The position numbers and the translations under genes are program-made. A DNA stretch of 64,000 nucleotides. It comes from Alphaproteobacteria bacterium (lineage in GTDB: Bacteria; Pseudomonadota; Alphaproteobacteria; Sphingomonadales; Sphingomonadaceae). The notes beneath the pieces were generated by a model. The model had not been told where the DNA came from and ran no database searches. It worked only from the letters and a program-made list of their open reading frames with translations. Below, piece after piece: positions 1 through 64,000 of this stretch (the stretch's first letter is position 1; the number at the start of each line of letters is the position of its first letter). The stretch spans positions 186,001 to 250,000 of the forward strand of contig JAHJIJ010000034.1 of the NCBI GenBank assembly GCA_018823325.1. Direction: 5' to 3'.

Positions 1-492
<492 letters not shown>

Positions 493-501
493 CGATGGGG
501 C

Positions 502-528
502 GCCGGGCCGCGTTTTCGCTGGCCCGGC
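502..528. terminator. GC-rich hairpin after the aminotransferase gene
   Basis: Arms GCCGGGCC (502-509) and GGCCCGGC (521-528) pair perfectly around an 11-base loop, starting 10 bases after the stop codon. There is no T-tract, so it may be only a 3'-end stabiliser or weak terminator. Confidence 0.4.
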
Positions 529-645
529 CCGCCCTCTCCCGACCTTAGACTGCGTGAACAAGTCTGATGGCCGCTCCTGCGGCGACTACACCAGAAGCGG
601 CACTTCCGGACGCGCCCCTTTGCGGACCTCATTCTGCACTCACAC

Positions 646-674
646 CGTCATTCCCGCGAACGCGGGAATCCAGT
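646..674. repeat. REP-like palindromic repeat, family A, left copy
   Basis: This 29-bp sequence is repeated in perfect inverted orientation at 998-1026. Each copy is itself a palindrome: 9-bp arms ATTCCCGCG and CGCGGGAAT around AA (TT in the other copy). The two copies tightly bracket the GIY-YIG gene; this one ends 12 bases before its ATG. No target-site duplication is visible outside 646/1026. Confidence 0.9.
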
Positions 675-686
675 AGCAACGTTGCG

Positions 687-998
687 ATGAGGCGCATCGT
701 TGATCCTTACGTCTATCTGCTGGCGTCGCATCGCAATGGCACACTCTATCTGGGTGTGACGTCCAATCTGACGCAGCGTATTGCTCAGCATTGCGCGGAG
801 ACGTTTGGCGGCTTCACGGCGCAATATGCAGTCAAACTGCTGGCCTGGTATGAGCAGCATGCCACGATGGAGAACGCGATTTTACGAGAGAAGCAGATCA
901 AGAAATGGCGCAGAACCTGGAAACTTGATTTGATCGAACAGGTAAAGCCGGATTGTCAAAATCTTACCGTCAGCCTGGGCTTCTCACCGCCAGGTTGA
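687..998 (+). CDS. small GIY-YIG domain nuclease inside an inverted-repeat doublet
   Basis: A 103-residue protein consisting only of a GIY-YIG domain (UvrC N-terminal/YhbQ-like, COG2827 type). The GIY element is degenerate (VYLL, residues about 9-12) and the YIG element reads YLG (about 21-23). The catalytic arginine is in the QRIAQH segment and the metal-binding glutamate in ILREKQIKKW. The frame stays open upstream to 567, but that part would translate the repeat itself (SFPRTRESS), so I start at the ATG at 687. No clear Shine-Dalgarno precedes it. The stop codon shares its last base with the right-hand repeat. Third positions are visibly less GC-rich than in neighbouring genes, which fits acquisition. 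A homologue with the same architecture is at 24364-24645. Its substrate is unknown; cutting of the flanking repeats is only a hypothesis. Confidence 0.85.
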   Translation: MRRIVDPYVYLLASHRNGTLYLGVTSNLTQRIAQHCAETFGGFTAQYAVKLLAWYEQHATMENAILREKQIKKWRRTWKLDLIEQVKPDCQNLTVSLGFSPPG

Positions 999-1026
999 CT
1001 GGATTCCCGCGTTCGCGGGAATGACG
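998..1026. repeat. REP-like palindromic repeat, family A, right copy
   Basis: Exact reverse complement of 646-674 over 29 bp. Its first base is the last base of the GIY-YIG stop codon, so gene and repeat are physically fused. The pair defines a 381-bp unit (646-1026). Confidence 0.9.
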
Positions 1027-1469
1027 AAGAATTGGTCGCTTGTCCACTCATCACAAATCGGTGGACATCCCTGGAATTTTGAGCCCGTCCACGACACCGA
1101 TGAGGGCGCTTTCGCCATGTCCTACATTGGGGACATCCGGCTATAAAACGACACACAGCCTAAGCTGTGCGCTCTTTGACCCTGTCAAGAAAACCCTTGA
1201 AAATCAGTCCTATCACTCGTCCATCTGAGGACTTTTGCAGAAACGCCATGGCTTCCATGCGCGATGATCGAGAAGTTCCGACTGCCAACTGGCGCAAATC
1301 TGCGCTTTTTCGGGCGGCACGCACCCGGCGGCGGAGCCCGAACAGACCGCATGGTGGGTCAAGATTGGTGAAAGTGACCGCTCCTCACGACTTTTGGGTC
1401 GTTTTCGTTCGGTCCTGGCGTGCTGAAAAGCGGCGGATCCCCGGCACGGATGTCCGCTGTCCAAACCGC
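1027..1469. other. gene-free stretch between the GIY-YIG unit and cobT, possible insertion-sequence remnant
   Basis: About 440 bases with no convincing coding frame. Composition is patchy, and it holds two short dyads: GTCCAC/GTGGAC near 1040-1066 and TGTCC/GGACA near 1118-1136. A tract around 1225-1255 looks to me like insertion-sequence end material, but no transposase frame is recognisable and I could not match it to a named element. It lies between the converging 3' ends of the GIY-YIG gene and cobT. Confidence 0.35.
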
Positions 1470-3296
1470 CTAATCCTTGTCGAACAACGACGCCAGCTGC
1501 TCGACCATGGCGCCACCGAGCTGCTCGGCATCCATGATGGTCACGGCGCGCTTGTAATAGCGCGTGACGTCATGACCGATGCCGATGGCGATCAGCTCCA
1601 CGGGCGAGCGGCCCTCGATCCACGCGATCACCTGCCGCAGATGGCGCTCCAGATAGGTGCCGTTGTTCACGGAGAGCGTTGAATCGTCGACCGGTGCGCC
1701 GTCCGAAATGACCATCAGGATGCGGCGTTCCTCGGGCCGGGCGAGCAGGCGATTATGTGCCCAGAGCAGCGCCTCGCCGTCGATATTCTCCTTGAGCAGC
1801 CCCTCGCGCATCATCAGGCCGAGACTGGCCTTGGCACGGCGCCAGGGCTCATCGGCCTTCTTATAGATGATGTGGCGCAGATCGTTGAGGCGGCCCGGCT
1901 TGGGGGGTCTGCCGGCGGCGAGCCATTGCTCGCGGCTCTGCCCGCCCTTCCAGGCGCGCGTAGTGAAGCCGAGCACTTCGGTCTTCACGCCGCAGCGCTC
2001 CAGCGTGCGTGCCATGATGTCCGCGCTGATCGCCGCGATGCCGATCGGTCGCCCGCGCATCGAGCCGCTATTGTCGATCAGCAGCGTCACGACCGTATCG
2101 CGGAAATCCGTGTCCCGCTCCATCTTGTAGGAAAGCGAGTGGGCGGGATTCACAACGACACGCGCCAGCCGGGCGGCATCGAGCATGCCTTCTTCCTGAT
2201 CGAAATCCCAGCTGCGGTTCTGCTGGGCCTGCAAGCGGCGCTGAAGCCGGTGAGCCAGCTTGGAGACGGCCCCCTGAAACGGCGCAAGCTGCTGATCGAG
2301 AAAGCCGCGCAGGCGCACCAGCTCATCGGCGTCACACAGGTCGAACGCGGTCACCACCTCGTCGAACTTGGTCGTATAGGCCGTGTAGTCGAAATCGGGC
2401 GGCAGATCCGAGAAGGGGCGATTGGGGCGCACCGGCATGGCGCCATCGTCATCCTGCGCATCGCCGTCGCCATCATCGTCCGATTCGCCGTCCTGCTGCT
2501 CGCGCTCCTCGGACATCTCCTCGCCCGGCTCACCCTTATCCTCGCCGCGCGTGTCGGCACGGGACTGGTCGTCCTCCTCGCCTTCGTCCTCTTCCTTGTC
2601 CTCGTCCTGCTGCTCGGAGTCGTTGTCCTGATCTTCCTCATCCTCATCGGGCGATTCGGGGGGCACGTCCGCGCGCACCAGCTCCAGATGCTGGAGCATG
2701 GAGAGCACCTTGTCCTGAAAGGCCTCCTGATCGTCGAGGCAAAGCGCCAGACCTTCAAAGTCATCAGCTGCCTTCTCGTCGATCCAATCGCGCAGGAAGG
2801 CGATGCCCTTGAGCGATTCGGGCGGCGGCGCCTCGCCGGTCAGCTTCTCGCGCAGGAGCAGCGAGATGGCGGCCTGTAGTGGCACTTCATCAGCCGATTG
2901 CGCGCGGGTGATGGGATCGGAATGGGTGCGCATGTCGAGCGCAGCGGCCAAATTGGCGCGCATACCAGCGTAATTCTTCGAGCCGAGAGCCTCGTAGCGG
3001 ACGGTTTCGACCGCATCATAAACGGCGCGCGCGGCTGGCTCGCTCGGCGCATGGGCGGAGTGCAGCCTGGCATTGTGATGGCGCAGCTTGAGCGCGAAAC
3101 TGTCGGCAAAGCCACGCGCCAGCGCGACCTGATCGGCCGGCAGGGTGCGCGTGGGCGTGGGGACCTTGATCTGCTTGCCGGCAAGATGCGGGGCATCCGG
3201 CGTGAAGCCGAGTTCCACCTCAGCATCATGCGCGACGGCACGCGAGGCGCCGGTGAGAACTTCCTTGAAGCGGTCGAGTGGAGAACGTTCAGCCAT
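1470..3296 (-). CDS. cobT: cobaltochelatase subunit CobT
   Basis: A 608-residue protein matching CobT, the von Willebrand A-type subunit of the ATP-dependent aerobic cobaltochelatase. With CobS it drives Co2+ insertion by CobN into hydrogenobyrinate a,c-diamide during B12 synthesis. The N-terminal part starts [17 protein letters not shown] long Asp/Glu-rich low-complexity linker lies around residues 210-290. The C-terminal VWA domain carries the MIDAS motif DNSGS near residue 407. Its usual partner cobS lies upstream on the same strand at 4206-5213, but a PEP-CTERM gene on the opposite strand separates them. No cobN is in the window. Confidence 0.95.
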
Positions 3297-3530
3297 GATG
3301 GCTCAAGGGCTGATCCAGTGCCCGGTTCCTGTCAACCCTTCTGCCCCTGAGCAGCGCATCAGGCACGACGGTAAACCTTTGATGGATTGGCTGTGCCGTC
3401 GTGGAACAGCAGGCAAATTATTAGGATTTCTTGGTTAAACCGATTTGCGAAAGGCGCCCGCCTGCCTATCCCCCTCATCGGGGACGTTGCTGCAGTGGTC
3501 GGGGCGCTCAGCGAGTTGAGATAGGACGAA

Positions 3531-4142
3531 ATGCCCATGATCCGGACTGCCTGCATTGCGGCCATTCTTACGACCGGCGCGCTTGCGCCGATCCAGAGCG
3601 CCAGCGCGACCGTCAATCTGAACGCGCGCATCGAGCTGCTGACCAACATCCTGCGCAACGACGCCAGCTTCTCTCAGCGCGATTTCAGCTTTGCGCTCAA
3701 GCGCGGCGGCGGACGGGAAATGATGTTCAAGGGCATTTCCGGCGTGCGCAGCTTCAACAATTATGCGCTGCTGAACAGCTGGCTGACCGATCATGTCGAT
3801 TCCAAGAGCGTGTTCGAGGGTGGCTCGTACAAGTTCACGCACTCGGTGCTGAACAGCTATTTCACCAGTCCCGCCCCCGCCGCGACAGTGACGGAGCCGA
3901 CGCCGAGCGTGTTCGAAGGCGGCAGCTACAAGTTCACGCATTCCGTGCTGGACAGCTATTTTGAAGAGCCGACCGAGCAGAAGGTCGTGGCGCAGTCGGC
4001 AAGCGCCGAGCCGCTGATGCGGGCGATGATGGCACCGCCACCGCCCATTCCCGAGCCGGCGACCTGGGCCATGATGATCGGCGGCTTCGCGCTGGCCGGC
4101 GTCGCGCTGCGCGCCCGCCGGATGCGCACGCGCCTCGCCTGA
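3531..4142 (+). CDS. PEPxxWA-CTERM sorting-domain protein with an internal 19-residue duplication
   Basis: A 203-residue secreted protein of unknown role. Residues 1-26 form a signal peptide ending near ASA. The C terminus has the sphingomonad PEP-CTERM signal: PEPATWA, then a short hydrophobic segment, then an Arg-rich tail (RARRMR). This is recognised by the exosortase/EpsH sorting system. In between, residues 93-111 and 126-144 are near-identical copies of a SVFEGGSYKFTHSV-type unit. AGGA lies just upstream, and the ATG could be 3531 or 3537. The gene sits on the plus strand between minus-strand cobS and cobT, so it looks inserted into that pair. No exosortase is in the window. Function is not recognised beyond surface or extracellular sorting. 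Confidence 0.85.
   Translation: MPMIRTACIAAILTTGALAPIQSASATVNLNARIELLTNILRNDASFSQRDFSFALKRGGGREMMFKGISGVRSFNNYALLNSWLTDHVDSKSVFEGGSYKFTHSVLNSYFTSPAPAATVTEPTPSVFEGGSYKFTHSVLDSYFEEPTEQKVVAQSASAEPLMRAMMAPPPPIPEPATWAMMIGGFALAGVALRARRMRTRLA
3807..3863 (+). repeat. 57-bp in-frame tandem unit, copy 1, in the PEP-CTERM gene
   Basis: Encodes residues 93-111. The second copy is at 3906-3962, with a 42-bp spacer. The protein copies differ at one residue (Asn to Asp) while several synonymous sites differ, so the duplication is not very recent and the protein sequence is conserved. Confidence 0.85.
3906..3962 (+). repeat. 57-bp in-frame tandem unit, copy 2, in the PEP-CTERM gene
   Basis: Encodes residues 126-144, partner of 3807-3863. 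It is followed by an acidic spacer and the Pro-rich lead-in to the PEP-CTERM signal. Confidence 0.85.
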
Positions 4143-4175
4143 TCCTTCAGCTGCGATTATTGCTTTCTACGTCTC

Positions 4176-4197
4176 CGGCGGCCCCAAGGGGCCGCCG
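4176..4197. terminator. strong stem between the converging PEP-CTERM and cobS genes
   Basis: Perfect 10-bp stem CGGCGGCCCC (4176-4185) and GGGGCCGCCG (4188-4197) around AA, between two convergent genes. It has no T-tract; likely a shared transcript-end structure. Confidence 0.55.
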
Positions 4198-4205
4198 CAC
4201 CCGTT

Positions 4206-5213
4206 TCAGGCGCTCTTGCCCACGACGCTTTCCGGCAGATCCTTGCCGAACACGCGCTGATAATATTCCGCCACCAGCGCCCGCTCTGCCTCATCGCATT
4301 TGTTGAGGAAGGACAGGCGGAAGGCGAAACCGACATCCTTGAAGATAAGCGTGTTCTGCGCCCATGAGATGACCGTGCGCGGGCTCATGACCGTCGAAAT
4401 GTCGCCATTCACGAAGCCCTGCCGGGTCAGCTCGGCCACGCGAATCATCTTCGCGACTTCCTCGCGCCCACCCGGATGATCATATTCGCCGGACTTGGCG
4501 AGCACGATCTGCGCCTCCGTCTCGGCCGGCAGATAGTTGAGCGTTACGACCAGATTCCAGCGGTCCATCTGGCCCTGATTGATCTGCTGCGTGCCATGAT
4601 AAAGCCCGGTGGTGTCACCAAGACCCACCGTGTTCGCGGTCGCAAACATGCGGAACCAGGGACTCGGGCGAATCACACGGTTCTGATCGAGCAGCGTCAT
4701 CTTGCCGTCCGCTTCCAGCACGCGCTGGATCACGAACATCACGTCCGGACGGCCGGCATCATACTCGTCGAACACCAAAGCGACGGGGCGCTGCAGCGCC
4801 CAGGGCAACAGGCCTTCCTTGAACTCGGTGACCTGCTGGCCATCCTTCAGGACGATCGCGTCGCGCCCGACGAGATCGATACGGCTGATATGCGCGTCGA
4901 GATTGATTCGAATGCACGGCCAATTGAGCCGCGCCGCGACCTGCTCGATATGAGTCGATTTGCCGGTGCCGTGATAGCCCTGCACCATCACGCGGCGATT
5001 ATACGCAAAGCCTGCCAGGATCGCGAGCGTCGTATCCGGATCGAATACATAGGCGGGATCATTGTCCGGCACCCGCTCATCGGCCTCGGAAAAGGCCGGA
5101 ATCTCCATATCGATATCGACGCCGAACACCTCACGCGCGTTCACGACGCGATCGGGCGCATCCAGCAGCACCTCGCTGCGCATGTCGGTGTTGGTGTTGG
5201 GGATATCGGTCAT
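4206..5213 (-). CDS. cobS: cobaltochelatase subunit CobS
   Basis: A 335-residue MoxR-like AAA+ ATPase matching CobS, partner of CobT in the aerobic cobaltochelatase. It has Walker [10 protein letters not shown] near residues 79-87, Walker [10 protein letters not shown], and a sensor region around [11 protein letters not shown]. The length is usual for CobS. The next minus-strand gene downstream of it is cobT, but 900 bp away with an opposing gene between, so co-transcription is doubtful here. The neighbouring J-protein and bolA match the usual alphaproteobacterial context. Confidence 0.95.
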
Positions 5214-5408
5214 GGTCGCATTGCTCTTTGGACAGTTACCCCGCCCCTACCCCAACGCAGCCTGTGCTGTCGATACGACTTTACAGGAACGAGCTTGCTG
5301 CCGTGCGTACCAGCCGCACCGCGGAATTCTTGTGTCACACGCCAAAACATGGTTAGCAGAGGTTCCTGATCCAGGCAGGTTGGTGGGAACCGGCGGAGCA
5401 GATTGACG

Positions 5409-6068
5409 ATGAGTTTTGCCTTAAATCGGTCATACATCGGCCTCCGCGGCGACGTGGTCGAGGTGCTGCTGGATAGCGGCATACGCCCCCGAACAGTCCT
5501 TGATGTGGGCTGCGCCACCGGCGAGATGGGGCGCTACCTCAAGGAGCATTTCGGCGCCACGGTGCACGGCGTGGAGCCAGTGGCGGAAATGGCGGGGATT
5601 GCGCAAACAAAACTGGATTATGTCTTCACCGGATTGGCTGAGGACTTTGTCGGTCAGCTGGACCCGCAAGCGACTTACGATACGATCATTCTGGCCGACG
5701 TGCTTGAACACACGATCGACCCCTGGACATTGCTCGCATTTTTTAGAAGCCGCCTGGCGCCCGGTGGGATCATCGTTATCTCAATGCCCAACGTCCGCCA
5801 CTGGAGCACCATTTTTCGGCTCGCCATTCTGGGCGATTGGCCGCATCGGGACCGAGGCATCCACGACCGCACGCATCTGCGCTTCTTCACGCTGCGTAAT
5901 ATGCGCGACCTTGTTTCAGGTGCCGGACTCATGCTGCTCAATGTCCATCGCAACCTGCGCATCGATGAGGGCTTTGGTCGAATCAACGCGATCTCATCGA
6001 TCACCAATATTCCAGGTATCCGGGCGTTCTTCGTCTTTCAGTATATTCTGACCTGCAAGGCGGCTTAG
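5409..6068 (+). CDS. class I SAM-dependent methyltransferase
   Basis: About 219 residues with a Rossmann-type methyltransferase fold. Motif I VLDVGCATGEMG is near residues 32-43. The acidic residue of motif II is in VHGVEP, and a post-motif DVLEH precedes the PGG turn. These place it with Methyltransf_11/12/23 proteins that often act on glycans or small molecules; the substrate is not readable. The frame also allows a TTG start at 5403, but I prefer the ATG at 5409 preceded by GGAG. Base composition is less GC-rich than its neighbours, and it interrupts an otherwise conserved J-protein/cobS neighbourhood, which suggests local insertion or transfer. Confidence 0.8.
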   Translation: MSFALNRSYIGLRGDVVEVLLDSGIRPRTVLDVGCATGEMGRYLKEHFGATVHGVEPVAEMAGIAQTKLDYVFTGLAEDFVGQLDPQATYDTIILADVLEHTIDPWTLLAFFRSRLAPGGIIVISMPNVRHWSTIFRLAILGDWPHRDRGIHDRTHLRFFTLRNMRDLVSGAGLMLLNVHRNLRIDEGFGRINAISSITNIPGIRAFFVFQYILTCKAA

Positions 6069-6092
6069 CGGCGTAGAGAGCGGGTTATATCC

Positions 6093-7403
6093 TTAAGCGG
6101 CCCATTCCGTCGGGTTCTCTTCCGTGCCGATCAGGGCCAGACCATGCGCAATCGAGGTCAGCTCCCCTCCTGTGGCAAGGCGCGACTCACCGAATCGGCG
6201 CTCGAAAATGGCTCGAATCGAGGGAATCAGGGACGAACCGCCCGTCAGGAACACCCGGTCGATCGCGTCCAGCCCGAGCCCGGCATCGTGCATCGCCTGA
6301 TCCACCGTGGCTTCGATACGGGCGACATCCGGCGCGATCCAGCGCTCGAACTCGCCGCGGGTCACATCGGCATCGATCACCAGATCCTCGCTCTCGAAGT
6401 GGAAGTGGGCCGCCTCCTCGCTTGAGAGCGCGCGCTTGAGCTGGCCGACCGCGTCGTACAGCGCATAGCCCAGTTCCCGCTCGATGATCGCGATCATGCG
6501 CCCGATGGCGGCAGGATCGACCGCAGCACGCTTGAGCCGCGCCAGTTCTTCCATGGTTCGCCGGTTGCGCATCAAAGCCAGCCGCGACCAGTCGGCGAAA
6601 TCGGCGAAATGGCTGCGAGGTATCTCCAGCAGCTTGTCGAACGAGCGATAGGTGCCGCCCTTCCCCAGCATCGGCAGCACGAGGTGATCGACGATACGAT
6701 AGTCGAATCGATCGCCTGCAATGCCGATGCCGGCATGCCCCAGCGGCTCGCAGCGCGGCCCGTCGCCAGCGGGACGCATTCGGACGATCGAGAAGTCGCT
6801 GGTGCCGCCGCCGAAGTCGGCGACGAGGACAGTCGCCGGCTCGGACAGGCGGCTGGCAAAGCTGAAGGCAGCGCCGAGCGGCTCGTAGACGTAATGAATG
6901 TCTGTGCCGAACCCCTCGAACATGGCATCATAGCGCTGGCGGGCCAGCGCCTCGTCCGGGCGGGACCCGGCATAGCGCACGGGCCGGCCCACGATGATGC
7001 GATCGGGCCGCCCATTCGGCCCCGCATTCAAAGCGCCGCCGGCATGGGCAACCATCCGCTCCAGAAATGTGGCGCCCAGCTGCTCGAAAGTCATGCGCTT
7101 GTCGAACAGGCTGGCATGCTCGAACAGCGGACTGGCAGCGACGGACTTGAACGACTGGATGAAGCGGGAACCCTGCGGAAAATCGAGATATTCGGCAATG
7201 GCCCACGGACCGGCCTCGCGGGCGAGCCCGCCGCGCACATCGGGATCCTCCCAGAAACACAGCGCCGAGCGGAACACCGGACCGGCCGCCTTGTTTCCGG
7301 CGAACTCCAGCATATGCGATTCGCCGTCCTCGGCAATCGCGGCGACGCTGTTCGTCGTCCCGAAGTCAAAGCCCATCGCGCGGGCCGGCGTACCGGTCGC
7401 CAT
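6093..7403 (-). CDS. Hsp70 family protein (YegD-like)
   Basis: A 436-residue actin/Hsp70-fold ATPase, shorter than DnaK because it lacks the substrate-binding and lid regions. Phosphate-1 motif GFDFGTTNS is at residues 11-19, phosphate-2 VADFGGGTSDFS in the middle, and the adenosine motif FLTGGSSLIPS near the C terminus. This matches the YegD group of Hsp70-like proteins, whose clients are poorly known. It lies 66 bp downstream of a J-domain gene on the same strand, so the two may form a dedicated chaperone/co-chaperone pair. It converges on the methyltransferase gene with a 24-bp gap. Confidence 0.88.
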   Translation of the reverse strand: MATGTPARAMGFDFGTTNSVAAIAEDGESHMLEFAGNKAAGPVFRSALCFWEDPDVRGGLAREAGPWAIAEYLDFPQGSRFIQSFKSVAASPLFEHASLFDKRMTFEQLGATFLERMVAHAGGALNAGPNGRPDRIIVGRPVRYAGSRPDEALARQRYDAMFEGFGTDIHYVYEPLGAAFSFASRLSEPATVLVADFGGGTSDFSIVRMRPAGDGPRCEPLGHAGIGIAGDRFDYRIVDHLVLPMLGKGGTYRSFDKLLEIPRSHFADFADWSRLALMRNRRTMEELARLKRAAVDPAAIGRMIAIIERELGYALYDAVGQLKRALSSEEAAHFHFESEDLVIDADVTRGEFERWIAPDVARIEATVDQAMHDAGLGLDAIDRVFLTGGSSLIPSIRAIFERRFGESRLATGGELTSIAHGLALIGTEENPTEWAA

Positions 7404-7469
7404 TTTGAATCACCTTCCAGAAAGCGGGGCGGCGCCTATGGCAGCGCCGGCTCCCCTCCGCAAGGCCAG

Positions 7470-8093
7470 TCAGGCGAAAGCGGGCGCCTTGCGCAGGTGG
7501 GTGTAGGCCGCAATCACATCCTGCAGCGCCTTCTCGTGCGCCCGGTCGCCGCCATTGTGATCCGGGTGAAAGCGGCGGACCAGCTCGGTGTAACGGGTTC
7601 GCAAGGCGCGGCGATCCGCATCGGTGGAGAGGCCGAGCGTCCTGAGGGCGGATCGGTCAGCACCAGTCAGCGGCTTGCCGTCATTTCGCTCTGCCGCTTC
7701 CGCCATGCGCATCTTGAAGCGCGCGCCTATGGCATCGAGCGGGTCGGAGAAATCGGCCCAGCGTGGTGGGGGCGTGCCGCTCGCCGCGCTGGACGAGAAG
7801 GCACGCGTCTCCCGGTCCCAACCGGCATAGGGACGCTGGGCCTCGTGAATCTCTTCCGAGCTCATTCCCTTGAAATAATTATACTCCGTGTTGAAGGCGC
7901 GGATGTGATCGAGGCAGAACCAGCGCCATTGCGGCGGGCCGTCAGGATCGCCGCGGCGATCCTCCGGAGGTGCGCGGAATTCACCGGCCTCCGCGCAGCC
8001 GGGGTGCGAGCATCGCCGCCCTTCACTTTCCACGCGGCCATGAAAGCGCGTGTGGCGGCGCGAAGCGCCCTGACTGAACCCCGACCGTGACAC
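7470..8093 (-). CDS. J-domain protein with an N-terminal cysteine/histidine motif
   Basis: About 207 residues. The C-terminal part is a J-domain with the HPD signature (FHPDHNGG, near residue 174), which stimulates Hsp70 ATPases. The N-terminal part has CSHPGC and FCLDHIRAFN, a likely zinc-binding site seen in the J-protein that neighbours bolA in many alphaproteobacteria. The frame reaches a TTG at 8123, but the GTG at 8093 has a good ribosome-binding site (GGGAAGAG) and leaves room for the divergent bolA promoter, so I use it. Its probable partner is the Hsp70-like protein encoded just downstream. Confidence 0.88.
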   Translation of the reverse strand: MSRSGFSQGASRRHTRFHGRVESEGRRCSHPGCAEAGEFRAPPEDRRGDPDGPPQWRWFCLDHIRAFNTEYNYFKGMSSEEIHEAQRPYAGWDRETRAFSSSAASGTPPPRWADFSDPLDAIGARFKMRMAEAAERNDGKPLTGADRSALRTLGLSTDADRRALRTRYTELVRRFHPDHNGGDRAHEKALQDVIAAYTHLRKAPAFA

Positions 8094-8141
8094 GACTCTC
8101 TTCCCTGTGGCTGCGTGGACCAAAACGCTTATATAGGGCGC

Positions 8142-8426
8142 ATGGTTGACGCTTCGCTAGGCCCGGTCGGGCAAGAGATCGCACAGAGGCTGGAAAATGC
8201 CCTGTCCCCGCAACAGCTTGCCGTGATCAACGACAGCGCCAAACATCGCGGCCATATGGGCGACGATGGCAGCGGCGAAAGCCACTTCACCGTCGACATC
8301 GTGGCGGAGGCATTTGCTGGCCAGTCGCGCGTCGCCCGCCAGCGGATGGTGAACAGCGCACTCGCCGATCTGCTGCGTGAGAAAGTGCATGCGCTGGCGA
8401 TCCGGGCGCGCGCACCCGGCGAGTGA
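8142..8426 (+). CDS. bolA: BolA family protein
   Basis: A 94-residue BolA-fold protein with the HRGHMGDDG and SHFTVDIVAEAF segments and the conserved C-terminal HALAIRA. BolA proteins pair with monothiol glutaredoxins in Fe-S/iron handling. The frame extends to a GTG at 8115, but homology begins near GPVGQEIAQRL, so the ATG at 8142 is preferred. A TATATA sequence at 8130-8135 is placed such that the transcript could begin at or next to the ATG. It is divergent from the J-protein gene, and the NUDIX gene follows after 7 bp. Confidence 0.9.
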   Translation: MVDASLGPVGQEIAQRLENALSPQQLAVINDSAKHRGHMGDDGSGESHFTVDIVAEAFAGQSRVARQRMVNSALADLLREKVHALAIRARAPGE

Positions 8427-8433
8427 GACGGTG

Positions 8434-8889
8434 ATGAGCCGCCGCGCGAAGCGCCCGGCTGCCCGGCTGCTGGTCACCGATCCGCAGGGCCGCCTGCTGC
8501 TCTTCCGCTTCACGCCGGACGATCGCCCGCCCTTCTGGGTGACGCCGGGCGGCGCGGTGGATCGGGGAGAGACATTCGAGGAGGCGGCGCGGCGCGAACT
8601 GCGCGAGGAAACGGGGCTCGACCTCGAACCCGGGCCGCTCGTGGCGGTGCGGCATGTAACCTTCATCACGCTGGAGGGCATTCCTGTCGATGCCGAGGAG
8701 CGCTTCTACGCCGTACCCGTGCCGGACGCGCGAATCGACACGGCCGGGCACACCGACCTGGAAAGGACGGTCATGCTCTCGCATCGCTGGTGGACACCCG
8801 AGGAACTCGCCGCCCATGATGAGGTCTGGTATCCGGTCGATCTGCTCGACATCTGGCGCGGCCTGATCAGCGGAATCGTGACGTCATGA
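8434..8889 (+). CDS. NUDIX hydrolase
   Basis: A 151-residue protein with a complete Nudix box (G-x5-E-x7-REUxEExGU) from GGAVDRGETFEE through REETGLD, about residues 39-62. It hydrolyses a nucleoside diphosphate linked to another moiety; the particular substrate cannot be assigned. The start is the ATG at 8434 (a GTG lies at 8431) just after the bolA stop. It ends in a 4-bp ATGA overlap with xerC, so bolA-nudix-xerC may be one transcript. Confidence 0.9.
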   Translation: MSRRAKRPAARLLVTDPQGRLLLFRFTPDDRPPFWVTPGGAVDRGETFEEAARRELREETGLDLEPGPLVAVRHVTFITLEGIPVDAEERFYAVPVPDARIDTAGHTDLERTVMLSHRWWTPEELAAHDEVWYPVDLLDIWRGLISGIVTS

Positions 8890-9794
8890 CGGGTGACTCG
8901 CGCGCAGCGCTGCTGGAGGGATGGCGCGTGCATCTCGCCGAAGGGCGCCGCCGTTCGCTGCATACGGTGCGGGCCTATGTCTCCACCGCCGAACGGCTGC
9001 TCGACTGGATGGCGGTGATGGACGGGCGGGCGCCCTCACCGGAGGCCATCGCCAAGCTTACAACCAGCGATCTGCGCGCCTATCTCGCCACGCGCCGCGC
9101 CGAGGGCATTGGCAACAGCTCGGCTGCCCGCGAACTCTCCGCCCTGCGCGCATTCCTGCGCTTCGTTGGCGGCGAGGGCGCAATGATTCCCGCCATGCGC
9201 GGCCCGCGCGTGAAACCTGGCGTGCCCCGTCCGGTCAGTCCGGATGAAGCCATCGCGCTGGCGCAGGACATCGCGGAGACCGCGCGGGACGGCTGGATCG
9301 GCGCGCGGGACTGGGCCGTGCTGCTGCTGCTCTACGGCGCCGGCCTGCGCATCAGCGAGGCACTCGGCCTCACCGGCGAGGTGCTGCCGCTGGGCGAAAC
9401 GCTGCGCGTGCTGGGCAAGCGGGGCAAGACGCGGATGGTGCCGCTGCTGCCGCAGGTCCGCACCGCTATCGAGGGCTACATCGCGCTTTGCCCCTATCCG
9501 ATGGGAAAGGGAGAGCCCTTGTTTCGCGGCGCGCGCGGCGGGCCGCTCTCGCCCGCGCTCATTCGCCGCGCAGTGCAGGGCGCGCGTGGGCGCCTCGGGC
9601 TGCACGATCGCACCACGCCCCACGCCCTGCGCCACAGCTTCGCCACCCATTTACTCGGCCGCGGCGCCGATCTGCGATCCCTGCAGGAGCTGCTCGGCCA
9701 TGCCAGCCTCTCCTCCACGCAGATCTACACGCAAGTCGATGCAGCGCATCTGCTCGATGTTTATCGCGCCGCGCATCCCCGCGCGGAGGGCTGA
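8886..9794 (+). CDS. xerC: tyrosine recombinase XerC
   Basis: A 302-residue tyrosine recombinase with an N-terminal SAM-like core-binding domain and a C-terminal catalytic domain. The catalytic residues are visible: Arg in GLRISEA (about 154), Lys in the GKRGKTR hairpin, HALRHSF (His/Arg), LGHASL (His), and nucleophile Tyr in TQIYTQVD (about 280). Length and motifs match XerC, which with XerD resolves chromosome dimers at dif near the terminus. Housekeeping neighbours argue against a phage integrase. It overlaps the NUDIX gene by 4 bp. Confidence 0.92.
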   Translation: MTGDSRAALLEGWRVHLAEGRRRSLHTVRAYVSTAERLLDWMAVMDGRAPSPEAIAKLTTSDLRAYLATRRAEGIGNSSAARELSALRAFLRFVGGEGAMIPAMRGPRVKPGVPRPVSPDEAIALAQDIAETARDGWIGARDWAVLLLLYGAGLRISEALGLTGEVLPLGETLRVLGKRGKTRMVPLLPQVRTAIEGYIALCPYPMGKGEPLFRGARGGPLSPALIRRAVQGARGRLGLHDRTTPHALRHSFATHLLGRGADLRSLQELLGHASLSSTQIYTQVDAAHLLDVYRAAHPRAEG

Positions 9795-9821
9795 GCTCGC
9801 TGCGAAGTTGCGCCGCGCAAG

Positions 9822-10433
9822 TCAGGCGCGATCGTGCGGCTCGTGCTTCCAGGTGAAGAGCCGCCAGAGATAGCCAATCGCCATGAGGCCCACCGCGATG
9901 TTCGTGAGCGGGCCGAGGTAATCGTCGATCCGCTCGAAGCGAACGCCGAGATAATAGCCGGCGCCGACGAGCACGATGTTCCAGATGAGCGCGCCGCCGC
10001 TCGTCCAGATGACAAAGCGCCAGAAGGGCATGGCGAACAGGCCCGCCGGTAGCGAGACGATGGTGCGGAACACCGGCATGAAGCGGAAGAAGAAGACGAT
10101 CTTGTCGCCATGGCGCAGGAAGGCGCGCTGCAGCCACTCGACCTCCCGCCAGCGCAGCGTGGCCCAGCGGCCATAGCGCTCGACCAATGGCCGCAAGCGC
10201 GCATAGCCGAGCCACAGGCCCAGATAATACCAGAAGAGATTGCCGATCGTCGTGCCGATCGTCCCCGCAGCGAGCAGGGGAATGAGATCCATCCTGCCCT
10301 GCCCGACGCGAATGCCGCCAATACCCATGATGAGCTCCGAGGGGATGGGCGGAAACACATTTTCCACCACCATCAGCAGCGCAATGCCCCAATAGCCGCC
10401 AGCATCGATCAGGCGAACGACCCAGTCGCTCAT
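9822..10433 (-). CDS. DedA family inner-membrane protein
   Basis: A 203-residue polytopic membrane protein of the DedA/SNARE-associated family, linked to undecaprenyl-phosphate or phospholipid translocation and envelope homeostasis. Visible marks are the N-terminal ENVFPPIPSE motif and the conserved FFFRFMPVFRT segment. The frame extends to 10496, but the family N terminus corresponds to MSDWVV at 10433. It follows gshB on the same strand with a 22-bp gap and is probably co-transcribed. Confidence 0.92.
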   Translation of the reverse strand: MSDWVVRLIDAGGYWGIALLMVVENVFPPIPSELIMGIGGIRVGQGRMDLIPLLAAGTIGTTIGNLFWYYLGLWLGYARLRPLVERYGRWATLRWREVEWLQRAFLRHGDKIVFFFRFMPVFRTIVSLPAGLFAMPFWRFVIWTSGGALIWNIVLVGAGYYLGVRFERIDDYLGPLTNIAVGLMAIGYLWRLFTWKHEPHDRA

Positions 10434-10455
10434 GCGCTGCTGCTCATCGGCGCCG

Positions 10456-11418
10456 TCAGGCAGCCTGACGTTCGGACAAGCGCCGCTCGACGGCATCCCA
10501 GATCAGCCCGCCGGTGTCGGTGCCATTGAAGGCATCGATTGCCACGATACCGGTGGGTGAGGTCACGTTGATCTCGGTCAGCCATTTGCCGCCGATGACA
10601 TCGATGCCGACGAACAACAGGCCGCGCTTCTTGAGTTCCGGCCCCAGCGCATCGCAGATTTCCCGCTCTTCCGCCGTTAGCTCGGTCTTGGCGGCGGTGC
10701 CGCCGGCAGCAAGATTGGAGCGAATCTCACCCTTGCCGGGAATGCGATTGATCGCGCCGGCGACTTCGCCATCGACCAGCACGATACGCTTGTCACCCTG
10801 CGCCACATCCTTGAGGAACGCCTGCACCATGAAGCTTTCGACCCACATCTCGCCAAAAAGTTCCACGAGAGCGGCAAGATTGGCACCATCCGCGCCGATG
10901 CGAAACACCGCGGATCCGGCATTGCCATAAAGCGGCTTCACGACGATCTCGCCATGCTCGGCAAGGAAGTCGCGCGTTTCCGCGAGGCTGCGCGTGATCA
11001 TCGTCGGCGGCATGAAGCGCGCGAAATCCAGCACGTAGAGCTTCTCGGGGGCATTGCGGACCGAAATCGGATCATTGACCACCAGCGTCTCGCCAGTGAT
11101 CCGCTCCAGCAGGTGCGTGGCCGTGATGTAATTGAGGTCGAATGGCGGGTCCTGCCGCATCCAGACCACATCGACATCGCTGCCGAGGTCCAGCTTCACA
11201 GCTTCGCCGAAGCGATAATGATCGCCTTCCGCGCGCTGCACGGTGACTTCCCGCGCCTGCGCATAGAGGCGCCCGCCGCGCCATGTGAGATCATCCGTGC
11301 GGTAATGATAGAGCCGGTGCCCCCGCGCCTGCCCCGCCATCATGATGTGGAAGGTCGAATCGCCGGCAATGTTCAGCGACTCCATCGGGTCCATCTGCAG
11401 AGCGACCTTGAGCGACAT
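10456..11418 (-). CDS. gshB: glutathione synthetase
   Basis: A 320-residue ATP-grasp enzyme joining gamma-glutamylcysteine and glycine to make glutathione in the cytosol. The N-terminal domain has ALQMDPMESLN. The ATP-grasp part has IVVKPLYGNAGSAVF, and the C-terminal INVTSPTG supplies magnesium and substrate contacts. Length is normal. It lies downstream of yraN (114-bp gap) and upstream of dedA, all on the minus strand. Confidence 0.96.
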   Translation of the reverse strand: MSLKVALQMDPMESLNIAGDSTFHIMMAGQARGHRLYHYRTDDLTWRGGRLYAQAREVTVQRAEGDHYRFGEAVKLDLGSDVDVVWMRQDPPFDLNYITATHLLERITGETLVVNDPISVRNAPEKLYVLDFARFMPPTMITRSLAETRDFLAEHGEIVVKPLYGNAGSAVFRIGADGANLAALVELFGEMWVESFMVQAFLKDVAQGDKRIVLVDGEVAGAINRIPGKGEIRSNLAAGGTAAKTELTAEEREICDALGPELKKRGLLFVGIDVIGGKWLTEINVTSPTGIVAIDAFNGTDTGGLIWDAVERRLSERQAA

Positions 11419-11531
11419 CCAATCTTACCTTCCACTGTTCGGGCCGGGCATGCCGAAACCCTGTTCTCGTTTCACCAAGGGACGCGACCCTTCGACAGAC
11501 GCGGGTGAATGGGGGACGCTGGGGGTACCAA

Positions 11532-11906
11532 TCACCCACCGTGCCAGACATTCTCCAGATGGCGTGGCCGATGACCCGGCGCAAGAAGCATCACGTCGAT
11601 CCGCATGTCATCCTGCGGACCGAGCCAGTTGTGGGCTACTGCTTCCGCCGCCGCCGCGACGCGGGCCAGCCGCCGCTCGTCGATGGCTTCATCGAGCAGG
11701 GCCTCGCTCGCCCGCGTCTTCACCTCGACAAAGGCGACGATGTTACCGCGCCGGGCGATCAGATCGATCTCGCCGGCGCGGGTGCGCACGCGCCGTGCGA
11801 GGATGGACCAGCCCTTGAGCCGCAGCCACCAGCCGGCAATGCGCTCGCCTTGCCGTCCGCGCTTCTCGGCCGCGAGACGCGCCGGCTTGGGCGGGCGGCT
11901 CGTCAC
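11532..11906 (-). CDS. yraN: YraN family protein (UPF0102)
   Basis: A 124-residue protein with the endonuclease-like core of the YraN family: GERIAGWWL, then GEIDLIARRG and VAFVEVKTR, giving the E/D-EVK pattern of the restriction-endonuclease-like fold. The biochemical role is unproven. Its start overlaps the end of rsmI by 4 bp (ATGA). The rsmI-yraN pairing beside a divergent LpoA-like gene resembles the enterobacterial rsmI/lpoA-yraN locus. Confidence 0.92.
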   Translation of the reverse strand: MTSRPPKPARLAAEKRGRQGERIAGWWLRLKGWSILARRVRTRAGEIDLIARRGNIVAFVEVKTRASEALLDEAIDERRLARVAAAAEAVAHNWLGPQDDMRIDVMLLAPGHRPRHLENVWHGG

Positions 11907-12739
11907 TTGCCCTTGAGCTCCATCGCCCGTGCATAAAGCGCCTTGCGATCCGCACCGAGTGCGCGGGCGACTTCGCCCGCGGCTTGCGAGACGGTCAGCC
12001 GCTCCAGCGCCTCGCGCAGCGCCGCATCGATCTCGTCGGCCTCCGGCGCGGCGCGTTCTCCGGGCGGGCCGACGACGAGGACGATCTCGCCGCGCGGCTC
12101 CTTTTGCGTGCAGGCCGCCGCAAGCTCGGTCAACGTGCCGGTGAGCGTTTCCTCATAGGCCTTGCTGATCTCCCGGCACAGCGCGGCGGGGCGGTCCCCC
12201 AGCACGGCCGTCATGTCCGCCAGCGAGGCTGCACAGCGCGGGCCGCTCTCGTAGAAAACCAAGGTTGCGCGCAGCCCGGCGACTTCGGTCAGAGTATCGG
12301 TCCGCGCCTTGGTCTTGGCGGGGAGGAAACCCATGAACAGGAAGCGGTCGCTGGGCAGGCCGGAGAGCGTGATCGCCGCGATGGCCGCGCAGGGCCCGGG
12401 AATGGTCGTGACGGCTCGGCCCGCCGCACGGGCGTCTCGCACCAGCTTGTAACCAGGATCGGAGATAAGCGGTGTACCGGCGTCCGAAAGCAGCGCGACG
12501 GCCTCGGTTGCCATGCGATCGACCAGTCGGACGCGGACCTGCTCATTACTGTGATCATGATACGGAATCATAGGCCGATCCGACCCGGCATGGCGCAGCA
12601 GCTTTGCGCTCACGCGGCTGTCCTCCACGGCAATGACATCAGCGCCTTGCAGAATCGACGCTGCGCGTGGCGACAGGTCGGACAAGTTGCCGATCGGTCC
12701 TGCAACGATATATAGGCCGGGCTCAAGTGAAGCGGACAT
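11903..12739 (-). CDS. rsmI: 16S rRNA (cytidine(1402)-2'-O)-methyltransferase RsmI
   Basis: A 278-residue SAM-dependent tetrapyrrole-methylase-fold enzyme that 2'-O-methylates C1402 of 16S rRNA. Visible marks are LYIVAGPIGNLSDLS, VIAVEDSR, ALLSDAGTPLISDPG and the TTIPGPCAAIAA region, all typical of RsmI. The frame is open to 12949, but the family begins at MSASLEPG, so the start is 12739. That leaves only 11 bp to the divergent start at 12751, and no good ribosome-binding site is visible for rsmI. Confidence 0.94.
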   Translation of the reverse strand: MSASLEPGLYIVAGPIGNLSDLSPRAASILQGADVIAVEDSRVSAKLLRHAGSDRPMIPYHDHSNEQVRVRLVDRMATEAVALLSDAGTPLISDPGYKLVRDARAAGRAVTTIPGPCAAIAAITLSGLPSDRFLFMGFLPAKTKARTDTLTEVAGLRATLVFYESGPRCAASLADMTAVLGDRPAALCREISKAYEETLTGTLTELAAACTQKEPRGEIVLVVGPPGERAAPEADEIDAALREALERLTVSQAAGEVARALGADRKALYARAMELKGK

Positions 12740-12750
12740 AGAGGAATGCC

Positions 12751-13965
12751 ATGGCAGAGAGGAGCCTTGCGGGGCAAGTGAGGTTCGACATCGCGGCAGG
12801 AGGCACCCCGACGCCCCGCCGCCTCCTGCAAGGCTTTGTGCTGCTTGGCGCGATGCTGCTCGCTGCGTGCGCGCGCGTCGTTCCCCCTTCCGCGCCACCA
12901 CCGCCGCCACCGCCGACTCAGCAGCCGGACGTGACGCAGGGCCTGCCAACCGATGCAGAGCGGCATCGGATTGCCCTGCTGGTGCCGATGAGCGGTGCCA
13001 ATGCGGGCGTGGGACGCTCTCTCGCCAATGCCACCACCATGGCGCTGCTCGATACCAAGACCGAGCGGCTGCGCGTCACCACCTATGATACAGGCCGCGA
13101 CCCGGCGGGTGCTGCGCGCAAGGCCGTGGCGGAAGGCAACAAGCTCATCCTCGGCCCGCTCACGGCGGACGAAGTGCGCGCCGTCGCGCCGATTGCGCGG
13201 ACTGCCAACGTGCCGGTGCTGAGCTACTCGAACGACGAGAGCGTCGCCGGCAATGGCGTTTATCTGCTCGGCTACAGTCCGGAACAATCCGTCGAGCGGG
13301 TCGTCCGCTTTGCGCGCGCGCGCGGTCTCAACGACTTCGCAGCGCTGGTCCCCCGCGGCGTTTATGGCGAGCGTGCTGGCGCAGCCTTCCTCAATGAAGT
13401 GAAGGCCGCCGGCGGCACGGTCGTGGGCATGGAGACATTCGATCGCTCGGCCAATTCCGTGCAGGCCGCCGTCCAGCGCCTCTCGGCCAGCTCCAGCTAT
13501 GATGCGCTGCTGATCGCCGATGTCGGTCGCATCGCGCTGCAGGCCGCGCCGCTGGTGCGCGCAAGCGGCGGCGCTGAAGCCCGCATTCTGGGCACCGAAC
13601 TATGGGCGACCGAATCGGGACTATCGGCCAGCACAGCGCTGCGCGGCGCCTGGTATGCCAGCGTCTCGGACGGACTCTACCGGACGCTCGCCAGCAAGTA
13701 TCGCTCGACCTATGGCACTGCGCCCTACCGGCTCGCTTCGCTCGGCTATGATTCGGTGCTGCTCGCCGTGCGGATTGCGCAGGACTGGAAACCCGGCACC
13801 GCCTTTCCGGCACGCCGCCTGACCGATTCGGAAGGCTTTGCCGGCATCGACGGCGCCTTCCGCTTCGGCAAGGGTGGCATCGCCGAGCGCGCACTGGAGG
13901 TCCAGCAGGTCGGCGCCACGGGATCGACGGTGGTGGATGCCGCGCCGAAGGGTTTCGGGCGCTAG
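12751..13965 (+). CDS. penicillin-binding protein activator (LpoA-like lipoprotein)
   Basis: A 404-residue outer-membrane lipoprotein candidate. The lipobox LLAAC is near residues 36-40 after a rather long N-region. A Pro-rich linker and a periplasmic-binding-protein-like domain (HRIALLVPMSG, LILGPLTADEV) follow. The family contains LpoA, which activates the bifunctional peptidoglycan synthase PBP1A from the outer membrane. It lacks LpoA's extra N-terminal TPR region and is shorter than the E. coli protein. AGAGGA precedes the ATG; a GTG at 12778 is an alternative. The divergent partner is rsmI, as in enterobacteria. Confidence 0.88.
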   Translation: MAERSLAGQVRFDIAAGGTPTPRRLLQGFVLLGAMLLAACARVVPPSAPPPPPPPTQQPDVTQGLPTDAERHRIALLVPMSGANAGVGRSLANATTMALLDTKTERLRVTTYDTGRDPAGAARKAVAEGNKLILGPLTADEVRAVAPIARTANVPVLSYSNDESVAGNGVYLLGYSPEQSVERVVRFARARGLNDFAALVPRGVYGERAGAAFLNEVKAAGGTVVGMETFDRSANSVQAAVQRLSASSSYDALLIADVGRIALQAAPLVRASGGAEARILGTELWATESGLSASTALRGAWYASVSDGLYRTLASKYRSTYGTAPYRLASLGYDSVLLAVRIAQDWKPGTAFPARRLTDSEGFAGIDGAFRFGKGGIAERALEVQQVGATGSTVVDAAPKGFGR

Positions 13966-13986
13966 GTCTCCCCACCCGAAATGGAA

Positions 13987-14022
13987 AAAGGGCCGCTGTC
14001 TCAGGAGAGGCAGCGGCCCTTT
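13987..14022. terminator. bidirectional terminator between the LpoA-like gene and transaldolase
   Basis: Perfect 12-bp stem AAAGGGCCGCTG (13987-13998) with CAGCGGCCCTTT (14011-14022), 12-base loop, A-rich on the left and T-rich on the right. It is placed between convergent genes and can serve both. Confidence 0.85.
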
Positions 14023-14044
14023 CTATTGGAAGATCGGCGAGACC

Positions 14045-14698
14045 TCAGAGGATCGACTGACCCGTCTTTTCCCAGTCGGCCGCGAAGCCGGCGAGGCCCT
14101 TGTCGGTGAGGACATGGTTGACCAGTGACTTGATAACAGCCGGCGGCGCGGTGATCACGTCTGCGCCGATCTTGGCGCATTCCAGAACGTGGATGGGATG
14201 GCGCAGCGAAGCAGCGAGAATCTCCGTCTCGAAGCCATAATTGTCGTAGATCAGGCGGATATCGTCGATCAGCTTCATGCCATCGAAGCCATTGTCATCA
14301 TGGCGGCCGACGAATGGCGAGATGAAGCTCGCGCCGGCCTTGGCGGCCAGCAGCGCCTGATTGGCCGAGAAGCACAGCGTCACATTGACGAGGCAGTCGT
14401 CTTCGGTGAGCGCCTTGCAGGTCTTGAGGCCATCGATGGTGAGCGGCACCTTGATGCAGACATTGTCCGCGATCTTCCGCAGCAAGGCGGCTTCCTTCAT
14501 CATCGTCTCATGATCGAGCGCGACGACCTCGGCCGAGACGGGGCCATCGACCAGGCCGCAGATCTCTTCCACCACCTCAAGGAACTTGCGGCCAGACTTG
14601 TGGATGAGGCTGGGGTTGGTGGTCACGCCATCCAGCAGGCCGGTGGCGGCAAGCTCGCGGATTTCGGCAGTGTCGGCGGTATCGACGAAGAATTTCAT
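14045..14698 (-). CDS. tal: transaldolase / fructose-6-phosphate aldolase (small TalC type)
   Basis: A 217-residue TIM-barrel enzyme of the small transaldolase subfamily. It starts [16 protein letters not shown], has TTNPSLI, carries the Schiff-base lysine in CIKVPLT, and has the SPFVGRHDD phosphate-binding segment. It transfers dihydroxyacetone units between sugar phosphates in the pentose phosphate pathway. Sequence alone does not separate transaldolase from fructose-6-phosphate aldolase activity. It is divergent from priA. Confidence 0.93.
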
Positions 14699-14828
14699 GG
14701 CCCTGATGGCTCCCGGTGTTGGAAAAGTTGGTAGCGCCTATAGCGCCGAGCGCGCAGCGATGTAAGGCCCGCTGCCGACGGATACCGACACCATTTCCTA
14801 TCCGCCCGACAGTCTCTAAGGCCGGGAC

Positions 14829-16997
14829 ATGACCCGCGCCCGGATCATCCTCCTCAATGCCGCGCTTGGCCCGCTCGATTATCGGGTACCGCACGGCATG
14901 ACGGCCGAGCCGGGGCAGATCGTGGTGGCACCGCTTGGGCCGCGCCCGATGATCGGCGTGGTGTGGGAGGCCGAGAGCTTCCCCGACGTGGCGCCGGTCG
15001 GCGACAACCGTCTGCGCCCCATTTCCGGCGTGGTGGATGCGCCGCCCCTGCCCGCGCCTCTGCGCCGGCTGATCGAGTGGACGGCGGACTACTACCTCGC
15101 CCCGCCCGCTGCCGTGCTGCGCATGGCGCTTGCCTCCATGTCCGCGCTGGAGGGTGGGAAAACCGTCATTGAGTATCGCCCGACGGGTGTGGTGCCAGAC
15201 CGGCTGACCCCGCAGCGCGAACAGGCCCTCGAGCGAATCGGCGAGCGGCAGGGCCTCGTGCGCGAGCTGGCTGCAATCGGCGAGGTCAGCGATGCGGTGA
15301 TTCGCGGGCTGGTGAAGCAGGGCGCGCTCGAAGCCGTCGAGGTCTCGACCGATCAGCCCTATCCCGAACCCGATCCCGATTTCGTGACGGTGGCGCTCAG
15401 CCCCGACCAGCAGACAGCAGCGGATCGGCTCACCGCCCATGTCCGCGCGCATGAGTTTCAGACGGTGCTGCTCGATGGCGTCACCGGATCGGGCAAGACG
15501 GAGGTTTACTTCGAGGCGCTGGCGGAAACACTGCGGCAGGGGAAGCAGGCATTGGTGCTGCTGCCGGAAATCGCCCTGACCGAGCCTTTCCTCGACCGCT
15601 TCACCGCGCGCTTCTGCTGCGAGCCAGTCGCCTGGCACTCCGGGCTCAAGCAGTCCGACCGGCGTCGCGCCTGGCGCGCGATCTCGCGGGGCGAGGCGCA
15701 GGTGGTGGTCGGCGCTCGCTCGGCGCTGTTCCTGCCCTACCCTCAGCTCGGTCTCATCATCGTCGATGAAGCGCACGAAACCAGCTTCAAGCAGGAAGAC
15801 GGCGTGCGCTATCACGCCCGGGACGTGGCGGTGATGCGCGGCATGTTCGAGCGCTGCCCGGTCATTCTGGCCTCCGCCACGCCCGCGATCGAGACCCGGC
15901 ATCAGGTCGCGCTTGGCCGCTATGAAGAGATTGCGCTCCCCAGCCGGTTCGGCGGGGCCGAACTGCCGGAGATTCTCGGCCTCGATCTGACCATCGACCC
16001 GCCAGATCGGGGCCGCTGGCTGGCACCTCCGCTGGTGAAGGCAATGGCCGAAACGCTGGAGCGCGGCGAGCAATCGCTGCTGTTCCTCAACCGGCGCGGC
16101 TATGCGCCGCTGACACTGTGCCGGCATTGCGGCCACCGCTTCCAGTGCCCGAATTGCACCGCGTGGATGGTGGAGCATCGCCTGACGCGGCGGCTGGCCT
16201 GCCACCATTGCGGACACAGCATCCCGACGCCCGACGCCTGCCCCGAGTGCCACGAAGCCGATGCGCTGGTAGCCTGCGGTCCGGGCGTCGAGCGCATCGC
16301 CGACGAAGTAAAGGCGCTCTTCCCGCAGGCGCGCACGGCCATTGTGACTTCAGACACGCTCTGGTCTCCGGCCCGAGCGGCCGCCTTCGTGCGGGACGTG
16401 GCCGGGGGAGCGGTCGACATCATCATCGGCACGCAGCTTGTGACGAAGGGCTATCATTTCCCCGAGCTCACGTTGGTCGGTGTGGTCGATGCCGATCTGG
16501 GCCTCGATGGCGGGGACTTGCGCGCAGCCGAGCGGACCTACCAGCAGATCATGCAAGTCGCAGGGCGCGCCGGGCGCGGCGAAAAACCGGGGCGCGTGTT
16601 CATCCAGACCCGTGCCGCGGAAGCTCCTGTGATCCGCGCCCTGCTCGACGGCGACGGCGAGCGCTTCTATGCGATGGAAACGGAAAGCCGGCGGCTAGCC
16701 AATGCGCCGCCGTTCGGCCGGTTCGCGGCCATTATCGTCAGCGATACGGATGCGGCGCTGGCCCGGGAGACCGCGCATCGCATCGGCAAACATGCGCCGC
16801 ACCAGGATGGTCTGGAGGTGTATGGCCCCGCCGAAGCGCCGCTGGCCGTGTTGCGGGGCCGGCACAGGTTCCGCCTTCTGGTGCATGCGCGGCGGGGGGT
16901 CGAATTGCAGGCAATCGTGCGGAAGTGGCTGGGGCAGATCGACTGGAAGAGCAGCACGCGGGTGAGCGTGGATATCGACCCATACAGTTTCGTTTGA
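14829..16997 (+). CDS. priA: primosomal protein N' (replication restart helicase PriA)
   Basis: A 722-residue superfamily 2 helicase that reloads the replisome at stalled forks. An N-terminal DNA-binding domain starts near LDYRVP. Walker A GVTGSGKTEVY is near residues 216-226, and the DEAH box is IIVDEAHE. Eight cysteines between about residues 430 and 480 (CRHCGHRFQCPNC, CHHCGH, CPEC) form the two zinc sites. A C-terminal helicase core has QVAGRAGRG. Length and order match PriA. Confidence 0.97.
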   Translation: MTRARIILLNAALGPLDYRVPHGMTAEPGQIVVAPLGPRPMIGVVWEAESFPDVAPVGDNRLRPISGVVDAPPLPAPLRRLIEWTADYYLAPPAAVLRMALASMSALEGGKTVIEYRPTGVVPDRLTPQREQALERIGERQGLVRELAAIGEVSDAVIRGLVKQGALEAVEVSTDQPYPEPDPDFVTVALSPDQQTAADRLTAHVRAHEFQTVLLDGVTGSGKTEVYFEALAETLRQGKQALVLLPEIALTEPFLDRFTARFCCEPVAWHSGLKQSDRRRAWRAISRGEAQVVVGARSALFLPYPQLGLIIVDEAHETSFKQEDGVRYHARDVAVMRGMFERCPVILASATPAIETRHQVALGRYEEIALPSRFGGAELPEILGLDLTIDPPDRGRWLAPPLVKAMAETLERGEQSLLFLNRRGYAPLTLCRHCGHRFQCPNCTAWMVEHRLTRRLACHHCGHSIPTPDACPECHEADALVACGPGVERIADEVKALFPQARTAIVTSDTLWSPARAAAFVRDVAGGAVDIIIGTQLVTKGYHFPELTLVGVVDADLGLDGGDLRAAERTYQQIMQVAGRAGRGEKPGRVFIQTRAAEAPVIRALLDGDGERFYAMETESRRLANAPPFGRFAAIIVSDTDAALARETAHRIGKHAPHQDGLEVYGPAEAPLAVLRGRHRFRLLVHARRGVELQAIVRKWLGQIDWKSSTRVSVDIDPYSFV

Positions 16998-17011
16998 GAA
17001 ATACCCGGTTT

Positions 17012-17056
17012 GCAGCCGCCCGGCTTCGGGGGAGGGGTGGGGGTCCGGGCGGCTGC
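17012..17056. terminator. long GC stem between priA and the convergent membrane-anchored gene
   Basis: Perfect 12-bp stem GCAGCCGCCCGG (17012-17023) with CCGGGCGGCTGC (17045-17056), 21-base G-rich loop, starting 14 bases after the priA stop. No T-tract, so termination is likely but not certain. Confidence 0.6.
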
Positions 17057-17098
17057 GCGACCCTTCAAGGGCCGACATGTATCTGAGGACCGAGTAGA

Positions 17099-18190
17099 TC
17101 AGGTCGTCACGGGCTTGCGGATCACCGGCGGCTTCGGCGCCGACGTGCCGAAGCTGTAGACCAGCTGGTTCGGCGTTCCGGTCGTGGTGGGCTTGCGATC
17201 AGCCGCGCCGCGCGTTGCGGTCTGCTGCTCCACCTGCTCATTGATCATCGAGGTTGCGTGAGGCGCATGGCCGTGACGAAGCAGGAAGTTCGCGCGACGG
17301 ATGCGGTTCTTCCGCGTTAGGAACGGATTATCGCTCGACGGAGCGGCTGTAACGAGGGCAGCCAGATTGTTCGATCCCGTCGTGGCGCGGGATTGGGCCG
17401 GTGGCGCGGCAGAGGCATGCGTCACCGGGGTCGCAGTGGCAGGCCGCAGTGGTTTGACAGGCGCAACATGATCGCTCGTTGACGCGCCAGCCAAGTGGGC
17501 CTTCCGCGGTTCGACCGTACGACGGCGACGCAGGGCGTAGAAGCCGCCGCCCAAAACGAGCAAAATTCCGGCGCCCCCGATAAGGGCGAGCGCGCGATTG
17601 TCCGGTTCAATCGCCATAGCGCCGTTGTTAGCTGCTGCTGGCGCATCGAGGATGGGCGCTGTGGACAGTTGAGGGGCCAGGGCCACGTCGGCAGTCGGTT
17701 CGCCGGCGGCAGCCTCAGTGGCAGCGCTGACTGACGTATCAACCGCGGTTGCCGTGGGGGCTTGGGCTTCGATCGTCCGGCTCTCTCTGTTCGCAGAAGG
17801 CGACCGCTCAGCCCGCGGCGCCGGCCTGATAGGGGCCGCAGCCTCGACGGTGGGCTGCTCGGTCGTAACTTCCGGAGCATCCGCGATGCGCGGCAAAGCA
17901 GGCACAGTCGCAGGGACCGGTCTCTGGGATGCGACAGGCGAGACGCCCTGAGGCAGAGTTGGAGCTGGCGCCGCAACCGTCACCGGCGGGAGCGTCGCGC
18001 TCGGCAGCGGGACGACCGTATTGGGCGCGACCGTCGGCTGCGCGCGGGGTATGATGATAGCTTCGCCAACCGGGGCGGTCGCTTGAGCGCTGCTGGCAGC
18101 GTCCTGCGCCATGGCTGAGGTGGATCCAAGCGCCAAGACGGCGGCAATCGCAGTCAGCGCTGAGCGAGGGGTTGGATTGTAGTTTGTCAT
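17099..18190 (-). CDS. hypothetical Ala/Pro/Thr-rich protein with signal peptide and one transmembrane segment
   Basis: A 363-residue protein I do not recognise. Residues 1-28 look like a signal peptide ending in AMA. Residues 30-205 are low complexity, rich in Ala, Pro, Thr and Val, suggesting a disordered periplasmic region. A hydrophobic helix ALIGGAGILLVLGGGFYAL follows, then RRRR as stop-transfer. The cytoplasmic tail is basic and Ser/Thr/Pro-rich, with a predicted-helical patch around NRIRRANFLLRHGHAP. The layout resembles an LPXTG-like or membrane-anchored surface protein, but no sorting motif is visible. The gene stands alone between priA and ada. Confidence 0.75.
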   Translation of the reverse strand: MTNYNPTPRSALTAIAAVLALGSTSAMAQDAASSAQATAPVGEAIIIPRAQPTVAPNTVVPLPSATLPPVTVAAPAPTLPQGVSPVASQRPVPATVPALPRIADAPEVTTEQPTVEAAAPIRPAPRAERSPSANRESRTIEAQAPTATAVDTSVSAATEAAAGEPTADVALAPQLSTAPILDAPAAANNGAMAIEPDNRALALIGGAGILLVLGGGFYALRRRRTVEPRKAHLAGASTSDHVAPVKPLRPATATPVTHASAAPPAQSRATTGSNNLAALVTAAPSSDNPFLTRKNRIRRANFLLRHGHAPHATSMINEQVEQQTATRGAADRKPTTTGTPNQLVYSFGTSAPKPPVIRKPVTT

Positions 18191-18352
18191 AGCACCAAGA
18201 AAACCGACGAGACGAGCCGTGGGTTGCTTGGACCTGTGCTTGAATCCGGCGGACGGGTTTCATGTCGCGGCAAGTCGAAAAGCGGGTTTTCCCCGGCTTT
18301 TCTCGCTAAGCTCCAATGTTTGCTGGATTTTTCTGAATCTTTTCTCTGGCAA

Positions 18353-19429
18353 TCACCCTTTGACTTCGTGAGAACAAGAACTTGGGCCTTGAGCCCGTTT
18401 TTCTCGTTCCAATAGTGCCTCCTTGCGGGGCAACCCATAAGCATATCCACCAAGTCCGCCGTCGCTTCTCAGAACGCGATGGCAGGGAATGAGCACTGCC
18501 AGACCATTATCGCCGCAGGCCGAACCCGCCGCGCGCACCGCGCCGGGCCTGCCGACTAGGGCCGCCAGCTCTTTGTAACTGCGGGTCTCCCCGGCGGGAA
18601 TCGCGCGCAGAGCGGCCCAGACAGCCTGCTGAAAGGCAGTGCCTGCAACGTCCATCGGCAGATCGACCGGGCGCGCCGGATCGTCCACAAGCGCCACCAC
18701 CTGCCTGACGAGCGCCCCAAAGGCATCATCGCCGGTGATGATCGTCGCGCGGGGAAAGCGGGCGCGCAGATCATGCTCACCTTCATCGAAACTGATGCGG
18801 CACAGGCCCTTATCCGTTGCCGCGACGAGAAGGTCGCCCAGAGAAGTTGCGACGACTGCGTAACGGATCGTCGTGCCCGCGCCGCCATTGCGCCAGGCCG
18901 AAGGCGTCATGCCCAGATGCTCCCGCGCATCTGCATAAGCGCGACTCGGCGCTTCATAGCCTGCATCATAAATCGCATCGGTAATCCTTCCCTTTCCGTC
19001 CAGCGCCCGCGCGAGCTTCCCGGCGCGCAGGCCGCGCCAGTAAGCAGCAGGCGAAACGCCAAGATCTCGTTTGAACAGGCGCTGAAAATAATGGGCCGCA
19101 TAGCCGACCGCCTGCGCCAACTCGGCGAGCGGCGGCATGACGTCGCTCTGCTGAAGCAAGGCGAGTGCGCGATTCACCGCCACCCGATCCGGCGCGACTT
19201 CGTCCGGCCGACAACGCAAGCATGGCCGATAGCCGGCACCCCTCGCAGCCTGCATATTCGCCAGAATTTCGATGTTCTCCGGTCTTGGCCGCCGCGCGGG
19301 GCAGCTTGGTCGGCAATAGATGCCGGTGGTCTTCACCGCGACAACGAAGCGCCCGTCCATCCTGCGATCACGCGCGGCGAACGCCGCCAGGGCGGTCGCT
19401 TCATCGATGTCTAGCGGGTCATCACCCAT
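18353..19429 (-). CDS. ada: bifunctional DNA repair protein/transcriptional regulator Ada
   Basis: A 358-residue Ada protein. The N-terminal zinc domain has the methyl-acceptor cluster GIYCRPSC (Cys 39 and 43) and CLRC. An AraC-type helix-turn-helix follows, then the C-terminal O6-methylguanine-DNA methyltransferase domain with active-site PCHR. The protein removes methyl groups from O6-methylguanine and phosphotriesters, and after self-methylation at the N-terminal cysteine activates the adaptive response. Genes it may regulate are not evident nearby; self-regulation is usual for the family. Confidence 0.95.
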   Translation of the reverse strand: MGDDPLDIDEATALAAFAARDRRMDGRFVVAVKTTGIYCRPSCPARRPRPENIEILANMQAARGAGYRPCLRCRPDEVAPDRVAVNRALALLQQSDVMPPLAELAQAVGYAAHYFQRLFKRDLGVSPAAYWRGLRAGKLARALDGKGRITDAIYDAGYEAPSRAYADAREHLGMTPSAWRNGGAGTTIRYAVVATSLGDLLVAATDKGLCRISFDEGEHDLRARFPRATIITGDDAFGALVRQVVALVDDPARPVDLPMDVAGTAFQQAVWAALRAIPAGETRSYKELAALVGRPGAVRAAGSACGDNGLAVLIPCHRVLRSDGGLGGYAYGLPRKEALLEREKRAQGPSSCSHEVKG

Positions 19430-19704
19430 GATGTCCGATCCTGTTGCGCTGGGTGTGGCGTCATGTTGGCGGATGTTGGCCTGCAGATCGTCCCCCTGCT
19501 AGGCGGGGCTCACGCCGGGCGCCATAGATATGTTCTCGATGCACATAGCTGGACTCCCCGAGGGCTGGATCATGGTGGCTTGGCTGGATCACGGCCCGAC
19601 CTGCCACGAACGGATGGTGCAGGCTTCCCGCAAATTGCGCTCAAAGCACTGTCGCCACGGAAAACCCCTGTCGAGAGGGCAAAGGGCGCGTTAAAGGTCT
19701 TTCC

Positions 19705-21303
19705 ATGATCCAGCCTCGCCCCGGCCTGCCCTTCCCCATTGCAGCGGCCCTGCATCTCCTTCTCGTTCTTGCGCTTCTGCTCGTAGTCGCGCCGGCGCGT
19801 GCGGATGTGCAGGACATCGCGGCAGCCTCGCGCAGCGTGGTGCGGGTGGCGCTCGTTGCGACGGATGGGCAGAATGCCTATTTCGTGGGGCATGGCAGCG
19901 GCGTGGTGATTGCGCCGGGCCGCGTGCTGACCAATGCGCATGTCGTCGAGCTGGCGCGCACCGAACCTAATATCGTCATCGGCATCATCCCCTCGGAGGG
20001 CACCAACAGCTATGGTGGCCGGATTCTGGCCTATTCGCCGGGGAATGATCTCGCCTTGCTGGCCGTGGACGATGCCCCATCCATCCCCATCGCGACGTTC
20101 CTCGCCGGTGGAGTAGAGGATGGCGCCCGCGTTACCGCCATCGGCTATCCGGGCTCGGTTGATCGCGCGCAGGGCATGAACATCGAGGACATCATCCGGC
20201 CGATGAGCGCGGTGCGGACATCCGGCACGGTTTCGGCGGGCAGGGCCTCACGCCAGTTCGATACGGTGTTGCACACAGCGCCACTCGCATCCGGCAACAG
20301 CGGCGGGCCGCTGGTGGACGATTGCGGCCGCGTGATCGGCCTCAACAGCTTCGGCTCGCTCTCCGATGGCAGCGACGCCGAATATGGCTTTGCGGTTTCG
20401 ACCCGCGAGATTGCGAGCTTTCTGCGACAGGCCAATGTGCAGGTCCGCCGATCAAGCGAGACCTGCCGGTCCATGGCTGAGATCGATGCCGCGCAAATGG
20501 CCGCCGATGAGCGCGCCCGGGCGGAGGCGGCGCGCCGCGCGAACGATGCTGCGCTCAAGCAGCGCGAGCTTGCCATCGCCGCGCGGGAGCAAGCGCAGCA
20601 GCAGGTCATCGCCCGGCGTGAGAATATGATCGCCATTGCCGCGCTCCTCCTCGCCGCTGCCGCGCTGACGGGTGGCGCAGCCGTGCTGGGCCAGTCGCGC
20701 GGCAATATTCGTCATGCCCGCCGCTTCGGCGGCGCGGCGGGTGTGCTGCTGCTGGGCGCGGTGCTCACCTTCGCGCTGCGGCCCGGCTTCGACAGTGTCG
20801 ATCCCGAGGCACTGGCCACTGGCGACAATGGCGCCGGGAACGAGATGGACGGTGCCCAGGCCGGAGAAGGTGGGCGCTGGCTGTGCCGGCTGGAGCCGGG
20901 GCTGAGCCGTGTGACCGTTTCCGACACGGCGGACATGCAGTTCGACTGGACAGAGCAGGGCTGTCTCGACGGGCGCACGCAATTCCAGAGGGGACCCGCC
21001 GGTTGGACGCGCACGCTCGTGCCCGCAGATGAAGCCGCCGTCTCCGTGCGACGGTTCGACCCCTCAATTGGGCGCTATCGCACCGACAACTATCTGGTGA
21101 GTGCGCAGAGCGCCGCCGAGATGCGGGCTCTGCGCGAGAAGATCGGTTGGTCCGGTTGCACTGTCGATCCGGAGCGGCTGGCGGAACTACGGCAGGTGCA
21201 GGAGGACATTGCGGCGCGCCTGCCCTCCACCCCGAATGAACGGCTGGTCTATCGCTGTGAATTGCAGGCGCCCCGGACCAAGGCCCCCGCCGAGGCGCCC
21301 TGA
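19705..21303 (+). CDS. trypsin-like serine protease with two transmembrane segments and a C-terminal cysteine-containing domain
   Basis: A 532-residue protein with an unusual layout. There is a signal peptide (1-33), then an S1C/trypsin-like protease domain with the triad His in TNAHVV, Asp in NDLALL and Ser in GNSGGPL. An Ala/Arg/Glu-rich coiled-coil stretch spans about 245-310. Two hydrophobic segments follow (about 312-335 and 345-365). The 150-residue C-terminal region has four cysteines (LCRL, GCLD, GCTV, RCEL). No PDZ domain is present, unlike DegP-type proteases. It probably acts in the periplasm while tethered to the inner membrane. Substrate unknown. Confidence 0.82.
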   Translation: MIQPRPGLPFPIAAALHLLLVLALLLVVAPARADVQDIAAASRSVVRVALVATDGQNAYFVGHGSGVVIAPGRVLTNAHVVELARTEPNIVIGIIPSEGTNSYGGRILAYSPGNDLALLAVDDAPSIPIATFLAGGVEDGARVTAIGYPGSVDRAQGMNIEDIIRPMSAVRTSGTVSAGRASRQFDTVLHTAPLASGNSGGPLVDDCGRVIGLNSFGSLSDGSDAEYGFAVSTREIASFLRQANVQVRRSSETCRSMAEIDAAQMAADERARAEAARRANDAALKQRELAIAAREQAQQQVIARRENMIAIAALLLAAAALTGGAAVLGQSRGNIRHARRFGGAAGVLLLGAVLTFALRPGFDSVDPEALATGDNGAGNEMDGAQAGEGGRWLCRLEPGLSRVTVSDTADMQFDWTEQGCLDGRTQFQRGPAGWTRTLVPADEAAVSVRRFDPSIGRYRTDNYLVSAQSAAEMRALREKIGWSGCTVDPERLAELRQVQEDIAARLPSTPNERLVYRCELQAPRTKAPAEAP

Positions 21304-21312
21304 ACGCGACGC

Positions 21313-21714
21313 TCAGGCGTGACGAACCGACTGGATGCGCAGGCGGCGGCGCTTGCCGCTGCGGTCCGGCCAGTTGATCGCCTGCCCTTCCCGCAATCCA
21401 ATGAGCGCGGCGCCGATCAGGGTAAGAACGGACACCCGCCCCGCGTTGATATCCGCTTCTCCCGGATAGACGAGTTGCACGGAGCGCTCTGCGCCACTTT
21501 CCTCGTCGATGAACTCGACGGTGGATTGCATCGTAACCACATCCGACCCGATCTGGCTCGCCTTCTTCACCGTGGCCCGGCCGATTTCATCGAGCAGCAA
21601 GGCACTGACCTGCGGAAAGCGGTCTTCCGCGCCCAGCGCGAGATCGGTCAGGCGATCGGCTTCCGTGTCGATCATATGGATGGCGGGCCGGCGAGCGGCC
21701 TGTTGGGTGGACAT
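21313..21714 (-). CDS. rnk: nucleoside diphosphate kinase regulator (Rnk, GreA/GreB family)
   Basis: A 133-residue protein with a GreA/GreB C-terminal fold but only a short N-terminal helix, as in Rnk, which binds RNA polymerase. Visible marks are VTMQSTVEFIDEESG, the VQLVYPGEADI core and the SVLTLIGAALIGLREGQ segment. The frame extends to 21747, but MSTQQAAR at 21714 is the family-like start. It converges on the protease gene with 9 bp between stop codons. Confidence 0.85.
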   Translation of the reverse strand: MSTQQAARRPAIHMIDTEADRLTDLALGAEDRFPQVSALLLDEIGRATVKKASQIGSDVVTMQSTVEFIDEESGAERSVQLVYPGEADINAGRVSVLTLIGAALIGLREGQAINWPDRSGKRRRLRIQSVRHA

Positions 21715-21951
21715 GAATGGCTCTTTCAGATGGAGAAGCAGCGCCATGCGCCGGCGCTGCGATCAATATAGCGACGTCACCCCCGGCAGCCGGGCATGAC
21801 GCGCCGACTCCCGGGGCTAATATCCCGCGAGGAGCTGACCTCCATGAGATCGGTTGCCCGAACGGCAAAAGCGCTGACCAGCAAGCTCAATCATGCTCGC
21901 AGGCTCTCATTCCCGGATCGGGAAGTCAATCGCGACGCCCGCAGGGCTCTC

Positions 21952-22326
21952 TCACCGCCGCCGCAACAGCCCGGCGCAGAAGGCCCAGTCCATGTCCTCA
22001 CCCGCATTATTGCGGGCGTCAACATGGGTGACAACCGGCTCGCGATTGGCGGCGGGTGCATAGAGATAGGCATCCAGCACGCACTGGCCATTGGTGAACT
22101 GCAGCTTGCGCGCGGCGGGATCGCGAATGTCCAGCCGAGGCGCGCCGAACAGGCGCTGCAGGCCGCGCGCATCGGCGCCCATTACGCCGCCCGGCTGCGG
22201 ACGCGTGGCTGGGGCATAGCCGACCGTCGGCGCCCGCGAGCCGCCTTGCGGCACCAGCGTGGCGCCACAGCCGGACAGCAGCAACGCGAAAAGCGGGAGG
22301 CCGTAGCGCAAGATCACTTTTTTCAA
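21952..22326 (-). CDS. small lipoprotein
   Basis: A 124-residue protein with a clear lipoprotein signal (MKKVILRYGLPLFALLLSGC, Cys at 20). The mature part has LQRLFGAPRLDIRDP and two later cysteines (GQCVLD, FCAG), resembling small outer-membrane lipoproteins that follow EI24/CysZ-type genes in sphingomonads. Its start overlaps the end of the upstream EI24 gene by 4 bp, so they are one operon. Function unknown. Confidence 0.8.
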   Translation of the reverse strand: MKKVILRYGLPLFALLLSGCGATLVPQGGSRAPTVGYAPATRPQPGGVMGADARGLQRLFGAPRLDIRDPAARKLQFTNGQCVLDAYLYAPAANREPVVTHVDARNNAGEDMDWAFCAGLLRRR

Positions 22327-23030
22327 TTCTGCCTGCGGCCATGGAACATGTGGGCGGCCATAGCCACGCTCCAGACCGGCGCCAACAGGTTCACGACGGG
22401 CGGCAGGAATAGCAGGGCCGAAGCGAAGCCGAGCTGCCAGCGCTGGACCGATGTGAAGACCGGCAGATCGGGATGCCGCCCCTCGATCAGCTCGGCGAGA
22501 TCGCGGCCCAGCAGATAGGCGTTCAAAGCGAGGAACAGGATCGGGCCACCGATGCCGGTCGCCAACAGCAGCAGGTAGAGCGGCAGCGCAGCGATGTTCC
22601 AGCCGATCGCCCGCAAGCCCGAGCGCAGCGCGACTCGCATGCCGGCGGCGAATGGCACGGCCACCGCTTGGGCATGTCGCGCGGGATAGCTCGCCTGCTC
22701 GACGACCGCCACGATGCGGTCCGTATAGAGGCCGACAATGGCGATGGCGACCGTGCGGAACAGCAGCCAGCCAACGACCAACGCGATCAGCACCGCCAGC
22801 GCGGCACCGGCAAAGCCATCGGCATCCAGCCAGCCGGTCTGCGTGAAGAGGAGGCGCAGGCCGAACCAGACGCCAACGCCCAGCACGGCGAAAAGCGCGA
22901 GAGTGACGCCAAGACTGCGCCAGAGAACGGCGCGGATGCCGGGCAGAAGGATTTGCGGCAGAGCGCGCATCAGAGCGGCGAAGATCATCGGCCGGGTCTT
23001 GCGCGGGCTGGTGCTGCGGTCAAGCGGCAT
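22323..23030 (-). CDS. EI24 domain (CysZ-like) membrane protein
   Basis: A 235-residue polytopic membrane protein of the EI24/CysZ superfamily. Hydrophobic helices at about residues 38-58, 70-95, 145-170 and 200-220 surround a VGLYTDRIVAVVE re-entrant-like segment. CysZ imports sulfate, but many members have no known substrate. The frame runs up to 23411. I choose ATG 23030 because GGAGGG lies just upstream; the alternative MIFAAL (22988) has no ribosome-binding site. The gene is divergent from the adenosine kinase-like gene and followed directly by the small lipoprotein. Confidence 0.82.
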   Translation of the reverse strand: MPLDRSTSPRKTRPMIFAALMRALPQILLPGIRAVLWRSLGVTLALFAVLGVGVWFGLRLLFTQTGWLDADGFAGAALAVLIALVVGWLLFRTVAIAIVGLYTDRIVAVVEQASYPARHAQAVAVPFAAGMRVALRSGLRAIGWNIAALPLYLLLLATGIGGPILFLALNAYLLGRDLAELIEGRHPDLPVFTSVQRWQLGFASALLFLPPVVNLLAPVWSVAMAAHMFHGRRQN

Positions 23031-23114
23031 GGCGGCGCCCTCCCCTTCCGGGCGCTTGCCGGAGCGCCACGACGCCGATAAGGACGGGCCTTCTCCCGCC
23101 CTTTCCCGTCCTCC

Positions 23115-24125
23115 ATGAAGGAACGCCCCTTGTCCGAAGCTGCTCTTGATGTTGTCGCCATCGGCAATGCCATTGTCGATGTGATTTCCCAGGAAAGCGA
23201 TGAGTTCATCGCGAGCCATGCTCTCGTGAAGGGCGGCATGCAGCTCATCGATGCGGATCAGGCCGAAGCTCTCTATGTGGACATGGCGAGCGGTCGCGAG
23301 ATTTCCGGCGGATCGGCAGCGAACACGCTGGCCGGCATGGCCGCGCTTGGCGGCAAATGCGGGTTTATTGGCCAGGTTGCCGACGATCAGCTCGGCCGGA
23401 TTTTCGCCCATGACATTCGTGCGCTCGGCATCCGTTACGAGACGGCCGTGGCCAGCGAGGGCCCGCCCACGGCGCGCTGCCTGATCATGGTGACGCCCGA
23501 TGCGCAGCGCACGATGAACACCTTTCTTGGTGCGTCACAGTTCCTGCCGGCCGACGCGCTCAATCTGGAGATGATCCGCTCGGCGCGCATCCTCTATCTC
23601 GAAGGCTATCTGTGGGACCCCGAGCAGCCCCGCGCCGCAATGCGCGATGCCATCGCCGCGGCCAAGGATGCCGGACGCGAGGTCGCTTTCACCCTCTCCG
23701 ATGCCTTCGTCATCGAGCGCCATCGCGAGGATTTCATCAGCCTGATCGAGGATGGCCTGATCGACATTCTCTTCTCGAACGAAACCGAAATCTGCTCGCT
23801 CGCCCAGACGCAGGACTGCGAAAAGGCAATCGCGCGCTTCGCCGGCAAGCTGCCGACGCTGATCGTGACGCGCAGCGAGAAGGGCGCGATCGCGATTCAG
23901 GGCGGCACCCGTCATGAGGTGGACGCCGCGCCCGTGGAGCGCGTGGTCGACACGACGGGTGCGGGCGATCTCTTCGCCGCCGGGTTCCTCACCGGCTATG
24001 TGCGCGGGAAGGAACCTGCCACCTGCCTGAAGCTCGGCGCCATCGCGGCGGCGGAAGTGATCTCGCATTATGGCGCGCGGCCCGAAGCGGACCTCAAGGA
24101 ACTGGCGGGGGATCTGCTGGCCTGA
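23115..24125 (+). CDS. PfkB family carbohydrate kinase, adenosine kinase-like
   Basis: A 336-residue ribokinase-fold enzyme. Signature 1 lies around GGSAANTLAGMAALGG (residues 65-80), and signature 2 DTTGAGDLFAAGF carries the catalytic Asp. The IGNAIVDVI start and overall order match the bacterial adenosine kinase-like group that phosphorylates nucleosides with ATP. The ATG at 23115 has no Shine-Dalgarno. A TTG at 23130 is preceded by AAGGA at a good distance and may be the true start. No neighbours in a pathway are visible. Confidence 0.9.
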   Translation: MKERPLSEAALDVVAIGNAIVDVISQESDEFIASHALVKGGMQLIDADQAEALYVDMASGREISGGSAANTLAGMAALGGKCGFIGQVADDQLGRIFAHDIRALGIRYETAVASEGPPTARCLIMVTPDAQRTMNTFLGASQFLPADALNLEMIRSARILYLEGYLWDPEQPRAAMRDAIAAAKDAGREVAFTLSDAFVIERHREDFISLIEDGLIDILFSNETEICSLAQTQDCEKAIARFAGKLPTLIVTRSEKGAIAIQGGTRHEVDAAPVERVVDTTGAGDLFAAGFLTGYVRGKEPATCLKLGAIAAAEVISHYGARPEADLKELAGDLLA

Positions 24126-24304
24126 ACGGCGGTTCCGAGCGCCCAAGCGGGCTCGGAAGGTTACGAAGGTTACAGGGTAGATAAATTTCTTCGGGCCTTG
24201 GCCGGGGGGCGTCTTGGGGGCTGTTCTCGATGAGAAAGAGCGGGCCTGGCGGGTGCGTTCAGCGGTCTGTCACAGGTGACGGGATGTAGGACAGCGGGTT
24301 TATG

Positions 24305-24340
24305 CCTCCCCCACCGTTCGCCCTGAGCTTGTCGAAGGGC
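24305..24340. repeat. REP-like repeat, family B, left copy of the GIY-YIG doublet
   Basis: 36 bp matching 24651-24686 in inverted orientation at 35 of 36 positions, with a perfect 28-bp inner part (24313-24340). The core CCCTGAGCTTGTCGAAGGG is an imperfect palindrome. The same core occurs at 39582-39611 and 39645-39674. It ends 23 bases before the GIY-YIG start codon. Confidence 0.9.
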
Positions 24341-24363
24341 TGTTCTTTCTTCAGGCTCTCGCC

Positions 24364-24645
24364 ATGACCTTCTGGACCTACATGTTGCACTGTCGAGGCG
24401 GTGCTTATTATGTGGGGCACACTGATGATCTGGAGCGCCGGGTCGCTGAGCATCGGATGGGTCAGATTCCTGGATTTACCCAGGATCGACTGCCAGTCAC
24501 GCTGGTCGGGTCGGATGCATTTGGCACCGGCATTGAAGCGCTCGAAATGGAGCGGCGCATCAAAGGCTGGTCGCGAGCTAAGAAAATGGCGCTTATTCGT
24601 GGCGATTTGGATGCCATATCCGCGCTTGCAAAGGACAGAAAGTAA
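24364..24645 (+). CDS. small GIY-YIG domain nuclease inside an inverted-repeat doublet (second copy of the architecture)
   Basis: A 93-residue, single-domain GIY-YIG protein. It reads TYML in place of GIY (residues about 5-8) and YVG in place of YIG (15-17). The catalytic arginine is in ERRVAEH and the glutamate in EMERRIKGW. It is a diverged homologue of the protein at 687-998: the same segments line up in the same order. It fills nearly the whole space between family B repeats, with 5 bases from its stop to the right copy. The start has no strong Shine-Dalgarno. Third positions are less GC-rich than in the flanking genes. It could instead be a host gene that happens to be trapped between repeats; the repeated architecture argues against that. 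Confidence 0.87.
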   Translation: MTFWTYMLHCRGGAYYVGHTDDLERRVAEHRMGQIPGFTQDRLPVTLVGSDAFGTGIEALEMERRIKGWSRAKKMALIRGDLDAISALAKDRK

Positions 24646-24650
24646 GGACG

Positions 24651-24686
24651 GCCCTTCGACAAGCTCAGGGCGAACGGTTGGGGAGG
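24651..24686. repeat. REP-like repeat, family B, right copy of the GIY-YIG doublet
   Basis: Inverted partner of 24305-24340 (35 of 36 paired). The outer edge GAACGGTTGGGGAGGG reaches the last bases before the stop codon of the ribbon-helix-helix gene, whose coding end carries a similar sequence at 24699-24713. Confidence 0.9.
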
Positions 24687-24687
24687 G

Positions 24688-24981
24688 CTAGGCCCCCGGA
24701 ACGGTTGGGAGGGTGAGGCACTCGTCCCTCTGGCTCACCCTCGCCAGCAGCCAGCATCTGATTGCACTGGCGAGATTGGGCGGATCGGCTTCCCGGATGC
24801 GCTCGGCGTCGATCCTTGCCACGAGTGCGCTGAGCGGCAGCGCTGCCGTGCGGGCCTGATCCTCCAGCGCGTGCCAGAAGATCGGTTCGAGGCTGATCGA
24901 GGTGGTGTGGCCGGCAATCGTCATGCTGCGCTTGACCGGCCCGGCGTAGAGCGGTGGCGTCTCTTCCACCGCCACGCTCAA
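24688..24981 (-). CDS. ribbon-helix-helix domain protein (RHH_4 / COG4321 type)
   Basis: A 97-residue protein with the core VKRSMTIAGHTTSISLEP followed by FWHALEDQA and LSALVARIDAER, the pattern of the Ribbon-helix-helix_4 family of small predicted DNA-binding proteins. The family often sits near polyhydroxybutyrate or aromatic-metabolism genes, but its target is unknown. Its start overlaps the stop of phbB by 4 bp, so it is co-transcribed. The last codons (around LPTVPGA) run next to the repeat unit at 24651-24686, and the C-terminal end may have been altered by that insertion. Confidence 0.82.
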   Translation of the reverse strand: MSVAVEETPPLYAGPVKRSMTIAGHTTSISLEPIFWHALEDQARTAALPLSALVARIDAERIREADPPNLASAIRCWLLARVSQRDECLTLPTVPGA

Positions 24982-25700
24982 TACATGTGCTGGCCGCCGT
25001 TGATCGACAGGGTCGATCCGGTGACGAAACCGGCATCCTCGCTACACAGGAAAGCGACGCCGCGCGCGATTTCCTCGGCATGGCCAAGGCGGCCGACGGG
25101 GATGCGCGCCACGATCTTTTCCAGCACGGCGGCCGGTACGGCGGCAACCATGTCCGTGTCGATATAGCCCGGCGCGATCGCATTGACGGTCACGCCATAT
25201 TTGGCGCCTTCCTGCGCCAGCGCCTTGGTGAAGCCGTGGATACCGGACTTGGCGGCGGCATAGTTCACCTGACCATATTGGCCGGCCTGGCCGTTGATGG
25301 AGCCAATGTTGACGATGCGGCCCCAGCCGCGCTCGCGCATGCCCATGAACGTCGCCTTGGCCATGTTGAAGCAGCCGCCGAGGTTGATGCGCATCACCTC
25401 GTTCCAGTCCTCGAAGCTCATCTTCGCGAGCACGCCGTCACGGGTGATGCCGGCATTGTTGACCACCACATCGACCGGCCCGAGATCGGACGCGACCTGC
25501 GCGCAGCCATCGAGGCAGGCCTGATGATCGCCCACGTCCCAGGAATAGGAAGGAATGCCGGTCTTGTCGGTGAAGGCCTTTGCCCGCTCGGTGTTGCCGG
25601 CATAATTGGCTGCGACCTGAAAACCCATGTCGCGCAGCGCGAGACTGATTGCTTCGCCGATGCCGCGCGTTCCGCCGGTCACGATCGCTACTCTGCTCAT
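24978..25700 (-). CDS. phbB: acetoacetyl-CoA reductase
   Basis: A 240-residue short-chain dehydrogenase of the PhbB/PhaB type, reducing acetoacetyl-CoA to (R)-3-hydroxybutyryl-CoA with NADPH in polyhydroxybutyrate synthesis. The cofactor motif TGGTRGIG is at residues 8-15, NNAG in the middle, catalytic Ser in NIGSINGQ, and YAAAK supplies Tyr/Lys. The conserved INGGQHMY end is diagnostic. The frame extends to 25865, but ATG 25700 gives the family start MSRVAIVTGG. Thiolase and synthase genes are not in the window. Confidence 0.93.
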   Translation of the reverse strand: MSRVAIVTGGTRGIGEAISLALRDMGFQVAANYAGNTERAKAFTDKTGIPSYSWDVGDHQACLDGCAQVASDLGPVDVVVNNAGITRDGVLAKMSFEDWNEVMRINLGGCFNMAKATFMGMRERGWGRIVNIGSINGQAGQYGQVNYAAAKSGIHGFTKALAQEGAKYGVTVNAIAPGYIDTDMVAAVPAAVLEKIVARIPVGRLGHAEEIARGVAFLCSEDAGFVTGSTLSINGGQHMY

Positions 25701-25725
25701 TCCATTCCTCTCCTGATGCGGGTCC

Positions 25726-26760
25726 TCAAAGGTCCGGGCCAAGGCTGGAAGGCTCCACCCAGCCGGCAAGCTCTCGTCCGAGCAGCTGCCGATACATGGC
25801 AATAGCGTCCGTCTGTGCGTTAAGACAGGGCAAAAAGGCGAAATGTTCGCCGCCCGCGTCAACAAAACTCTCCTTGCCGCGAAGGGCGATTTCCTCGAGC
25901 GTTTCCAGACAATCGGCAGAGAAGCCTGGCGTCATGACGGCAACGGAACGCACCCCCTCGCCCGGCAGCGCCTCCAGCACGGTATCGGTCGCCGGCTCCA
26001 GCCATTTGGCCGGGCCGAAGCGGGACTGGAAGGTGACAGTGATCTCCCGCCCCAGCGCTACCCCAAGCAACCGCGCCGTCTCGACGCATTGCGCATAATA
26101 AGGATCGCCCAGTTCGCGGGTCCGCTTGGGCATGCCGTGAAAGCTGACCAGCAGCCGATCCGGCGCGAAAGGCAGTGCCGCGAGTTGCGCCTGTGTGCGG
26201 GCGCGCAGCGTCTCGATATAGGCGGGATCGTCAAAATAGGGTGGCAGGGTGCGGATGGCGGGCTGCCAGCGCATGCCCTCCAGTGCCTGACCCACCGCAT
26301 CCATCACGCTGGCGGTCGTGGCGCCGCAATATTGCGGATAGAGCGGCGCGATGAGGATGCGCTCATGCCCGGACTCCTTGAGTGCGCGCAGCCGGTCCCC
26401 GATCGAGGGCGAGCCATAGCGCATCGCCCAATCCACCGTCATCGCATCACCCCAGATGAAGCGCAGGCCGCGCGCGGTATCGCGCGTGTGCATGGCCAGC
26501 GGCGATCCGTCTTCGGTCCACACCTGCTGATAGGCATGGGCCGATTTGCGCGGGCGGACATTGAGGACGATGCCGCGCAGGATTGGCTGCCAGGCGATCG
26601 CCGGAATTTCCACCACGCGCGGATCGGAGAGAAATTCGCGCAGATAGCGCTTTACGGCAGCCGGTGTCGGTGCATCCGGTGTACCGAGATTGACGACGAG
26701 CACGGCGATCTTGCCGCCACCGGCCCCGATGGACTGCGTGGTCGCTTGCGATTCGCTCAT
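25726..26760 (-). CDS. hemH: ferrochelatase
   Basis: A 344-residue protein inserting Fe2+ into protoporphyrin IX, the last step of haem synthesis. It begins with the LVVNLGTPDAP motif. The catalytic His is in SFHGMPKR, and the glutamate-rich GFSADCLETLEEI segment follows. Length is normal. It overlaps the upstream molybdenum hydroxylase gene by 4 bp, implying translational coupling with a gene of no obvious haem role. Confidence 0.95.
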   Translation of the reverse strand: MSESQATTQSIGAGGGKIAVLVVNLGTPDAPTPAAVKRYLREFLSDPRVVEIPAIAWQPILRGIVLNVRPRKSAHAYQQVWTEDGSPLAMHTRDTARGLRFIWGDAMTVDWAMRYGSPSIGDRLRALKESGHERILIAPLYPQYCGATTASVMDAVGQALEGMRWQPAIRTLPPYFDDPAYIETLRARTQAQLAALPFAPDRLLVSFHGMPKRTRELGDPYYAQCVETARLLGVALGREITVTFQSRFGPAKWLEPATDTVLEALPGEGVRSVAVMTPGFSADCLETLEEIALRGKESFVDAGGEHFAFLPCLNAQTDAIAMYRQLLGRELAGWVEPSSLGPDL

Positions 26761-29057
26761 GCGCTTTCTCCCGTGATCGGCAGCCGCCGGTAACGCCGCC
26801 CGGTAATCGTTGCCAGCGCGCTGGCAAGGGCTGGCGCGACGGCTGGCACGCCGATTTCGCCGAGGCCGGACTGCGGGCCGCTGTTACCGATAAATTCCAC
26901 GGCAACCTGGCCCACATCCGCAAGGCGCGGCAGGCCGTAATCGCCGAGCCGCAGGTTTGCCGGCAAGGAACCTGCGTAATTGGGTGCGCCGCCCAGCGCC
27001 ATGGCGAGGCCGAAGATCAGCCCGCCCTCGATCTGCTGGCGGGCAATGGCCGGATTGATGAGCCGGCCGCAATCGGCCACGGCGGATATTTTCTTCACCG
27101 CAACCCGGCCCTGCGAAAGCCCCGCTTCTACCAGCACCGCGATATGGCCGCCGGCCATGCTGTGACAGGCGAGCCCCTGCCCGCTGCCCGGCACGCCGCC
27201 TTGCCAGTCGCCCAGCGCGGTGACGGCGGCGAGGCATTGCGCAAGGCGCGGATGATTGCCGAGCAACTGCATGCGGAAGGAGAGCGGCTCGATGTTGGAG
27301 AAGACCGCCAGCTCATCGATAAAACTCTCCGAGAAGAAGCAGCCATAGCTATCCGCATTGCCGCGCCAGCGCCCGGTGGGCAGCGCGATATCGGCGGGGA
27401 AATGATCGACCGCGAAATTCGGGATCGCATAGGGCACGTCCATGCCTGAGACGGCGAGATTGTCTGTCTTGTCCGCCGTGTCGCCGCGCGCTTCCGCTCT
27501 GGTGCGACCATGCGCGATCCGGCGCCATTGCTGGGCCAGCGCGGCGGGTGCCGCGACCTTGGCGGACCAGCCCTCGATCAGGCCGGTCGGCCCGAGCTTC
27601 GCGACCATGCGGGCGCGGGCGGGCGGGCGGGGGTAATCGCGAATGATATCCTCGGCGCGCGACCACATGAGCTGGACCGGAGCCTTGGCGGCACGGGCGA
27701 TCAAGGCGGCCTGAACGCCGGCATCGACTTCCATCTTGAGGCCGAAGGAGCCGCCCGCGAACAGGGGATAAATGGTGACGTCACGTTCCGGGACGTCCAG
27801 CGCGCGCGCCACGGCATCGCGGGCGATCGTCGGTGCCTGCGCTGGCATCCAGACCTCAACGCCTTCGGGCCGGACGCGGGCCGTTGCCGCCATCGGCTCC
27901 AGCGCGAGATGCAGTGCCGGCGCGACATCGTAAGTCGCGGTGACCGCGCTGGCGCCGTCGAACACCGGCTCCAGATCGCCCCGGCTGAAGTAGCGCCCGC
28001 CATTTCCGCTCTCGAACGCGGCTTCCAGTGCGGTGTCGATGGCGCCGTCGTCCAGCTCTGCGCCATCGAGGCGGAACACCGGATCAAGCCGGCTCAGCGC
28101 CTGATTGGCCGCCCACCAGTTGCGCCCGGTCACGGCGACCCAGCCGGCTTCCTGCACGATGCCGATCATGCCGGGCACGGCCTTTGCCGCGGCCTCATTC
28201 ATCGATTCGAGATTGAGCGCATTCACCGGGCCTTGCCGGATCGAGGCATAGATCATGTCCGGCAGGCGAATGTCGGCCGCGTAGTTGGCCGATCCATCGA
28301 TCTTGGCCGGCACGTCCAGCCGGGGTGCGTCTGTGCCGATGAGACCGTCGTCGCGCACCTCCGGGCGGAAGGGCAGTGCCTCGGGCGGGGTGAAGGCGGC
28401 GGCTTCCTCCGCCAGTGCGCCGATCCGCGCGCGATTGGTGCCGTCCGTCACGATGCCCTGGACGATATCACAGCTTTCCCAGGCGACACCCCAGCGATCC
28501 GCCGCCGCCATGCAGAGCAGCACCCGCGCTGCGGCACCGGCCTCGCGCAAGGCATCGCGGAAATTGGCGACCGAGGTCGATCCACCGGTCAGCACCATGG
28601 TGTAGCGGCGGGCATAATCCTCGATGGCGCTGTCGCTTGCGCTGCCAAGTGCATCCGCCAGCGGGCCGGAGAACCATTGCCGCAGCAATGTCGGGTTGGC
28701 GTAGAGCGGGCCGGGCGGGGCGGGCTGCACGGCGACGGTGCGCCAGTCCGCGCCCAGCTCATCCGCGACGATCTGCGCGAACAGCGTGAACACGCCCTGC
28801 CCCAGCTCGGCCTGCGGCACCATGACGATGATCTGGCCGCTGCGATCGATCTTCAGGAAAGCGCCGAAGGCCGTCTCGCTCTCTGTCGTATCGGCCTGAT
28901 GCTCATAGCTGCGCGGCCAGATCCCCCAGGCCAGCGCCAGTCCGCCGCCCGCCGCCGCGCCGAGGAGCAGCGTGCGGCGGCTGATGGACGGGAGGCGTCG
29001 TTTGCCTGCCCCGCTCCTGTCGCCGCCGCTGCCTGTCCTGTCGCGCGGCGTCTGCAT
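26757..29057 (-). CDS. molybdopterin-binding xanthine dehydrogenase family protein (isoquinoline 1-oxidoreductase beta subunit-like)
   Basis: A 766-residue large subunit of the molybdenum hydroxylase type. The N terminus has a twin-arginine signal (SISRRTLLLGA), so it is exported folded to the periplasm. Two Ald_Xan_dh_C2-like regions follow, with FAGGSFGLKMEVD and, near the C terminus, GLGEIGVPAVAP, whose Glu is the expected catalytic base beside Mo. Such subunits usually work with a separate [2Fe-2S] subunit; none is encoded nearby. The frame extends upstream inside mrp, but ATG 29057 overlaps the mrp stop (ATGA) and is the sensible start. The substrate cannot be assigned. Confidence 0.88.
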   Translation of the reverse strand: MQTPRDRTGSGGDRSGAGKRRLPSISRRTLLLGAAAGGGLALAWGIWPRSYEHQADTTESETAFGAFLKIDRSGQIIVMVPQAELGQGVFTLFAQIVADELGADWRTVAVQPAPPGPLYANPTLLRQWFSGPLADALGSASDSAIEDYARRYTMVLTGGSTSVANFRDALREAGAAARVLLCMAAADRWGVAWESCDIVQGIVTDGTNRARIGALAEEAAAFTPPEALPFRPEVRDDGLIGTDAPRLDVPAKIDGSANYAADIRLPDMIYASIRQGPVNALNLESMNEAAAKAVPGMIGIVQEAGWVAVTGRNWWAANQALSRLDPVFRLDGAELDDGAIDTALEAAFESGNGGRYFSRGDLEPVFDGASAVTATYDVAPALHLALEPMAATARVRPEGVEVWMPAQAPTIARDAVARALDVPERDVTIYPLFAGGSFGLKMEVDAGVQAALIARAAKAPVQLMWSRAEDIIRDYPRPPARARMVAKLGPTGLIEGWSAKVAAPAALAQQWRRIAHGRTRAEARGDTADKTDNLAVSGMDVPYAIPNFAVDHFPADIALPTGRWRGNADSYGCFFSESFIDELAVFSNIEPLSFRMQLLGNHPRLAQCLAAVTALGDWQGGVPGSGQGLACHSMAGGHIAVLVEAGLSQGRVAVKKISAVADCGRLINPAIARQQIEGGLIFGLAMALGGAPNYAGSLPANLRLGDYGLPRLADVGQVAVEFIGNSGPQSGLGEIGVPAVAPALASALATITGRRYRRLPITGESA

Positions 29058-30070
29058 CAGCCGGCGGTCGATCCGGTACCGTTGCGATCGAGCCAGCGCG
29101 CGACGCGCTCGGCGATGGCGCGGAAGGGCTCGCCGGCCACGCCATCCTGCGCGGCAGGCGGCTGACCGGCATCGGAAGCGGTACGCACGGCGATGTCGAG
29201 CGGCACGCGGCCGAGGAAGGGCAGGCCCATCTGCGCCGCACTCGCTTCCGCGCCGCCGGAGCCGAACGGGTCGGACACCTCGCCGCAATGCGGGCAGACA
29301 TAGCCGGCCATGTTCTCGACCATGCCGATGACCGGCACCTTCGCCTGATCGAAGAAGCTCACCGCGCGCGTGGCATCGATGAGCGCGAGGTCCTGCGGGG
29401 TGGAGATGATCACCGCGCCCGCCGGCTTGTAGCGCTGGATCATGGTCAGCTGCACATCGCCCGTGCCGGGTGGCAGATCGACCACCAGCAGATCGATGCC
29501 GCGCCAGTCCGCATCCAGCAACTGCCCGAGCGCATTGCCTGCCATCGGCCCGCGCCAGGCAATCGCCTGCCCCGGCTTGGCGAGATGGCCCATGGAGAGC
29601 ATCGGCACGCCCTGCGCATTCTGCACCGGGATCAGCCGGTTGCCCTCGGCCTTGGGCTTCACATCCTCGCTATCGAGCAGGCGAGGCAGCGACGGGCCGT
29701 AGATATCCGCATCGACCATGCCGACGCGCTTGCCAAGCGCCTTGAGCGCCACGGCGAGGTTGACCGCCAGGGTCGATTTGCCGACGCCGCCTTTGCCGGA
29801 GCCGACGGCGATAATCGCCGGCCGCGCCGCGCGCTCCGCCGTCATCGCGACGCGCACGTCTTCAAGGCCGAACTCGCCGGTGCCTGCCGCGACGATCTGC
29901 GCGGCAAGCGCCTCGCGCTGCTCGGCATCCAGGCCGCTCACCTCCAGCACGAGGCTGAGCACATTATCGCGCAGGCGCAGGCCGCTTGCCCGCCCCGCGG
30001 CCAGTCCCTCGATCCGGGCCGTCAGGGCGGGATCGATCGGGGCGTCACGGTTGTTCGATGGGTCAGTCAT
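29057..30070 (-). CDS. mrp: Mrp/ApbC family Fe-S cluster carrier ATPase
   Basis: A 337-residue protein. An N-terminal MIP18-like (FeS assembly P) domain is degenerate. The P-loop GSGKGGVGKST has the deviant Walker A signature near residue 94. DADIYGPS follows, and the CPHC motif in GYVCPHCGE binds the labile Fe-S cluster. It delivers [4Fe-4S] clusters to apoproteins. It is co-transcribed with the downstream molybdenum hydroxylase gene and hemH, and divergent from hflK. Confidence 0.93.
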   Translation of the reverse strand: MTDPSNNRDAPIDPALTARIEGLAAGRASGLRLRDNVLSLVLEVSGLDAEQREALAAQIVAAGTGEFGLEDVRVAMTAERAARPAIIAVGSGKGGVGKSTLAVNLAVALKALGKRVGMVDADIYGPSLPRLLDSEDVKPKAEGNRLIPVQNAQGVPMLSMGHLAKPGQAIAWRGPMAGNALGQLLDADWRGIDLLVVDLPPGTGDVQLTMIQRYKPAGAVIISTPQDLALIDATRAVSFFDQAKVPVIGMVENMAGYVCPHCGEVSDPFGSGGAEASAAQMGLPFLGRVPLDIAVRTASDAGQPPAAQDGVAGEPFRAIAERVARWLDRNGTGSTAG

Positions 30071-30194
30071 GGGGGCGCTCTAGAACATGCCGACTGCTTT
30101 GTGAATCGAAGAGCGCGCAACCATTACTTCACCATCGGGCAATTATCGCAGCGCAGCCCTGTATTTCCGCAAAGACCGTCCCTATAAACAACGC

Positions 30195-31319
30195 ATGAGT
30201 AACGAAATGACAGAAAATCCCGGCCAGACTTTGCCAATGAGCGAAGGTGGACCCTGGGGCACGCGGGATGAGGAGCCGTCCTCCGGCAAGGGCAAGGAAG
30301 GCCCGCGCAACCCGTGGACACCACCCCCGCGCAATGAGCAGGGTGGGCAGGATTCGCGTGGACCGAGCGCCATCGACGAACTGATGCGCCGCGCGCGCGA
30401 CAGCTTCGGCGGCAATGGCGGCGGCGGCGCCCGCACGCCCGGAGGCCGCGCCATCTGGTTCTACGGTGCCATCGCACTCGTCGTCCTGTGGATCGCCACC
30501 ACGAGCATTCACCGCATCGGCCCGCAGGAACGCGGCATCGTCTCGATCCTCGGCAGCTACAGCCGCACGCTTGGCCCCGGCATCAACTGGTCGCTCCCGG
30601 CGCCGCTGGAAAGCGTGACCGTTCTCGACGTCGAGGAGATCCGCACGGTTGATCTCGGCTCGGCGGGCGACGAATCAGAGAAGCTGGTGCTCACCGGCGA
30701 TCAGAACATCATCAACCTGGGCTATTCGGTGCGCTGGAATATCCGCGACCCGCAGCAATATCTCTTCCAGATCGCCAATCCCGAGGAAACGATCACCGCC
30801 GTCTCCGAATCCGCCATGCGCGCGGTCGTGGCGACGGTATCGCTCACCGATGCGCTCGGTGCCGGCCGTAACGCCATCGAGGCGCAGGTGCAGGAGCGCA
30901 TGCAGCAGATCCTCGACAGCTACGGCGCGGGCGTGCGCATTCAGGGCGTCGCCATCAAGCAGGCCGATCCGCCAGCCGCGGTCAACGACGCGTTCAAGGA
31001 AGTGAGCGCAGCGCAGCAGGCCGCAGAGACCTATCTCAATCAGGCGCGCGCTTATGCGCAGCAACTCGCCGCTCGCTCGCAAGGTGAAGCCGGCGCGTTC
31101 GACCGGGTGTATGAGGAATATCGCCTCGCGCCCGAAGTGACGCGCCGCCGCATGTATTATGAAACCATGGAAAATGTGCTCTCCGGCGTGAACAAGACGA
31201 TCCTCGAAGCACCCGGCGTAACGCCCTACCTCCCGCTCCCGGCGCTTCGCCCCCGCGCGACCACCACGGTGGAAGTTCCGCAAACGCCACAACAGACCCA
31301 ACAGGGAGGCGCACAATGA
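30195..31319 (+). CDS. hflK: FtsH protease activity modulator HflK
   Basis: A 374-residue inner-membrane SPFH/band-7 protein that forms a large cage with HflC around FtsH. The N-terminal 90 residues are Gly/Pro/Arg-rich and cytoplasmic. A single transmembrane helix (IALVVLWIATTSI, about residues 93-107) leads into the SPFH domain, which begins around GIVSILGSYSRTLGPGINW. The C terminus is Gln/Pro-rich. The start has a weak ribosome-binding site, and an in-frame ATG at 30207 is possible. It overlaps hflC by 4 bp. Confidence 0.95.
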   Translation: MSNEMTENPGQTLPMSEGGPWGTRDEEPSSGKGKEGPRNPWTPPPRNEQGGQDSRGPSAIDELMRRARDSFGGNGGGGARTPGGRAIWFYGAIALVVLWIATTSIHRIGPQERGIVSILGSYSRTLGPGINWSLPAPLESVTVLDVEEIRTVDLGSAGDESEKLVLTGDQNIINLGYSVRWNIRDPQQYLFQIANPEETITAVSESAMRAVVATVSLTDALGAGRNAIEAQVQERMQQILDSYGAGVRIQGVAIKQADPPAAVNDAFKEVSAAQQAAETYLNQARAYAQQLAARSQGEAGAFDRVYEEYRLAPEVTRRRMYYETMENVLSGVNKTILEAPGVTPYLPLPALRPRATTTVEVPQTPQQTQQGGAQ

Positions 31320-32161
31320 CCGTTTCCCTCCGCAACCCGATCTTCCTGGCCGTTCTCGCCACGATCCTCCTCATCCTAATCGGCAGCACGCTGTCGATCG
31401 TGCCGGAAACCAAGCAGGCCGTCGTGCTGCGCTTCGGCGAGCCGGTGCGCATCTACAATGCCTACAAGCCCAATGAAGTGTTCGGGAACACGGGCGCTGG
31501 CCTGAAGATTCGCATGCCGTTCGTCGATCAGGTCGTCTGGATCGACAAGCGCGTGCAGTCCGTGGCGATGGAACGGCAGCAGGTGCTCTCGACCGACCAG
31601 CTGCGTCTGCAGGTCGATGCCTTTGCGCGCTATCGCATCGTCGATCCCCGGCGCATGTTCATTTCCGCCGGCAGCGAAGCACGGGTCGAGGATGCGCTGC
31701 GGCCGATCCTGGGTTCAGCCCTGCGCAACGAGCTTGGCCGGCGGCGCTTCGACCTGCTGCTCAGCCCCGAACGCAGCGAGGTGATGAACAACATCACCAC
31801 CGGCCTCAACAGGGTGGCTCGCCAATATGGCGCGGAAATCATCGACGTGCGGATCATGCGCGCCGATCTTCCCGATGGCACGCCATTGCAGAGCGCTTTC
31901 CAGCGCATGCGCACCGCGCGTGAACAGGAAGCGCTCACCATCCGCGCCGAGGGCGCCCGCCGTGCCCAGCTGATCCGCGCCGATGCCGATGCGGCAGCCG
32001 CCCGCGTCTATGCGGCCAGCTTCGGCAAGGACCCGCAGTTCTACGATTTCTATCGGGCCATGCAGTCCTACCGCACCACCTTCGCGGAGAATGCGACTGG
32101 TGAAACCAGTGCCGTCCTGTCCGCAGACAGTGATTATCTGCGGCAGTTCCGGGGACGCTGA
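31316..32161 (+). CDS. hflC: protease modulator HflC
   Basis: A 281-residue partner of HflK, with an N-terminal transmembrane helix (residues about 9-27) and SPFH domain (VVLRFGEPVR, GLKIRMPFVDQV). The conserved coiled region around REQEALTIRAEGARRAQLIRADADA is present. Its start is inside the hflK stop (ATGA). A Do-like protease gene follows after about 150 bp, the usual alphaproteobacterial order hflK-hflC-degP. Confidence 0.95.
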   Translation: MTVSLRNPIFLAVLATILLILIGSTLSIVPETKQAVVLRFGEPVRIYNAYKPNEVFGNTGAGLKIRMPFVDQVVWIDKRVQSVAMERQQVLSTDQLRLQVDAFARYRIVDPRRMFISAGSEARVEDALRPILGSALRNELGRRRFDLLLSPERSEVMNNITTGLNRVARQYGAEIIDVRIMRADLPDGTPLQSAFQRMRTAREQEALTIRAEGARRAQLIRADADAAAARVYAASFGKDPQFYDFYRAMQSYRTTFAENATGETSAVLSADSDYLRQFRGR

Positions 32162-32164
32162 CCC

Positions 32165-32202
32165 CATGATGGCGCGGCCTCTGCGAGGTCGCGCCTCATC
32201 AT
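32165..32202. terminator. imperfect hairpin after hflC
   Basis: A long imperfect dyad just downstream of the hflC stop (ATGATG-GCGCG-GCCTC pairing with GAGGT-CGCGCC-TCATCAT). It may attenuate read-through into the protease gene. No T-tract. Confidence 0.4.
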
Positions 32203-32313
32203 TCAATGCCGGTTAATCCGGCAGATTCCATGGCCAGCGGGATCATCCTGCCGGTCCCGGACATTCTCCCCTGAATGCCGGATGAAATGATGAAGAGAAG
32301 AGGAACAGTCTTC

Positions 32314-33813
32314 GTGCGTTACGCTTATGCCCTCACAGCAGCCCTGCTTCTCGGCGGTACCACCATTGCCCTGACATCCAATTCGTCCAGCGTGGTCGCC
32401 CAGACAGCGCAGAACGAAAATATGGCTGCCGCCGCACCGCGCGGCGCGCCGATGAGCTTTGCCGACATGGCGCAGAAGCTCCAGCCGGCCGTGGTGAACA
32501 TTTCCACCCGCCAGCGCGTGCAGGTGCAGAACCCCTTCGCCGGCACGCCATTCGGCAGCCTCTTCGGCATGGGCGACCAGCCCCAGACGCGGCAGGCGCA
32601 GTCACTCGGCTCCGGGTTCATCATCTCCGCCGACGGTTATGTCGTCACCAACAATCACGTCATCGCGCCCGGCGCGCGTGGCGCGCGGGTGGATGCGATC
32701 ACGGTCACCCTGCCCGACCGGACGGAATATGAAGCCAAGCTGGTCGGCACCGATCCGCGATCGGACCTCGCCGTCCTCAAGATCACCACCACCAAGCCGC
32801 TGCCGTTCGTGAAGTTCGGCGATTCGACACAGGCGCGCGTGGGTGACTGGGTGATTGCCATCGGCAATCCCTTCGGCATCGGCAGCACGGTGACCGCCGG
32901 CATCATCTCGGCGCTCCACCGCAATACCGGTGGCGGCGAGCGCTTCATCCAGACCGACGCCTCGATCAATCAGGGCAACAGCGGCGGCCCGATGTTCGAC
33001 ATGAATGGCAATGTGATCGGCATCAACAGCCAGATCCTCTCGCCCACCGGCGGCAACATCGGCATCGGCTTCGCCATCCCCTCCGAGCAAGCCGTCCCGA
33101 TCATCGAGACGCTGCGCAAGGGCGAGTCCGTCACGCGTGGCTATCTCGGCATCCAGATCGGCCAGCTCTCGGAAGACATGGCCGATTCGCTTGGCCTGCC
33201 CCGCAGCCGTGGCGAGTTCGTCCACGGCGTCGAGCCCGGTCGCGCCGCTGACAAGGCGGGCATCAAGGCCGGCGACGTGATCGTGAAGGTCGATGGCCGT
33301 GAAGTGACTCCGGACGAGACGCTGTCCTACATCGTCGCCAATCTGCCGGTCGGCACGAGCGTTCCGATCGAGCTGGTCCGGCAAGGCAAGCGCATGACCG
33401 TTCGCGCGACGATCGAAGAGCGCCCCGCCGAGGAGGAACTGGCGAACTTCAGCCAGCCCGCGGAGGAAGACTTCTCGGACCAGGATGCGCAGGCGACGAA
33501 GGAAGCCTCGCAGCAGCTTCTCGGCGTGGCGGTTCAGAACCTGACGCCGACCATCGCGCGTCAGCTCGGCCTGCCGACGGAAACGCGCGGTGTCGTCATC
33601 ACGGCAGTGGATCCGACCACGGATGCCGGCGCCAAGGGCCTGCGTCGTGGCTTTGTGGTGACCACGGCCAATGGCCAGCCGGTGACGAGCGAAGAAGAGC
33701 TCGGCAAGGTCGCGCAGGCCGCCAAGGATGCCGGCCGCAATGCCGTGCTGCTGCAGGTGATCCGTCGCGGCGCGCCGCCGGCGTTCGTGCCGATCCGCCT
33801 GCGCGGCATGTAA
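32314..33813 (+). CDS. Do family periplasmic serine protease (DegP/DegQ-like)
   Basis: A 499-residue HtrA-type protease-chaperone. A signal peptide is followed by a trypsin-like domain with His in TNNHVI, Asp in RSDLAVL and Ser in GNSGGPM. Two PDZ domains follow (GYLGIQIGQLS onward, and LGVAVQNLTP onward). It degrades or refolds damaged envelope proteins. The frame extends to ATG 32275, but GTG 32314 has AGGAAC at a good distance and gives a compact signal peptide, so I prefer it. The start uncertainty does not affect the product. It follows hflKC. Confidence 0.92.
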   Translation: MRYAYALTAALLLGGTTIALTSNSSSVVAQTAQNENMAAAAPRGAPMSFADMAQKLQPAVVNISTRQRVQVQNPFAGTPFGSLFGMGDQPQTRQAQSLGSGFIISADGYVVTNNHVIAPGARGARVDAITVTLPDRTEYEAKLVGTDPRSDLAVLKITTTKPLPFVKFGDSTQARVGDWVIAIGNPFGIGSTVTAGIISALHRNTGGGERFIQTDASINQGNSGGPMFDMNGNVIGINSQILSPTGGNIGIGFAIPSEQAVPIIETLRKGESVTRGYLGIQIGQLSEDMADSLGLPRSRGEFVHGVEPGRAADKAGIKAGDVIVKVDGREVTPDETLSYIVANLPVGTSVPIELVRQGKRMTVRATIEERPAEEELANFSQPAEEDFSDQDAQATKEASQQLLGVAVQNLTPTIARQLGLPTETRGVVITAVDPTTDAGAKGLRRGFVVTTANGQPVTSEEELGKVAQAAKDAGRNAVLLQVIRRGAPPAFVPIRLRGM

Positions 33814-33834
33814 GCGGCACGCCAATGCATTCCC

Positions 33835-33867
33835 AAAGGGCGCGGCAACCCCGCGCCCTTTTCTTTT
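33835..33867 (+). terminator. rho-independent terminator after the Do-like protease
   Basis: Perfect 11-bp stem AAAGGGCGCGG (33835-33845) and CCGCGCCCTTT (33851-33861), 5-base loop, followed by TTTCTTTT. The clearest intrinsic terminator in the window. Confidence 0.92.
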
Positions 33868-33927
33868 GCGGATGCTTTTCTTGCGCTCCCCACCCGGCTA
33901 CCTCTGCCGAGTGGGTGGAGGACAAGC

Positions 33928-35529
33928 ATGAGCGACGAGACGAGCATCTTCATTGGCCAGAGCCTTGGCGGCGAACCACAGCGACTGGTGCTGCGCCGTG
34001 CCAACCGCCATGGCCTGATCGCGGGCGCAACGGGCACCGGCAAGACGGTGACGCTGCAGGGGCTGGCCGAAAGCTTTTCCGCGCGCGGCGTTCCGGTCTT
34101 CCTCGCCGATGTGAAGGGTGATCTTTCCGGCATAGCCATGGCGGGCTCCCCGACCGCGAAGAATGCCGACAAGCTCATTGCCCGCGCGCAGGAGATCGGC
34201 CTTGCCGATTACGCCTTCTCGGACAATCCGGCGATCTTCTGGGATCTCTATGGCGAGCAGGGGCATCCCGTCCGTACCACAATCTCCGAAATGGGGCCGC
34301 TGCTGCTGGCGCGGCTGATGGGCCTCAACGAAACGCAGGAAGGCGTGCTGACCATCGCCTTCCGCTATGCCGATGACGAGGGCCTGCTGCTGCTGGATCT
34401 CGGCGACCTGCAATCCATGCTCACCTTCTGCGCGGAGAATGCGGAGATGCTGAGCGCGCGCTATGGCAATGTCGCCAAGGCCAGCGTCGGGGCGATTCAG
34501 CGCCAGCTGCTTCAGCTCGAATCGCAGGGTGGCGACAAGTTCTTCGGCGAGCCGGCGCTGGAAATCAGCGATCTCATCCGGACCGACGAGAAGGGCCGCG
34601 GCTACATCAACATCCTCGCGGCCGACAAGCTGATGCGCAGCCCGAAGCTCTACGCCACCTTCCTGCTGTGGCTGCTCTCGGAACTATTCGAGACGCTGCC
34701 CGAGGTGGGTGATCCGGACAAGCCGGTGCTGGTCTTCTTCTTCGATGAGGCGCACCTGCTGTTCGACGATGCGCCCAAGGCGCTGGTCGACAAGATCGAG
34801 CAGGTGGTCCGCCTCATCCGCTCGAAGGGCGTGGGTGTGTATTTCGTCACGCAAAACCCCATCGACGTGCCCGAGGAAGTCGCGGGCCAGCTTGGCAATC
34901 GCGTGCAGCACGCGCTGCGTGCCTTCACGCCGCGCGAGCAGAAGGCAATCAAGGCGGCGGCAGAGACATTCCGCGCCAATCCCGATCTCGATGTGGAGAC
35001 CACGATCATCGAGCTGCGGGTGGGCGAGGCGCTTGTCTCGCTGCTTCAGGAGGACGGCGCGCCATCCATGGTCCAGCGCACGCTCATCGCGCCGCCGCGC
35101 TCAAGGCTGGGCGTGCTGGAGCCGAAGGAGCGCGCGATCATCCAGTCAATCTCCCCGTGCGACGGCAAATATGACGAGACGATCGACCGGGAATCGGCGG
35201 AGGAAATCCTGCTCGCGCGCGCAGAGGCCGCTGCAGCTGCAGCAGACGCCGCAAAGGCGCAGGCCGCGGCGGACAAGGCGGCGGCAGAGCAGGCAAAGCT
35301 GGAAGCCAAGCAGCGCGAGGCCGAGGCACGGGCTCAGGCGCGTGAGGCAGCGCGGCCCAGCAATATCGATCGGGCGATCCAGTCCGCCACACGCTCGGCA
35401 GCATCATCGGTCGGGCGGCAGGTCGCCAACGAGATCGGCAAGGCCATTCTTGGGGGATCGAGCCGCAAGAGCAGCGGCGGCCTGGTAGGCCGACTGGTGC
35501 GCGGGGTGCTGGGTGGTTTGCTGAAATAA
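33928..35529 (+). CDS. HerA/FtsK-like ATPase of the DUF853 (YjgR) family
   Basis: A 533-residue P-loop ATPase. Walker [12 protein letters not shown] is near residues 33-43 and Walker [12 protein letters not shown] near 269-279. The DUF853 core is followed by an Ala/Glu/Lys-rich coiled coil (about residues 430-475) and a Gly/Ser-rich C terminus. These proteins resemble HerA-type DNA pumps, but a cellular role is not established. It is a single gene between two strong transcription boundaries. Confidence 0.9.
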
Positions 35530-35548
35530 GGGTGGAGAAATCTGGTTG

Positions 35549-35577
35549 GTGCGTCACCTGTCACGGAAATGACGCAC
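35549..35577. promoter_or_regulatory. dyad upstream of the TonB receptor/phytase operon
   Basis: 8-bp arms GTGCGTCA (35549-35556) and TGACGCAC (35570-35577) around a 13-base spacer that holds CTGTCAC. It lies about 85 bp before the receptor start and could be an operator. CTGTCAC resembles half a Pho box (CTGTNAT), which would make sense for phytate use, but a second half-site at the proper 11-bp step is not clear. Confidence 0.4.
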
Positions 35578-35660
35578 ATTTGTAATCCTATCGTCACCGC
35601 CCTGCCGCTGTCCTGTAAACTGCCAAGTTTAGGGGCCTCCCCAACATAAGGGGAGTTCTC

Positions 35661-38480
35661 ATGAAAAATATTGTTCTGGGCGCAAGTCGCGCCGCGATTG
35701 CTGCTGCGCTTTTTCTGCCCGCCATTGCGCAGGCGGGGACGATCCAGGGCTCGGTGACGGATGACAGCGGCACGCGCGCGCTCCAGAGCGCCCAGCTGCG
35801 CATTGTTGAGCTCGATCGCGTCGCGGAAGCAGGCCGCGACGGCCGCTTCGTCTTCAACGACGTGCCTGCCGGGACCTACACGATCGAAGTCCGCTACGTG
35901 GGCGCCGAGACGGCAACGGTCACCGTGGCCGTGCCGGAGACTGGAACCGTTGCGCAGAATTTCGCGCTGGTCGGCCAGGGCGCGGCCGACGTGCTGGTGC
36001 TTGGCCTTGCTGCCAATCAGGCGTCCTCGCTCTCGCGTCAGCGCGCCGCTGACGGCGTGGAAAGCGTGTTGACGCGCGACGCCATCGGCCAGTTCCCCGA
36101 CCAGAACGTCGCGGAATCGCTGCGCCGCCTCCCCGGTGTGAACATTCTGAACGATCAAGGCGAGGGCCGCTTCGTTTCGATCCGTGGTCTCGACCCTGAG
36201 CTGAACGCCGCCTCGGTCAATGGCGTGCGTCTGCCTGCCCCGGAATCGGACGTGCGCTCGGTCGCGCTCGACGTGATCAGCTCGGACGTGATCGAATCCA
36301 TCGAGGTGAAGAAGTCGCTGACGCCGGACATGGACGCCGACACCATCGGCGCCTCGGTCGAGATCAACACCACCAGTGCGTTCGACCGCAAGCGTGACCT
36401 CTTCGGCGTGAAGGCCGAGGGCAGCTACAACGACCTGACCGACACCCTCTCGCCCAAGGGCAGCGTGGATTTCTCCACCCGCGTGACCGACGATTTCGGC
36501 ATCGCCGGCGGCCTCTCCTATTACAACCGCACCTTCGCCACCAACAATGTCGAGATGGATGGCTGGGACGAGGACGATGGTCTCGTCTATGCCGACACGG
36601 TCGAATATCGCGACTATGACGTGGAGCGCGAGCGGATCAGCGGCTCGCTCTCATTCGACTTCCGGGCGAGCGATTCGACCACGCTTTATGCGCGCGGCCT
36701 CTACAGCCAGTTCGACGACCACGAATATCGTCGTCGCCTGATCTTCGAAATGGAAGAAGGCCCGAGCAGCGGCACCGGCAACAGCGCCGGCTTCTCATCC
36801 GAGGACGAGGACCAGGAAATCGCCGTCCAACGCGATCTCAAGGACCGCTTCGAGCGCCAGCGCATCATGAGCCTGACGATGGGCGGCGAAACGGTGAGCG
36901 GCCCGTGGACGCTGACCTATTCCGGCAGCTGGGCCAAATCGACCGAGCGCGAGAACGGCTCGATCGATCCGGTCGTCTTCGAGCGCAAGTTCGAGAATGG
37001 CGACGATTTCGGCGTGATCTTCGACTACGCCGACGAGAAGCGCCCGGCCTATTCGATCACCAGCGGGCAGGCCGCATTCCTCGACCCCAGCGAATATGAA
37101 TTCGACGAGCTCGAGCGCACCACGCTCTCCGACGCGAAGGACGAAGAGTTCGCTCTCAAGGCCGATGTCGCGCACAAGTTCGCCATGGTCGGCGGCGAGT
37201 TCACCGTACAGGCGGGCGCCAAGGCGCGCTGGCGCTCGAAGAGCTACAACGCTCAGGTGGACGTGTATGACGGCTTTGAGGACGATCTGACGCTGGCGGA
37301 CTTTGAAGGCGAACAGGATTATGACCTGGCCGACATCAACCCGGTGGTGTCCAAGACCAGCTTCGGTTCTTTCTACAACAGCAACAGCGGCGGCTTTGAG
37401 CTCAACCCGCTCGACACGCTCGAGAAATCGGCCGAATCCGACTATGGCGTCGATGAGGACGTGATTGCCGGCTATCTGCTCGGTCGCTGGGACTCCTCCA
37501 CGTTGCGCGTCATCGCAGGCGTCCGCGTCGAGCACACGAAGAACAAGATCTCCGGCAACATCCTCACCTTCATCCCCGAAGAGGAAGACGATGAGGGCGA
37601 GGTCATCCAGGAAGAAGGCATCGACGTTACGACCCAGCGGTTCGAGCGTAGCTACACCGATTGGCTGCCCAGCTTCACGGTGCGCTACGAGCCGATGCGC
37701 AATCTCGTTTTCCGCGTTGGCGGCTCGCGCAGCCTCGTGCGGCCCAAGCTTTCCAGCCTCGCGCCGCGCGCACTGATCGAGGATAATGAGGGCGAGTTCG
37801 GCAATCCGCAGCTGGAGCCCTACAAGTCCTGGAACCTCGACCTTTCTGCCGAATATTATTTCAGCAGCAACGGCGCGCTTTCTGCCGGCTTCTTCCTCAA
37901 GGACATCGAGAATTACATCGTCGAGCAGACCGTCGAGGACGTGGTCTATAATGGCGTGACGCTGGATGAAGGCACCACCTTCATCAATGGCGAGACCGCC
38001 AAGGTGCGCGGTTTCGAGCTGAGCTACAGCCAGCTCTTCGATTTCCTGCCTGCCCCGCTGGATGGCCTGCTCGCGCAGGTGAGCTACACCTATACGGACG
38101 CAACCGGCACCATCCTGACCGATGGCGACATCACCGATCCGCGCATGATTGGCCTCCCCTCTTCCTCCAAGCACACGCTGAACGCCGTGCTGGGCTATGA
38201 GAAGGGCCCGATTTCCTTCCGCGCCGCGGGCACCTATCGCGACAAATATGTCGATGAGGTTGGCGGCACCGCGGAGGAAGACCGCTGGGTTGCCGATCAC
38301 TTCCAGCTCGACCTCTCGGCCAAATATCGCGTGACCGAAGGCATCCGACTGTTCGCGGAATGGATCAACGTAACGAACGCGCCTTACTTCGCTTACCAGA
38401 ATTTCGAGAGCCGGCGGCGTCTTCTGCAATATGAGGACTATAGCTGGACCGCGAAATTCGGCGTGTCGGTGAACTTCTGA
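35661..38480 (+). CDS. TonB-dependent outer-membrane receptor, probably for phytate or its breakdown products
   Basis: A 939-residue protein. It has a signal peptide (1-25), then a carboxypeptidase-regulatory-like domain (GTIQGSVTDDSG onward, about 26-110). The plug domain holds FPDQNVAESLRRLPGV and SIRGLDPELN, and a long beta-barrel ends in aromatic Phe (FGVSVNF), as needed for Bam recognition. It follows a strong ribosome-binding site (AAGGGGAG). It overlaps the phytase gene by one base, so the two are translationally coupled. Beta-propeller phytases are known to pair with TonB receptors in this group of bacteria, so the substrate call is inference from context. Confidence 0.92.
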   Translation: MKNIVLGASRAAIAAALFLPAIAQAGTIQGSVTDDSGTRALQSAQLRIVELDRVAEAGRDGRFVFNDVPAGTYTIEVRYVGAETATVTVAVPETGTVAQNFALVGQGAADVLVLGLAANQASSLSRQRAADGVESVLTRDAIGQFPDQNVAESLRRLPGVNILNDQGEGRFVSIRGLDPELNAASVNGVRLPAPESDVRSVALDVISSDVIESIEVKKSLTPDMDADTIGASVEINTTSAFDRKRDLFGVKAEGSYNDLTDTLSPKGSVDFSTRVTDDFGIAGGLSYYNRTFATNNVEMDGWDEDDGLVYADTVEYRDYDVERERISGSLSFDFRASDSTTLYARGLYSQFDDHEYRRRLIFEMEEGPSSGTGNSAGFSSEDEDQEIAVQRDLKDRFERQRIMSLTMGGETVSGPWTLTYSGSWAKSTERENGSIDPVVFERKFENGDDFGVIFDYADEKRPAYSITSGQAAFLDPSEYEFDELERTTLSDAKDEEFALKADVAHKFAMVGGEFTVQAGAKARWRSKSYNAQVDVYDGFEDDLTLADFEGEQDYDLADINPVVSKTSFGSFYNSNSGGFELNPLDTLEKSAESDYGVDEDVIAGYLLGRWDSSTLRVIAGVRVEHTKNKISGNILTFIPEEEDDEGEVIQEEGIDVTTQRFERSYTDWLPSFTVRYEPMRNLVFRVGGSRSLVRPKLSSLAPRALIEDNEGEFGNPQLEPYKSWNLDLSAEYYFSSNGALSAGFFLKDIENYIVEQTVEDVVYNGVTLDEGTTFINGETAKVRGFELSYSQLFDFLPAPLDGLLAQVSYTYTDATGTILTDGDITDPRMIGLPSSSKHTLNAVLGYEKGPISFRAAGTYRDKYVDEVGGTAEEDRWVADHFQLDLSAKYRVTEGIRLFAEWINVTNAPYFAYQNFESRRRLLQYEDYSWTAKFGVSVNF

Positions 38481-39556
38481 TGACGGTGCGTCTCAGTGCT
38501 CTTGCGCTTCTTGGTTCCACGCTCGCGCTTGGCGCCTGCGCCGAACGCGAGCTGCCCATCGAGGTGCGGATCGCCAATGCCGATCCGGCTATGTCCGTCA
38601 CGGCGCGGGGCGAGACCGAGCCGGTCGGCACGAACAATGCCGATGCGGCTGACGATCCGGCAATCTGGCGTAATGCCGCGAATCCGGCCGCGAGCCTCAT
38701 CGTGGGGACGGACAAGAAGGCCGGCCTGCATGTCTATGGGCTGGATGGCCGCTCGCGGCATTTCCTCGATGCGGGGCAGGTCAACAATGTCGACCTGCGC
38801 GACAATGTGACGATCAATGGCGCGCCGGGCATTCTGGTTGTGGCGAGTGACCGCAACGATCCACGGCAGGCGAAGCTGGCGCTGTTCCGCCTCGATCCGG
38901 CGACGGCCCAGTTGACCTCGCTGGGCACCGTGCCGGCGGGCGCGGGCGAAGCCTATGGCGTCTGCCTTGCGCAGCAGGATGACGGGCGCGTGCATGCCTT
39001 CATCGTGGTGAAGGATGGCACCATCAACCAGATCGCGCTCGACACGGCGGGCACGACCGTATCCGGCCAGACCGTCCGCAGCATGAAGCTTGGCACCCAG
39101 TCGGAAGGCTGCGTTGTCGATGAACGCACCGACACGCTCTATGTGGCGGAGGAAGATGTCGGCCTGTGGCGCTTTGACGCGAAGGCAGACGGCGCGACGG
39201 TGCCGCACAAGATCGCGGCGGCGGATGGCAAGGCCATCGTTGCCGATGCCGAAGGCGTGGCGCTTGCGCCCATCGGAGCCAATGGCGGCTATGTCATCGT
39301 CTCCAGCCAAGGAGACAATGCCTATACGCTCTACAGCCTGCCCGATGAGCGCTATGTCGGCCGCTTCCGCATCGTGGATGGCGCAATCGGCGGGGCCGAG
39401 GAAACCGACGGCATCGAGCTGGCGCTGGGCGATTTCGGGGCGCAGTTCCCCGGCGGCCTGTTCATTGCGCAGGATGGCGAGAATGGCGCGGCAGCGCAGA
39501 ACTTCAAGCTGGTGGCGTGGGCCGATATCGTCGCGGCGATGAAGTTGGCCGACTGA
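38480..39556 (+). CDS. beta-propeller phytase (3-phytase), lipoprotein-like signal
   Basis: A 358-residue BPP-family enzyme releasing phosphate from phytate with Ca2+. Visible family marks include DDPAIWRNAANP at the start of the propeller, LIVGTDKKAGLHVYGL, GCVVDERTDTLYVAEEDVGLW and the late TDGIELAL with acidic metal ligands. A lipobox-like LALGAC at residues 15-20 suggests membrane anchoring. Its ATG shares the A of the upstream receptor's TGA stop. An ORF-less repeat doublet lies 25 bp downstream. Confidence 0.93.
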   Translation: MTVRLSALALLGSTLALGACAERELPIEVRIANADPAMSVTARGETEPVGTNNADAADDPAIWRNAANPAASLIVGTDKKAGLHVYGLDGRSRHFLDAGQVNNVDLRDNVTINGAPGILVVASDRNDPRQAKLALFRLDPATAQLTSLGTVPAGAGEAYGVCLAQQDDGRVHAFIVVKDGTINQIALDTAGTTVSGQTVRSMKLGTQSEGCVVDERTDTLYVAEEDVGLWRFDAKADGATVPHKIAAADGKAIVADAEGVALAPIGANGGYVIVSSQGDNAYTLYSLPDERYVGRFRIVDGAIGGAEETDGIELALGDFGAQFPGGLFIAQDGENGAAAQNFKLVAWADIVAAMKLAD

Positions 39557-39581
39557 AGCCTACTGCCGACATAATTAGATT

Positions 39582-39674
39582 CCCGTCCGCCCTGAGCTTG
39601 TCGAAGGGCTGCTTTTCTTTCTCTCGGACGAAGAAGAAGCAGGACAGCCCTTCGACAAGCTCAAGGCGAACGGG
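39582..39674. repeat. REP-like doublet, family B, without a gene
   Basis: Arms 39582-39611 and 39645-39674 pair at 28 of 30 positions around a 33-base spacer. The sequence is the same family as the repeats flanking the GIY-YIG gene at 24364-24645, and the inner edges (GGGCTG then T-rich; AGGACAGCCC) also resemble that unit. It sits between the converging 3' ends of the phytase and queF genes. It could fold as a hairpin and act as a terminator. Confidence 0.88.
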
Positions 39675-39716
39675 GATTCAAACCGGGACCAACAGGTATT
39701 ATCTGAAGGGTGGCGT

Positions 39717-40163
39717 TTAGCCCCGGCCGCGATAGCCGGGGACATCCTGATCCGGGAGCCACACGCCCTCGACGGGCGGACCGGATTGCCAGAACACATC
39801 GATGGGGATGCCCCCGCGCGGATACCAATAGCCGCCGATGCGCAGCCAGACCGGCTGCATTTCCGTGACCAGCCGCTCGCCGATGCCAACCGTGCAATCC
39901 TCATGGAACGCCGCATGGTTGCGGAAACTGCCGAGGAAGAGCTTGAGCGACTTGGATTCGACGATCGTCTCGCCCGGCACATAATCGATGACGATATGCG
40001 CGAAATCGGGCTGGCCGGTCACCGGGCACAGCGACGTGAACTCCGGCGCCGTGAAGCGCACGAGATAGGGGCGCCCCGTCCGTGGATTGGGCACATAATC
40101 GAGCACGGCGTCTTCCGGGCTAGCCGGAAGGCCACTTGTTTGACCGAGATGCTTGAGTGTCAT
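39717..40163 (-). CDS. queF: NADPH-dependent 7-cyano-7-deazaguanine reductase QueF
   Basis: A 148-residue tunnel-fold enzyme reducing preQ0 to preQ1 in queuosine synthesis. The catalytic Cys is in [14 protein letters not shown], and the family signature ESKSLKLF with its acidic and basic residues follows. The short unimodular length is typical outside the enterobacterial two-domain type. The frame runs to 40259, but the family N terminus is MTLKHLGQ at 40163. It is divergent from sseA. No preQ1 riboswitch is visible in the 77-bp gap. Confidence 0.95.
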
Positions 40164-40240
40164 GGCCTGCGCCTTAATATGATTCGCTCCCGGCGCGAAC
40201 CCCTTTGCGCCAATGACCCACCCGAAGGACGCGCTTCTCC

Positions 40241-41086
40241 ATGGACATGCTGGTTTCAACTGATTGGCTCGCGGACGAGCTTGGCGCGCCGGACCTCAAG
40301 ATCGTCGATGCCACGGCCTTCCTGCCCGGCACGCCGCGTGACCCGCGGGCGGAGTATCGGCAAGCGCATATTCCCGGCGCGCTGTATCTCGACCTCTCGA
40401 CACTGAACGACCCGGATGATCCGCGCCCCGCAACCGTGCCGACCGACACGCAGTTTGCCGCGCGCATGACGGCGCTCGGCATCGGGCGGGACGACCGGAT
40501 CATCGTCTATGACAACAGCCCGCTCAGCAGCGCGGGGCGGGCATGGTGGCTCTTCCGCATCTTTGGCGCGCGCAAGCTGGCCATTCTCGATGGCGGGCTG
40601 GCGCGCTGGACCGCCGAGGGCCGTGCCACCGAGGCCGGGGAAGCGGCCCCGGTGACTGGCGCGGATTTTCAGGGAAAGCGCGATGATGCGGCGATCGCCA
40701 GCAAGGGCGATGTGCTCGCCAATCTGGAAAGTTGCGCCGCGCAAGTCGTCGATGCGCGCAGTGCCGATCGGTTCCGGGGGGAGGCCGCCGAGCCGCGCCC
40801 CGGTATGGCGGAAGGGCACATCCCCGGCTCGGCCAATCTGCCGTCCAACCTGCTGCTCGACGAGCAGGGCCGCTGGAAGCGCGGGGACGCGCTGCGGCAG
40901 GCCTTTGCGGAAGCGGGCGTCGACCTCGACAAGCCGCTCATCATGAGCTGCGGCAGCGGCGTGACGGCCTGTAACCTGCTGTTCGGTGCGGCGCTGCTCG
41001 GCAAGGAGGATGTGCGCATCTATGATGGCAGCTGGTCCGAATGGGGCGCCGATCCCGCCACACCCAAGGCGGTTGGCCCGGCATGA
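40241..41086 (+). CDS. sseA: 3-mercaptopyruvate sulfurtransferase (two-domain rhodanese)
   Basis: A 281-residue protein with two rhodanese domains. The C-terminal one carries the active-site loop SCGSGVTAC, where CGSGVT is the mercaptopyruvate-sulfurtransferase form rather than the thiosulfate form. It transfers sulfur from 3-mercaptopyruvate to acceptors. It overlaps metC by 4 bp, linking two steps of sulfur amino-acid metabolism. Confidence 0.92.
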
Positions 41087-42315
41087 GCAGCAAGCAAGGC
41101 GACGGGGCTCGCGACAAGCCGCTTGGCGACGGCACGCGGCTCGTGCAGGCGGGGCGCCGCACGGAATGGACCGGCATGCCCGGGCAGCCCGGCGGCATCG
41201 TCAATCCGCCGGTCTGGCGCGCCTCCACCATATTGTATGAAGACGTCGCCCATCTGCGCGGCGCCACCACGGCCGATCCACACAGGCTCTATTACGGGCG
41301 GCGTGGCGCGCCGACGGGCTGGGCGCTGGCCGAAGCCATCACGCAGATGGAAGCCGAGGCGGCCGGCACAATGCTCTACCCTTCCGGCGTGGCGGCCATC
41401 GCCGGCGCGCTGCTCGCCGTGCTGAAACCCGGCGACGAACTGCTGATGGTGGACAGCGTCTATGGCCCCACCCGCGCGATGTGCGACGGGCTGCTGCGCG
41501 ATTTCGGCGTGCGGACGATCTATTATGATCCCCTGATCGGCGCCGACATTGCTGCCCTGTGTACCGATCAGACCCGCGCGATCTTTCTTGAAAGCCCCGG
41601 CAGCCTCACCTTTGAGGTGCAGGATGTCCCTGCCATTGTCGCCGTTGCCAAAGCGCGCGGCATCGTGACGCTGATCGACAACACCTGGGCCACCCCGCTG
41701 CTGCTTCCGGCGCTGGGACTCGGCGTCGATGTCTCCATTCTCGCCTGCACCAAATATCTGTGCGGCCACAGCGACGTCATGATGGGGTCGGTCAGCGCGA
41801 ACGCCGCGCTCTGGCCGGCGATCCAGAAGCGCGGGCATATGCTCGGGCAGATGTCGAGCCCGGACGATGCCTGGCTCGTCCTGCGCGGCATGCGTACGCT
41901 CGCCGTGCGGCTCAAGCATCAGGGTGAAAGCGCGCTTGCCCTCGCGCGCTGGCTTGAGGAACGGCCCGAAGTTGCACGGGTGCTGCATCCCGCGCTGCCG
42001 TCCTGCCCCGGTCACGCGGCATGGGCCCGTGACTTCAGCGGAAGCGCGGGGCTTTTTGCATTCGCGCTTGGCAGCACCGACGACGCGGCGCGCGCGGCGT
42101 TCATCGATGCCCTGGCGCTCTTCGGCATTGGCTATAGCTGGGGCGGCTTTGAAAGTCTGGCGCTGCCGGTCGATCCCGCCAATCTGCGCACTGCGCAGAA
42201 ATGGACCGACGAAGGCCTGCTCGTCCGCATCAATGTCGGTCTGGAAGAACCCGCCGATCTTATCGCGGACCTCGATCGGGCCTTTGATCACTGGCGTGCT
42301 GCGCTGCGGAAGTAG
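41083..42315 (+). CDS. metC: cystathionine beta-lyase
   Basis: A 410-residue Cys/Met-metabolism PLP enzyme. The SGVAAIAGALLAV segment, IDNTWATP and the Schiff-base Lys in CTKYLCGHSDVMMG are the MetC-type pattern. It converts cystathionine to homocysteine, pyruvate and ammonia in methionine synthesis. The frame extends to 41041, but ATG 41083 overlaps the sseA stop. A long gene-free stretch follows. Confidence 0.93.
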   Translation: MSSKQGDGARDKPLGDGTRLVQAGRRTEWTGMPGQPGGIVNPPVWRASTILYEDVAHLRGATTADPHRLYYGRRGAPTGWALAEAITQMEAEAAGTMLYPSGVAAIAGALLAVLKPGDELLMVDSVYGPTRAMCDGLLRDFGVRTIYYDPLIGADIAALCTDQTRAIFLESPGSLTFEVQDVPAIVAVAKARGIVTLIDNTWATPLLLPALGLGVDVSILACTKYLCGHSDVMMGSVSANAALWPAIQKRGHMLGQMSSPDDAWLVLRGMRTLAVRLKHQGESALALARWLEERPEVARVLHPALPSCPGHAAWARDFSGSAGLFAFALGSTDDAARAAFIDALALFGIGYSWGGFESLALPVDPANLRTAQKWTDEGLLVRINVGLEEPADLIADLDRAFDHWRAALRK

Positions 42316-42479
42316 AGTGCCTTGGCGCCTGTATCGGGGCTCGCACTGCACCCATTTCGGGCTGCAGCCTGAAACAGCAGGAACGGCGCGACTGGCCAAT
42401 CACCGCTGAAAACCGGTACTTACGCTACGTTTTCAGACAATCGCCGCCGTTGCGTCGCTGCAACACAAAATGAGATCGT

Positions 42480-42493
42480 GACACATATGTGTC
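42480..42493. promoter_or_regulatory. perfect palindrome GACACATATGTGTC
   Basis: A 14-bp perfect dyad followed by TTTTTT, about 150 bp before the porin start. It could be an operator for a dimeric regulator. No regulator is encoded next to it. Confidence 0.4.
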
Positions 42494-42585
42494 TTTTTTC
42501 ACTTGTGCGCCGCACAAGGCAGAGGCATCAAGACTGCGGCTTGCCGGTAAGTCGCTCGACCGCAGTCATGCGGTTCAAAAACGAA

Positions 42586-42626
42586 GCGATCGCCCGGCGC
42601 CGCAGGCAGGGACGATCGCATTTTTT
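42586..42626 (+). terminator. attenuator-like hairpin in the porin leader
   Basis: Arms GCGATCG (42586-42592) and CGATCGC (42613-42619) enclose a 20-base GC-rich loop and are followed by ATTTTTTAT. This terminator-like structure lies 20 bp before the porin start, so it would act on the leader transcript rather than at a gene end. Confidence 0.45.
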
Positions 42627-42646
42627 ATCTCGTTAAGGGGAATCCC

Positions 42647-43384
42647 ATGCGTAAGTCCATTCTGGGCCTCTCGGCCCTCGCTATTCTTGCCACTGCCACG
42701 CCTGCTCTCGCGCAGGATGATGCCAGCGGCCTGACCGTTTCCGGCTCCGCCACGCTCGTCTCCGATTACCGCTTCCGCGGTTTCTCGCAGACCAAGCAGA
42801 ATGCTGCCGTTCAGGCCGGCATCACTGTCTCGCACGACAGCGGCTTCTATTTCGGCACCTGGGGTTCGAACGTCGATTTCCCGGATCTCGATGGCGCAGG
42901 CAATGGCGCGACCGCTGAGGTCGACTTCTTCGCCGGCTACTCGACCGATCTGGCGCCGGGCGTCTCGGTTGACTTCGGCCTGCTCTATTATCTGTACCCC
43001 AAGGACACCGTCATTGACGTGGCAACGGACTATTTCGAGCCCTATGTCACGCTTTCCACGGAACTGGGTCCGGTTGGCCTTGCGCTCACCGCGAACTATG
43101 CCTGGAAGCAGGAAGCCCTCGGTGACAACGACTCCTTCTACCTGAAGGCCGCTCCGTCGCTCGCCATTCCGGGTACGCCGTTCTCTGTCGATGGTCACAT
43201 CGGTTACGGTTCGAGCGACAGCTTCCTGGGCGGCGTTGACGGCGAAGTGTTCGACTGGTCGGCTGGCGTCAGCGCAAGCTGGCAGGCCCTGACCTTCGGC
43301 GTGCGCTATGTCGACACCGACGAACCCGGCCAGATCCGCGGCAGCGACGCTGCGGTGGTCTTCTCGCTCGGCGCTTCGTTCTGA
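42647..43384 (+). CDS. TorF family putative porin
   Basis: A 245-residue outer-membrane protein. A signal peptide (1-22, ending ALA) is followed by SGSATLVSDYRFRGFSQT, the hallmark opening of the TorF/TIGR02001 family, and amphipathic strands ending in aromatic Phe (SLGASF). It is predicted to be a small beta-barrel pore; its solute is unknown. AAGGGGAA gives a good ribosome-binding site. Base usage looks highly expressed. Confidence 0.9.
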   Translation: MRKSILGLSALAILATATPALAQDDASGLTVSGSATLVSDYRFRGFSQTKQNAAVQAGITVSHDSGFYFGTWGSNVDFPDLDGAGNGATAEVDFFAGYSTDLAPGVSVDFGLLYYLYPKDTVIDVATDYFEPYVTLSTELGPVGLALTANYAWKQEALGDNDSFYLKAAPSLAIPGTPFSVDGHIGYGSSDSFLGGVDGEVFDWSAGVSASWQALTFGVRYVDTDEPGQIRGSDAAVVFSLGASF

Positions 43385-43427
43385 TCGAATAAAATACAGC
43401 CGTCGCCGGGGGGTGGACGGCTGAAGG

Positions 43428-43459
43428 AAGGGGCTGCGGCATATGTCGCGGCCCCTTTT
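43428..43459 (+). terminator. rho-independent terminator after the porin gene
   Basis: An 11-bp stem (AAGGGGC plus TGCG on the left, CGCG plus GCCCCTT on the right; one G-T pair), 8-base loop GCATATGT, then TTTTC. It lies 44 bp after the porin stop. Confidence 0.85.
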
Positions 43460-43530
43460 CTGTTTCTATAGCTATCGCCCGATTTCGCCGATGAGCCGGT
43501 ACAGGCTGGCGCTCCGGACCTATTCGGGAA

Positions 43531-44301
43531 TCAGTCGGCCGTGCCGCGTCGCGCCGTGATGATGCGAATGGTCGGTTCCAGCATCTGGCCCTTCATCACG
43601 CCGTCGCCCTTGGTCGGGCTGCGTGGCGCATCCCAGATCTCGCGAATGACGTCCATGCCCTCGATCACGCGGCCAAAGGCGGCGAAGCCGGGCTGATCGT
43701 CGGTCGCGTCGAAGCCGCGCATGTCACCCACAATGATGAAAAAGTCCCCGGTCGCCGTGCCCGGCGCGCCCTGCGCCATGGAGATGACGCCTTCGATATG
43801 GCTGAGCCCGGTCTTGCTCGTCGGCTCGTGCGGCACGGGTTTGAGGATACGCTTGGGATCGTTCTGCGTGCCGCCCTGAATGAAGCCGCCCGGTGTGCCA
43901 TCCTCCCATTTGAACGAACGGTAGAAGGCCGTGCCGTCCAGCCGTTTGCCATCGACATAAGCGAGGAAATTGGCGGCGGTGACGGGTGCACGCTCCACCT
44001 CGATCGCCAGCGTGATCGGGCCGGCGCTGGTCGTCAGCACGACCGGCACCGTCTCGTACACCTGTGCCATCACGGCTTCCCGCGCTTTAGCGGCCTCCTC
44101 CTCCGCCTTGCGCTGCGCCTCCGCCGCTTCTGCGGCGCGGGCCTCCTCATCCGCCTTGGCCATGGCCTCGATTTCAGCCTCGATCTGGGCCTGAATTTCG
44201 GCTTCGGTTCGCTGGGCCTGAGCGGGCGCAGCGACAAAAGTGGCACCAGAGATCAGGGCAAAAGGCAGCAACAGCCGGCGAAGAGTCTTCAGGGCGGTCA
44301 T
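43531..44301 (-). CDS. exported cyclophilin-type peptidyl-prolyl cis-trans isomerase
   Basis: A 256-residue protein. It has a signal peptide (1-29), an Ala/Glu-rich charged helix likely forming a coiled coil (about 30-78), then a bacterial cyclophilin domain. Active-site features are FYRSFKW (Arg), GGFIQGG (Phe, Gln) and ISMAQG. It speeds proline isomerisation in periplasmic proteins. The charged N-terminal helix is unusual and may mediate partner binding or dimerisation. Confidence 0.9.
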   Translation of the reverse strand: MTALKTLRRLLLPFALISGATFVAAPAQAQRTEAEIQAQIEAEIEAMAKADEEARAAEAAEAQRKAEEEAAKAREAVMAQVYETVPVVLTTSAGPITLAIEVERAPVTAANFLAYVDGKRLDGTAFYRSFKWEDGTPGGFIQGGTQNDPKRILKPVPHEPTSKTGLSHIEGVISMAQGAPGTATGDFFIIVGDMRGFDATDDQPGFAAFGRVIEGMDVIREIWDAPRSPTKGDGVMKGQMLEPTIRIITARRGTAD

Positions 44302-44390
44302 GGCGCAATGCTAACCTGCGTCGGCGTGAAGAGACAAGTCATGCGTTTCGCTTCACAGCCTTGGCGGACAGGCCTATAGGCAGTGCCGCC

Positions 44391-44906
44391 ATGTCTTTCC
44401 TCGGCCTTGCCGCTCTCTTTCTGCTGACCGTCGCGCTGATGGAAGGCTTTGCCTATGTGATGCACCGCTGGGTGATGCACGGGCCGGGCTGGTTCCTGCA
44501 CGCCAGCCACCATCGGCCACGCAAGGGCAATTGGGAGCTGAACGATCTCTATTTCGTGATCTTCGCGGCCCCTTCCATCCTGCTGCTGCTGGGCGGCGTG
44601 CAACTGGGCTGGGGCGACTGGGCGACGGCTATTGGGGCAGGTATCGCCGCTTATGGCGCCATCTATCTCGGCTTTCACGACATCATCGTGCATCAGCGGG
44701 TGAAGCACCGCTATGTCGCTCGCTCGCCCTATATGAAGCGCATCGTGCAGGCGCACCGGCTGCATCATGTCGTCGAAACGCGCGAGGGCAATGTGAGCTT
44801 CGGCTTCCTTGTCGCGCCCCGGCCCGAGGACCTGAAGCGCCAGCTCGCCAGCATGGAAACCGGACGCCTGAGGGACGCCAAGGGCGCGCCCGGCCAGCCC
44901 GGCTGA
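44391..44906 (+). CDS. crtZ: beta-carotene hydroxylase (CrtZ-type fatty acid hydroxylase superfamily)
   Basis: A 171-residue membrane di-iron hydroxylase. Histidine motifs in order are HRWVMHG, HASHHRPRKG, FHDIIVHQ and HRLHHVVETREG, matching the CrtZ set. It adds hydroxyls to the beta-ionone rings of carotenes to form zeaxanthin-type pigments, consistent with yellow sphingomonads. The frame extends to 44361; ATG 44391 gives the family N terminus. No other carotenoid gene is in the window. Confidence 0.92.
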   Translation: MSFLGLAALFLLTVALMEGFAYVMHRWVMHGPGWFLHASHHRPRKGNWELNDLYFVIFAAPSILLLLGGVQLGWGDWATAIGAGIAAYGAIYLGFHDIIVHQRVKHRYVARSPYMKRIVQAHRLHHVVETREGNVSFGFLVAPRPEDLKRQLASMETGRLRDAKGAPGQPG

Positions 44907-44921
44907 TCTTCCGCGCCAATC

Positions 44922-46604
44922 TCAGGCCATCTCCGCCAGATGGCGCGCGCGCAGGGCCTGCTTGTCGATCTTTTCCGAGCCGAGACGCGGTAACGGCTGT
45001 GTGCTGAAGATGATCGTCCCCGGTCGCTTGTATGGCGCCAGCCGGTCCTTGAACGCTGCATCGATAGTGGCCCGATCGAGCCCATCGGCGACCACATAAG
45101 CCACCGGCACTTCGCCAAAGCGCGTGTCCGGCACCCCGAACACCGCGCACTCCCGGACCTGCGGAAGGGCATAGAGCGCGGCCTCGACCTCCTGGCTGGC
45201 GATATTCTCGCCACCCCGGATGATGATGTCCTTCCGGCGGCCGACAATGACGAGATAACCCTCCTCATCCAGATAGCCGAGATCACCGGTGAGGAGATGA
45301 CCGCTCGGCGTAAACAGCGCCGCATTGTCCGCAGGCCGGTTCCAGTAGCCCAGAACATTGCCGATCGACCGGATGCCGATTTCGCCAAGGTCGCCGGCAG
45401 CCCGCTGTTCGCCATCCTCGCCGAACACCGCCACCTCGGCCAGCGGTGCCGTCGCGCGGCCGGGGCTGTCAGACCGCGCGAACGCGGCCTCCCGAACAAT
45501 GCCGGTGCCTGCCGCATTGGTCTCGGTGAGGCCGAAACCGAACGACGGCCAGACGCCCGGCAGCCCCTCACGCAAGCGGTCGAGATGCTCAACGGGGCGC
45601 GGTGCGCCGCCAGCGGCAAGGTCCGACAGGGAGGAGAGATCGAAACTCGCTCGCTCGGGATGGCTGGCCAGCTCCACCCCCATCAACGGCACACCGGTCA
45701 AATAGGTAATCCGCTCGCGCTCGATAAGCTGGAGCGCTTCCAACGCATCCCAGCGGCGCATCACGACCATCTTGCGGCCTTGCGCGAAGCTCTGGAGCAT
45801 GACCACAACTTCGCCCGTCACGTGGAATAATGGCAGGCTGAGCAAGGTCGCGGGCGGCGGCGGCGGCGGTTCACCCTGCTTCTGCGCCAGTGTGAGGACG
45901 GACAGCGCCGAAGCGGCAAAGTTGAGTGTCGCCTGCACCTTGGCGCGATGATCGGAAAGCGCGCCCTTGCACTGGCCTGTAGACCCGGAAGTGAAGAGCA
46001 ACGTGGCTGGCGCATCCCCGCCCAATTGCGGCAGGGTCACGATTTCAGGGTCGCCCCTCACGGGCGCGAGGCATTCCTCGATAGGCGCATCAAGATCGAG
46101 CAGGATCAGCCGCGTGTGCTGCGCTGCGCCTGCCTGCGCCAGCGCATCGTGGCGAAAGCGATCGGCAAGCACCACAGGACAACCGACATCGCGAATGGCA
46201 TCGGCCATTTCCGGGCCGGTCCAGAAGCTGTTGATCAGGGTCGCCACGCCGCCGGCCATCACAATGCCCATATAGCCGATGACCCAGCCCGCCCCGTTGC
46301 GCGCGGCGAGGCCGACATGGCTGCCGGGGATGACGTCATGATGCGTGATCAGACCGGCGGCGACTTGCCGAGCCAGCGCATGAACCTGCGCGAACGTCAG
46401 TCGTTCCTCACCATCGATCAGGCACTCCCGCTCGGCATATAATGCGCAGCAGGCCGCGAAATAGGACGGGAGATCAGGCGGCGCTGAATCGAACGCGCGC
46501 CAGCGCTGCCCGCGCACCGCCACCTCACCGACATGCAGCAACCCCGGCGTGCCGGTGATCGCCAGCCGAATGGTGTCAATGGCCTCGTCATAGGGATGCG
46601 CCAT
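44922..46604 (-). CDS. AMP-dependent acyl-CoA synthetase/ligase
   Basis: A 560-residue ANL-superfamily enzyme activating a carboxylic acid as acyl-AMP and then acyl-CoA. It has the P-loop-like [13 protein letters not shown] (Cys replaces the common Pro), the [10 protein letters not shown] motif, [15 protein letters not shown], and the C-terminal [14 protein letters not shown] hinge. The catalytic Lys is in the [10 protein letters not shown] end. The carboxylate is unknown; a fatty or aromatic acid is most likely. ATG 46604 has a good GGAGAGG site and is divergent from lgt. Confidence 0.9.
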
Positions 46605-46673
46605 TCGGTCCTCTCCGCCCTTGGTCTTGTAACCGTCTTGCACTATGCAGCGCAAAACCGACGGGGAAAAGAC

Positions 46674-47537
46674 TTGACGCTTGCTGTCCTGGCCGCTGCG
46701 CAGCCCATCTACTTTCAGAACCTTGGGCTTGATCCGGTCGCCCTCGATCTCGGCTTCTTCGCGATCAAATGGTACAGCCTGGCCTATCTCGCCGGCATCC
46801 TGATCGGCTATTGGTATCTCACCGTACTGATCCGCCAGCCCGGCTCACCGATGGCGCGCCGCCATGCGGACGACTTCATTTTCCATGCCACTCTCGGCAT
46901 CATTCTGGGCGGACGGCTGGGCTATGTGCTCTTCTATCAGCCGTCCATTCTCCAGAACCCGCTCGACATCTTCAAACTGTGGGAAGGCGGCATGTCGCTG
47001 CACGGCGGGACGGTCGGCGTCATCGCCGCGATCTGGTGGATGGCGCGGCGAGAGAAGCTCTCCTTCCTGCGCGTGTGCGATTACATTGCCTGTGTCGTCC
47101 CCTTTGGCCTGTTCTTCGGCCGCCTCGCCAATTTCGTGAATGGCGAGCTGTGGGGCAAAGTCACCACCGTGCCCTGGGCCATCGTGTTCCCCGGTGCGGG
47201 CGATCTGCCGCGCCACCCCAGCCAGCTTTACGAAGCCGTGCTCGAGGGGCCGGTGATGTTCGCAATCCTCGCCTTCTTCTTCTGGAAGACCAAGGCCCGC
47301 TACGAGCCGGGCAAACTCTTCGGGATCGCCGCGCTCTGCTACGGCGCCGCACGCTTCTTCGTGGAATTCTATCGGGAGGCGGACGCGCAGCTCATGGAGT
47401 TTGCGGAGCGCACCGGCCTTCACATGGGCCAGTGGCTGACCATCCCGATGCTCGTGCTCGGCATCTATCTGGTGGCTACGGCAAAGAGCCGCCGCACCCG
47501 CGTGGAGCCGCTCGCCGGGCAGGACAGTGTCGCCTGA
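46674..47537 (+). CDS. lgt: prolipoprotein diacylglyceryl transferase
   Basis: A 287-residue inner-membrane enzyme moving diacylglycerol from phosphatidylglycerol to the lipobox cysteine of prolipoproteins. The signature [14 protein letters not shown] is present, with HGGTVGV before it and several transmembrane helices. The frame runs to 46533 through the divergent ligase start. I use TTG 46674, preceded by GGGGAAAAG, which gives the family N terminus. It overlaps the next gene by 11 bp. Its substrates include several lipoproteins encoded in this window. Confidence 0.94.
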
Positions 47538-48576
47538 GATAGAAGCGCCTCACGCCACGCAGCCCGACATCTGGCAGGGGCGCGAGTCACTCTCGCTGCA
47601 TGATTTCATGGCCGCAGCCAATGCGGCTTATTATGCCGGGCGTGACCCGTTGGGCGCGCGTGGCGATTTCATCACCGCGCCGGAAATCAGCCAGATGTTC
47701 GGCGAGCTGATCGGCCTGTGGTTTGCCGATCTTGCGCTCCGGGCCGGCGTGGGCGCGAACTGTGCCTATGTCGAGCTGGGGCCGGGGCGCGGGACGCTCG
47801 CCGCCGACGCCCTGCGCGCCATGGGGCAGGGCGGCCTTTCGCCGCCCATTCATTTCGTCGAGACCAGCCCGGTCCTGCGCGAACGCCAGCGGGCCGCCGC
47901 GCCGGGTGCGACATGGCATGAGAGCGTGGCGGCGCTCCCTGAGGACCAGCCGCTCATCATCATCGCCAATGAGTTCTTCGATGCCCTGCCGATCCGCCAG
48001 TTCCAGCGCACGGGCGCCGGCTGGCGTGAACGCATGGTGCAACGCACGCCCCCCGCATTCACGCTCGGCAAGCAGGACTGCGTCGCGGATATCCCCCTGC
48101 CGCTCAGCGACGCGCCACTGGGCGCCATTGTGGAGCGGAACTTCGCGAGTGAGACGATTGCCACCGATCTTGGAAAGCGCATCTTGCGGCAGGGCGGCGC
48201 GTTGTTGATCATCGATTATGGCTATGAGGGACCGGCCACCGGCGATACGCTGCAGGCAATGACCCAGCACCGTTTTGCCGATCCACTGGACGCGCCCGGC
48301 ACGCGCGATCTCACCGCTCATGTCGATTTCGGCATGATCGCGGCGCTTGGTCGCACCCTTGGTTTGCGTCCGCAGCCCTGCATTGGACAGGGCGCCTTCC
48401 TCACCGCGCTGGGAATCGATGCGCGCGCGGCCGCACTCACCCGCGCCAATCCCGCCCGCGCGGACGATGTAAAGACGGCGCGCGACCGGCTCGTCGAAGC
48501 GGATCAGATGGGCCAGCTCTTCAAGGTTCTGGCCCTGCGTCATCCCGACTGGCCGGTCGCGGCAGGCTTCGCATGA
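47527..48576 (+). CDS. SAM-dependent methyltransferase of the MidA/NDUFAF7 (DUF185) family
   Basis: A 349-residue protein with the family opening [21 protein letters not shown]. The SAM-binding motif [13 protein letters not shown] is near residues 80-92. [13 protein letters not shown] and [10 protein letters not shown] follow. The mitochondrial relative NDUFAF7 methylates a complex I subunit; the bacterial target is unclear. A GTG start inside the lgt end is used. It overlaps pgeF by 4 bp in the common lgt-midA-pgeF order. Confidence 0.92.
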
Positions 48577-49337
48577 GTGTCGAGGTCCTTCGTGCGCCCG
48601 CACTTGGCGACATGCCCCACGGCTTTCTCGGTCGGCGGGGCGGCGTCTCTGGCGGCATCCACGCCGGGCTGAATGTCGGCCTCGGCTCAGACGATGAGCG
48701 GGACGCGATCCTGCACAATCGCGATGTCGCGCGCGATGCCGTGCTGCCCAAATCTACACTCGTCACCGTACATCAGGTCCATTCTGCGCGCGCGCTTGTC
48801 GTGGATGCCCCCTTCCCGCTCGATGCCCGCCCGGAGGCCGATGCGCTGGTGACGAACCGACCCGGACTCCTGCTGGGCGTGCTCACGGCCGATTGCGTGC
48901 CGATCCTGTTCGCCGATACCACGCACGGCGTTGTTGGCGCAGCGCATGCCGGCTGGAAGGGTGCGCTGACCGGTGTGGCGGAAGCGACCATCGAGGCCAT
49001 GACGTCATTGGGTGCGATGCGCTCGACCATCGCTTGCGCGATCGGACCGTGCATCGGCAAGGCCAGCTATGAAGTGAGCGCGGGTTTCGAGCGGCCCTTT
49101 CTGGAAGAGGAACCGGAGGACGAGCGCTTCTTCACCGAGGGTCGCCCCGGCCATCTCCAGTTCGACATTGCCGGCTATGTCGGCGCCCGGCTCGCGCGCA
49201 CGGGCATCGGCACGGTCACGATGCTGGATGAAGACACATACAGTCAGCCCGAACGCTTCTTCTCCTATCGCCGCGCCTGCCATGCTGGCGAGCCGGGTTA
49301 TGGACGACAGATCTCGCTCATCGGAGTGCAGGGTTAA
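48573..49337 (+). CDS. pgeF: peptidoglycan editing factor PgeF (multicopper polyphenol oxidase/laccase domain)
   Basis: A 254-residue YfiH-family protein. Metal-binding motifs are TADCVPILFAD (Cys), AAHAGWKGAL (His) and GPCIGKASYEV (Cys). The family cleaves misincorporated non-L-Ala residues from UDP-MurNAc precursors. It is the last gene of the lgt operon, and a repeat doublet at 49356-49429 begins 18 bp after its stop. Confidence 0.93.
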   Translation: MSVEVLRAPALGDMPHGFLGRRGGVSGGIHAGLNVGLGSDDERDAILHNRDVARDAVLPKSTLVTVHQVHSARALVVDAPFPLDARPEADALVTNRPGLLLGVLTADCVPILFADTTHGVVGAAHAGWKGALTGVAEATIEAMTSLGAMRSTIACAIGPCIGKASYEVSAGFERPFLEEEPEDERFFTEGRPGHLQFDIAGYVGARLARTGIGTVTMLDEDTYSQPERFFSYRRACHAGEPGYGRQISLIGVQG

Positions 49338-49355
49338 GTCCCCCAGCTCCAGCGT

Positions 49356-49429
49356 CCGTTCGTGTCGAGCGCCGTCGAGACACGTCCAGCGCGGTTTCTG
49401 TGTGTCTCGACTACGCTCGACACGAACGG
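49356..49429. repeat. REP-like doublet, family C, without a gene
   Basis: Arms 49356-49383 and 49402-49429 pair at 26 of 28 positions around an 18-base spacer. The core contains CGTTCGTGTCGAG. The monomer is an imperfect palindrome (GTGTC/GACAC ends). It lies between the convergent 3' ends of pgeF and the HAD phosphatase gene and could act as a bidirectional terminator. Confidence 0.88.
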
Positions 49430-49483
49430 GGCGTTTTCGAAGGATTATTCGATACTTGCGCAGCGCAGTCGCGCCGCGCAACA

Positions 49484-50176
49484 TCACCAGTGCAGGATTG
49501 GCCAGCCCTTTTCAGCTGCCATCACGGCCAGCGCCCGGTGCGGATTGGCAGCATGGCCTTCATCCGCAAAGCCTAGCAGCGGCGCATCGGTCACGTGATC
49601 GCTATAGGCGCGGACATGCGCATTTGTCCGCTCGATGCCTTCCTGCGCCATCCATGCTTCGATCATCCGCAACTTTGCGACGTCGTAGCAGTTCTCCCCC
49701 GCAATACGGGCGCGGATGTAGTCGACGTCCTGGCTGAAATGATCGGTAGCAATCACATCGTCAAATCCCAGCCTCGCCGCGATGGGCTCCACATAGAGCC
49801 GGAAGGATGCCGACGCGATGACGAGGCGGCATCCGGCGGCACGATCCTGTGCAATCTGCGCCAGAGCACCGGCGCGGACGTTTTGCGCCAGCACCTTGTC
49901 GGCATAGCCCTCCACGACGGGCCTGATCTTCTCCCGGCTGACTCTCCGGCCAATAAGCAATGCCTGATTGAGCTCCTTTGCGCGTCCGCGGTCGACGAGG
50001 CCGAGGATATAGCCCAGCATGATGAAGCCGGTCAGCGGCAGGAAAATCAGTCGCCAGGGCGCGAGCGAAAGCGCCATGTGAGTGAGGAAAGCGGCATAGG
50101 TGCCTCGCACGGTAATCGTGCGGTCCATGTCGTAAATTGCGATCCTCTGCACGCGTCCTGCTCTCCCTGTCCTCAT
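49484..50176 (-). CDS. HAD-IB family hydrolase
   Basis: A 230-residue haloacid-dehalogenase-superfamily phosphatase. Motif I is YDMDRTI, where the first Asp is the nucleophile. Motif II is ASASF, and motif III/IV is around YSDHVTDAPLL. A hydrophobic insertion (LIFLPLTGFIMLGYILGLV) suggests membrane association. The HAD-IB subclass includes SerB and phospholipid phosphatases; the substrate is open. I use ATG 50176; a GTG at 50152 is also possible. The gene is divergent from the lipid transporter operon. Confidence 0.86.
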   Translation of the reverse strand: MRTGRAGRVQRIAIYDMDRTITVRGTYAAFLTHMALSLAPWRLIFLPLTGFIMLGYILGLVDRGRAKELNQALLIGRRVSREKIRPVVEGYADKVLAQNVRAGALAQIAQDRAAGCRLVIASASFRLYVEPIAARLGFDDVIATDHFSQDVDYIRARIAGENCYDVAKLRMIEAWMAQEGIERTNAHVRAYSDHVTDAPLLGFADEGHAANPHRALAVMAAEKGWPILHW

Positions 50177-50244
50177 GGGCCGCAGCCCGGCGCATGGTCC
50201 AAATCGGCTTGCCGCGCAATGCAAACTGGCCCACTGTGGTTCCG

Positions 50245-51354
50245 ATGATGCAGCCTGCCGACCTCATCGAGAGCAACGATGCACAAGGCCGGACAGTTGC
50301 CTTTACCGGCAGCCTTACGCTTGCGGACCTTGGCGAGTTGCCTACGCGCGTCGACGCAATCCCGGACGATGTTGCCCGGATCGACCTGGCAGAGGTCACC
50401 CAGATCGACACGATCGGCGCGTGGATCGTCCACCGGCTTGCTGTGCGAACACAAGCACAGGTCACCGGGGCGAGCGACGAAGCCAGCCGACTGATCGACG
50501 TGGTTTCCCGCAACGATCAGGTGCTTGAAAGCCGGCCCGTGCCGCCACATCCCATCGTGCGCATCCTCGAGGAGCTCGGCACCGCGACCAAGATGACCTT
50601 CCAGACCATGGTTGGCCTGCTTGGCTTTCTGGGCGCGGTTGTCATCACCTCGTTCATGCTTCTGCGCCATCCCTCGCGCATCCGGATGATCGCCGTTGTT
50701 CAGCGCATCGAAGTTGTCGGCGTCTCGGCGCTGTTCATCATCGGGCTGATGAGCTTTCTGGTCGGCATCGTGATTGCGCAGCAGGGTTCGGTGCAGCTCG
50801 AGCAGTTCGGCATGGAAGTGCTCACCGTCAATCTCGTCGGGCGCCTGACCCTGCGCGAGCTGGGCGTGCTGATGACGGCGATCATGGTCGCGGGGCGCTC
50901 CGGATCGGCCTTTGCCGCGCAGATCGGCACCATGCAGCTCAACGAGGAAGTGGACGCAATGCGCACCATTGGCGTGTCGCCCATGGAAGCGCTGGTGATG
51001 CCGCGCATCATGGCGGCCGTGGTCATGATGCCGCTCCTCGGCTTCTATGCCTCGGTCATGGCGATCATCGGCGGCGCGTTCCTCTGCGCCGTCTCGCTGG
51101 ATATCCCGCCGGTCACCTTCTTCCAGCGGTTGCGCGAAGTCGTGCCGCTGACCGATCTCTATATCGGCCTCATCAAGGCCCCCGTCTTCGGCCTCATTAT
51201 CGCGATTGCCGGCTGCTTCCAGGGCCTGCAGGTGCGCGGTAATGCAGAGGAAGTCGGCCTCCGCACGACCGCTGCTGTAGTGCAGGCCATCTTCATCGTC
51301 ATCGTGCTCGATGCAATCTTTGCGGTGTTTTTCACCTGGATCGGCTGGAAATGA
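50245..51354 (+). CDS. mlaE: Mla-type ABC transporter permease with an N-terminal STAS-like domain
   Basis: A 369-residue protein. About 110 N-terminal residues look like a STAS domain (VAFTGSLTLADLGEL, IDLAEVTQIDTIGAWIV), equivalent to MlaB fused on. The MlaE permease follows, with five or six membrane helices and the conserved LRELGVLMTAIMVAGRSGSAFAAQIGTM region split over two helices. It moves phospholipids between inner and outer membrane. The frame reaches 50137, but ATG 50245 (or 50248) fits. It overlaps mlaF by 4 bp. Confidence 0.92.
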   Translation: MMQPADLIESNDAQGRTVAFTGSLTLADLGELPTRVDAIPDDVARIDLAEVTQIDTIGAWIVHRLAVRTQAQVTGASDEASRLIDVVSRNDQVLESRPVPPHPIVRILEELGTATKMTFQTMVGLLGFLGAVVITSFMLLRHPSRIRMIAVVQRIEVVGVSALFIIGLMSFLVGIVIAQQGSVQLEQFGMEVLTVNLVGRLTLRELGVLMTAIMVAGRSGSAFAAQIGTMQLNEEVDAMRTIGVSPMEALVMPRIMAAVVMMPLLGFYASVMAIIGGAFLCAVSLDIPPVTFFQRLREVVPLTDLYIGLIKAPVFGLIIAIAGCFQGLQVRGNAEEVGLRTTAAVVQAIFIVIVLDAIFAVFFTWIGWK

Positions 51355-52151
51355 GCGGCGAGGATATCGTCATCTCCATCCGGGGACTGGTCAATCGCTT
51401 CGGCAATCAGACCGTGCACGAGGGGCTGGACCTGGATGTGCGGCGCGGCGAGATTCTGGGCGTCGTTGGTGGATCGGGCACCGGCAAGTCGGTGCTGATG
51501 CGCGCCATCATCGGCCTGCAGAGTCCTCAAGCGGGCTCCATCGAAGTGTTCGGCGAACAGATGCTCGACCGCGACCCCTCCGATCCGGAACTGCTGGCGA
51601 TCCGCAAGCGCTGGGGCATCCTGTTCCAGAATGGCGCGCTGTTCTCCACGCTCACCGTGTCCGAGAATGTGCAGGTGCCGCTGCGCGAATATTATCCGGA
51701 TTTGCCTGTGCGACTGCGCGAGGAAATCGCGGCCTACAAGATTCTGATGACCGGCCTTCCCGACAATGCCGGGCCCAAATTCCCGTCCGAGCTTTCCGGC
51801 GGCATGCGCAAGCGCGCAGGGCTGGCGCGCGCGCTCGCGCTCGACCCTGCATTGCTGTTCCTCGACGAACCGACGGCCGGGCTCGACCCGATCGGCGCCG
51901 CAGCCTTTGACGAGCAGACGCGCGCACTCCAGGAGACGCTCGGCCTCACCGTGTTCCTGATCACGCATGATCTCGACACGCTGCACGCCATCTGCGATCG
52001 GGTTGCGGTGCTGGCCGATCATCAGGTCATCGCGGTCGGCACGATCGACGAGCTTCTCGCGCTCGATCATCCCTGGATTCAGGAATATTTCAACGGGCCC
52101 CGAGGCCGTGCTGCGCATGGCCAGAGCACCTATCAGAAGCGGGACTCATGA
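51351..52151 (+). CDS. mlaF: Mla-type ABC transporter ATP-binding protein
   Basis: A 266-residue ABC ATPase. Walker A GGSGTGKSVL is near residues 43-52, the signature LSGGMRKRAGLARAL and Walker B LLFLDEPTAGLDP follow, and a switch His sits in LITHDLDTL. It energises the MlaE permease. A 74-bp gap separates it from mlaD, the largest in this operon. Confidence 0.94.
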   Translation: MSGEDIVISIRGLVNRFGNQTVHEGLDLDVRRGEILGVVGGSGTGKSVLMRAIIGLQSPQAGSIEVFGEQMLDRDPSDPELLAIRKRWGILFQNGALFSTLTVSENVQVPLREYYPDLPVRLREEIAAYKILMTGLPDNAGPKFPSELSGGMRKRAGLARALALDPALLFLDEPTAGLDPIGAAAFDEQTRALQETLGLTVFLITHDLDTLHAICDRVAVLADHQVIAVGTIDELLALDHPWIQEYFNGPRGRAAHGQSTYQKRDS

Positions 52152-52225
52152 TGGACATCGTGTCGGAAGCGTGGACAGTCTGGAACCGGGCCGCCATAAA
52201 GCCGTTGGGGGAAAGCAGGAGATAG

Positions 52226-53188
52226 ATGGAAACACGATCCAACAATGTGTTCGTGGGCGCGGTCGTCCTGCTCCTCGTAGCTTTGACGGTGGGGGCGGCT
52301 TTCTGGTTCTCACGTGTCGGTGAAGCGGACCGGAAAGAGTATGACATCTTTTTCAAGCAGTCCGTCAGCGGAATCGCGCGCGGATCGGCCGTAACCTATG
52401 CCGGCGTCCCGTCCGGTCAGGTCCAGTCCATCGAACTTTGGGAAAAAGACCCGCAGTTCGTGCGCGTCCGCATCGTCGTCAGCAAGTCGACGCCGGTCCT
52501 TCAGGGCACCACCGCCACGATCAATGGCGTCGGTTTTACTGGCGTCTCGGAGATCCAACTTGAAGGCGCGGTGCGTGGTGCGCCACCCATCGTCTGCCCC
52601 GATCGCAATGCCCAGTCCGTCTGCCCGGAGGGCGTTCCTGTCATTCCCACCAAGCCGGGTGCGCTTGGCGAGCTGCTCAACAGCGCGCCGATGCTGCTGG
52701 AGCGGCTCACCACGCTGACGGAGCGCCTGACCGAACTGCTCGATGACCGCAACCAGCGGCACATCGCGGGCATTCTGCGCAACCTCGATCAGCTCAGCGG
52801 CGACCTTGCCGCGCGTGGCCCGGAACTCGCTGAAACGATCGTTCAGGCGAAGTTGACCCTCGAGAACGCCTCCAAGGCGGCCGAGGCACTGGCGGAGGCT
52901 GCCAACAGCACCAATGCACTGGTCAACGACGAAGGCCGACCCCTGATCCGCGATCTGCGCACGACGATCAGGAACGCCGGCTCGACGCTGGAGACGCTGG
53001 ATGCCACGCTCAAGGAAGCGCAGCCCGGCATGCGCACCTTCACCCGCGACACCATGCCGCAAATCGGCTTGCTCGTGCGTGACCTGCGCCAAGTCTCGCG
53101 TTCGCTCCAGTCGGTGACGGACACGATTGAACAACAAGGCGCCGGCGCGTTGATCGGCTCACCCAAACTGCCGGATTACAAGCCATGA
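52226..53188 (+). CDS. mlaD: MCE-domain periplasmic substrate-binding protein (MlaD)
   Basis: A 320-residue protein anchored by an N-terminal transmembrane helix (VVLLLVALTVGAAFWF). One MCE domain follows (GIARGSAVTYAGVPSGQVQ, VGFTGVSEIQLEG), then a long helical tail (residues about 155-310) likely forming the hexameric tube. It receives lipids on the periplasmic side of the transporter. It overlaps or nearly overlaps the following lipoprotein gene. Confidence 0.93.
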   Translation: METRSNNVFVGAVVLLLVALTVGAAFWFSRVGEADRKEYDIFFKQSVSGIARGSAVTYAGVPSGQVQSIELWEKDPQFVRVRIVVSKSTPVLQGTTATINGVGFTGVSEIQLEGAVRGAPPIVCPDRNAQSVCPEGVPVIPTKPGALGELLNSAPMLLERLTTLTERLTELLDDRNQRHIAGILRNLDQLSGDLAARGPELAETIVQAKLTLENASKAAEALAEAANSTNALVNDEGRPLIRDLRTTIRNAGSTLETLDATLKEAQPGMRTFTRDTMPQIGLLVRDLRQVSRSLQSVTDTIEQQGAGALIGSPKLPDYKP

Positions 53189-53247
53189 CCAAGAGACCAG
53201 CCGAGTTCATGACTGCTCATGACGTTTGCGAGGAGGGAGGCCGACCG

Positions 53248-53847
53248 ATGCGCAAGGCAGGGCTTGCCGTTGCCGCGATCGGGCTTCTGCTTGCGGCAAG
53301 CGGTTGCGTAAAGATTGGCAGCGAACCCCCCGCGCGCCTGCTGTCGATCGCCAGCGCTTCGCAGGTTGCCGCTGGCGTCGCGGCGTCCAGCGCGAGCGAA
53401 TCCGCGCTGTTCATCGATGTCCCCAATGTGCCCAAGTCCCTTGCGACCCCGCGCGTCGCGGTGCGAGAGAACAGCACGAGCTTTGCTTATGTAAAGGACG
53501 CCCTCTGGGTCGACACGCCTGCCAAACAGTTCCAGTCGCTGCTCTCTGAAACCGTCCGTGCGCGCAGCAATGTCCTCGTGCTCGATCCCGGCCAGTATCT
53601 CGCCCGCGCCGGCTACATCCTGAACGGGGATCTCGTTGAGTTCGGTGTCGATGCTGTCCGCCAGCAGGCTGTGGTCACCTTCGACGCCACCATGTTCTCC
53701 CCGGACGGCCTGACCGTAACGCGGCAGCGCTTCACGGCATCCGCACCGCTGAGCCGGATCGATGCCGAAAGCGTCGCACCGGCGATCAGCGAAGCCGCCA
53801 ACGAAGTGGCGATTGCCGTGGCCGACTGGGTCGCCGGCCGCACCTGA
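53248..53847 (+). CDS. ABC-type transport auxiliary lipoprotein (PqiC/YmbA-like)
   Basis: A 199-residue lipoprotein with signal MRKAGLAVAAIGLLLAASGC (Cys 20). The body matches the PF03886-type ABC transport auxiliary component, found with MCE transporters as an outer-membrane partner: FIDVPNVPKSLATPRVAV, then YVKDALWVDTP. The frame extends to 53185, overlapping mlaD, but ATG 53248 has GGAGGGAGG just upstream and yields a normal lipoprotein signal. It takes the place where MlaC would be expected in other bacteria. Confidence 0.85.
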   Translation: MRKAGLAVAAIGLLLAASGCVKIGSEPPARLLSIASASQVAAGVAASSASESALFIDVPNVPKSLATPRVAVRENSTSFAYVKDALWVDTPAKQFQSLLSETVRARSNVLVLDPGQYLARAGYILNGDLVEFGVDAVRQQAVVTFDATMFSPDGLTVTRQRFTASAPLSRIDAESVAPAISEAANEVAIAVADWVAGRT

Positions 53848-53860
53848 GCTTTCGCTCAGG
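53843..53860. terminator. small palindrome containing both stop codons of convergent genes
   Basis: Arms CCTGAGC (53843-53849) and GCTCAGG (53854-53860) around TTTC. The left arm includes the stop of the lipoprotein gene and the right arm the stop of pepN on the other strand. Only 8 bp separate the two genes. Confidence 0.5.
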
Positions 53861-56456
53861 CGAGGCTCTTCGTTGCCTGCTCCATGACGTCACGCGAGAG
53901 TCCCGGCTCGGCGACGATGCGCTCCAAGGCCGCGCGCATGGCCGCGCCACGTTGCGCATCGAACCGGCGCCAGCGCCCGAGCGGCGGCACCAGCCGCGCC
54001 GCGGTCTGTGGGTTGAGCTTGTCGAGCGCGATGATCGCATCGGCGACCATCGCGTAGCCCTTGCCATCCGCGCGATGGAACGCCCACTGATTGGCGGCGA
54101 ACGCCCCATAAAGCGCCCGGGCACGGTTCGGGTTCGTCAGCGTGAAATCGGCGTGCCGGCTCAGCGCCTCGACATTCTCGACCGTCTCCGCATGGAAAGC
54201 GAGCGCCTGTGTCTGAAACCATTTGTCGATCACCAGCGCATTGCCGGCATATCGCTGATGGAACGCGGCGAGAGCATCGTTCCGCTCGGGCGTCGCGCCA
54301 CTGGCCAGCACGGCCAGCGCTGCCTGCCGCTCGGTCATATTGTCCGCGCGCTCGAATTGGCTGAACGCCAGCGCCGGGCCATCGGGAGCACCGGAGGCCA
54401 CCAGATAGTTGAGCGCAACCCCGCGTAGCTTGCGCGCCGCCCGCGCATCCGCCGAGAGCGAGAAACCATTGCGCGCGCATTCGGCATGAAGGGCGCGCCA
54501 GTCGCTTTCCAGCCGCGCACCGATCTCGTGCTGCAGCGCCTCGCGCGCCGCGTGGATCGCATCCGGATCGACGACCTGCATCTGGTCGCCGAGATAGGCT
54601 TCGCTTGGCAGCCGTACCGCTTCGGCGATCAAGGCACGATCTAGCGATGTATCGCTGATGGTCTTCCGGATCGATTCGACGATCACGCTGCTGTCGAGGG
54701 AGCCGCCGGCAATATGGCCGAGCAGGCCGTTGATCATGAGTTGCTGCAGCGCCTCGTAACGGCTGAACGCATCATCGTCGCGGGCGGCGAGGAACGCCAG
54801 ATCCGCCGCACTCTGCTCGGCCTCCACGATGATCGGCGCCGAGAAGCTGCGATTGAGGGACAGCACGGGCGGCTGCGCAAAACCCTGGCGCGTCACCACG
54901 GTCTCCGCGTCGCTGAGCACCAGCAGTTCCTCGCCCGCATGCGCGCCCGTATCACGATCGAACAGAGCAAAGACGAACGGAATTGCCATTGGCTGCTTCT
55001 CGCTCTGCCCCGGCGTAAGCGGAATCGTCTGGCGCAGCGTGAGCGTGAGCGTGCCGCTTGCCGCGTCATGCGCGCTTTGCACAGTCACGCGCGGCGTGCC
55101 CGCCTGGCTGTACCAGAGCCGGAACTGGGTGAGATCAATGTCCCCGCCATCTTCCATCGCCCGCACGAAATCCTCGCAGGTCGCCGCCTGCCCGTCATGC
55201 CGCTCGAAATAGAGGTCCGTGCCCTTGCGGAAGCGCTCCGGCCCCAGCAGGCGCGCCATCATGCGGATCAGCTCGGCACCCTTGTTGTAAACAGTCGCTG
55301 TGTAGAAATTGCTGATCTCCATGTAGGACTCAGGCCGCACCGGATGAGCGAGCGGACCGCCATCCTCCTGGAACTGCGCCGCGCGCAACACGCGCACGTC
55401 CTCGATCCGCTTGACGGCCGCCGAGCCCATGTCAGCGGAGAATTCCTGATCGCGATAGACGGTGAAGCCTTCCTTGAGGGAGAGCTGGAACCAGTCCCGG
55501 CAGGTCACCCGGTCACCGGACCAGTTGTGGAAATATTCGTGCGCCACGACCGCTTCGATCGCGTCATAATCCGGGTCGGTCGCCGTTTCCGGGTCTGCCA
55601 GAATGTAGCGCGTGTTGAAGATGTTGAGGCCCTTGTTCTCCATCGCGCCGAAGTTGAAGTCCGCCACCGCCACGATGTTGAACACGTCGAGATCATATTC
55701 GCGGCCATAGACGCGCTCGTCCCACGCCATCGACTCCTTGAGCGCCTTCATGGCGTGACCGGTGCGCGGCAGATCGCTCTCCGCTACCCAGATGCCGAGT
55801 TTCACGTGCCGCCCGCTCATCGTCGTGAAGCTGTCCGCATTGCAGGCGAGATTGCCCGCGACGAGCGCGAAGAGATAGCTTGGCTTGGGGAATGGATCGG
55901 TCCAGCGCGCCCAATGCCGTCCGCCTTCCTGCTCGCCAGCCTCGACCGGATCGCCATTGGCGAGCAGCACCGGAAAGGCCGCCTTGTCGGCCCGGAGCGT
56001 CACATCGTAGCGCGAGAGCACGTCCGGTCGGTCCGGGAAGAAGGTGATGCGGCGGAAGCCCTCCGGCTCGCACTGGGTGCAGAGCAGGCCACCCGAAGCA
56101 TAGAGGCCCATGAGCTGCGTGTTGGCGGCTGGCACGATCTCCACTTCTGTCTCAACGAGATGCGTGTCGCCCGTGAGCGGGATGAGCAATGCGCCATCCT
56201 CAAGCTGCCATTCGTCGGCCTCCAGAGCGCGGCCATCCACCGAGACGCGCAGCGGCGTCAGCCCGTCACCATCGAGGCGCAAAGGCTCACCGTGCGTGCC
56301 CGTGCGTTGGACCTCAAGCCGCGCCTTAACCCGGGTCGCCTGCGGATCGAGATCGAAATCGAGACTGATCTGAGGCACCTGCCACAGCGGCGGGCGATAG
56401 TCCTCGCGGCGGATGACAGGGGGCGTGGCGGCTGCGTTGGTGGTCTGAATATCCAT
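53856..56456 (-). CDS. pepN: aminopeptidase N
   Basis: An 866-residue M1 metallopeptidase of the proteobacterial PepN type. The substrate-binding GAMENKG motif is present, then the zinc site HEYFHNWSGDR with a downstream Glu (SLKEGFTVYRDQEF). A long helical C-terminal domain completes the usual length. It removes N-terminal residues from peptides in the cytosol. A family C repeat doublet is upstream of its start. Confidence 0.96.
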   Translation of the reverse strand: MDIQTTNAAATPPVIRREDYRPPLWQVPQISLDFDLDPQATRVKARLEVQRTGTHGEPLRLDGDGLTPLRVSVDGRALEADEWQLEDGALLIPLTGDTHLVETEVEIVPAANTQLMGLYASGGLLCTQCEPEGFRRITFFPDRPDVLSRYDVTLRADKAAFPVLLANGDPVEAGEQEGGRHWARWTDPFPKPSYLFALVAGNLACNADSFTTMSGRHVKLGIWVAESDLPRTGHAMKALKESMAWDERVYGREYDLDVFNIVAVADFNFGAMENKGLNIFNTRYILADPETATDPDYDAIEAVVAHEYFHNWSGDRVTCRDWFQLSLKEGFTVYRDQEFSADMGSAAVKRIEDVRVLRAAQFQEDGGPLAHPVRPESYMEISNFYTATVYNKGAELIRMMARLLGPERFRKGTDLYFERHDGQAATCEDFVRAMEDGGDIDLTQFRLWYSQAGTPRVTVQSAHDAASGTLTLTLRQTIPLTPGQSEKQPMAIPFVFALFDRDTGAHAGEELLVLSDAETVVTRQGFAQPPVLSLNRSFSAPIIVEAEQSAADLAFLAARDDDAFSRYEALQQLMINGLLGHIAGGSLDSSVIVESIRKTISDTSLDRALIAEAVRLPSEAYLGDQMQVVDPDAIHAAREALQHEIGARLESDWRALHAECARNGFSLSADARAARKLRGVALNYLVASGAPDGPALAFSQFERADNMTERQAALAVLASGATPERNDALAAFHQRYAGNALVIDKWFQTQALAFHAETVENVEALSRHADFTLTNPNRARALYGAFAANQWAFHRADGKGYAMVADAIIALDKLNPQTAARLVPPLGRWRRFDAQRGAAMRAALERIVAEPGLSRDVMEQATKSLA

Positions 56457-56534
56457 GCCCCCGTCCTATGCCCGCGCAGGGCGTGGCACAAGCGGGGGAG
56501 AACGACGGAATGGCTAGAACTCCGCTATCAGGTC

Positions 56535-56607
56535 CCGTTCGTGTCGAGCGAAGTCGAGACACTAAGGACAGTCCTAAACGTGTCTCGACTTCGCTCGACA
56601 CGAACGG
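56535..56607. repeat. REP-like doublet, family C, perfect, without a gene
   Basis: Arms 56535-56562 and 56580-56607 are perfect 28-bp inverted copies around a 17-base spacer, which itself holds AGGAC/GTCCT. The same family is at 49356-49429. It lies downstream of the small lipoprotein gene and upstream of pepN (both minus strand), so it may end the argH transcript. Confidence 0.9.
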
Positions 56608-56623
56608 AGCGGAGGCAATCTAT

Positions 56624-56902
56624 TCAGTCCCCACTCCGTCCATTGTCCGGCCCTGGCGGAAGGTCGAACGGGTCTTCCTCGCGCTCCATCGAGCGGTCAA
56701 GCAGATCAGCCTGCCGGTCCGGCCTCGCCTGGGTCGAGGGCGTCATGAGTTCCTCGGGCGTTTCGCGCTCCGTGGCGGCGGCAGCTTTCGGCACCGGGCT
56801 CATGCCTTCGGTGGGGCGTAGGCCCTTGACCGAGCCGCAGCCGGCGAGGCCGGCGGCCACGCTCAGCGCCAGAGCGGCGCGCGCGATCCTCATCTGTGTC
56901 AT
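56624..56902 (-). CDS. small lipoprotein downstream of argH
   Basis: A 92-residue protein with a lipobox (VAAGLAGC, Cys near 22). The mature part is short, hydrophilic, rich in Pro/Arg/Glu/Asp and probably disordered. Its ATG overlaps the argH stop (ATGA). Similar short lipoproteins occur after argH in sphingomonads, often before lysA, which is absent here. Function unknown. Confidence 0.75.
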
Positions 56903-58314
56903 AGCCCGGCTTCCCCATCCAGCGCCGCTTTTGCCTCGGCAATCCGCGCGCGCACCTGGTCCGGTGCGGTGCCGCCATAGCTCTTGCGGCTGGCGACCGA
57001 AGCATCGACCGTCAGCACCGCAAACACCCGCTCGTCGATCCGCGCATCGATGGCCTTGAGCGTCTCGATCGGCAGCGCGGCAAGCTGTACGCCCGCCTCT
57101 TCTGCTGCCTTCACGGCGCGCCCGGTGATGTGATGCGCCTCGCGGAACGGCACATTACCCTCGCGCACCAGCCAGTCGGCAAGATCGGTCGCGGTCGCAA
57201 AGCCGCTTTCGGCCAGCGCCCGCATCCGCTCGGTGCGGAAGCTCGTCGTCTCCACCATGCCGGTCATCGCGGTAATCGAGAGCCCAAGCAGATCGTGCGC
57301 CTCGAACAGCGGCGGCTTGTCGTCCTGCATATCCTTGGAATAAGCCAGCGGCAGGCCCTTCATGGTGACGCAGAGCGACGTCATGCAGCCCATGATCCGC
57401 CCGGCATGGCCACGCACCAGCTCGGCGGCATCGGGATTGCGCTTCTGCGGCATGATCGAGCTGCCGGTGGAATAGGCGTCCGGCAGCGAAATGAAGCCGA
57501 AGGGCTGGCTCGCCCAGATCACGAACTCTTCCGCCAGCCGCGAGAGGTGCAGGCTGCACTGCGTGGCGGCCATCAGATAATCGAGCGCGAAATCCCGGTC
57601 GGACACGCTGTCGAGGCTGTTGCGGGTCGGCCCGTCGAAGCCGAGCGCTTGCGCGGTCATGTGGCGGTCGGTCGGAAAGCCTGTCCCTGCCAGCGCCGCC
57701 GCACCCAGCGGCGAGAGATTGAGCCGCGCGCGCGCATCGGCAAAGCGCGAGCGGTCCCGCGCGATCATCTCATAATAGGCCATGAGGTGATGACCGAGCG
57801 TCACCGGCTGGGCGCTCTGCAGATGGGTGAAGCCGGGCATCACGCTCTCGGCATGCTCCCCCGCCCGCCCGATCAGCGCGCGCTGCAGCGCCTTGAGGCC
57901 GGCGTCCACCTCATCGATGGCATCGCGCACGAAGAGCTTGAAGTCGGTCGCCACCTGATCGTTGCGCGAGCGCGCAGTGTGCAGCCGTCCCGCCACCGGT
58001 CCGATCTTCTCGGCCAGTCGCGCCTCGGTGGCCATGTGGATGTCCTCAAGGTCAAGATCCTCGGGGAGATCGCCGGCTTCATATTCGGCGCGGATCGCTT
58101 CCAGACCGCCAATGATCGTGGCGGCTTCCTCTGCCGTAAGGATGCCCTTTGCGTCCAGCATTTGAGCGTGCGCAATCGAGCCGGCAATATCCTGCCGCCA
58201 CAAGCGCTTGTCGAACGGGAGCGAGGCATTTATCTCGCGCATGACGGCGGCCGGCCCGGCCGCGAAGCGACCGCCCCACATGCTGTTCGCGCCCTTGCTT
58301 GCGGAGTCTGCCAT
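56899..58314 (-). CDS. argH: argininosuccinate lyase
   Basis: A 471-residue fumarase/aspartase-superfamily enzyme splitting argininosuccinate into arginine and fumarate. The signature [12 protein letters not shown] is present, with [10 protein letters not shown] and [10 protein letters not shown]. The frame extends to 58761, but the family starts near MWGGRF. Possible starts are ATG 58314 (MADSASKG) and ATG 58281 (MWGGRF). The first would overlap the start codon of the divergent tlpA gene by 2 bases. Confidence 0.96.
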
Positions 58315-58942
58315 GCGCTCTTTTTCTGCCCTTGCTGTGCTGATCGGCCTCTCGCTGGCCGCGAGCGGCTGCGATAGGCAATCCGGCGAAAACGCGCAAG
58401 GCGCCGCCAACGACGCAGCGGCCGGCAATGCCCTCTCGCCCGATGAAGTGAGCCCGGACGAAGCCGCGCCCGGTAGCGGGGCCAAGACCTTCTCCCATGT
58501 CATCGACCGCAGCCACAAGGGCGAGGCGATGCCGGACAAGCCCTTCACGAGCGCTGATGGCAAGCCGACGACGCTCAAGGATGTCGCGGCAGGCAAGCCG
58601 ATGCTGGTCAACCTGTGGGCCACCTGGTGCGCGCCCTGCGTGGCCGAACTGCCCGCGCTGGACCGCGCCGCGAAAGCCGCGCAAGCGAAAGGCGTGAAGG
58701 TCGTTGCGGTGTCGCAGGATATGGAGACCGCCGGCGTTCCCGCCTTCTGGTCGGCGCGCAAGCTCTCGACGCTGCAGACCTGGCTCGACCCCGAGAATGC
58801 GCTCGGCTTCCACTATGGCACCGGCACGCTGCCGACCACGATCCTCTATGACGGCGCCGGCAAGGAAGTCGCCCGCATCGTCGGCGCTCTGGAGTGGGAC
58901 GAGGAGGACGGGCAGAAGCTGATCGCCGAAATCGGCGGATAA
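58313..58942 (+). CDS. TlpA family thiol:disulfide oxidoreductase, lipoprotein
   Basis: A 209-residue protein with lipobox LAASGC (Cys near 20), a low-complexity Ala/Asp/Glu linker and a thioredoxin-like domain with active site [18 protein letters not shown] provides the cis-Pro. It acts in the periplasm reducing or oxidising cysteines, often in cytochrome c maturation. Start ATG 58313 has GGAG 7 bases upstream inside the argH coding start region. An N-terminally longer frame (58208) lies inside argH and is not credible. Confidence 0.9.
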
Positions 58943-58948
58943 GAGCAG

Positions 58949-60580
58949 CTATCCCGTCACCATCGCGCGCAAGGTCTCGATTCGGTCGGCCTCATGTGCT
59001 GGCTTGTCGGTGCGGATACGGCTGATACGCGGGAAACGCATCGCCAGACCGGATTTGTGGCGCTTGCTCTCGTGGATCGAGTCGAAAGCGACTTCGAACA
59101 CCAGGCTCTTGTCCGTCTCCCGCACCGGACCGAAGCGGTTGACCGTGTGGCGGCGGACGTGGGAGTCGAGCCACTTCAGTTCCTCATCCGTGAAGCCGAA
59201 ATAGGCCTTGCCCACCGGCAGCAGCTCGGCGCCGGCATCGGGGTCGCCATCCCAGCAGCCGAAAGTGAAATCGCTGTAGAAGGAAGAGCGCTTGCCGCTG
59301 CCGCGCTGGGCATACATCAGCACGCAATCCGCCAGCAGCGGATCGCGCTTCCACTTGTACCACAGCCCCGTGCGGCGCCCGGCGACATAGGGGCTGTCCC
59401 GCCGCTTGAGCATCACGCCTTCTATCGCTTCGTCGCGCGCGCGCTCGCGGATGGCGGCGAGATCGTGGAGGCTGGCGGCATCGATCAACGGGGAGATATC
59501 AAAGCGGGTGGGATCCAGCCGGGGCATCAGCCCTTCCAGCACAGCGCGGCGCTGCTCCCAACTGAGCGCCCGATGATCCTCGCCGTCACTTAGCAGCACA
59601 TCGTAAAGGCGGACGAAGGCGGGGGACGCCTCCAGCATCGCCTTCGAGACGCTCTTGCGCCCGAGCCGCTGCTGCAGCGCATTGAAGCTCGCCGCCCCGC
59701 CCTCTTCACCCCCCTGATGGGTGCCGCGCACCAGCAACTCGCCATCAAGCACGGCCGGCTCGCGAAAGGCGGCGGCAATGTCGGGAAAGCTGCCGGTGAT
59801 GTCATCGCCTGTGCGCGAGAAGAGACGCGTGTCGCCCCCCGGTCCGGCGCCATCCACCTCGGGCACATGGACGATCTGGACGCGAATCCCGTCCCATTTC
59901 CACTCGGCGGCATAGTCGGCCATGTCGAGCGTATCGCGCTCGATGGCGTCTTCTTCCAGCGGATGCGCGAGCATGAAAGGGCGGAAGGTTGGGATGTGAT
60001 CGACACGCGGCGCCGGTCCGCCGTTCGCGGCCCAGTCGAACAGCGCTCCATAGGGCGGCGTCTGGCCGTGCCAATATTCCTCGACATCCTCGACCGGCAC
60101 ATCGAAGGCCTGCGCGAAGGCGACCTTGGCCAGCCGAGCGGAAATTCCGATGCGCATGGCACCGGTCGCCATCTTGATGAGTGCGTAGCGGCCGTTCACA
60201 TCCAGCCGGTCGAGCAGTTGCGCCAGCGCCGGCGCAACGGATTGCCTCGTCATGGCGGAAAGCGCCGCCACAGCTTCGCTCACGCTCGGCGGATCGAGCG
60301 CGGCGGGATTGTCCGGCCAGAGCAGACTCGCCGTCTCCGCCGTATCGCCCACGAAATCCCGGCTGAGCTTGAACAGAACCGGGTCCACGCGGTCCATCAG
60401 CAAGGCGCGGATCGTACCGGCCTTTACCGCCGGAAAATCGAGGCCGTCCGTCAACGCAGCCAGCGCCCAGCCACGGTCAGGATCCGGCGTCTCGCGCAGA
60501 TAGGCGGCGATGAGGGCCAGCTTGCCATTGCGCGAGCGGGTGTAGACGAGCGCATCCAGCAGGGCGGCGAAAGCCTCCAT
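58949..60580 (-). CDS. ATP-dependent DNA ligase (cisplatin-damage-response type)
   Basis: A 543-residue ligase with an N-terminal DNA-binding domain, the adenylation motif EWKWDGIRVQ (catalytic Lys near 222), LDGELLVRG and the C-terminal OB fold. This type is found with a metallo-beta-lactamase exonuclease, an Lhr-like helicase and a PdeM-type endonuclease in a DNA repair cluster. Here only the exonuclease gene adjoins: the ligase ATG shares its A with the final base of the exonuclease stop. The family seals nicks with ATP. Confidence 0.9.
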   Translation of the reverse strand: MEAFAALLDALVYTRSRNGKLALIAAYLRETPDPDRGWALAALTDGLDFPAVKAGTIRALLMDRVDPVLFKLSRDFVGDTAETASLLWPDNPAALDPPSVSEAVAALSAMTRQSVAPALAQLLDRLDVNGRYALIKMATGAMRIGISARLAKVAFAQAFDVPVEDVEEYWHGQTPPYGALFDWAANGGPAPRVDHIPTFRPFMLAHPLEEDAIERDTLDMADYAAEWKWDGIRVQIVHVPEVDGAGPGGDTRLFSRTGDDITGSFPDIAAAFREPAVLDGELLVRGTHQGGEEGGAASFNALQQRLGRKSVSKAMLEASPAFVRLYDVLLSDGEDHRALSWEQRRAVLEGLMPRLDPTRFDISPLIDAASLHDLAAIRERARDEAIEGVMLKRRDSPYVAGRRTGLWYKWKRDPLLADCVLMYAQRGSGKRSSFYSDFTFGCWDGDPDAGAELLPVGKAYFGFTDEELKWLDSHVRRHTVNRFGPVRETDKSLVFEVAFDSIHESKRHKSGLAMRFPRISRIRTDKPAHEADRIETLRAMVTG

Positions 60581-61581
60581 CAGTCGTCCTCATCCTCATA
60601 GCCGACCAGCGCCAGCGCTCGGGCGCGCCGCTGATGCAGAGCGCACCAGCGCAGCAGCGCATCCTCCCGGCCATGGGTGATCCAGGTCTCTCCCGGATTC
60701 ACCTCCTTGATGGTGGCGGTCAGTTCCTCCCAGTCGGCATGGTCGGAGATGATCAGCGGCAGCTCGACATTGCGCTGTCGGGCGCGCTGGCGCACCCGCA
60801 TCCAGCCGCTCGCCATGGCCGGGACAGGATCGGGCAGGCGACGGCTCCACCGATCGTTGAGCGCCGAGGGCGGACAGAGAATGATCTGCCCGGCCAGCGC
60901 AGCCTTGGGCAAACCCGCGATCAGCCGTAGCTCACCCAGATCGACGCCCAGTTCTTCATAGAGTCGGCACATGCGCTCCAGCGCGCCATGCAGGTAGATC
61001 GGCTCGACATAACCCGCCCGGCGCAGTTCGGCGATGACGCGCTGCGCCTTGCCAAGCGCATAGGCGCCGACGAGGATGCAGCGATCCGGATTGGCTTCTC
61101 GCGCCTTGAGCAGCTTGCCGATCTCTTCCCCGATGGGCGGATGACGAAAGACTGGCAGACCGAACGTCGCCTCGGTGATGAACACATCGCAACGCGTCAC
61201 TTCAAAAGGCGGACAGGTGGGATCGGCGCGGCGTTTGTAATCGCCGGTGACGATCACGCGCTCGTCGGCATGTTCGAGCAGGATCTGCGCAGAACCAAGG
61301 ACATGGCCGGCGGGAAGGAATGTCGCGCGCACGCCGCCCGGGAGGCTCAGCGTCTCGCCATAGGCCACCGGCTGCGCGGCGCCGGGCGGGCCATAGCGCA
61401 GGTCCATGATCGCCAGGGTCTCCGGCGTCGCGATGCACTGCGCATGGCCGCCGCGCGCATGATCGGCATGGCCATGCGTGACGAGCGCGGTCTCTACCGG
61501 ATCGGCCGGATCAATCCACGCATTGGCGGGCGCGACATGCAGCCCATGCGCCTCTGCGCGGATCCAGGAGAAGTCGGCCAT
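60580..61581 (-). CDS. ligase-associated DNA damage response exonuclease (metallo-beta-lactamase fold)
   Basis: A 333-residue MBL-fold nuclease. The metal site HGHADHARGG is near residues 35-44. IVTGDYKR and the later ISDHADW supply further ligands of the beta-CASP type, with WITHGRED near the C terminus. It is coupled to the DNA ligase gene by a one-base stop/start overlap. It is divergent from tldD with a 77-bp gap, so this is the first gene of the transcript and no helicase precedes it. Confidence 0.9.
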   Translation of the reverse strand: MADFSWIRAEAHGLHVAPANAWIDPADPVETALVTHGHADHARGGHAQCIATPETLAIMDLRYGPPGAAQPVAYGETLSLPGGVRATFLPAGHVLGSAQILLEHADERVIVTGDYKRRADPTCPPFEVTRCDVFITEATFGLPVFRHPPIGEEIGKLLKAREANPDRCILVGAYALGKAQRVIAELRRAGYVEPIYLHGALERMCRLYEELGVDLGELRLIAGLPKAALAGQIILCPPSALNDRWSRRLPDPVPAMASGWMRVRQRARQRNVELPLIISDHADWEELTATIKEVNPGETWITHGREDALLRWCALHQRRARALALVGYEDEDD

Positions 61582-61658
61582 GGCACCTAAATGGCGTTTT
61601 ACCGCCAGCGGTTCCAGCGCGCCTTTGCGGCCTGCCCCAAAGTGCCTATATCCCGGGG

Positions 61659-63101
61659 ATGACAGATGCTGCTCCCCAAACCACAGACGTGCACTCCTTC
61701 CTCTATCGCGATGGCGCGCTCGACCCCGAAGGCGCGCGCCGCCTGACTGCCGAGGCGCTGAAGAGCTGCGAGGATGGCGAGCTTTACCTGCAATATGTCG
61801 CGACGGAGAGCTTCGGCTTCGATGACGGGCGGCTGAAGACGGCAGACTATTCGACGGATGCCGGTTTCGGCCTGCGCGGCGTCTCCGGCGAGATGACCGG
61901 CTTTGCGCATGCCAATGACATCAGCGAGCGGGCGATCCGCCGCGCTGCGGAAACGCTGCAATTGCTCGATCCCGCCAAACAGTCGATGACGTCCCCGCCC
62001 CAGCGCACCAACCGGCACCTCTATACTGAGGCCAATCCGCTCGACCTCGTGCCCTTCGCGCAGAAGGTGGAGCTGATGGCGAAGATCGATGCAGCGGCGC
62101 GCGCGCGCGATCCGCGCGTGGTGCAGGTCTCGGCAATGCTCGCGGGCAGCTGGTCCGTAGTCGAGATCGTGCGGCCCGATGGCTTCGTGGCGACGGACGT
62201 GCGGCCGCTGGTACGCCTCAACGTCTCGATCATCATGGAAGAAAATGGTCGGCGCGAGACCGGCTATTTCGGCCTCGGCGGGCGCTATCTCTACGATTCG
62301 CTGTTCGAGGAAGCGAGCTGGCAGCGCGCCATCGACGAAGCGCTGAAGCAGGCGCAGGTCAATCTACGCTCGGTGCCCGCGCCGGTCGGCGAGATGACCG
62401 TGCTGCTCGGCCCCGGCTGGCCGGGCGTGATGCTGCACGAGGCGGTCGGCCACGGCCTGGAAGGCGACTTCAATCGCAAGGGCACCAGCGCCTTCTCCGG
62501 CAAGATCGGCGAGCGGGTGGCGGCGCCCGGTGTGACGGTCGTCGACAATGGCGCCATGGATGCGCGGCGCGGCTCGCTCAGCATCGACGATGAAGGCACG
62601 CCCACGCAGGAGAATGTGCTGATCGAGGACGGCATTCTGCGCGGCTATATGCAGGATCGGCTCAATGCCCGGCTGATGGGCGTAGCACCGACCGGCAATG
62701 GCCGGCGCGAAAGCTATGCCCATGCACCGATGCCACGCATGACCAACACTTATGCACGGGCAGGCAACGATGATCCCGAAGAGCTGCTCAGCCGCATGAA
62801 GACCGGCATCTTCGCGCGCAGCTTCGGCGGCGGACAGGTGGACATCGTCTCCGGCAAGTTCGTCTTCTCCTGCACCGAAGCCTACAAGGTGGAGAACGGC
62901 AAGATTGGCGACTCCATCAAGGGCGCGACATTGATCGGCGACGGCCCGACCGCGCTCAACCGCATCATCGGCATCGGCAATGATCTCGCGCTCGATGAAG
63001 GCATCGGCATGTGCGGCAAGGCGGGACAGGGCGTGCCCGCCGGCGTGGGCCAGCCGACCCTGCTGCTCGAAGGGCTGACGGTGGGCGGCACGGCAGGGTG
63101 A
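61659..63101 (+). CDS. tldD: metalloprotease TldD
   Basis: A 480-residue member of the TldD/PmbA family. The HExxxH zinc motif is HEAVGHGLEGD near residue 259. TldD with TldE/PmbA degrades unfolded peptides, matures microcins and is linked to CcdA turnover in E. coli. A ccdAB pair lies 250 bp away, which is a notable neighbour. The DUF2007 gene follows closely. Confidence 0.95.
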   Translation: MTDAAPQTTDVHSFLYRDGALDPEGARRLTAEALKSCEDGELYLQYVATESFGFDDGRLKTADYSTDAGFGLRGVSGEMTGFAHANDISERAIRRAAETLQLLDPAKQSMTSPPQRTNRHLYTEANPLDLVPFAQKVELMAKIDAAARARDPRVVQVSAMLAGSWSVVEIVRPDGFVATDVRPLVRLNVSIIMEENGRRETGYFGLGGRYLYDSLFEEASWQRAIDEALKQAQVNLRSVPAPVGEMTVLLGPGWPGVMLHEAVGHGLEGDFNRKGTSAFSGKIGERVAAPGVTVVDNGAMDARRGSLSIDDEGTPTQENVLIEDGILRGYMQDRLNARLMGVAPTGNGRRESYAHAPMPRMTNTYARAGNDDPEELLSRMKTGIFARSFGGGQVDIVSGKFVFSCTEAYKVENGKIGDSIKGATLIGDGPTALNRIIGIGNDLALDEGIGMCGKAGQGVPAGVGQPTLLLEGLTVGGTAG

Positions 63102-63111
63102 GGCATGGGCG

Positions 63112-63342
63112 ATGAGCCTGGCAGAACTCGCGCGCTATCCTGACCCAATGCTGGCGCAGATCGTGCGTGGCCGGCTCGAGGCGGCCGGCATTCCGGCCTT
63201 CTGCTTCGATGCCGGCATGAGCGTGGCCGAGAGCGCGCCGCTCGCTGTGCAGGCACGGGTGATGGTGCTCGCCGAGGATCTGGACGCAGCGCAGGCACTG
63301 CTTGCCGAGGATGCGGGTGAGGAGAGCGGGCGGTCTGATTGA
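63112..63342 (+). CDS. DUF2007 domain protein
   Basis: A 76-residue protein beginning LAELARYPDPMLAQIVRGRLEAAGIPAF, then VMVLAEDLDAAQALL, the short alpha/beta fold of DUF2007 (putative signal-transducing protein). Function is unproven. It starts 10 bp after tldD and is probably co-transcribed. Confidence 0.85.
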   Translation: MSLAELARYPDPMLAQIVRGRLEAAGIPAFCFDAGMSVAESAPLAVQARVMVLAEDLDAAQALLAEDAGEESGRSD

Positions 63343-63351
63343 CGACGTCCG

Positions 63352-63648
63352 TCAAACCCCGGTCAGCAGCATGTCGAGCGCGTTCCTGATCCGGTATTCC
63401 TCCTGCGCAAGCGACCCTGCGCGGCCTTGCAGGTCGGAGACCGGCACGGCTGTGAGGAGGTGGGTGGCGAGGACATAAGCCTTGCCCTCGAATTCGAGAA
63501 CCGGATGGAGCTGCGTTGTCGGCGACGGCGCATCGGCGCTGCGCACGAGCGGCACAACGACCCGCGTCGTGAAGTGCGATAACGAGTCGGTTTGGCAGTC
63601 GACAACGAGCGCGCCGCTCTCGACACGATAGACATCGAACTGCGCCAT
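63352..63648 (-). CDS. ccdB: CcdB family toxin
   Basis: A 98-residue CcdB-fold protein: MAQFDVYRVESG, VVPLVRSAD, then the C-terminal EYRIRNALDMLLTGV. In F-plasmid CcdB the C-terminal WGI residues poison DNA gyrase; here the end is TGV, so the gyrase-contact tail is altered. The frame extends to 63738; ATG 63648 overlaps the ccdA stop by one base, giving the normal antitoxin-first order. Confidence 0.88.
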   Translation of the reverse strand: MAQFDVYRVESGALVVDCQTDSLSHFTTRVVVPLVRSADAPSPTTQLHPVLEFEGKAYVLATHLLTAVPVSDLQGRAGSLAQEEYRIRNALDMLLTGV

Positions 63649-63893
63649 CAGAACTGGCGATATTTCGCCAGCGGCAGGCCGTGCTCCGCGATCCATGCGT
63701 TCCACTCTTCGATGGCGCCGCGATTCTCCTCCTGCCACCGCCGCTCGCGCTCGGCTTTGGCGGCGGCACGCAGGGCGGCTTCGCAGGTCTGGGAGAGATT
63801 GATCCCGGCCTCACGCGCGGCTTCCACCACGCCGGTATCAAGCGAGAGATTGACTGGCTTGCGCTTGCCGGACGCGATAGGATCAAGCTTCAT
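63648..63893 (-). CDS. ccdA: CcdA family antitoxin
   Basis: An 81-residue protein. The N-terminal ribbon-helix-helix (KPVNLSLDTGVVEAAREAG) binds the operon's operator. The C-terminal helix with ERRWQEENRGAIEEWNAW and HGLPLAKYRQF is the CcdB-binding and degron-like tail. ATG 63893 is used; a GTG at 63899 is possible. Copies of ATGCGCAC at 63892-63899 and 63905-63912 overlap the start and fit an autoregulated operator. Confidence 0.9.
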   Translation of the reverse strand: MKLDPIASGKRKPVNLSLDTGVVEAAREAGINLSQTCEAALRAAAKAERERRWQEENRGAIEEWNAWIAEHGLPLAKYRQF

Positions 63894-63912
63894 GCGCACA
63901 AGCTATGCGCAC
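63892..63912. promoter_or_regulatory. direct repeats at the ccdA start, likely operator
   Basis: ATGCGCAC occurs at 63892-63899 and 63905-63912, a 13-bp step, with a related TGTGCGCG at 63929-63936. Ribbon-helix-helix antitoxins bind such repeats over their own promoter. Inferred from position. Confidence 0.5.
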
Positions 63913-63962
63913 GATCCATACGCGTCAATGTGCGCGTCCGACCATCGAGATCTGAGAGCCCC

Positions 63963-64000
63963 ATGTCCGAATTCTTCACTGCCATCTCCGACAAGCAACG
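63963..64000 (+). CDS. start of a gene cut by the window edge
   Basis: An ATG with the first 12 codons (MSEFFTAISDKQ) before the end of the sequence, preceded by GAGAG. The N terminus reminds me of pyridoxamine 5'-phosphate oxidase-like flavoproteins in sphingomonads, but 12 residues are too few to assign it. Confidence 0.5.
   Translation, partial: MSEFFTAISDKQ

What the first reader, a model, noticed from the sequence alone, without database searches (positions are those of the whole stretch)
646..1026. GIY-YIG nuclease gene fused to a perfect 29-bp inverted repeat: candidate new REP-mobilising element (unit 1)
Seen: a 103-residue single-domain GIY-YIG gene (687-998) lies between perfect inverted copies of a palindromic repeat (646-674, 998-1026), and the stop codon shares a base with the repeat. 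There is no other cargo. Known: RAYT tyrosine transposases are flanked by REP palindromes and mobilise REPIN doublets. Inference: here a GIY-YIG nuclease takes the RAYT's place, nicking a palindromic hairpin. Unit 2 repeats the design with unrelated repeats, which argues against chance. I know of no description of such an element but cannot search.
Basis: partly seen in the sequence, partly recalled or inferred. Interest (0 to 1): 0.85.

Follow-up and report, generated by a model that had tools for sequence, protein, structure and literature searches.

The report
GIY-YIG nuclease gene inside a REPIN
A tiny gene for a DNA-cutting enzyme sits between two copies of a short hairpin-forming repeat, and relatives of the gene in many bacteria sit beside repeats of the same class, which makes the enzyme a strong candidate for the missing mover of this widespread family of scattered bacterial repeats.

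Summary
The genome holds 26 copies (13 each way), mostly as inverted doublets. By structure they are 'CGTC REPs', which a 2013 survey (PMC3733652) says 'apparently lack a dedicated transposase'. Of 75 untruncated homologous loci from a protein search, 43 have such a REP within 200 bp on both sides and 20 on one; 145 faux genes in the same loci give 0 and 3. In six congeneric genomes the ~380-bp unit recurs with unrelated flanks, homology ending at the REP borders. Occupied and unoccupied sites occur in Azospirillum, Sphingobium and Sinorhizobium; a deletion derivative lies 5.5 kb away. Protein lineage tracks REP sequence. Within the genus, REP number tracks gene presence (12 of 14 gene-less genomes have none); at order level it does not significantly. 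No Y1/RAYT transposase was found in the host genome. I conclude that the GIY-YIG protein is the dedicated, probably mobilising, nuclease of CGTC REPs. Binding, cutting and copying are inferred. Nine searches of an open-access library showed no description; preprints were not searchable.

The parts
646..674 (+). left CGTC-tagged REP (CGTC tag, 8-bp stem, 4-nt loop, CCAGT tail)
687..998 (+). GIY-YIG nuclease gene, 103 aa, stop TGA 996-998
998..1026 (-). right CGTC-tagged REP, perfect inverted copy of the left one; A998 shared with the stop codon
646..1026 (+). the whole 381-bp unit; homology with six congeneric units starts and ends here (within 9 bp)
24316..24340 (+). unit 2, left repeat of another family (70 genomic copies at up to 3 mismatches)
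24364..24645 (+). unit 2, second small GIY-YIG gene (93 aa)
24651..24675 (-). unit 2, right repeat

Best explanation
The unit is an autonomous member of the CGTC class of REP/REPIN elements: an inverted pair of CGTC-tagged hairpins whose spacer holds the gene of their own nuclease. The small GIY-YIG protein recognises the REP as an extruded hairpin with an unpaired 5' CGTC tag and CCA tail, plus some stem sequence, and cuts there. Host repair or replication then copies the gene unit, or gene-less doublets, into new and mostly intergenic places. Shown here: physical linkage in many lineages, the unit at unrelated sites in related genomes, sites with and without the unit, a deletion derivative, protein-repeat co-variation, conserved putative active-site residues, more synonymous than non-synonymous change in five pairs, and no Y1 transposase found in the host. 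Inferred: binding, cutting, the copying route.
For: Linkage: 43 of 75 loci have a REP on both sides and 20 on one, faux genes 0 and 3 of 145. Unit recurs with unrelated flanks in six congeneric genomes. Unoccupied sites: Azospirillum, Sphingobium, Sinorhizobium. Deletion derivative. Protein-repeat co-variation: Mantel r 0.34, 0 of 5000 permutations as high; loop class 9 changes against at least 11 in 200 shuffles. REP number against gene presence in the genus. No Y1_Tnp match in the own genome, and Y1 presence unrelated to REP number in 56 genus genomes. Residues Y10, Y21, G23, R31 and E68 invariant in 23 proteins (their role as active site is recalled). Hairpin pairing 6.84 of 8 against 5.11 with swapped halves.
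Against: No biochemistry. 12 of 75 loci have no REP by the detector (8 of these show some other inverted pair of score 17 or more). Order level: 6 of 16 against 10 of 43 genomes, P 0.33; G099 has 32 repeats and no homologue at E 1e-8, and G041 has 5. 17 of 77 gene-bearing genus genomes have no repeat of the window type. Many units sit at one locus in 14 or 6 species, as expected of a resident gene. Junctions are not base-exact. Phylogeny is not corrected for in the counts.
Confidence: 0.75

Rival explanations
1. The protein is a DNA-repair or structure-trimming nuclease (UvrC-like back-up, cruciform cutter). It sits among REPs because it copes with them or is regulated by them, and does not mobilise them.
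For: Small COG2827 genes of Caulobacter were proposed as back-ups of UvrC, one with an SOS box (PMC1839093, passages). Nearest folds after UPF0213 are Slx1 and UvrC (weak matches). Long residence at one locus in 14 species.
Against: A host repair gene need not travel as a REP-bounded block to unrelated sites, occur in several copies each with its own REP type in one genome, or track the stem sequence of its neighbours.
Confidence: 0.1
2. The gene is a homing-type parasite that inserts into REPs; the REPs are its target, not its ends, and are moved by something else.
For: GIY-YIG is a homing-endonuclease fold (PMC1564403, passages). In Azospirillum and Sinorhizobium the gene lies between whole doublets. 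REPs are known targets of insertion sequences (PMC1525189, search listing only). Two Sphingobium plasmids have one palindrome where others have the unit.
Against: Congeneric units share REPs plus gene but no flank. The two arms of L004 share a variant not seen exactly at any other of the 37 listed copies in that genome. Repeat number goes with gene presence in the genus.
Confidence: 0.08
3. Another enzyme acting in trans (RAYT or another transposase) moves both the REPs and the gene unit.
For: The 2013 survey considered a broad spectrum of transposases (PMC3733652). 25 of 91 genomes searched have a Y1 transposase.
Against: No Y1_Tnp match in the own genome at E 1e-5 (98.5% complete). In 56 genus genomes, 14 with Y1 average 4.1 repeats, 42 without 5.6, P 0.70. 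No target duplication of 3 or more bases in 65 doublets. Other transposase families were not searched for here.
Confidence: 0.05

Closest known systems
CGTC-tagged REPs (PMC3733652; includes Neisseria dRS3 and Rickettsia RPE-4/6 according to that paper)
   Same: CGTC tag, 8-bp stem starting A-T, 4-5-nt loop, CCA tail, head-to-head doublets, mostly intergenic
   Different: The paper found no dedicated enzyme; here a gene lies inside the doublet
RAYT (TnpA-REP) with GTAG-type REPs/REPINs
   Same: Small nuclease gene flanked by the palindromes that occur as doublets elsewhere in the genome
   Different: Unrelated enzyme (GIY-YIG, not Y1/HUH) and another tag (CGTC, not GTAG)
Small stand-alone GIY-YIG proteins (UPF0213; COG2827 'UvrC-like' genes)
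   Same: Size, single domain; the nearest solved structure is UPF0213 protein BH0048, 1zg2
   Different: No REP link stated in the passages seen; proposed role was DNA repair (PMC1839093)
GIY-YIG homing endonucleases and Penelope-like retroelements
   Same: Selfish elements that use GIY-YIG chemistry (PMC1564403, passages)
   Different: No reverse transcriptase domain in this 103-aa protein; ends are CGTC hairpins; flanks differ between related genomes
MITEs of insertion sequences
   Same: Gene-less doublets and a deletion derivative beside an autonomous unit
   Different: No transposase domain in the unit, no target-site duplication in 65 doublets

Membership tests
CGTC-tagged REP super-family | CGTC tag, 8-9-bp stem, 4-5-nt loop, CCA-like tail | tested here: met
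   definition from PMC3733652
CGTC-tagged REP super-family | Many copies, mostly head-to-head doublets | tested here: met
   26 copies: ten short doublets with starts 52-60 bp apart, the deletion derivative, the unit, two singles
RAYT / GTAG REP system | Y1 (HUH) tyrosine transposase | tested here: not met
   The protein matches only GIY-YIG in Pfam; no Y1_Tnp match in the own genome at E 1e-5
RAYT / GTAG REP system | GTAG tag at the foot of the hairpin | tested here: not met
   Tag is CGTC
RAYT / GTAG REP system | Nuclease gene flanked by the palindromes it serves, with gene-less doublets elsewhere | tested here: met
   (position only; that it serves them is inferred)
GIY-YIG nuclease superfamily | GIY-YIG domain with conserved Arg and Glu | tested here: met
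   Pfam E 2.4e-15; R31 and E68 invariant in 23 proteins
GIY-YIG nuclease superfamily | Nuclease activity | not testable with these tools
   needs purified protein
GIY-YIG homing endonuclease | Residence at one cognate allele or in an intron or intein | tested here: inconclusive
   Window-type units have unrelated flanks, against it; other subfamilies keep one locus in 14 and 6 species; introns were not searched for
DDE-type insertion sequence or its MITE | Target-site duplication | tested here: not met
   0 of 65 doublets with 3 or more matching bases

The most novel reading that the evidence does not exclude
CGTC REPs, including those named dRS3 in Neisseria, are the non-autonomous progeny of a second, independent class of REP-mobilising elements found in several phyla and driven by a stand-alone hydrolytic GIY-YIG nuclease acting on DNA hairpins: a bacterial transposable system without any transposase, convergent with RAYT/REPIN.
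Probability: 0.62. Interest if true: 0.93.

Novelty: new variant of a known kind. Interest (0 to 1): 0.86.

Why it matters
CGTC REPs were reported in five phyla, and the 2013 survey left open what moves them. This gives a named, testable enzyme. If true, REP/REPIN parasitism arose twice with unrelated nucleases, a common family of small 'UvrC-like' genes gets a role, and a mobile unit of about 380 bp works with a hydrolytic nuclease in place of a transposase. Because enzyme lineages track their hairpins, they also form a natural set of candidate hairpin-specific nucleases.

Tried and rejected
Chance: rejected. Link only because REPs are common: rejected by faux genes in the same loci. Segmental duplication as source of the second copy: the deletion derivative shares only the unit plus 6-7 border bases on each side. 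A Y1 transposase as mover. A known RNA family: no Rfam match at 500-1300. Phage origin: no tblastn match in the phage collection. Base-exact unoccupied site of a window-type unit: G032 lacks the unit at the L036 site but the intergenic DNA is diverged; at the group B locus L196 keeps one REP and L211 shows neither REP nor gene, without exact junction. REP-doublet presence/absence inside the 14 syntenic loci: none recognised; a 54-bp insertion in L055 was not examined. NCBIfam: no family. The third sequence had wrong coordinates and is not used. The REP detector misses some degenerate stems and odd tails (for example L247, L053, L223), so one search is a lower bound.

Rows dropped before counts: 5 of 80 loci (truncated). 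For one search I gave 16 of the loci and 25 of those (L161, L166, L171, L176 left out by hand; L154 is the window locus), 80 and 5 from the plasmids; proteins with stops fell out, leaving 116, of which 104 had a REP. Searches also leave out proteins under 75 residues (so L004 and L006, and unit 2, are not in the tree); one search thinned 102 to 84 at 80% identity. In one search, L001 and L033 are one locus, L044 was read in a wrong frame, and L005 is a 643-aa frame (probably uvrC, not scanned).

Papers: PMC3733652 abstract, sections 6 and 15, first part of 17, and passages; PMC1564403, PMC1839093, PMC10969869 passages only; others as search listings. That no description was found rests.

Full report
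WHAT IS THERE. The window (G000:C33:186001-250000) holds at 646-1026 two perfect inverted 29-bp arms and between them one gene, a 103-residue GIY-YIG protein. Each arm folds as a hairpin: 5' CGTC unpaired, 8-bp stem, 4-nt loop, CCAGT unpaired. The genome carries 26 copies with up to 3 mismatches, 13 in each direction, reversed control pattern 0: ten head-to-head doublets with starts 52-60 bp apart, one pair 141 bp apart (the deletion derivative below), the window unit, and two single copies. Several doublets share an inner sequence. This is the CGTC class of REPs of Di Nocera, De Gregorio and Rocco 2013 (PMC3733652: abstract, sections 6 and 15, first part of 17, passages; [quoted passage not shown]

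LINK BETWEEN GENE AND REPEAT. I searched with proteins and then looked at flanks. Of five small GIY-YIG genes in the own genome, four lie in an inverted pair (window unit, unit 2, L004, L006), each with its own palindrome; the fifth (L002) has a CGTC REP on one side. Repeats of the L004/L006 type number 37 and the unit-2 repeat 70, at up to 3 mismatches. Of the other 75, 43 had a CGTC-type hairpin within 200 bp on both sides, 20 on one side, 12 on neither; 145 faux genes in the same loci gave 0, 3 and 142. Eight of the 12 negatives show some inverted pair of score 17 or more; L095 and L100 show nothing of note. The record titles name Alpha-, Beta-, Gamma- and Deltaproteobacteria, Planctomycetota, Anaerolineae, a Bipolaricaulota bacterium, a Halobacteria archaeon and Neisseria gonorrhoeae; many are metagenome bins, so the rarer groups need care. 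Azospirillum lipoferum and Novosphingobium aromaticivorans, both named in the 2013 paper, carry the gene with CGTC hairpins at its sides (strains 4B and DSM 12444); on plasmid pNL2 the two 29-bp arms are perfect and the right one starts at the base after the annotated gene end.

THE UNIT AS A BLOCK. Units of six genus genomes (L034, L035, L036, L037, L038, L050) share with the window locus only the unit: the match starts 0-9 bp before the left REP border and ends 0-5 bp past the right one, and about 1.45 kb of flank on each side has no match at E 1e-8; L036 and L037 share one locus with each other. In the own genome, 5.5 kb before the unit, lies a copy of about 170 bp with both REPs and both gene ends but the middle deleted (88.5% and 85.7% identical), a natural step from autonomous unit to gene-less doublet. 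Occupied and unoccupied sites: A. lipoferum has doublet-gene-doublet between sufB and sufC; A. ramasamyi, A. oryzae and strain B510 have no such insert there. Of 11 Sphingobium plasmids covering the fnrL side of the locus, 7 have the unit, TYG64 and TYG74 have one merged palindrome, TYG65 and TYG72 neither. Sinorhizobium C101 has the gene within about 835 bp where S. meliloti Ak57, with 95% identical flanks, has about 33 bp; Ak57 has a gene of its own elsewhere. Intergenic divergence prevents base-exact junctions, and gain versus loss is not proven for each case.

LONG RESIDENCE TOO. Fourteen species hold a unit at one shared locus and six at another; in one of those six (L045) the gene is inverted relative to its flanks. 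In the five pairs compared, synonymous against non-synonymous codon differences are 13/0, 3/0, 35/6, 17/9 and 33/15, so the protein is under purifying selection.

CO-VARIATION. Over 84 non-redundant proteins, protein distance and stem distance correlate (Mantel r 0.34; best of 5000 permutations 0.21); the nearest protein has a stem within 1 of 8 mismatches in 51 of 84 cases against 30.6 expected, highest of 2000 shuffles 45. On the tree of 113 proteins (102 with a REP) loop class changes 9 times against mean 15.8, minimum 11 in 200 shuffles, stem type 48 times against 59.5, minimum 56. The tree has 97 columns and many unresolved forks. In it L002 of the own genome falls in a starred clade of 12 whose REPs nearly all have CTTG/CTCG loops (the one chosen for L112 does not), and the window protein in a group of five with ATTCCCGC or ATCCCCGC stems. 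Arms chosen only by arm-to-arm similarity (82 arms, 44 loci) still pair within themselves: 6.84 of 8 pairs against 5.11 after swapping halves, highest of 300 swaps 5.48. Part of this may be shared descent of hosts; paralogues with different REPs in one genome argue against that being all.

COPY NUMBER. In the same 150 genomes, 91 of them in the genus: gene absent, 12 of 14 without repeat (the others 1 and 5 copies); gene present, 60 of 77 with at least one; mean 7.3 against 0.4; Spearman 0.65. In the 59 other genomes of the order: 6 of 16 against 10 of 43, P 0.33; G099 has 32 repeats without a homologue at E 1e-8. G034 has 59 repeats with only a weak full-length hit; pieces of a window-type unit lie on its short contigs. 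None of this is corrected for phylogeny. Y1 transposases do not explain the numbers: none found in the own genome; 14 genus genomes with one average 4.1 repeats, 42 without 5.6.

MECHANISM. Committed view: the enzyme reads the extruded hairpin with its free CGTC foot and CCA tail and cuts it; the host copies the freed or broken element elsewhere. In favour: stems vary while tag and tail stay (the detector itself asks for GTC and a C in the tail) and the stems pair. In 65 doublets the strand outside the tag is G-poor, with a pyrimidine in 89% at -1, and there is no target duplication, as for elements that move as single strands (recalled). The nearest folds after UPF0213 (E 6e-4) are Slx1, which acts on branched DNA, and UvrC, but weakly (E 0.04-0.15; model pLDDT 75). 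Binding, cutting, strand choice and copying route are inference.

COMPARISON AND NOVELTY. It works like RAYT/REPIN but is not a member: the Y1 transposase and the GTAG tag were tested and are absent. The repeats fit the CGTC REP class. Nine searches of an open-access library showed no paper that ties GIY-YIG genes to REPs; subscription papers and preprints were not covered, so an existing description cannot be excluded. The role seen in print for the small bacterial genes is a proposal of DNA repair in Caulobacter (PMC1839093, passages).

Noticed in passing
window 24316-24675: Unit 2: a second small GIY-YIG gene between inverted copies of another repeat (GTTCGCCCTGAGCTTGTCGAAGGGC), which has 70 genomic copies at up to 3 mismatches and no CGTC tag: perhaps a third repeat class with its own GIY-YIG enzyme.
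   Followed up: partly
window 39585-39671: An inverted doublet of the unit-2 repeat without a gene.
   Followed up: no
L127 (Planctomycetota), upstream of the gene: Four CGTC REPs in tandem in the same direction, 33 bp apart, unlike the usual head-to-head pairs.
   Followed up: no
L045 against L043, L048, L049, L057, L058: At a shared locus the gene segment is inverted relative to its flanks in one of six species, perhaps by recombination between the inverted REPs.
   Followed up: partly
L233 and L234 (Sphingobium TYG64, TYG74): One merged palindrome where others have the whole unit: left half of the left REP joined to the right part of the right REP, as a deletion between ACCCCGGG repeats would leave.
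   Followed up: partly
L112 and L116: REPs of different stem sequences but the same tag and tail stand together around one gene.
   Followed up: no
window 3806-3961: A 57-nt direct repeat (86% identical, 99 bp apart) inside an ORF (3531-4142) that ends in a PEP-CTERM-like stretch (the name is recalled, not scanned).
   Followed up: no
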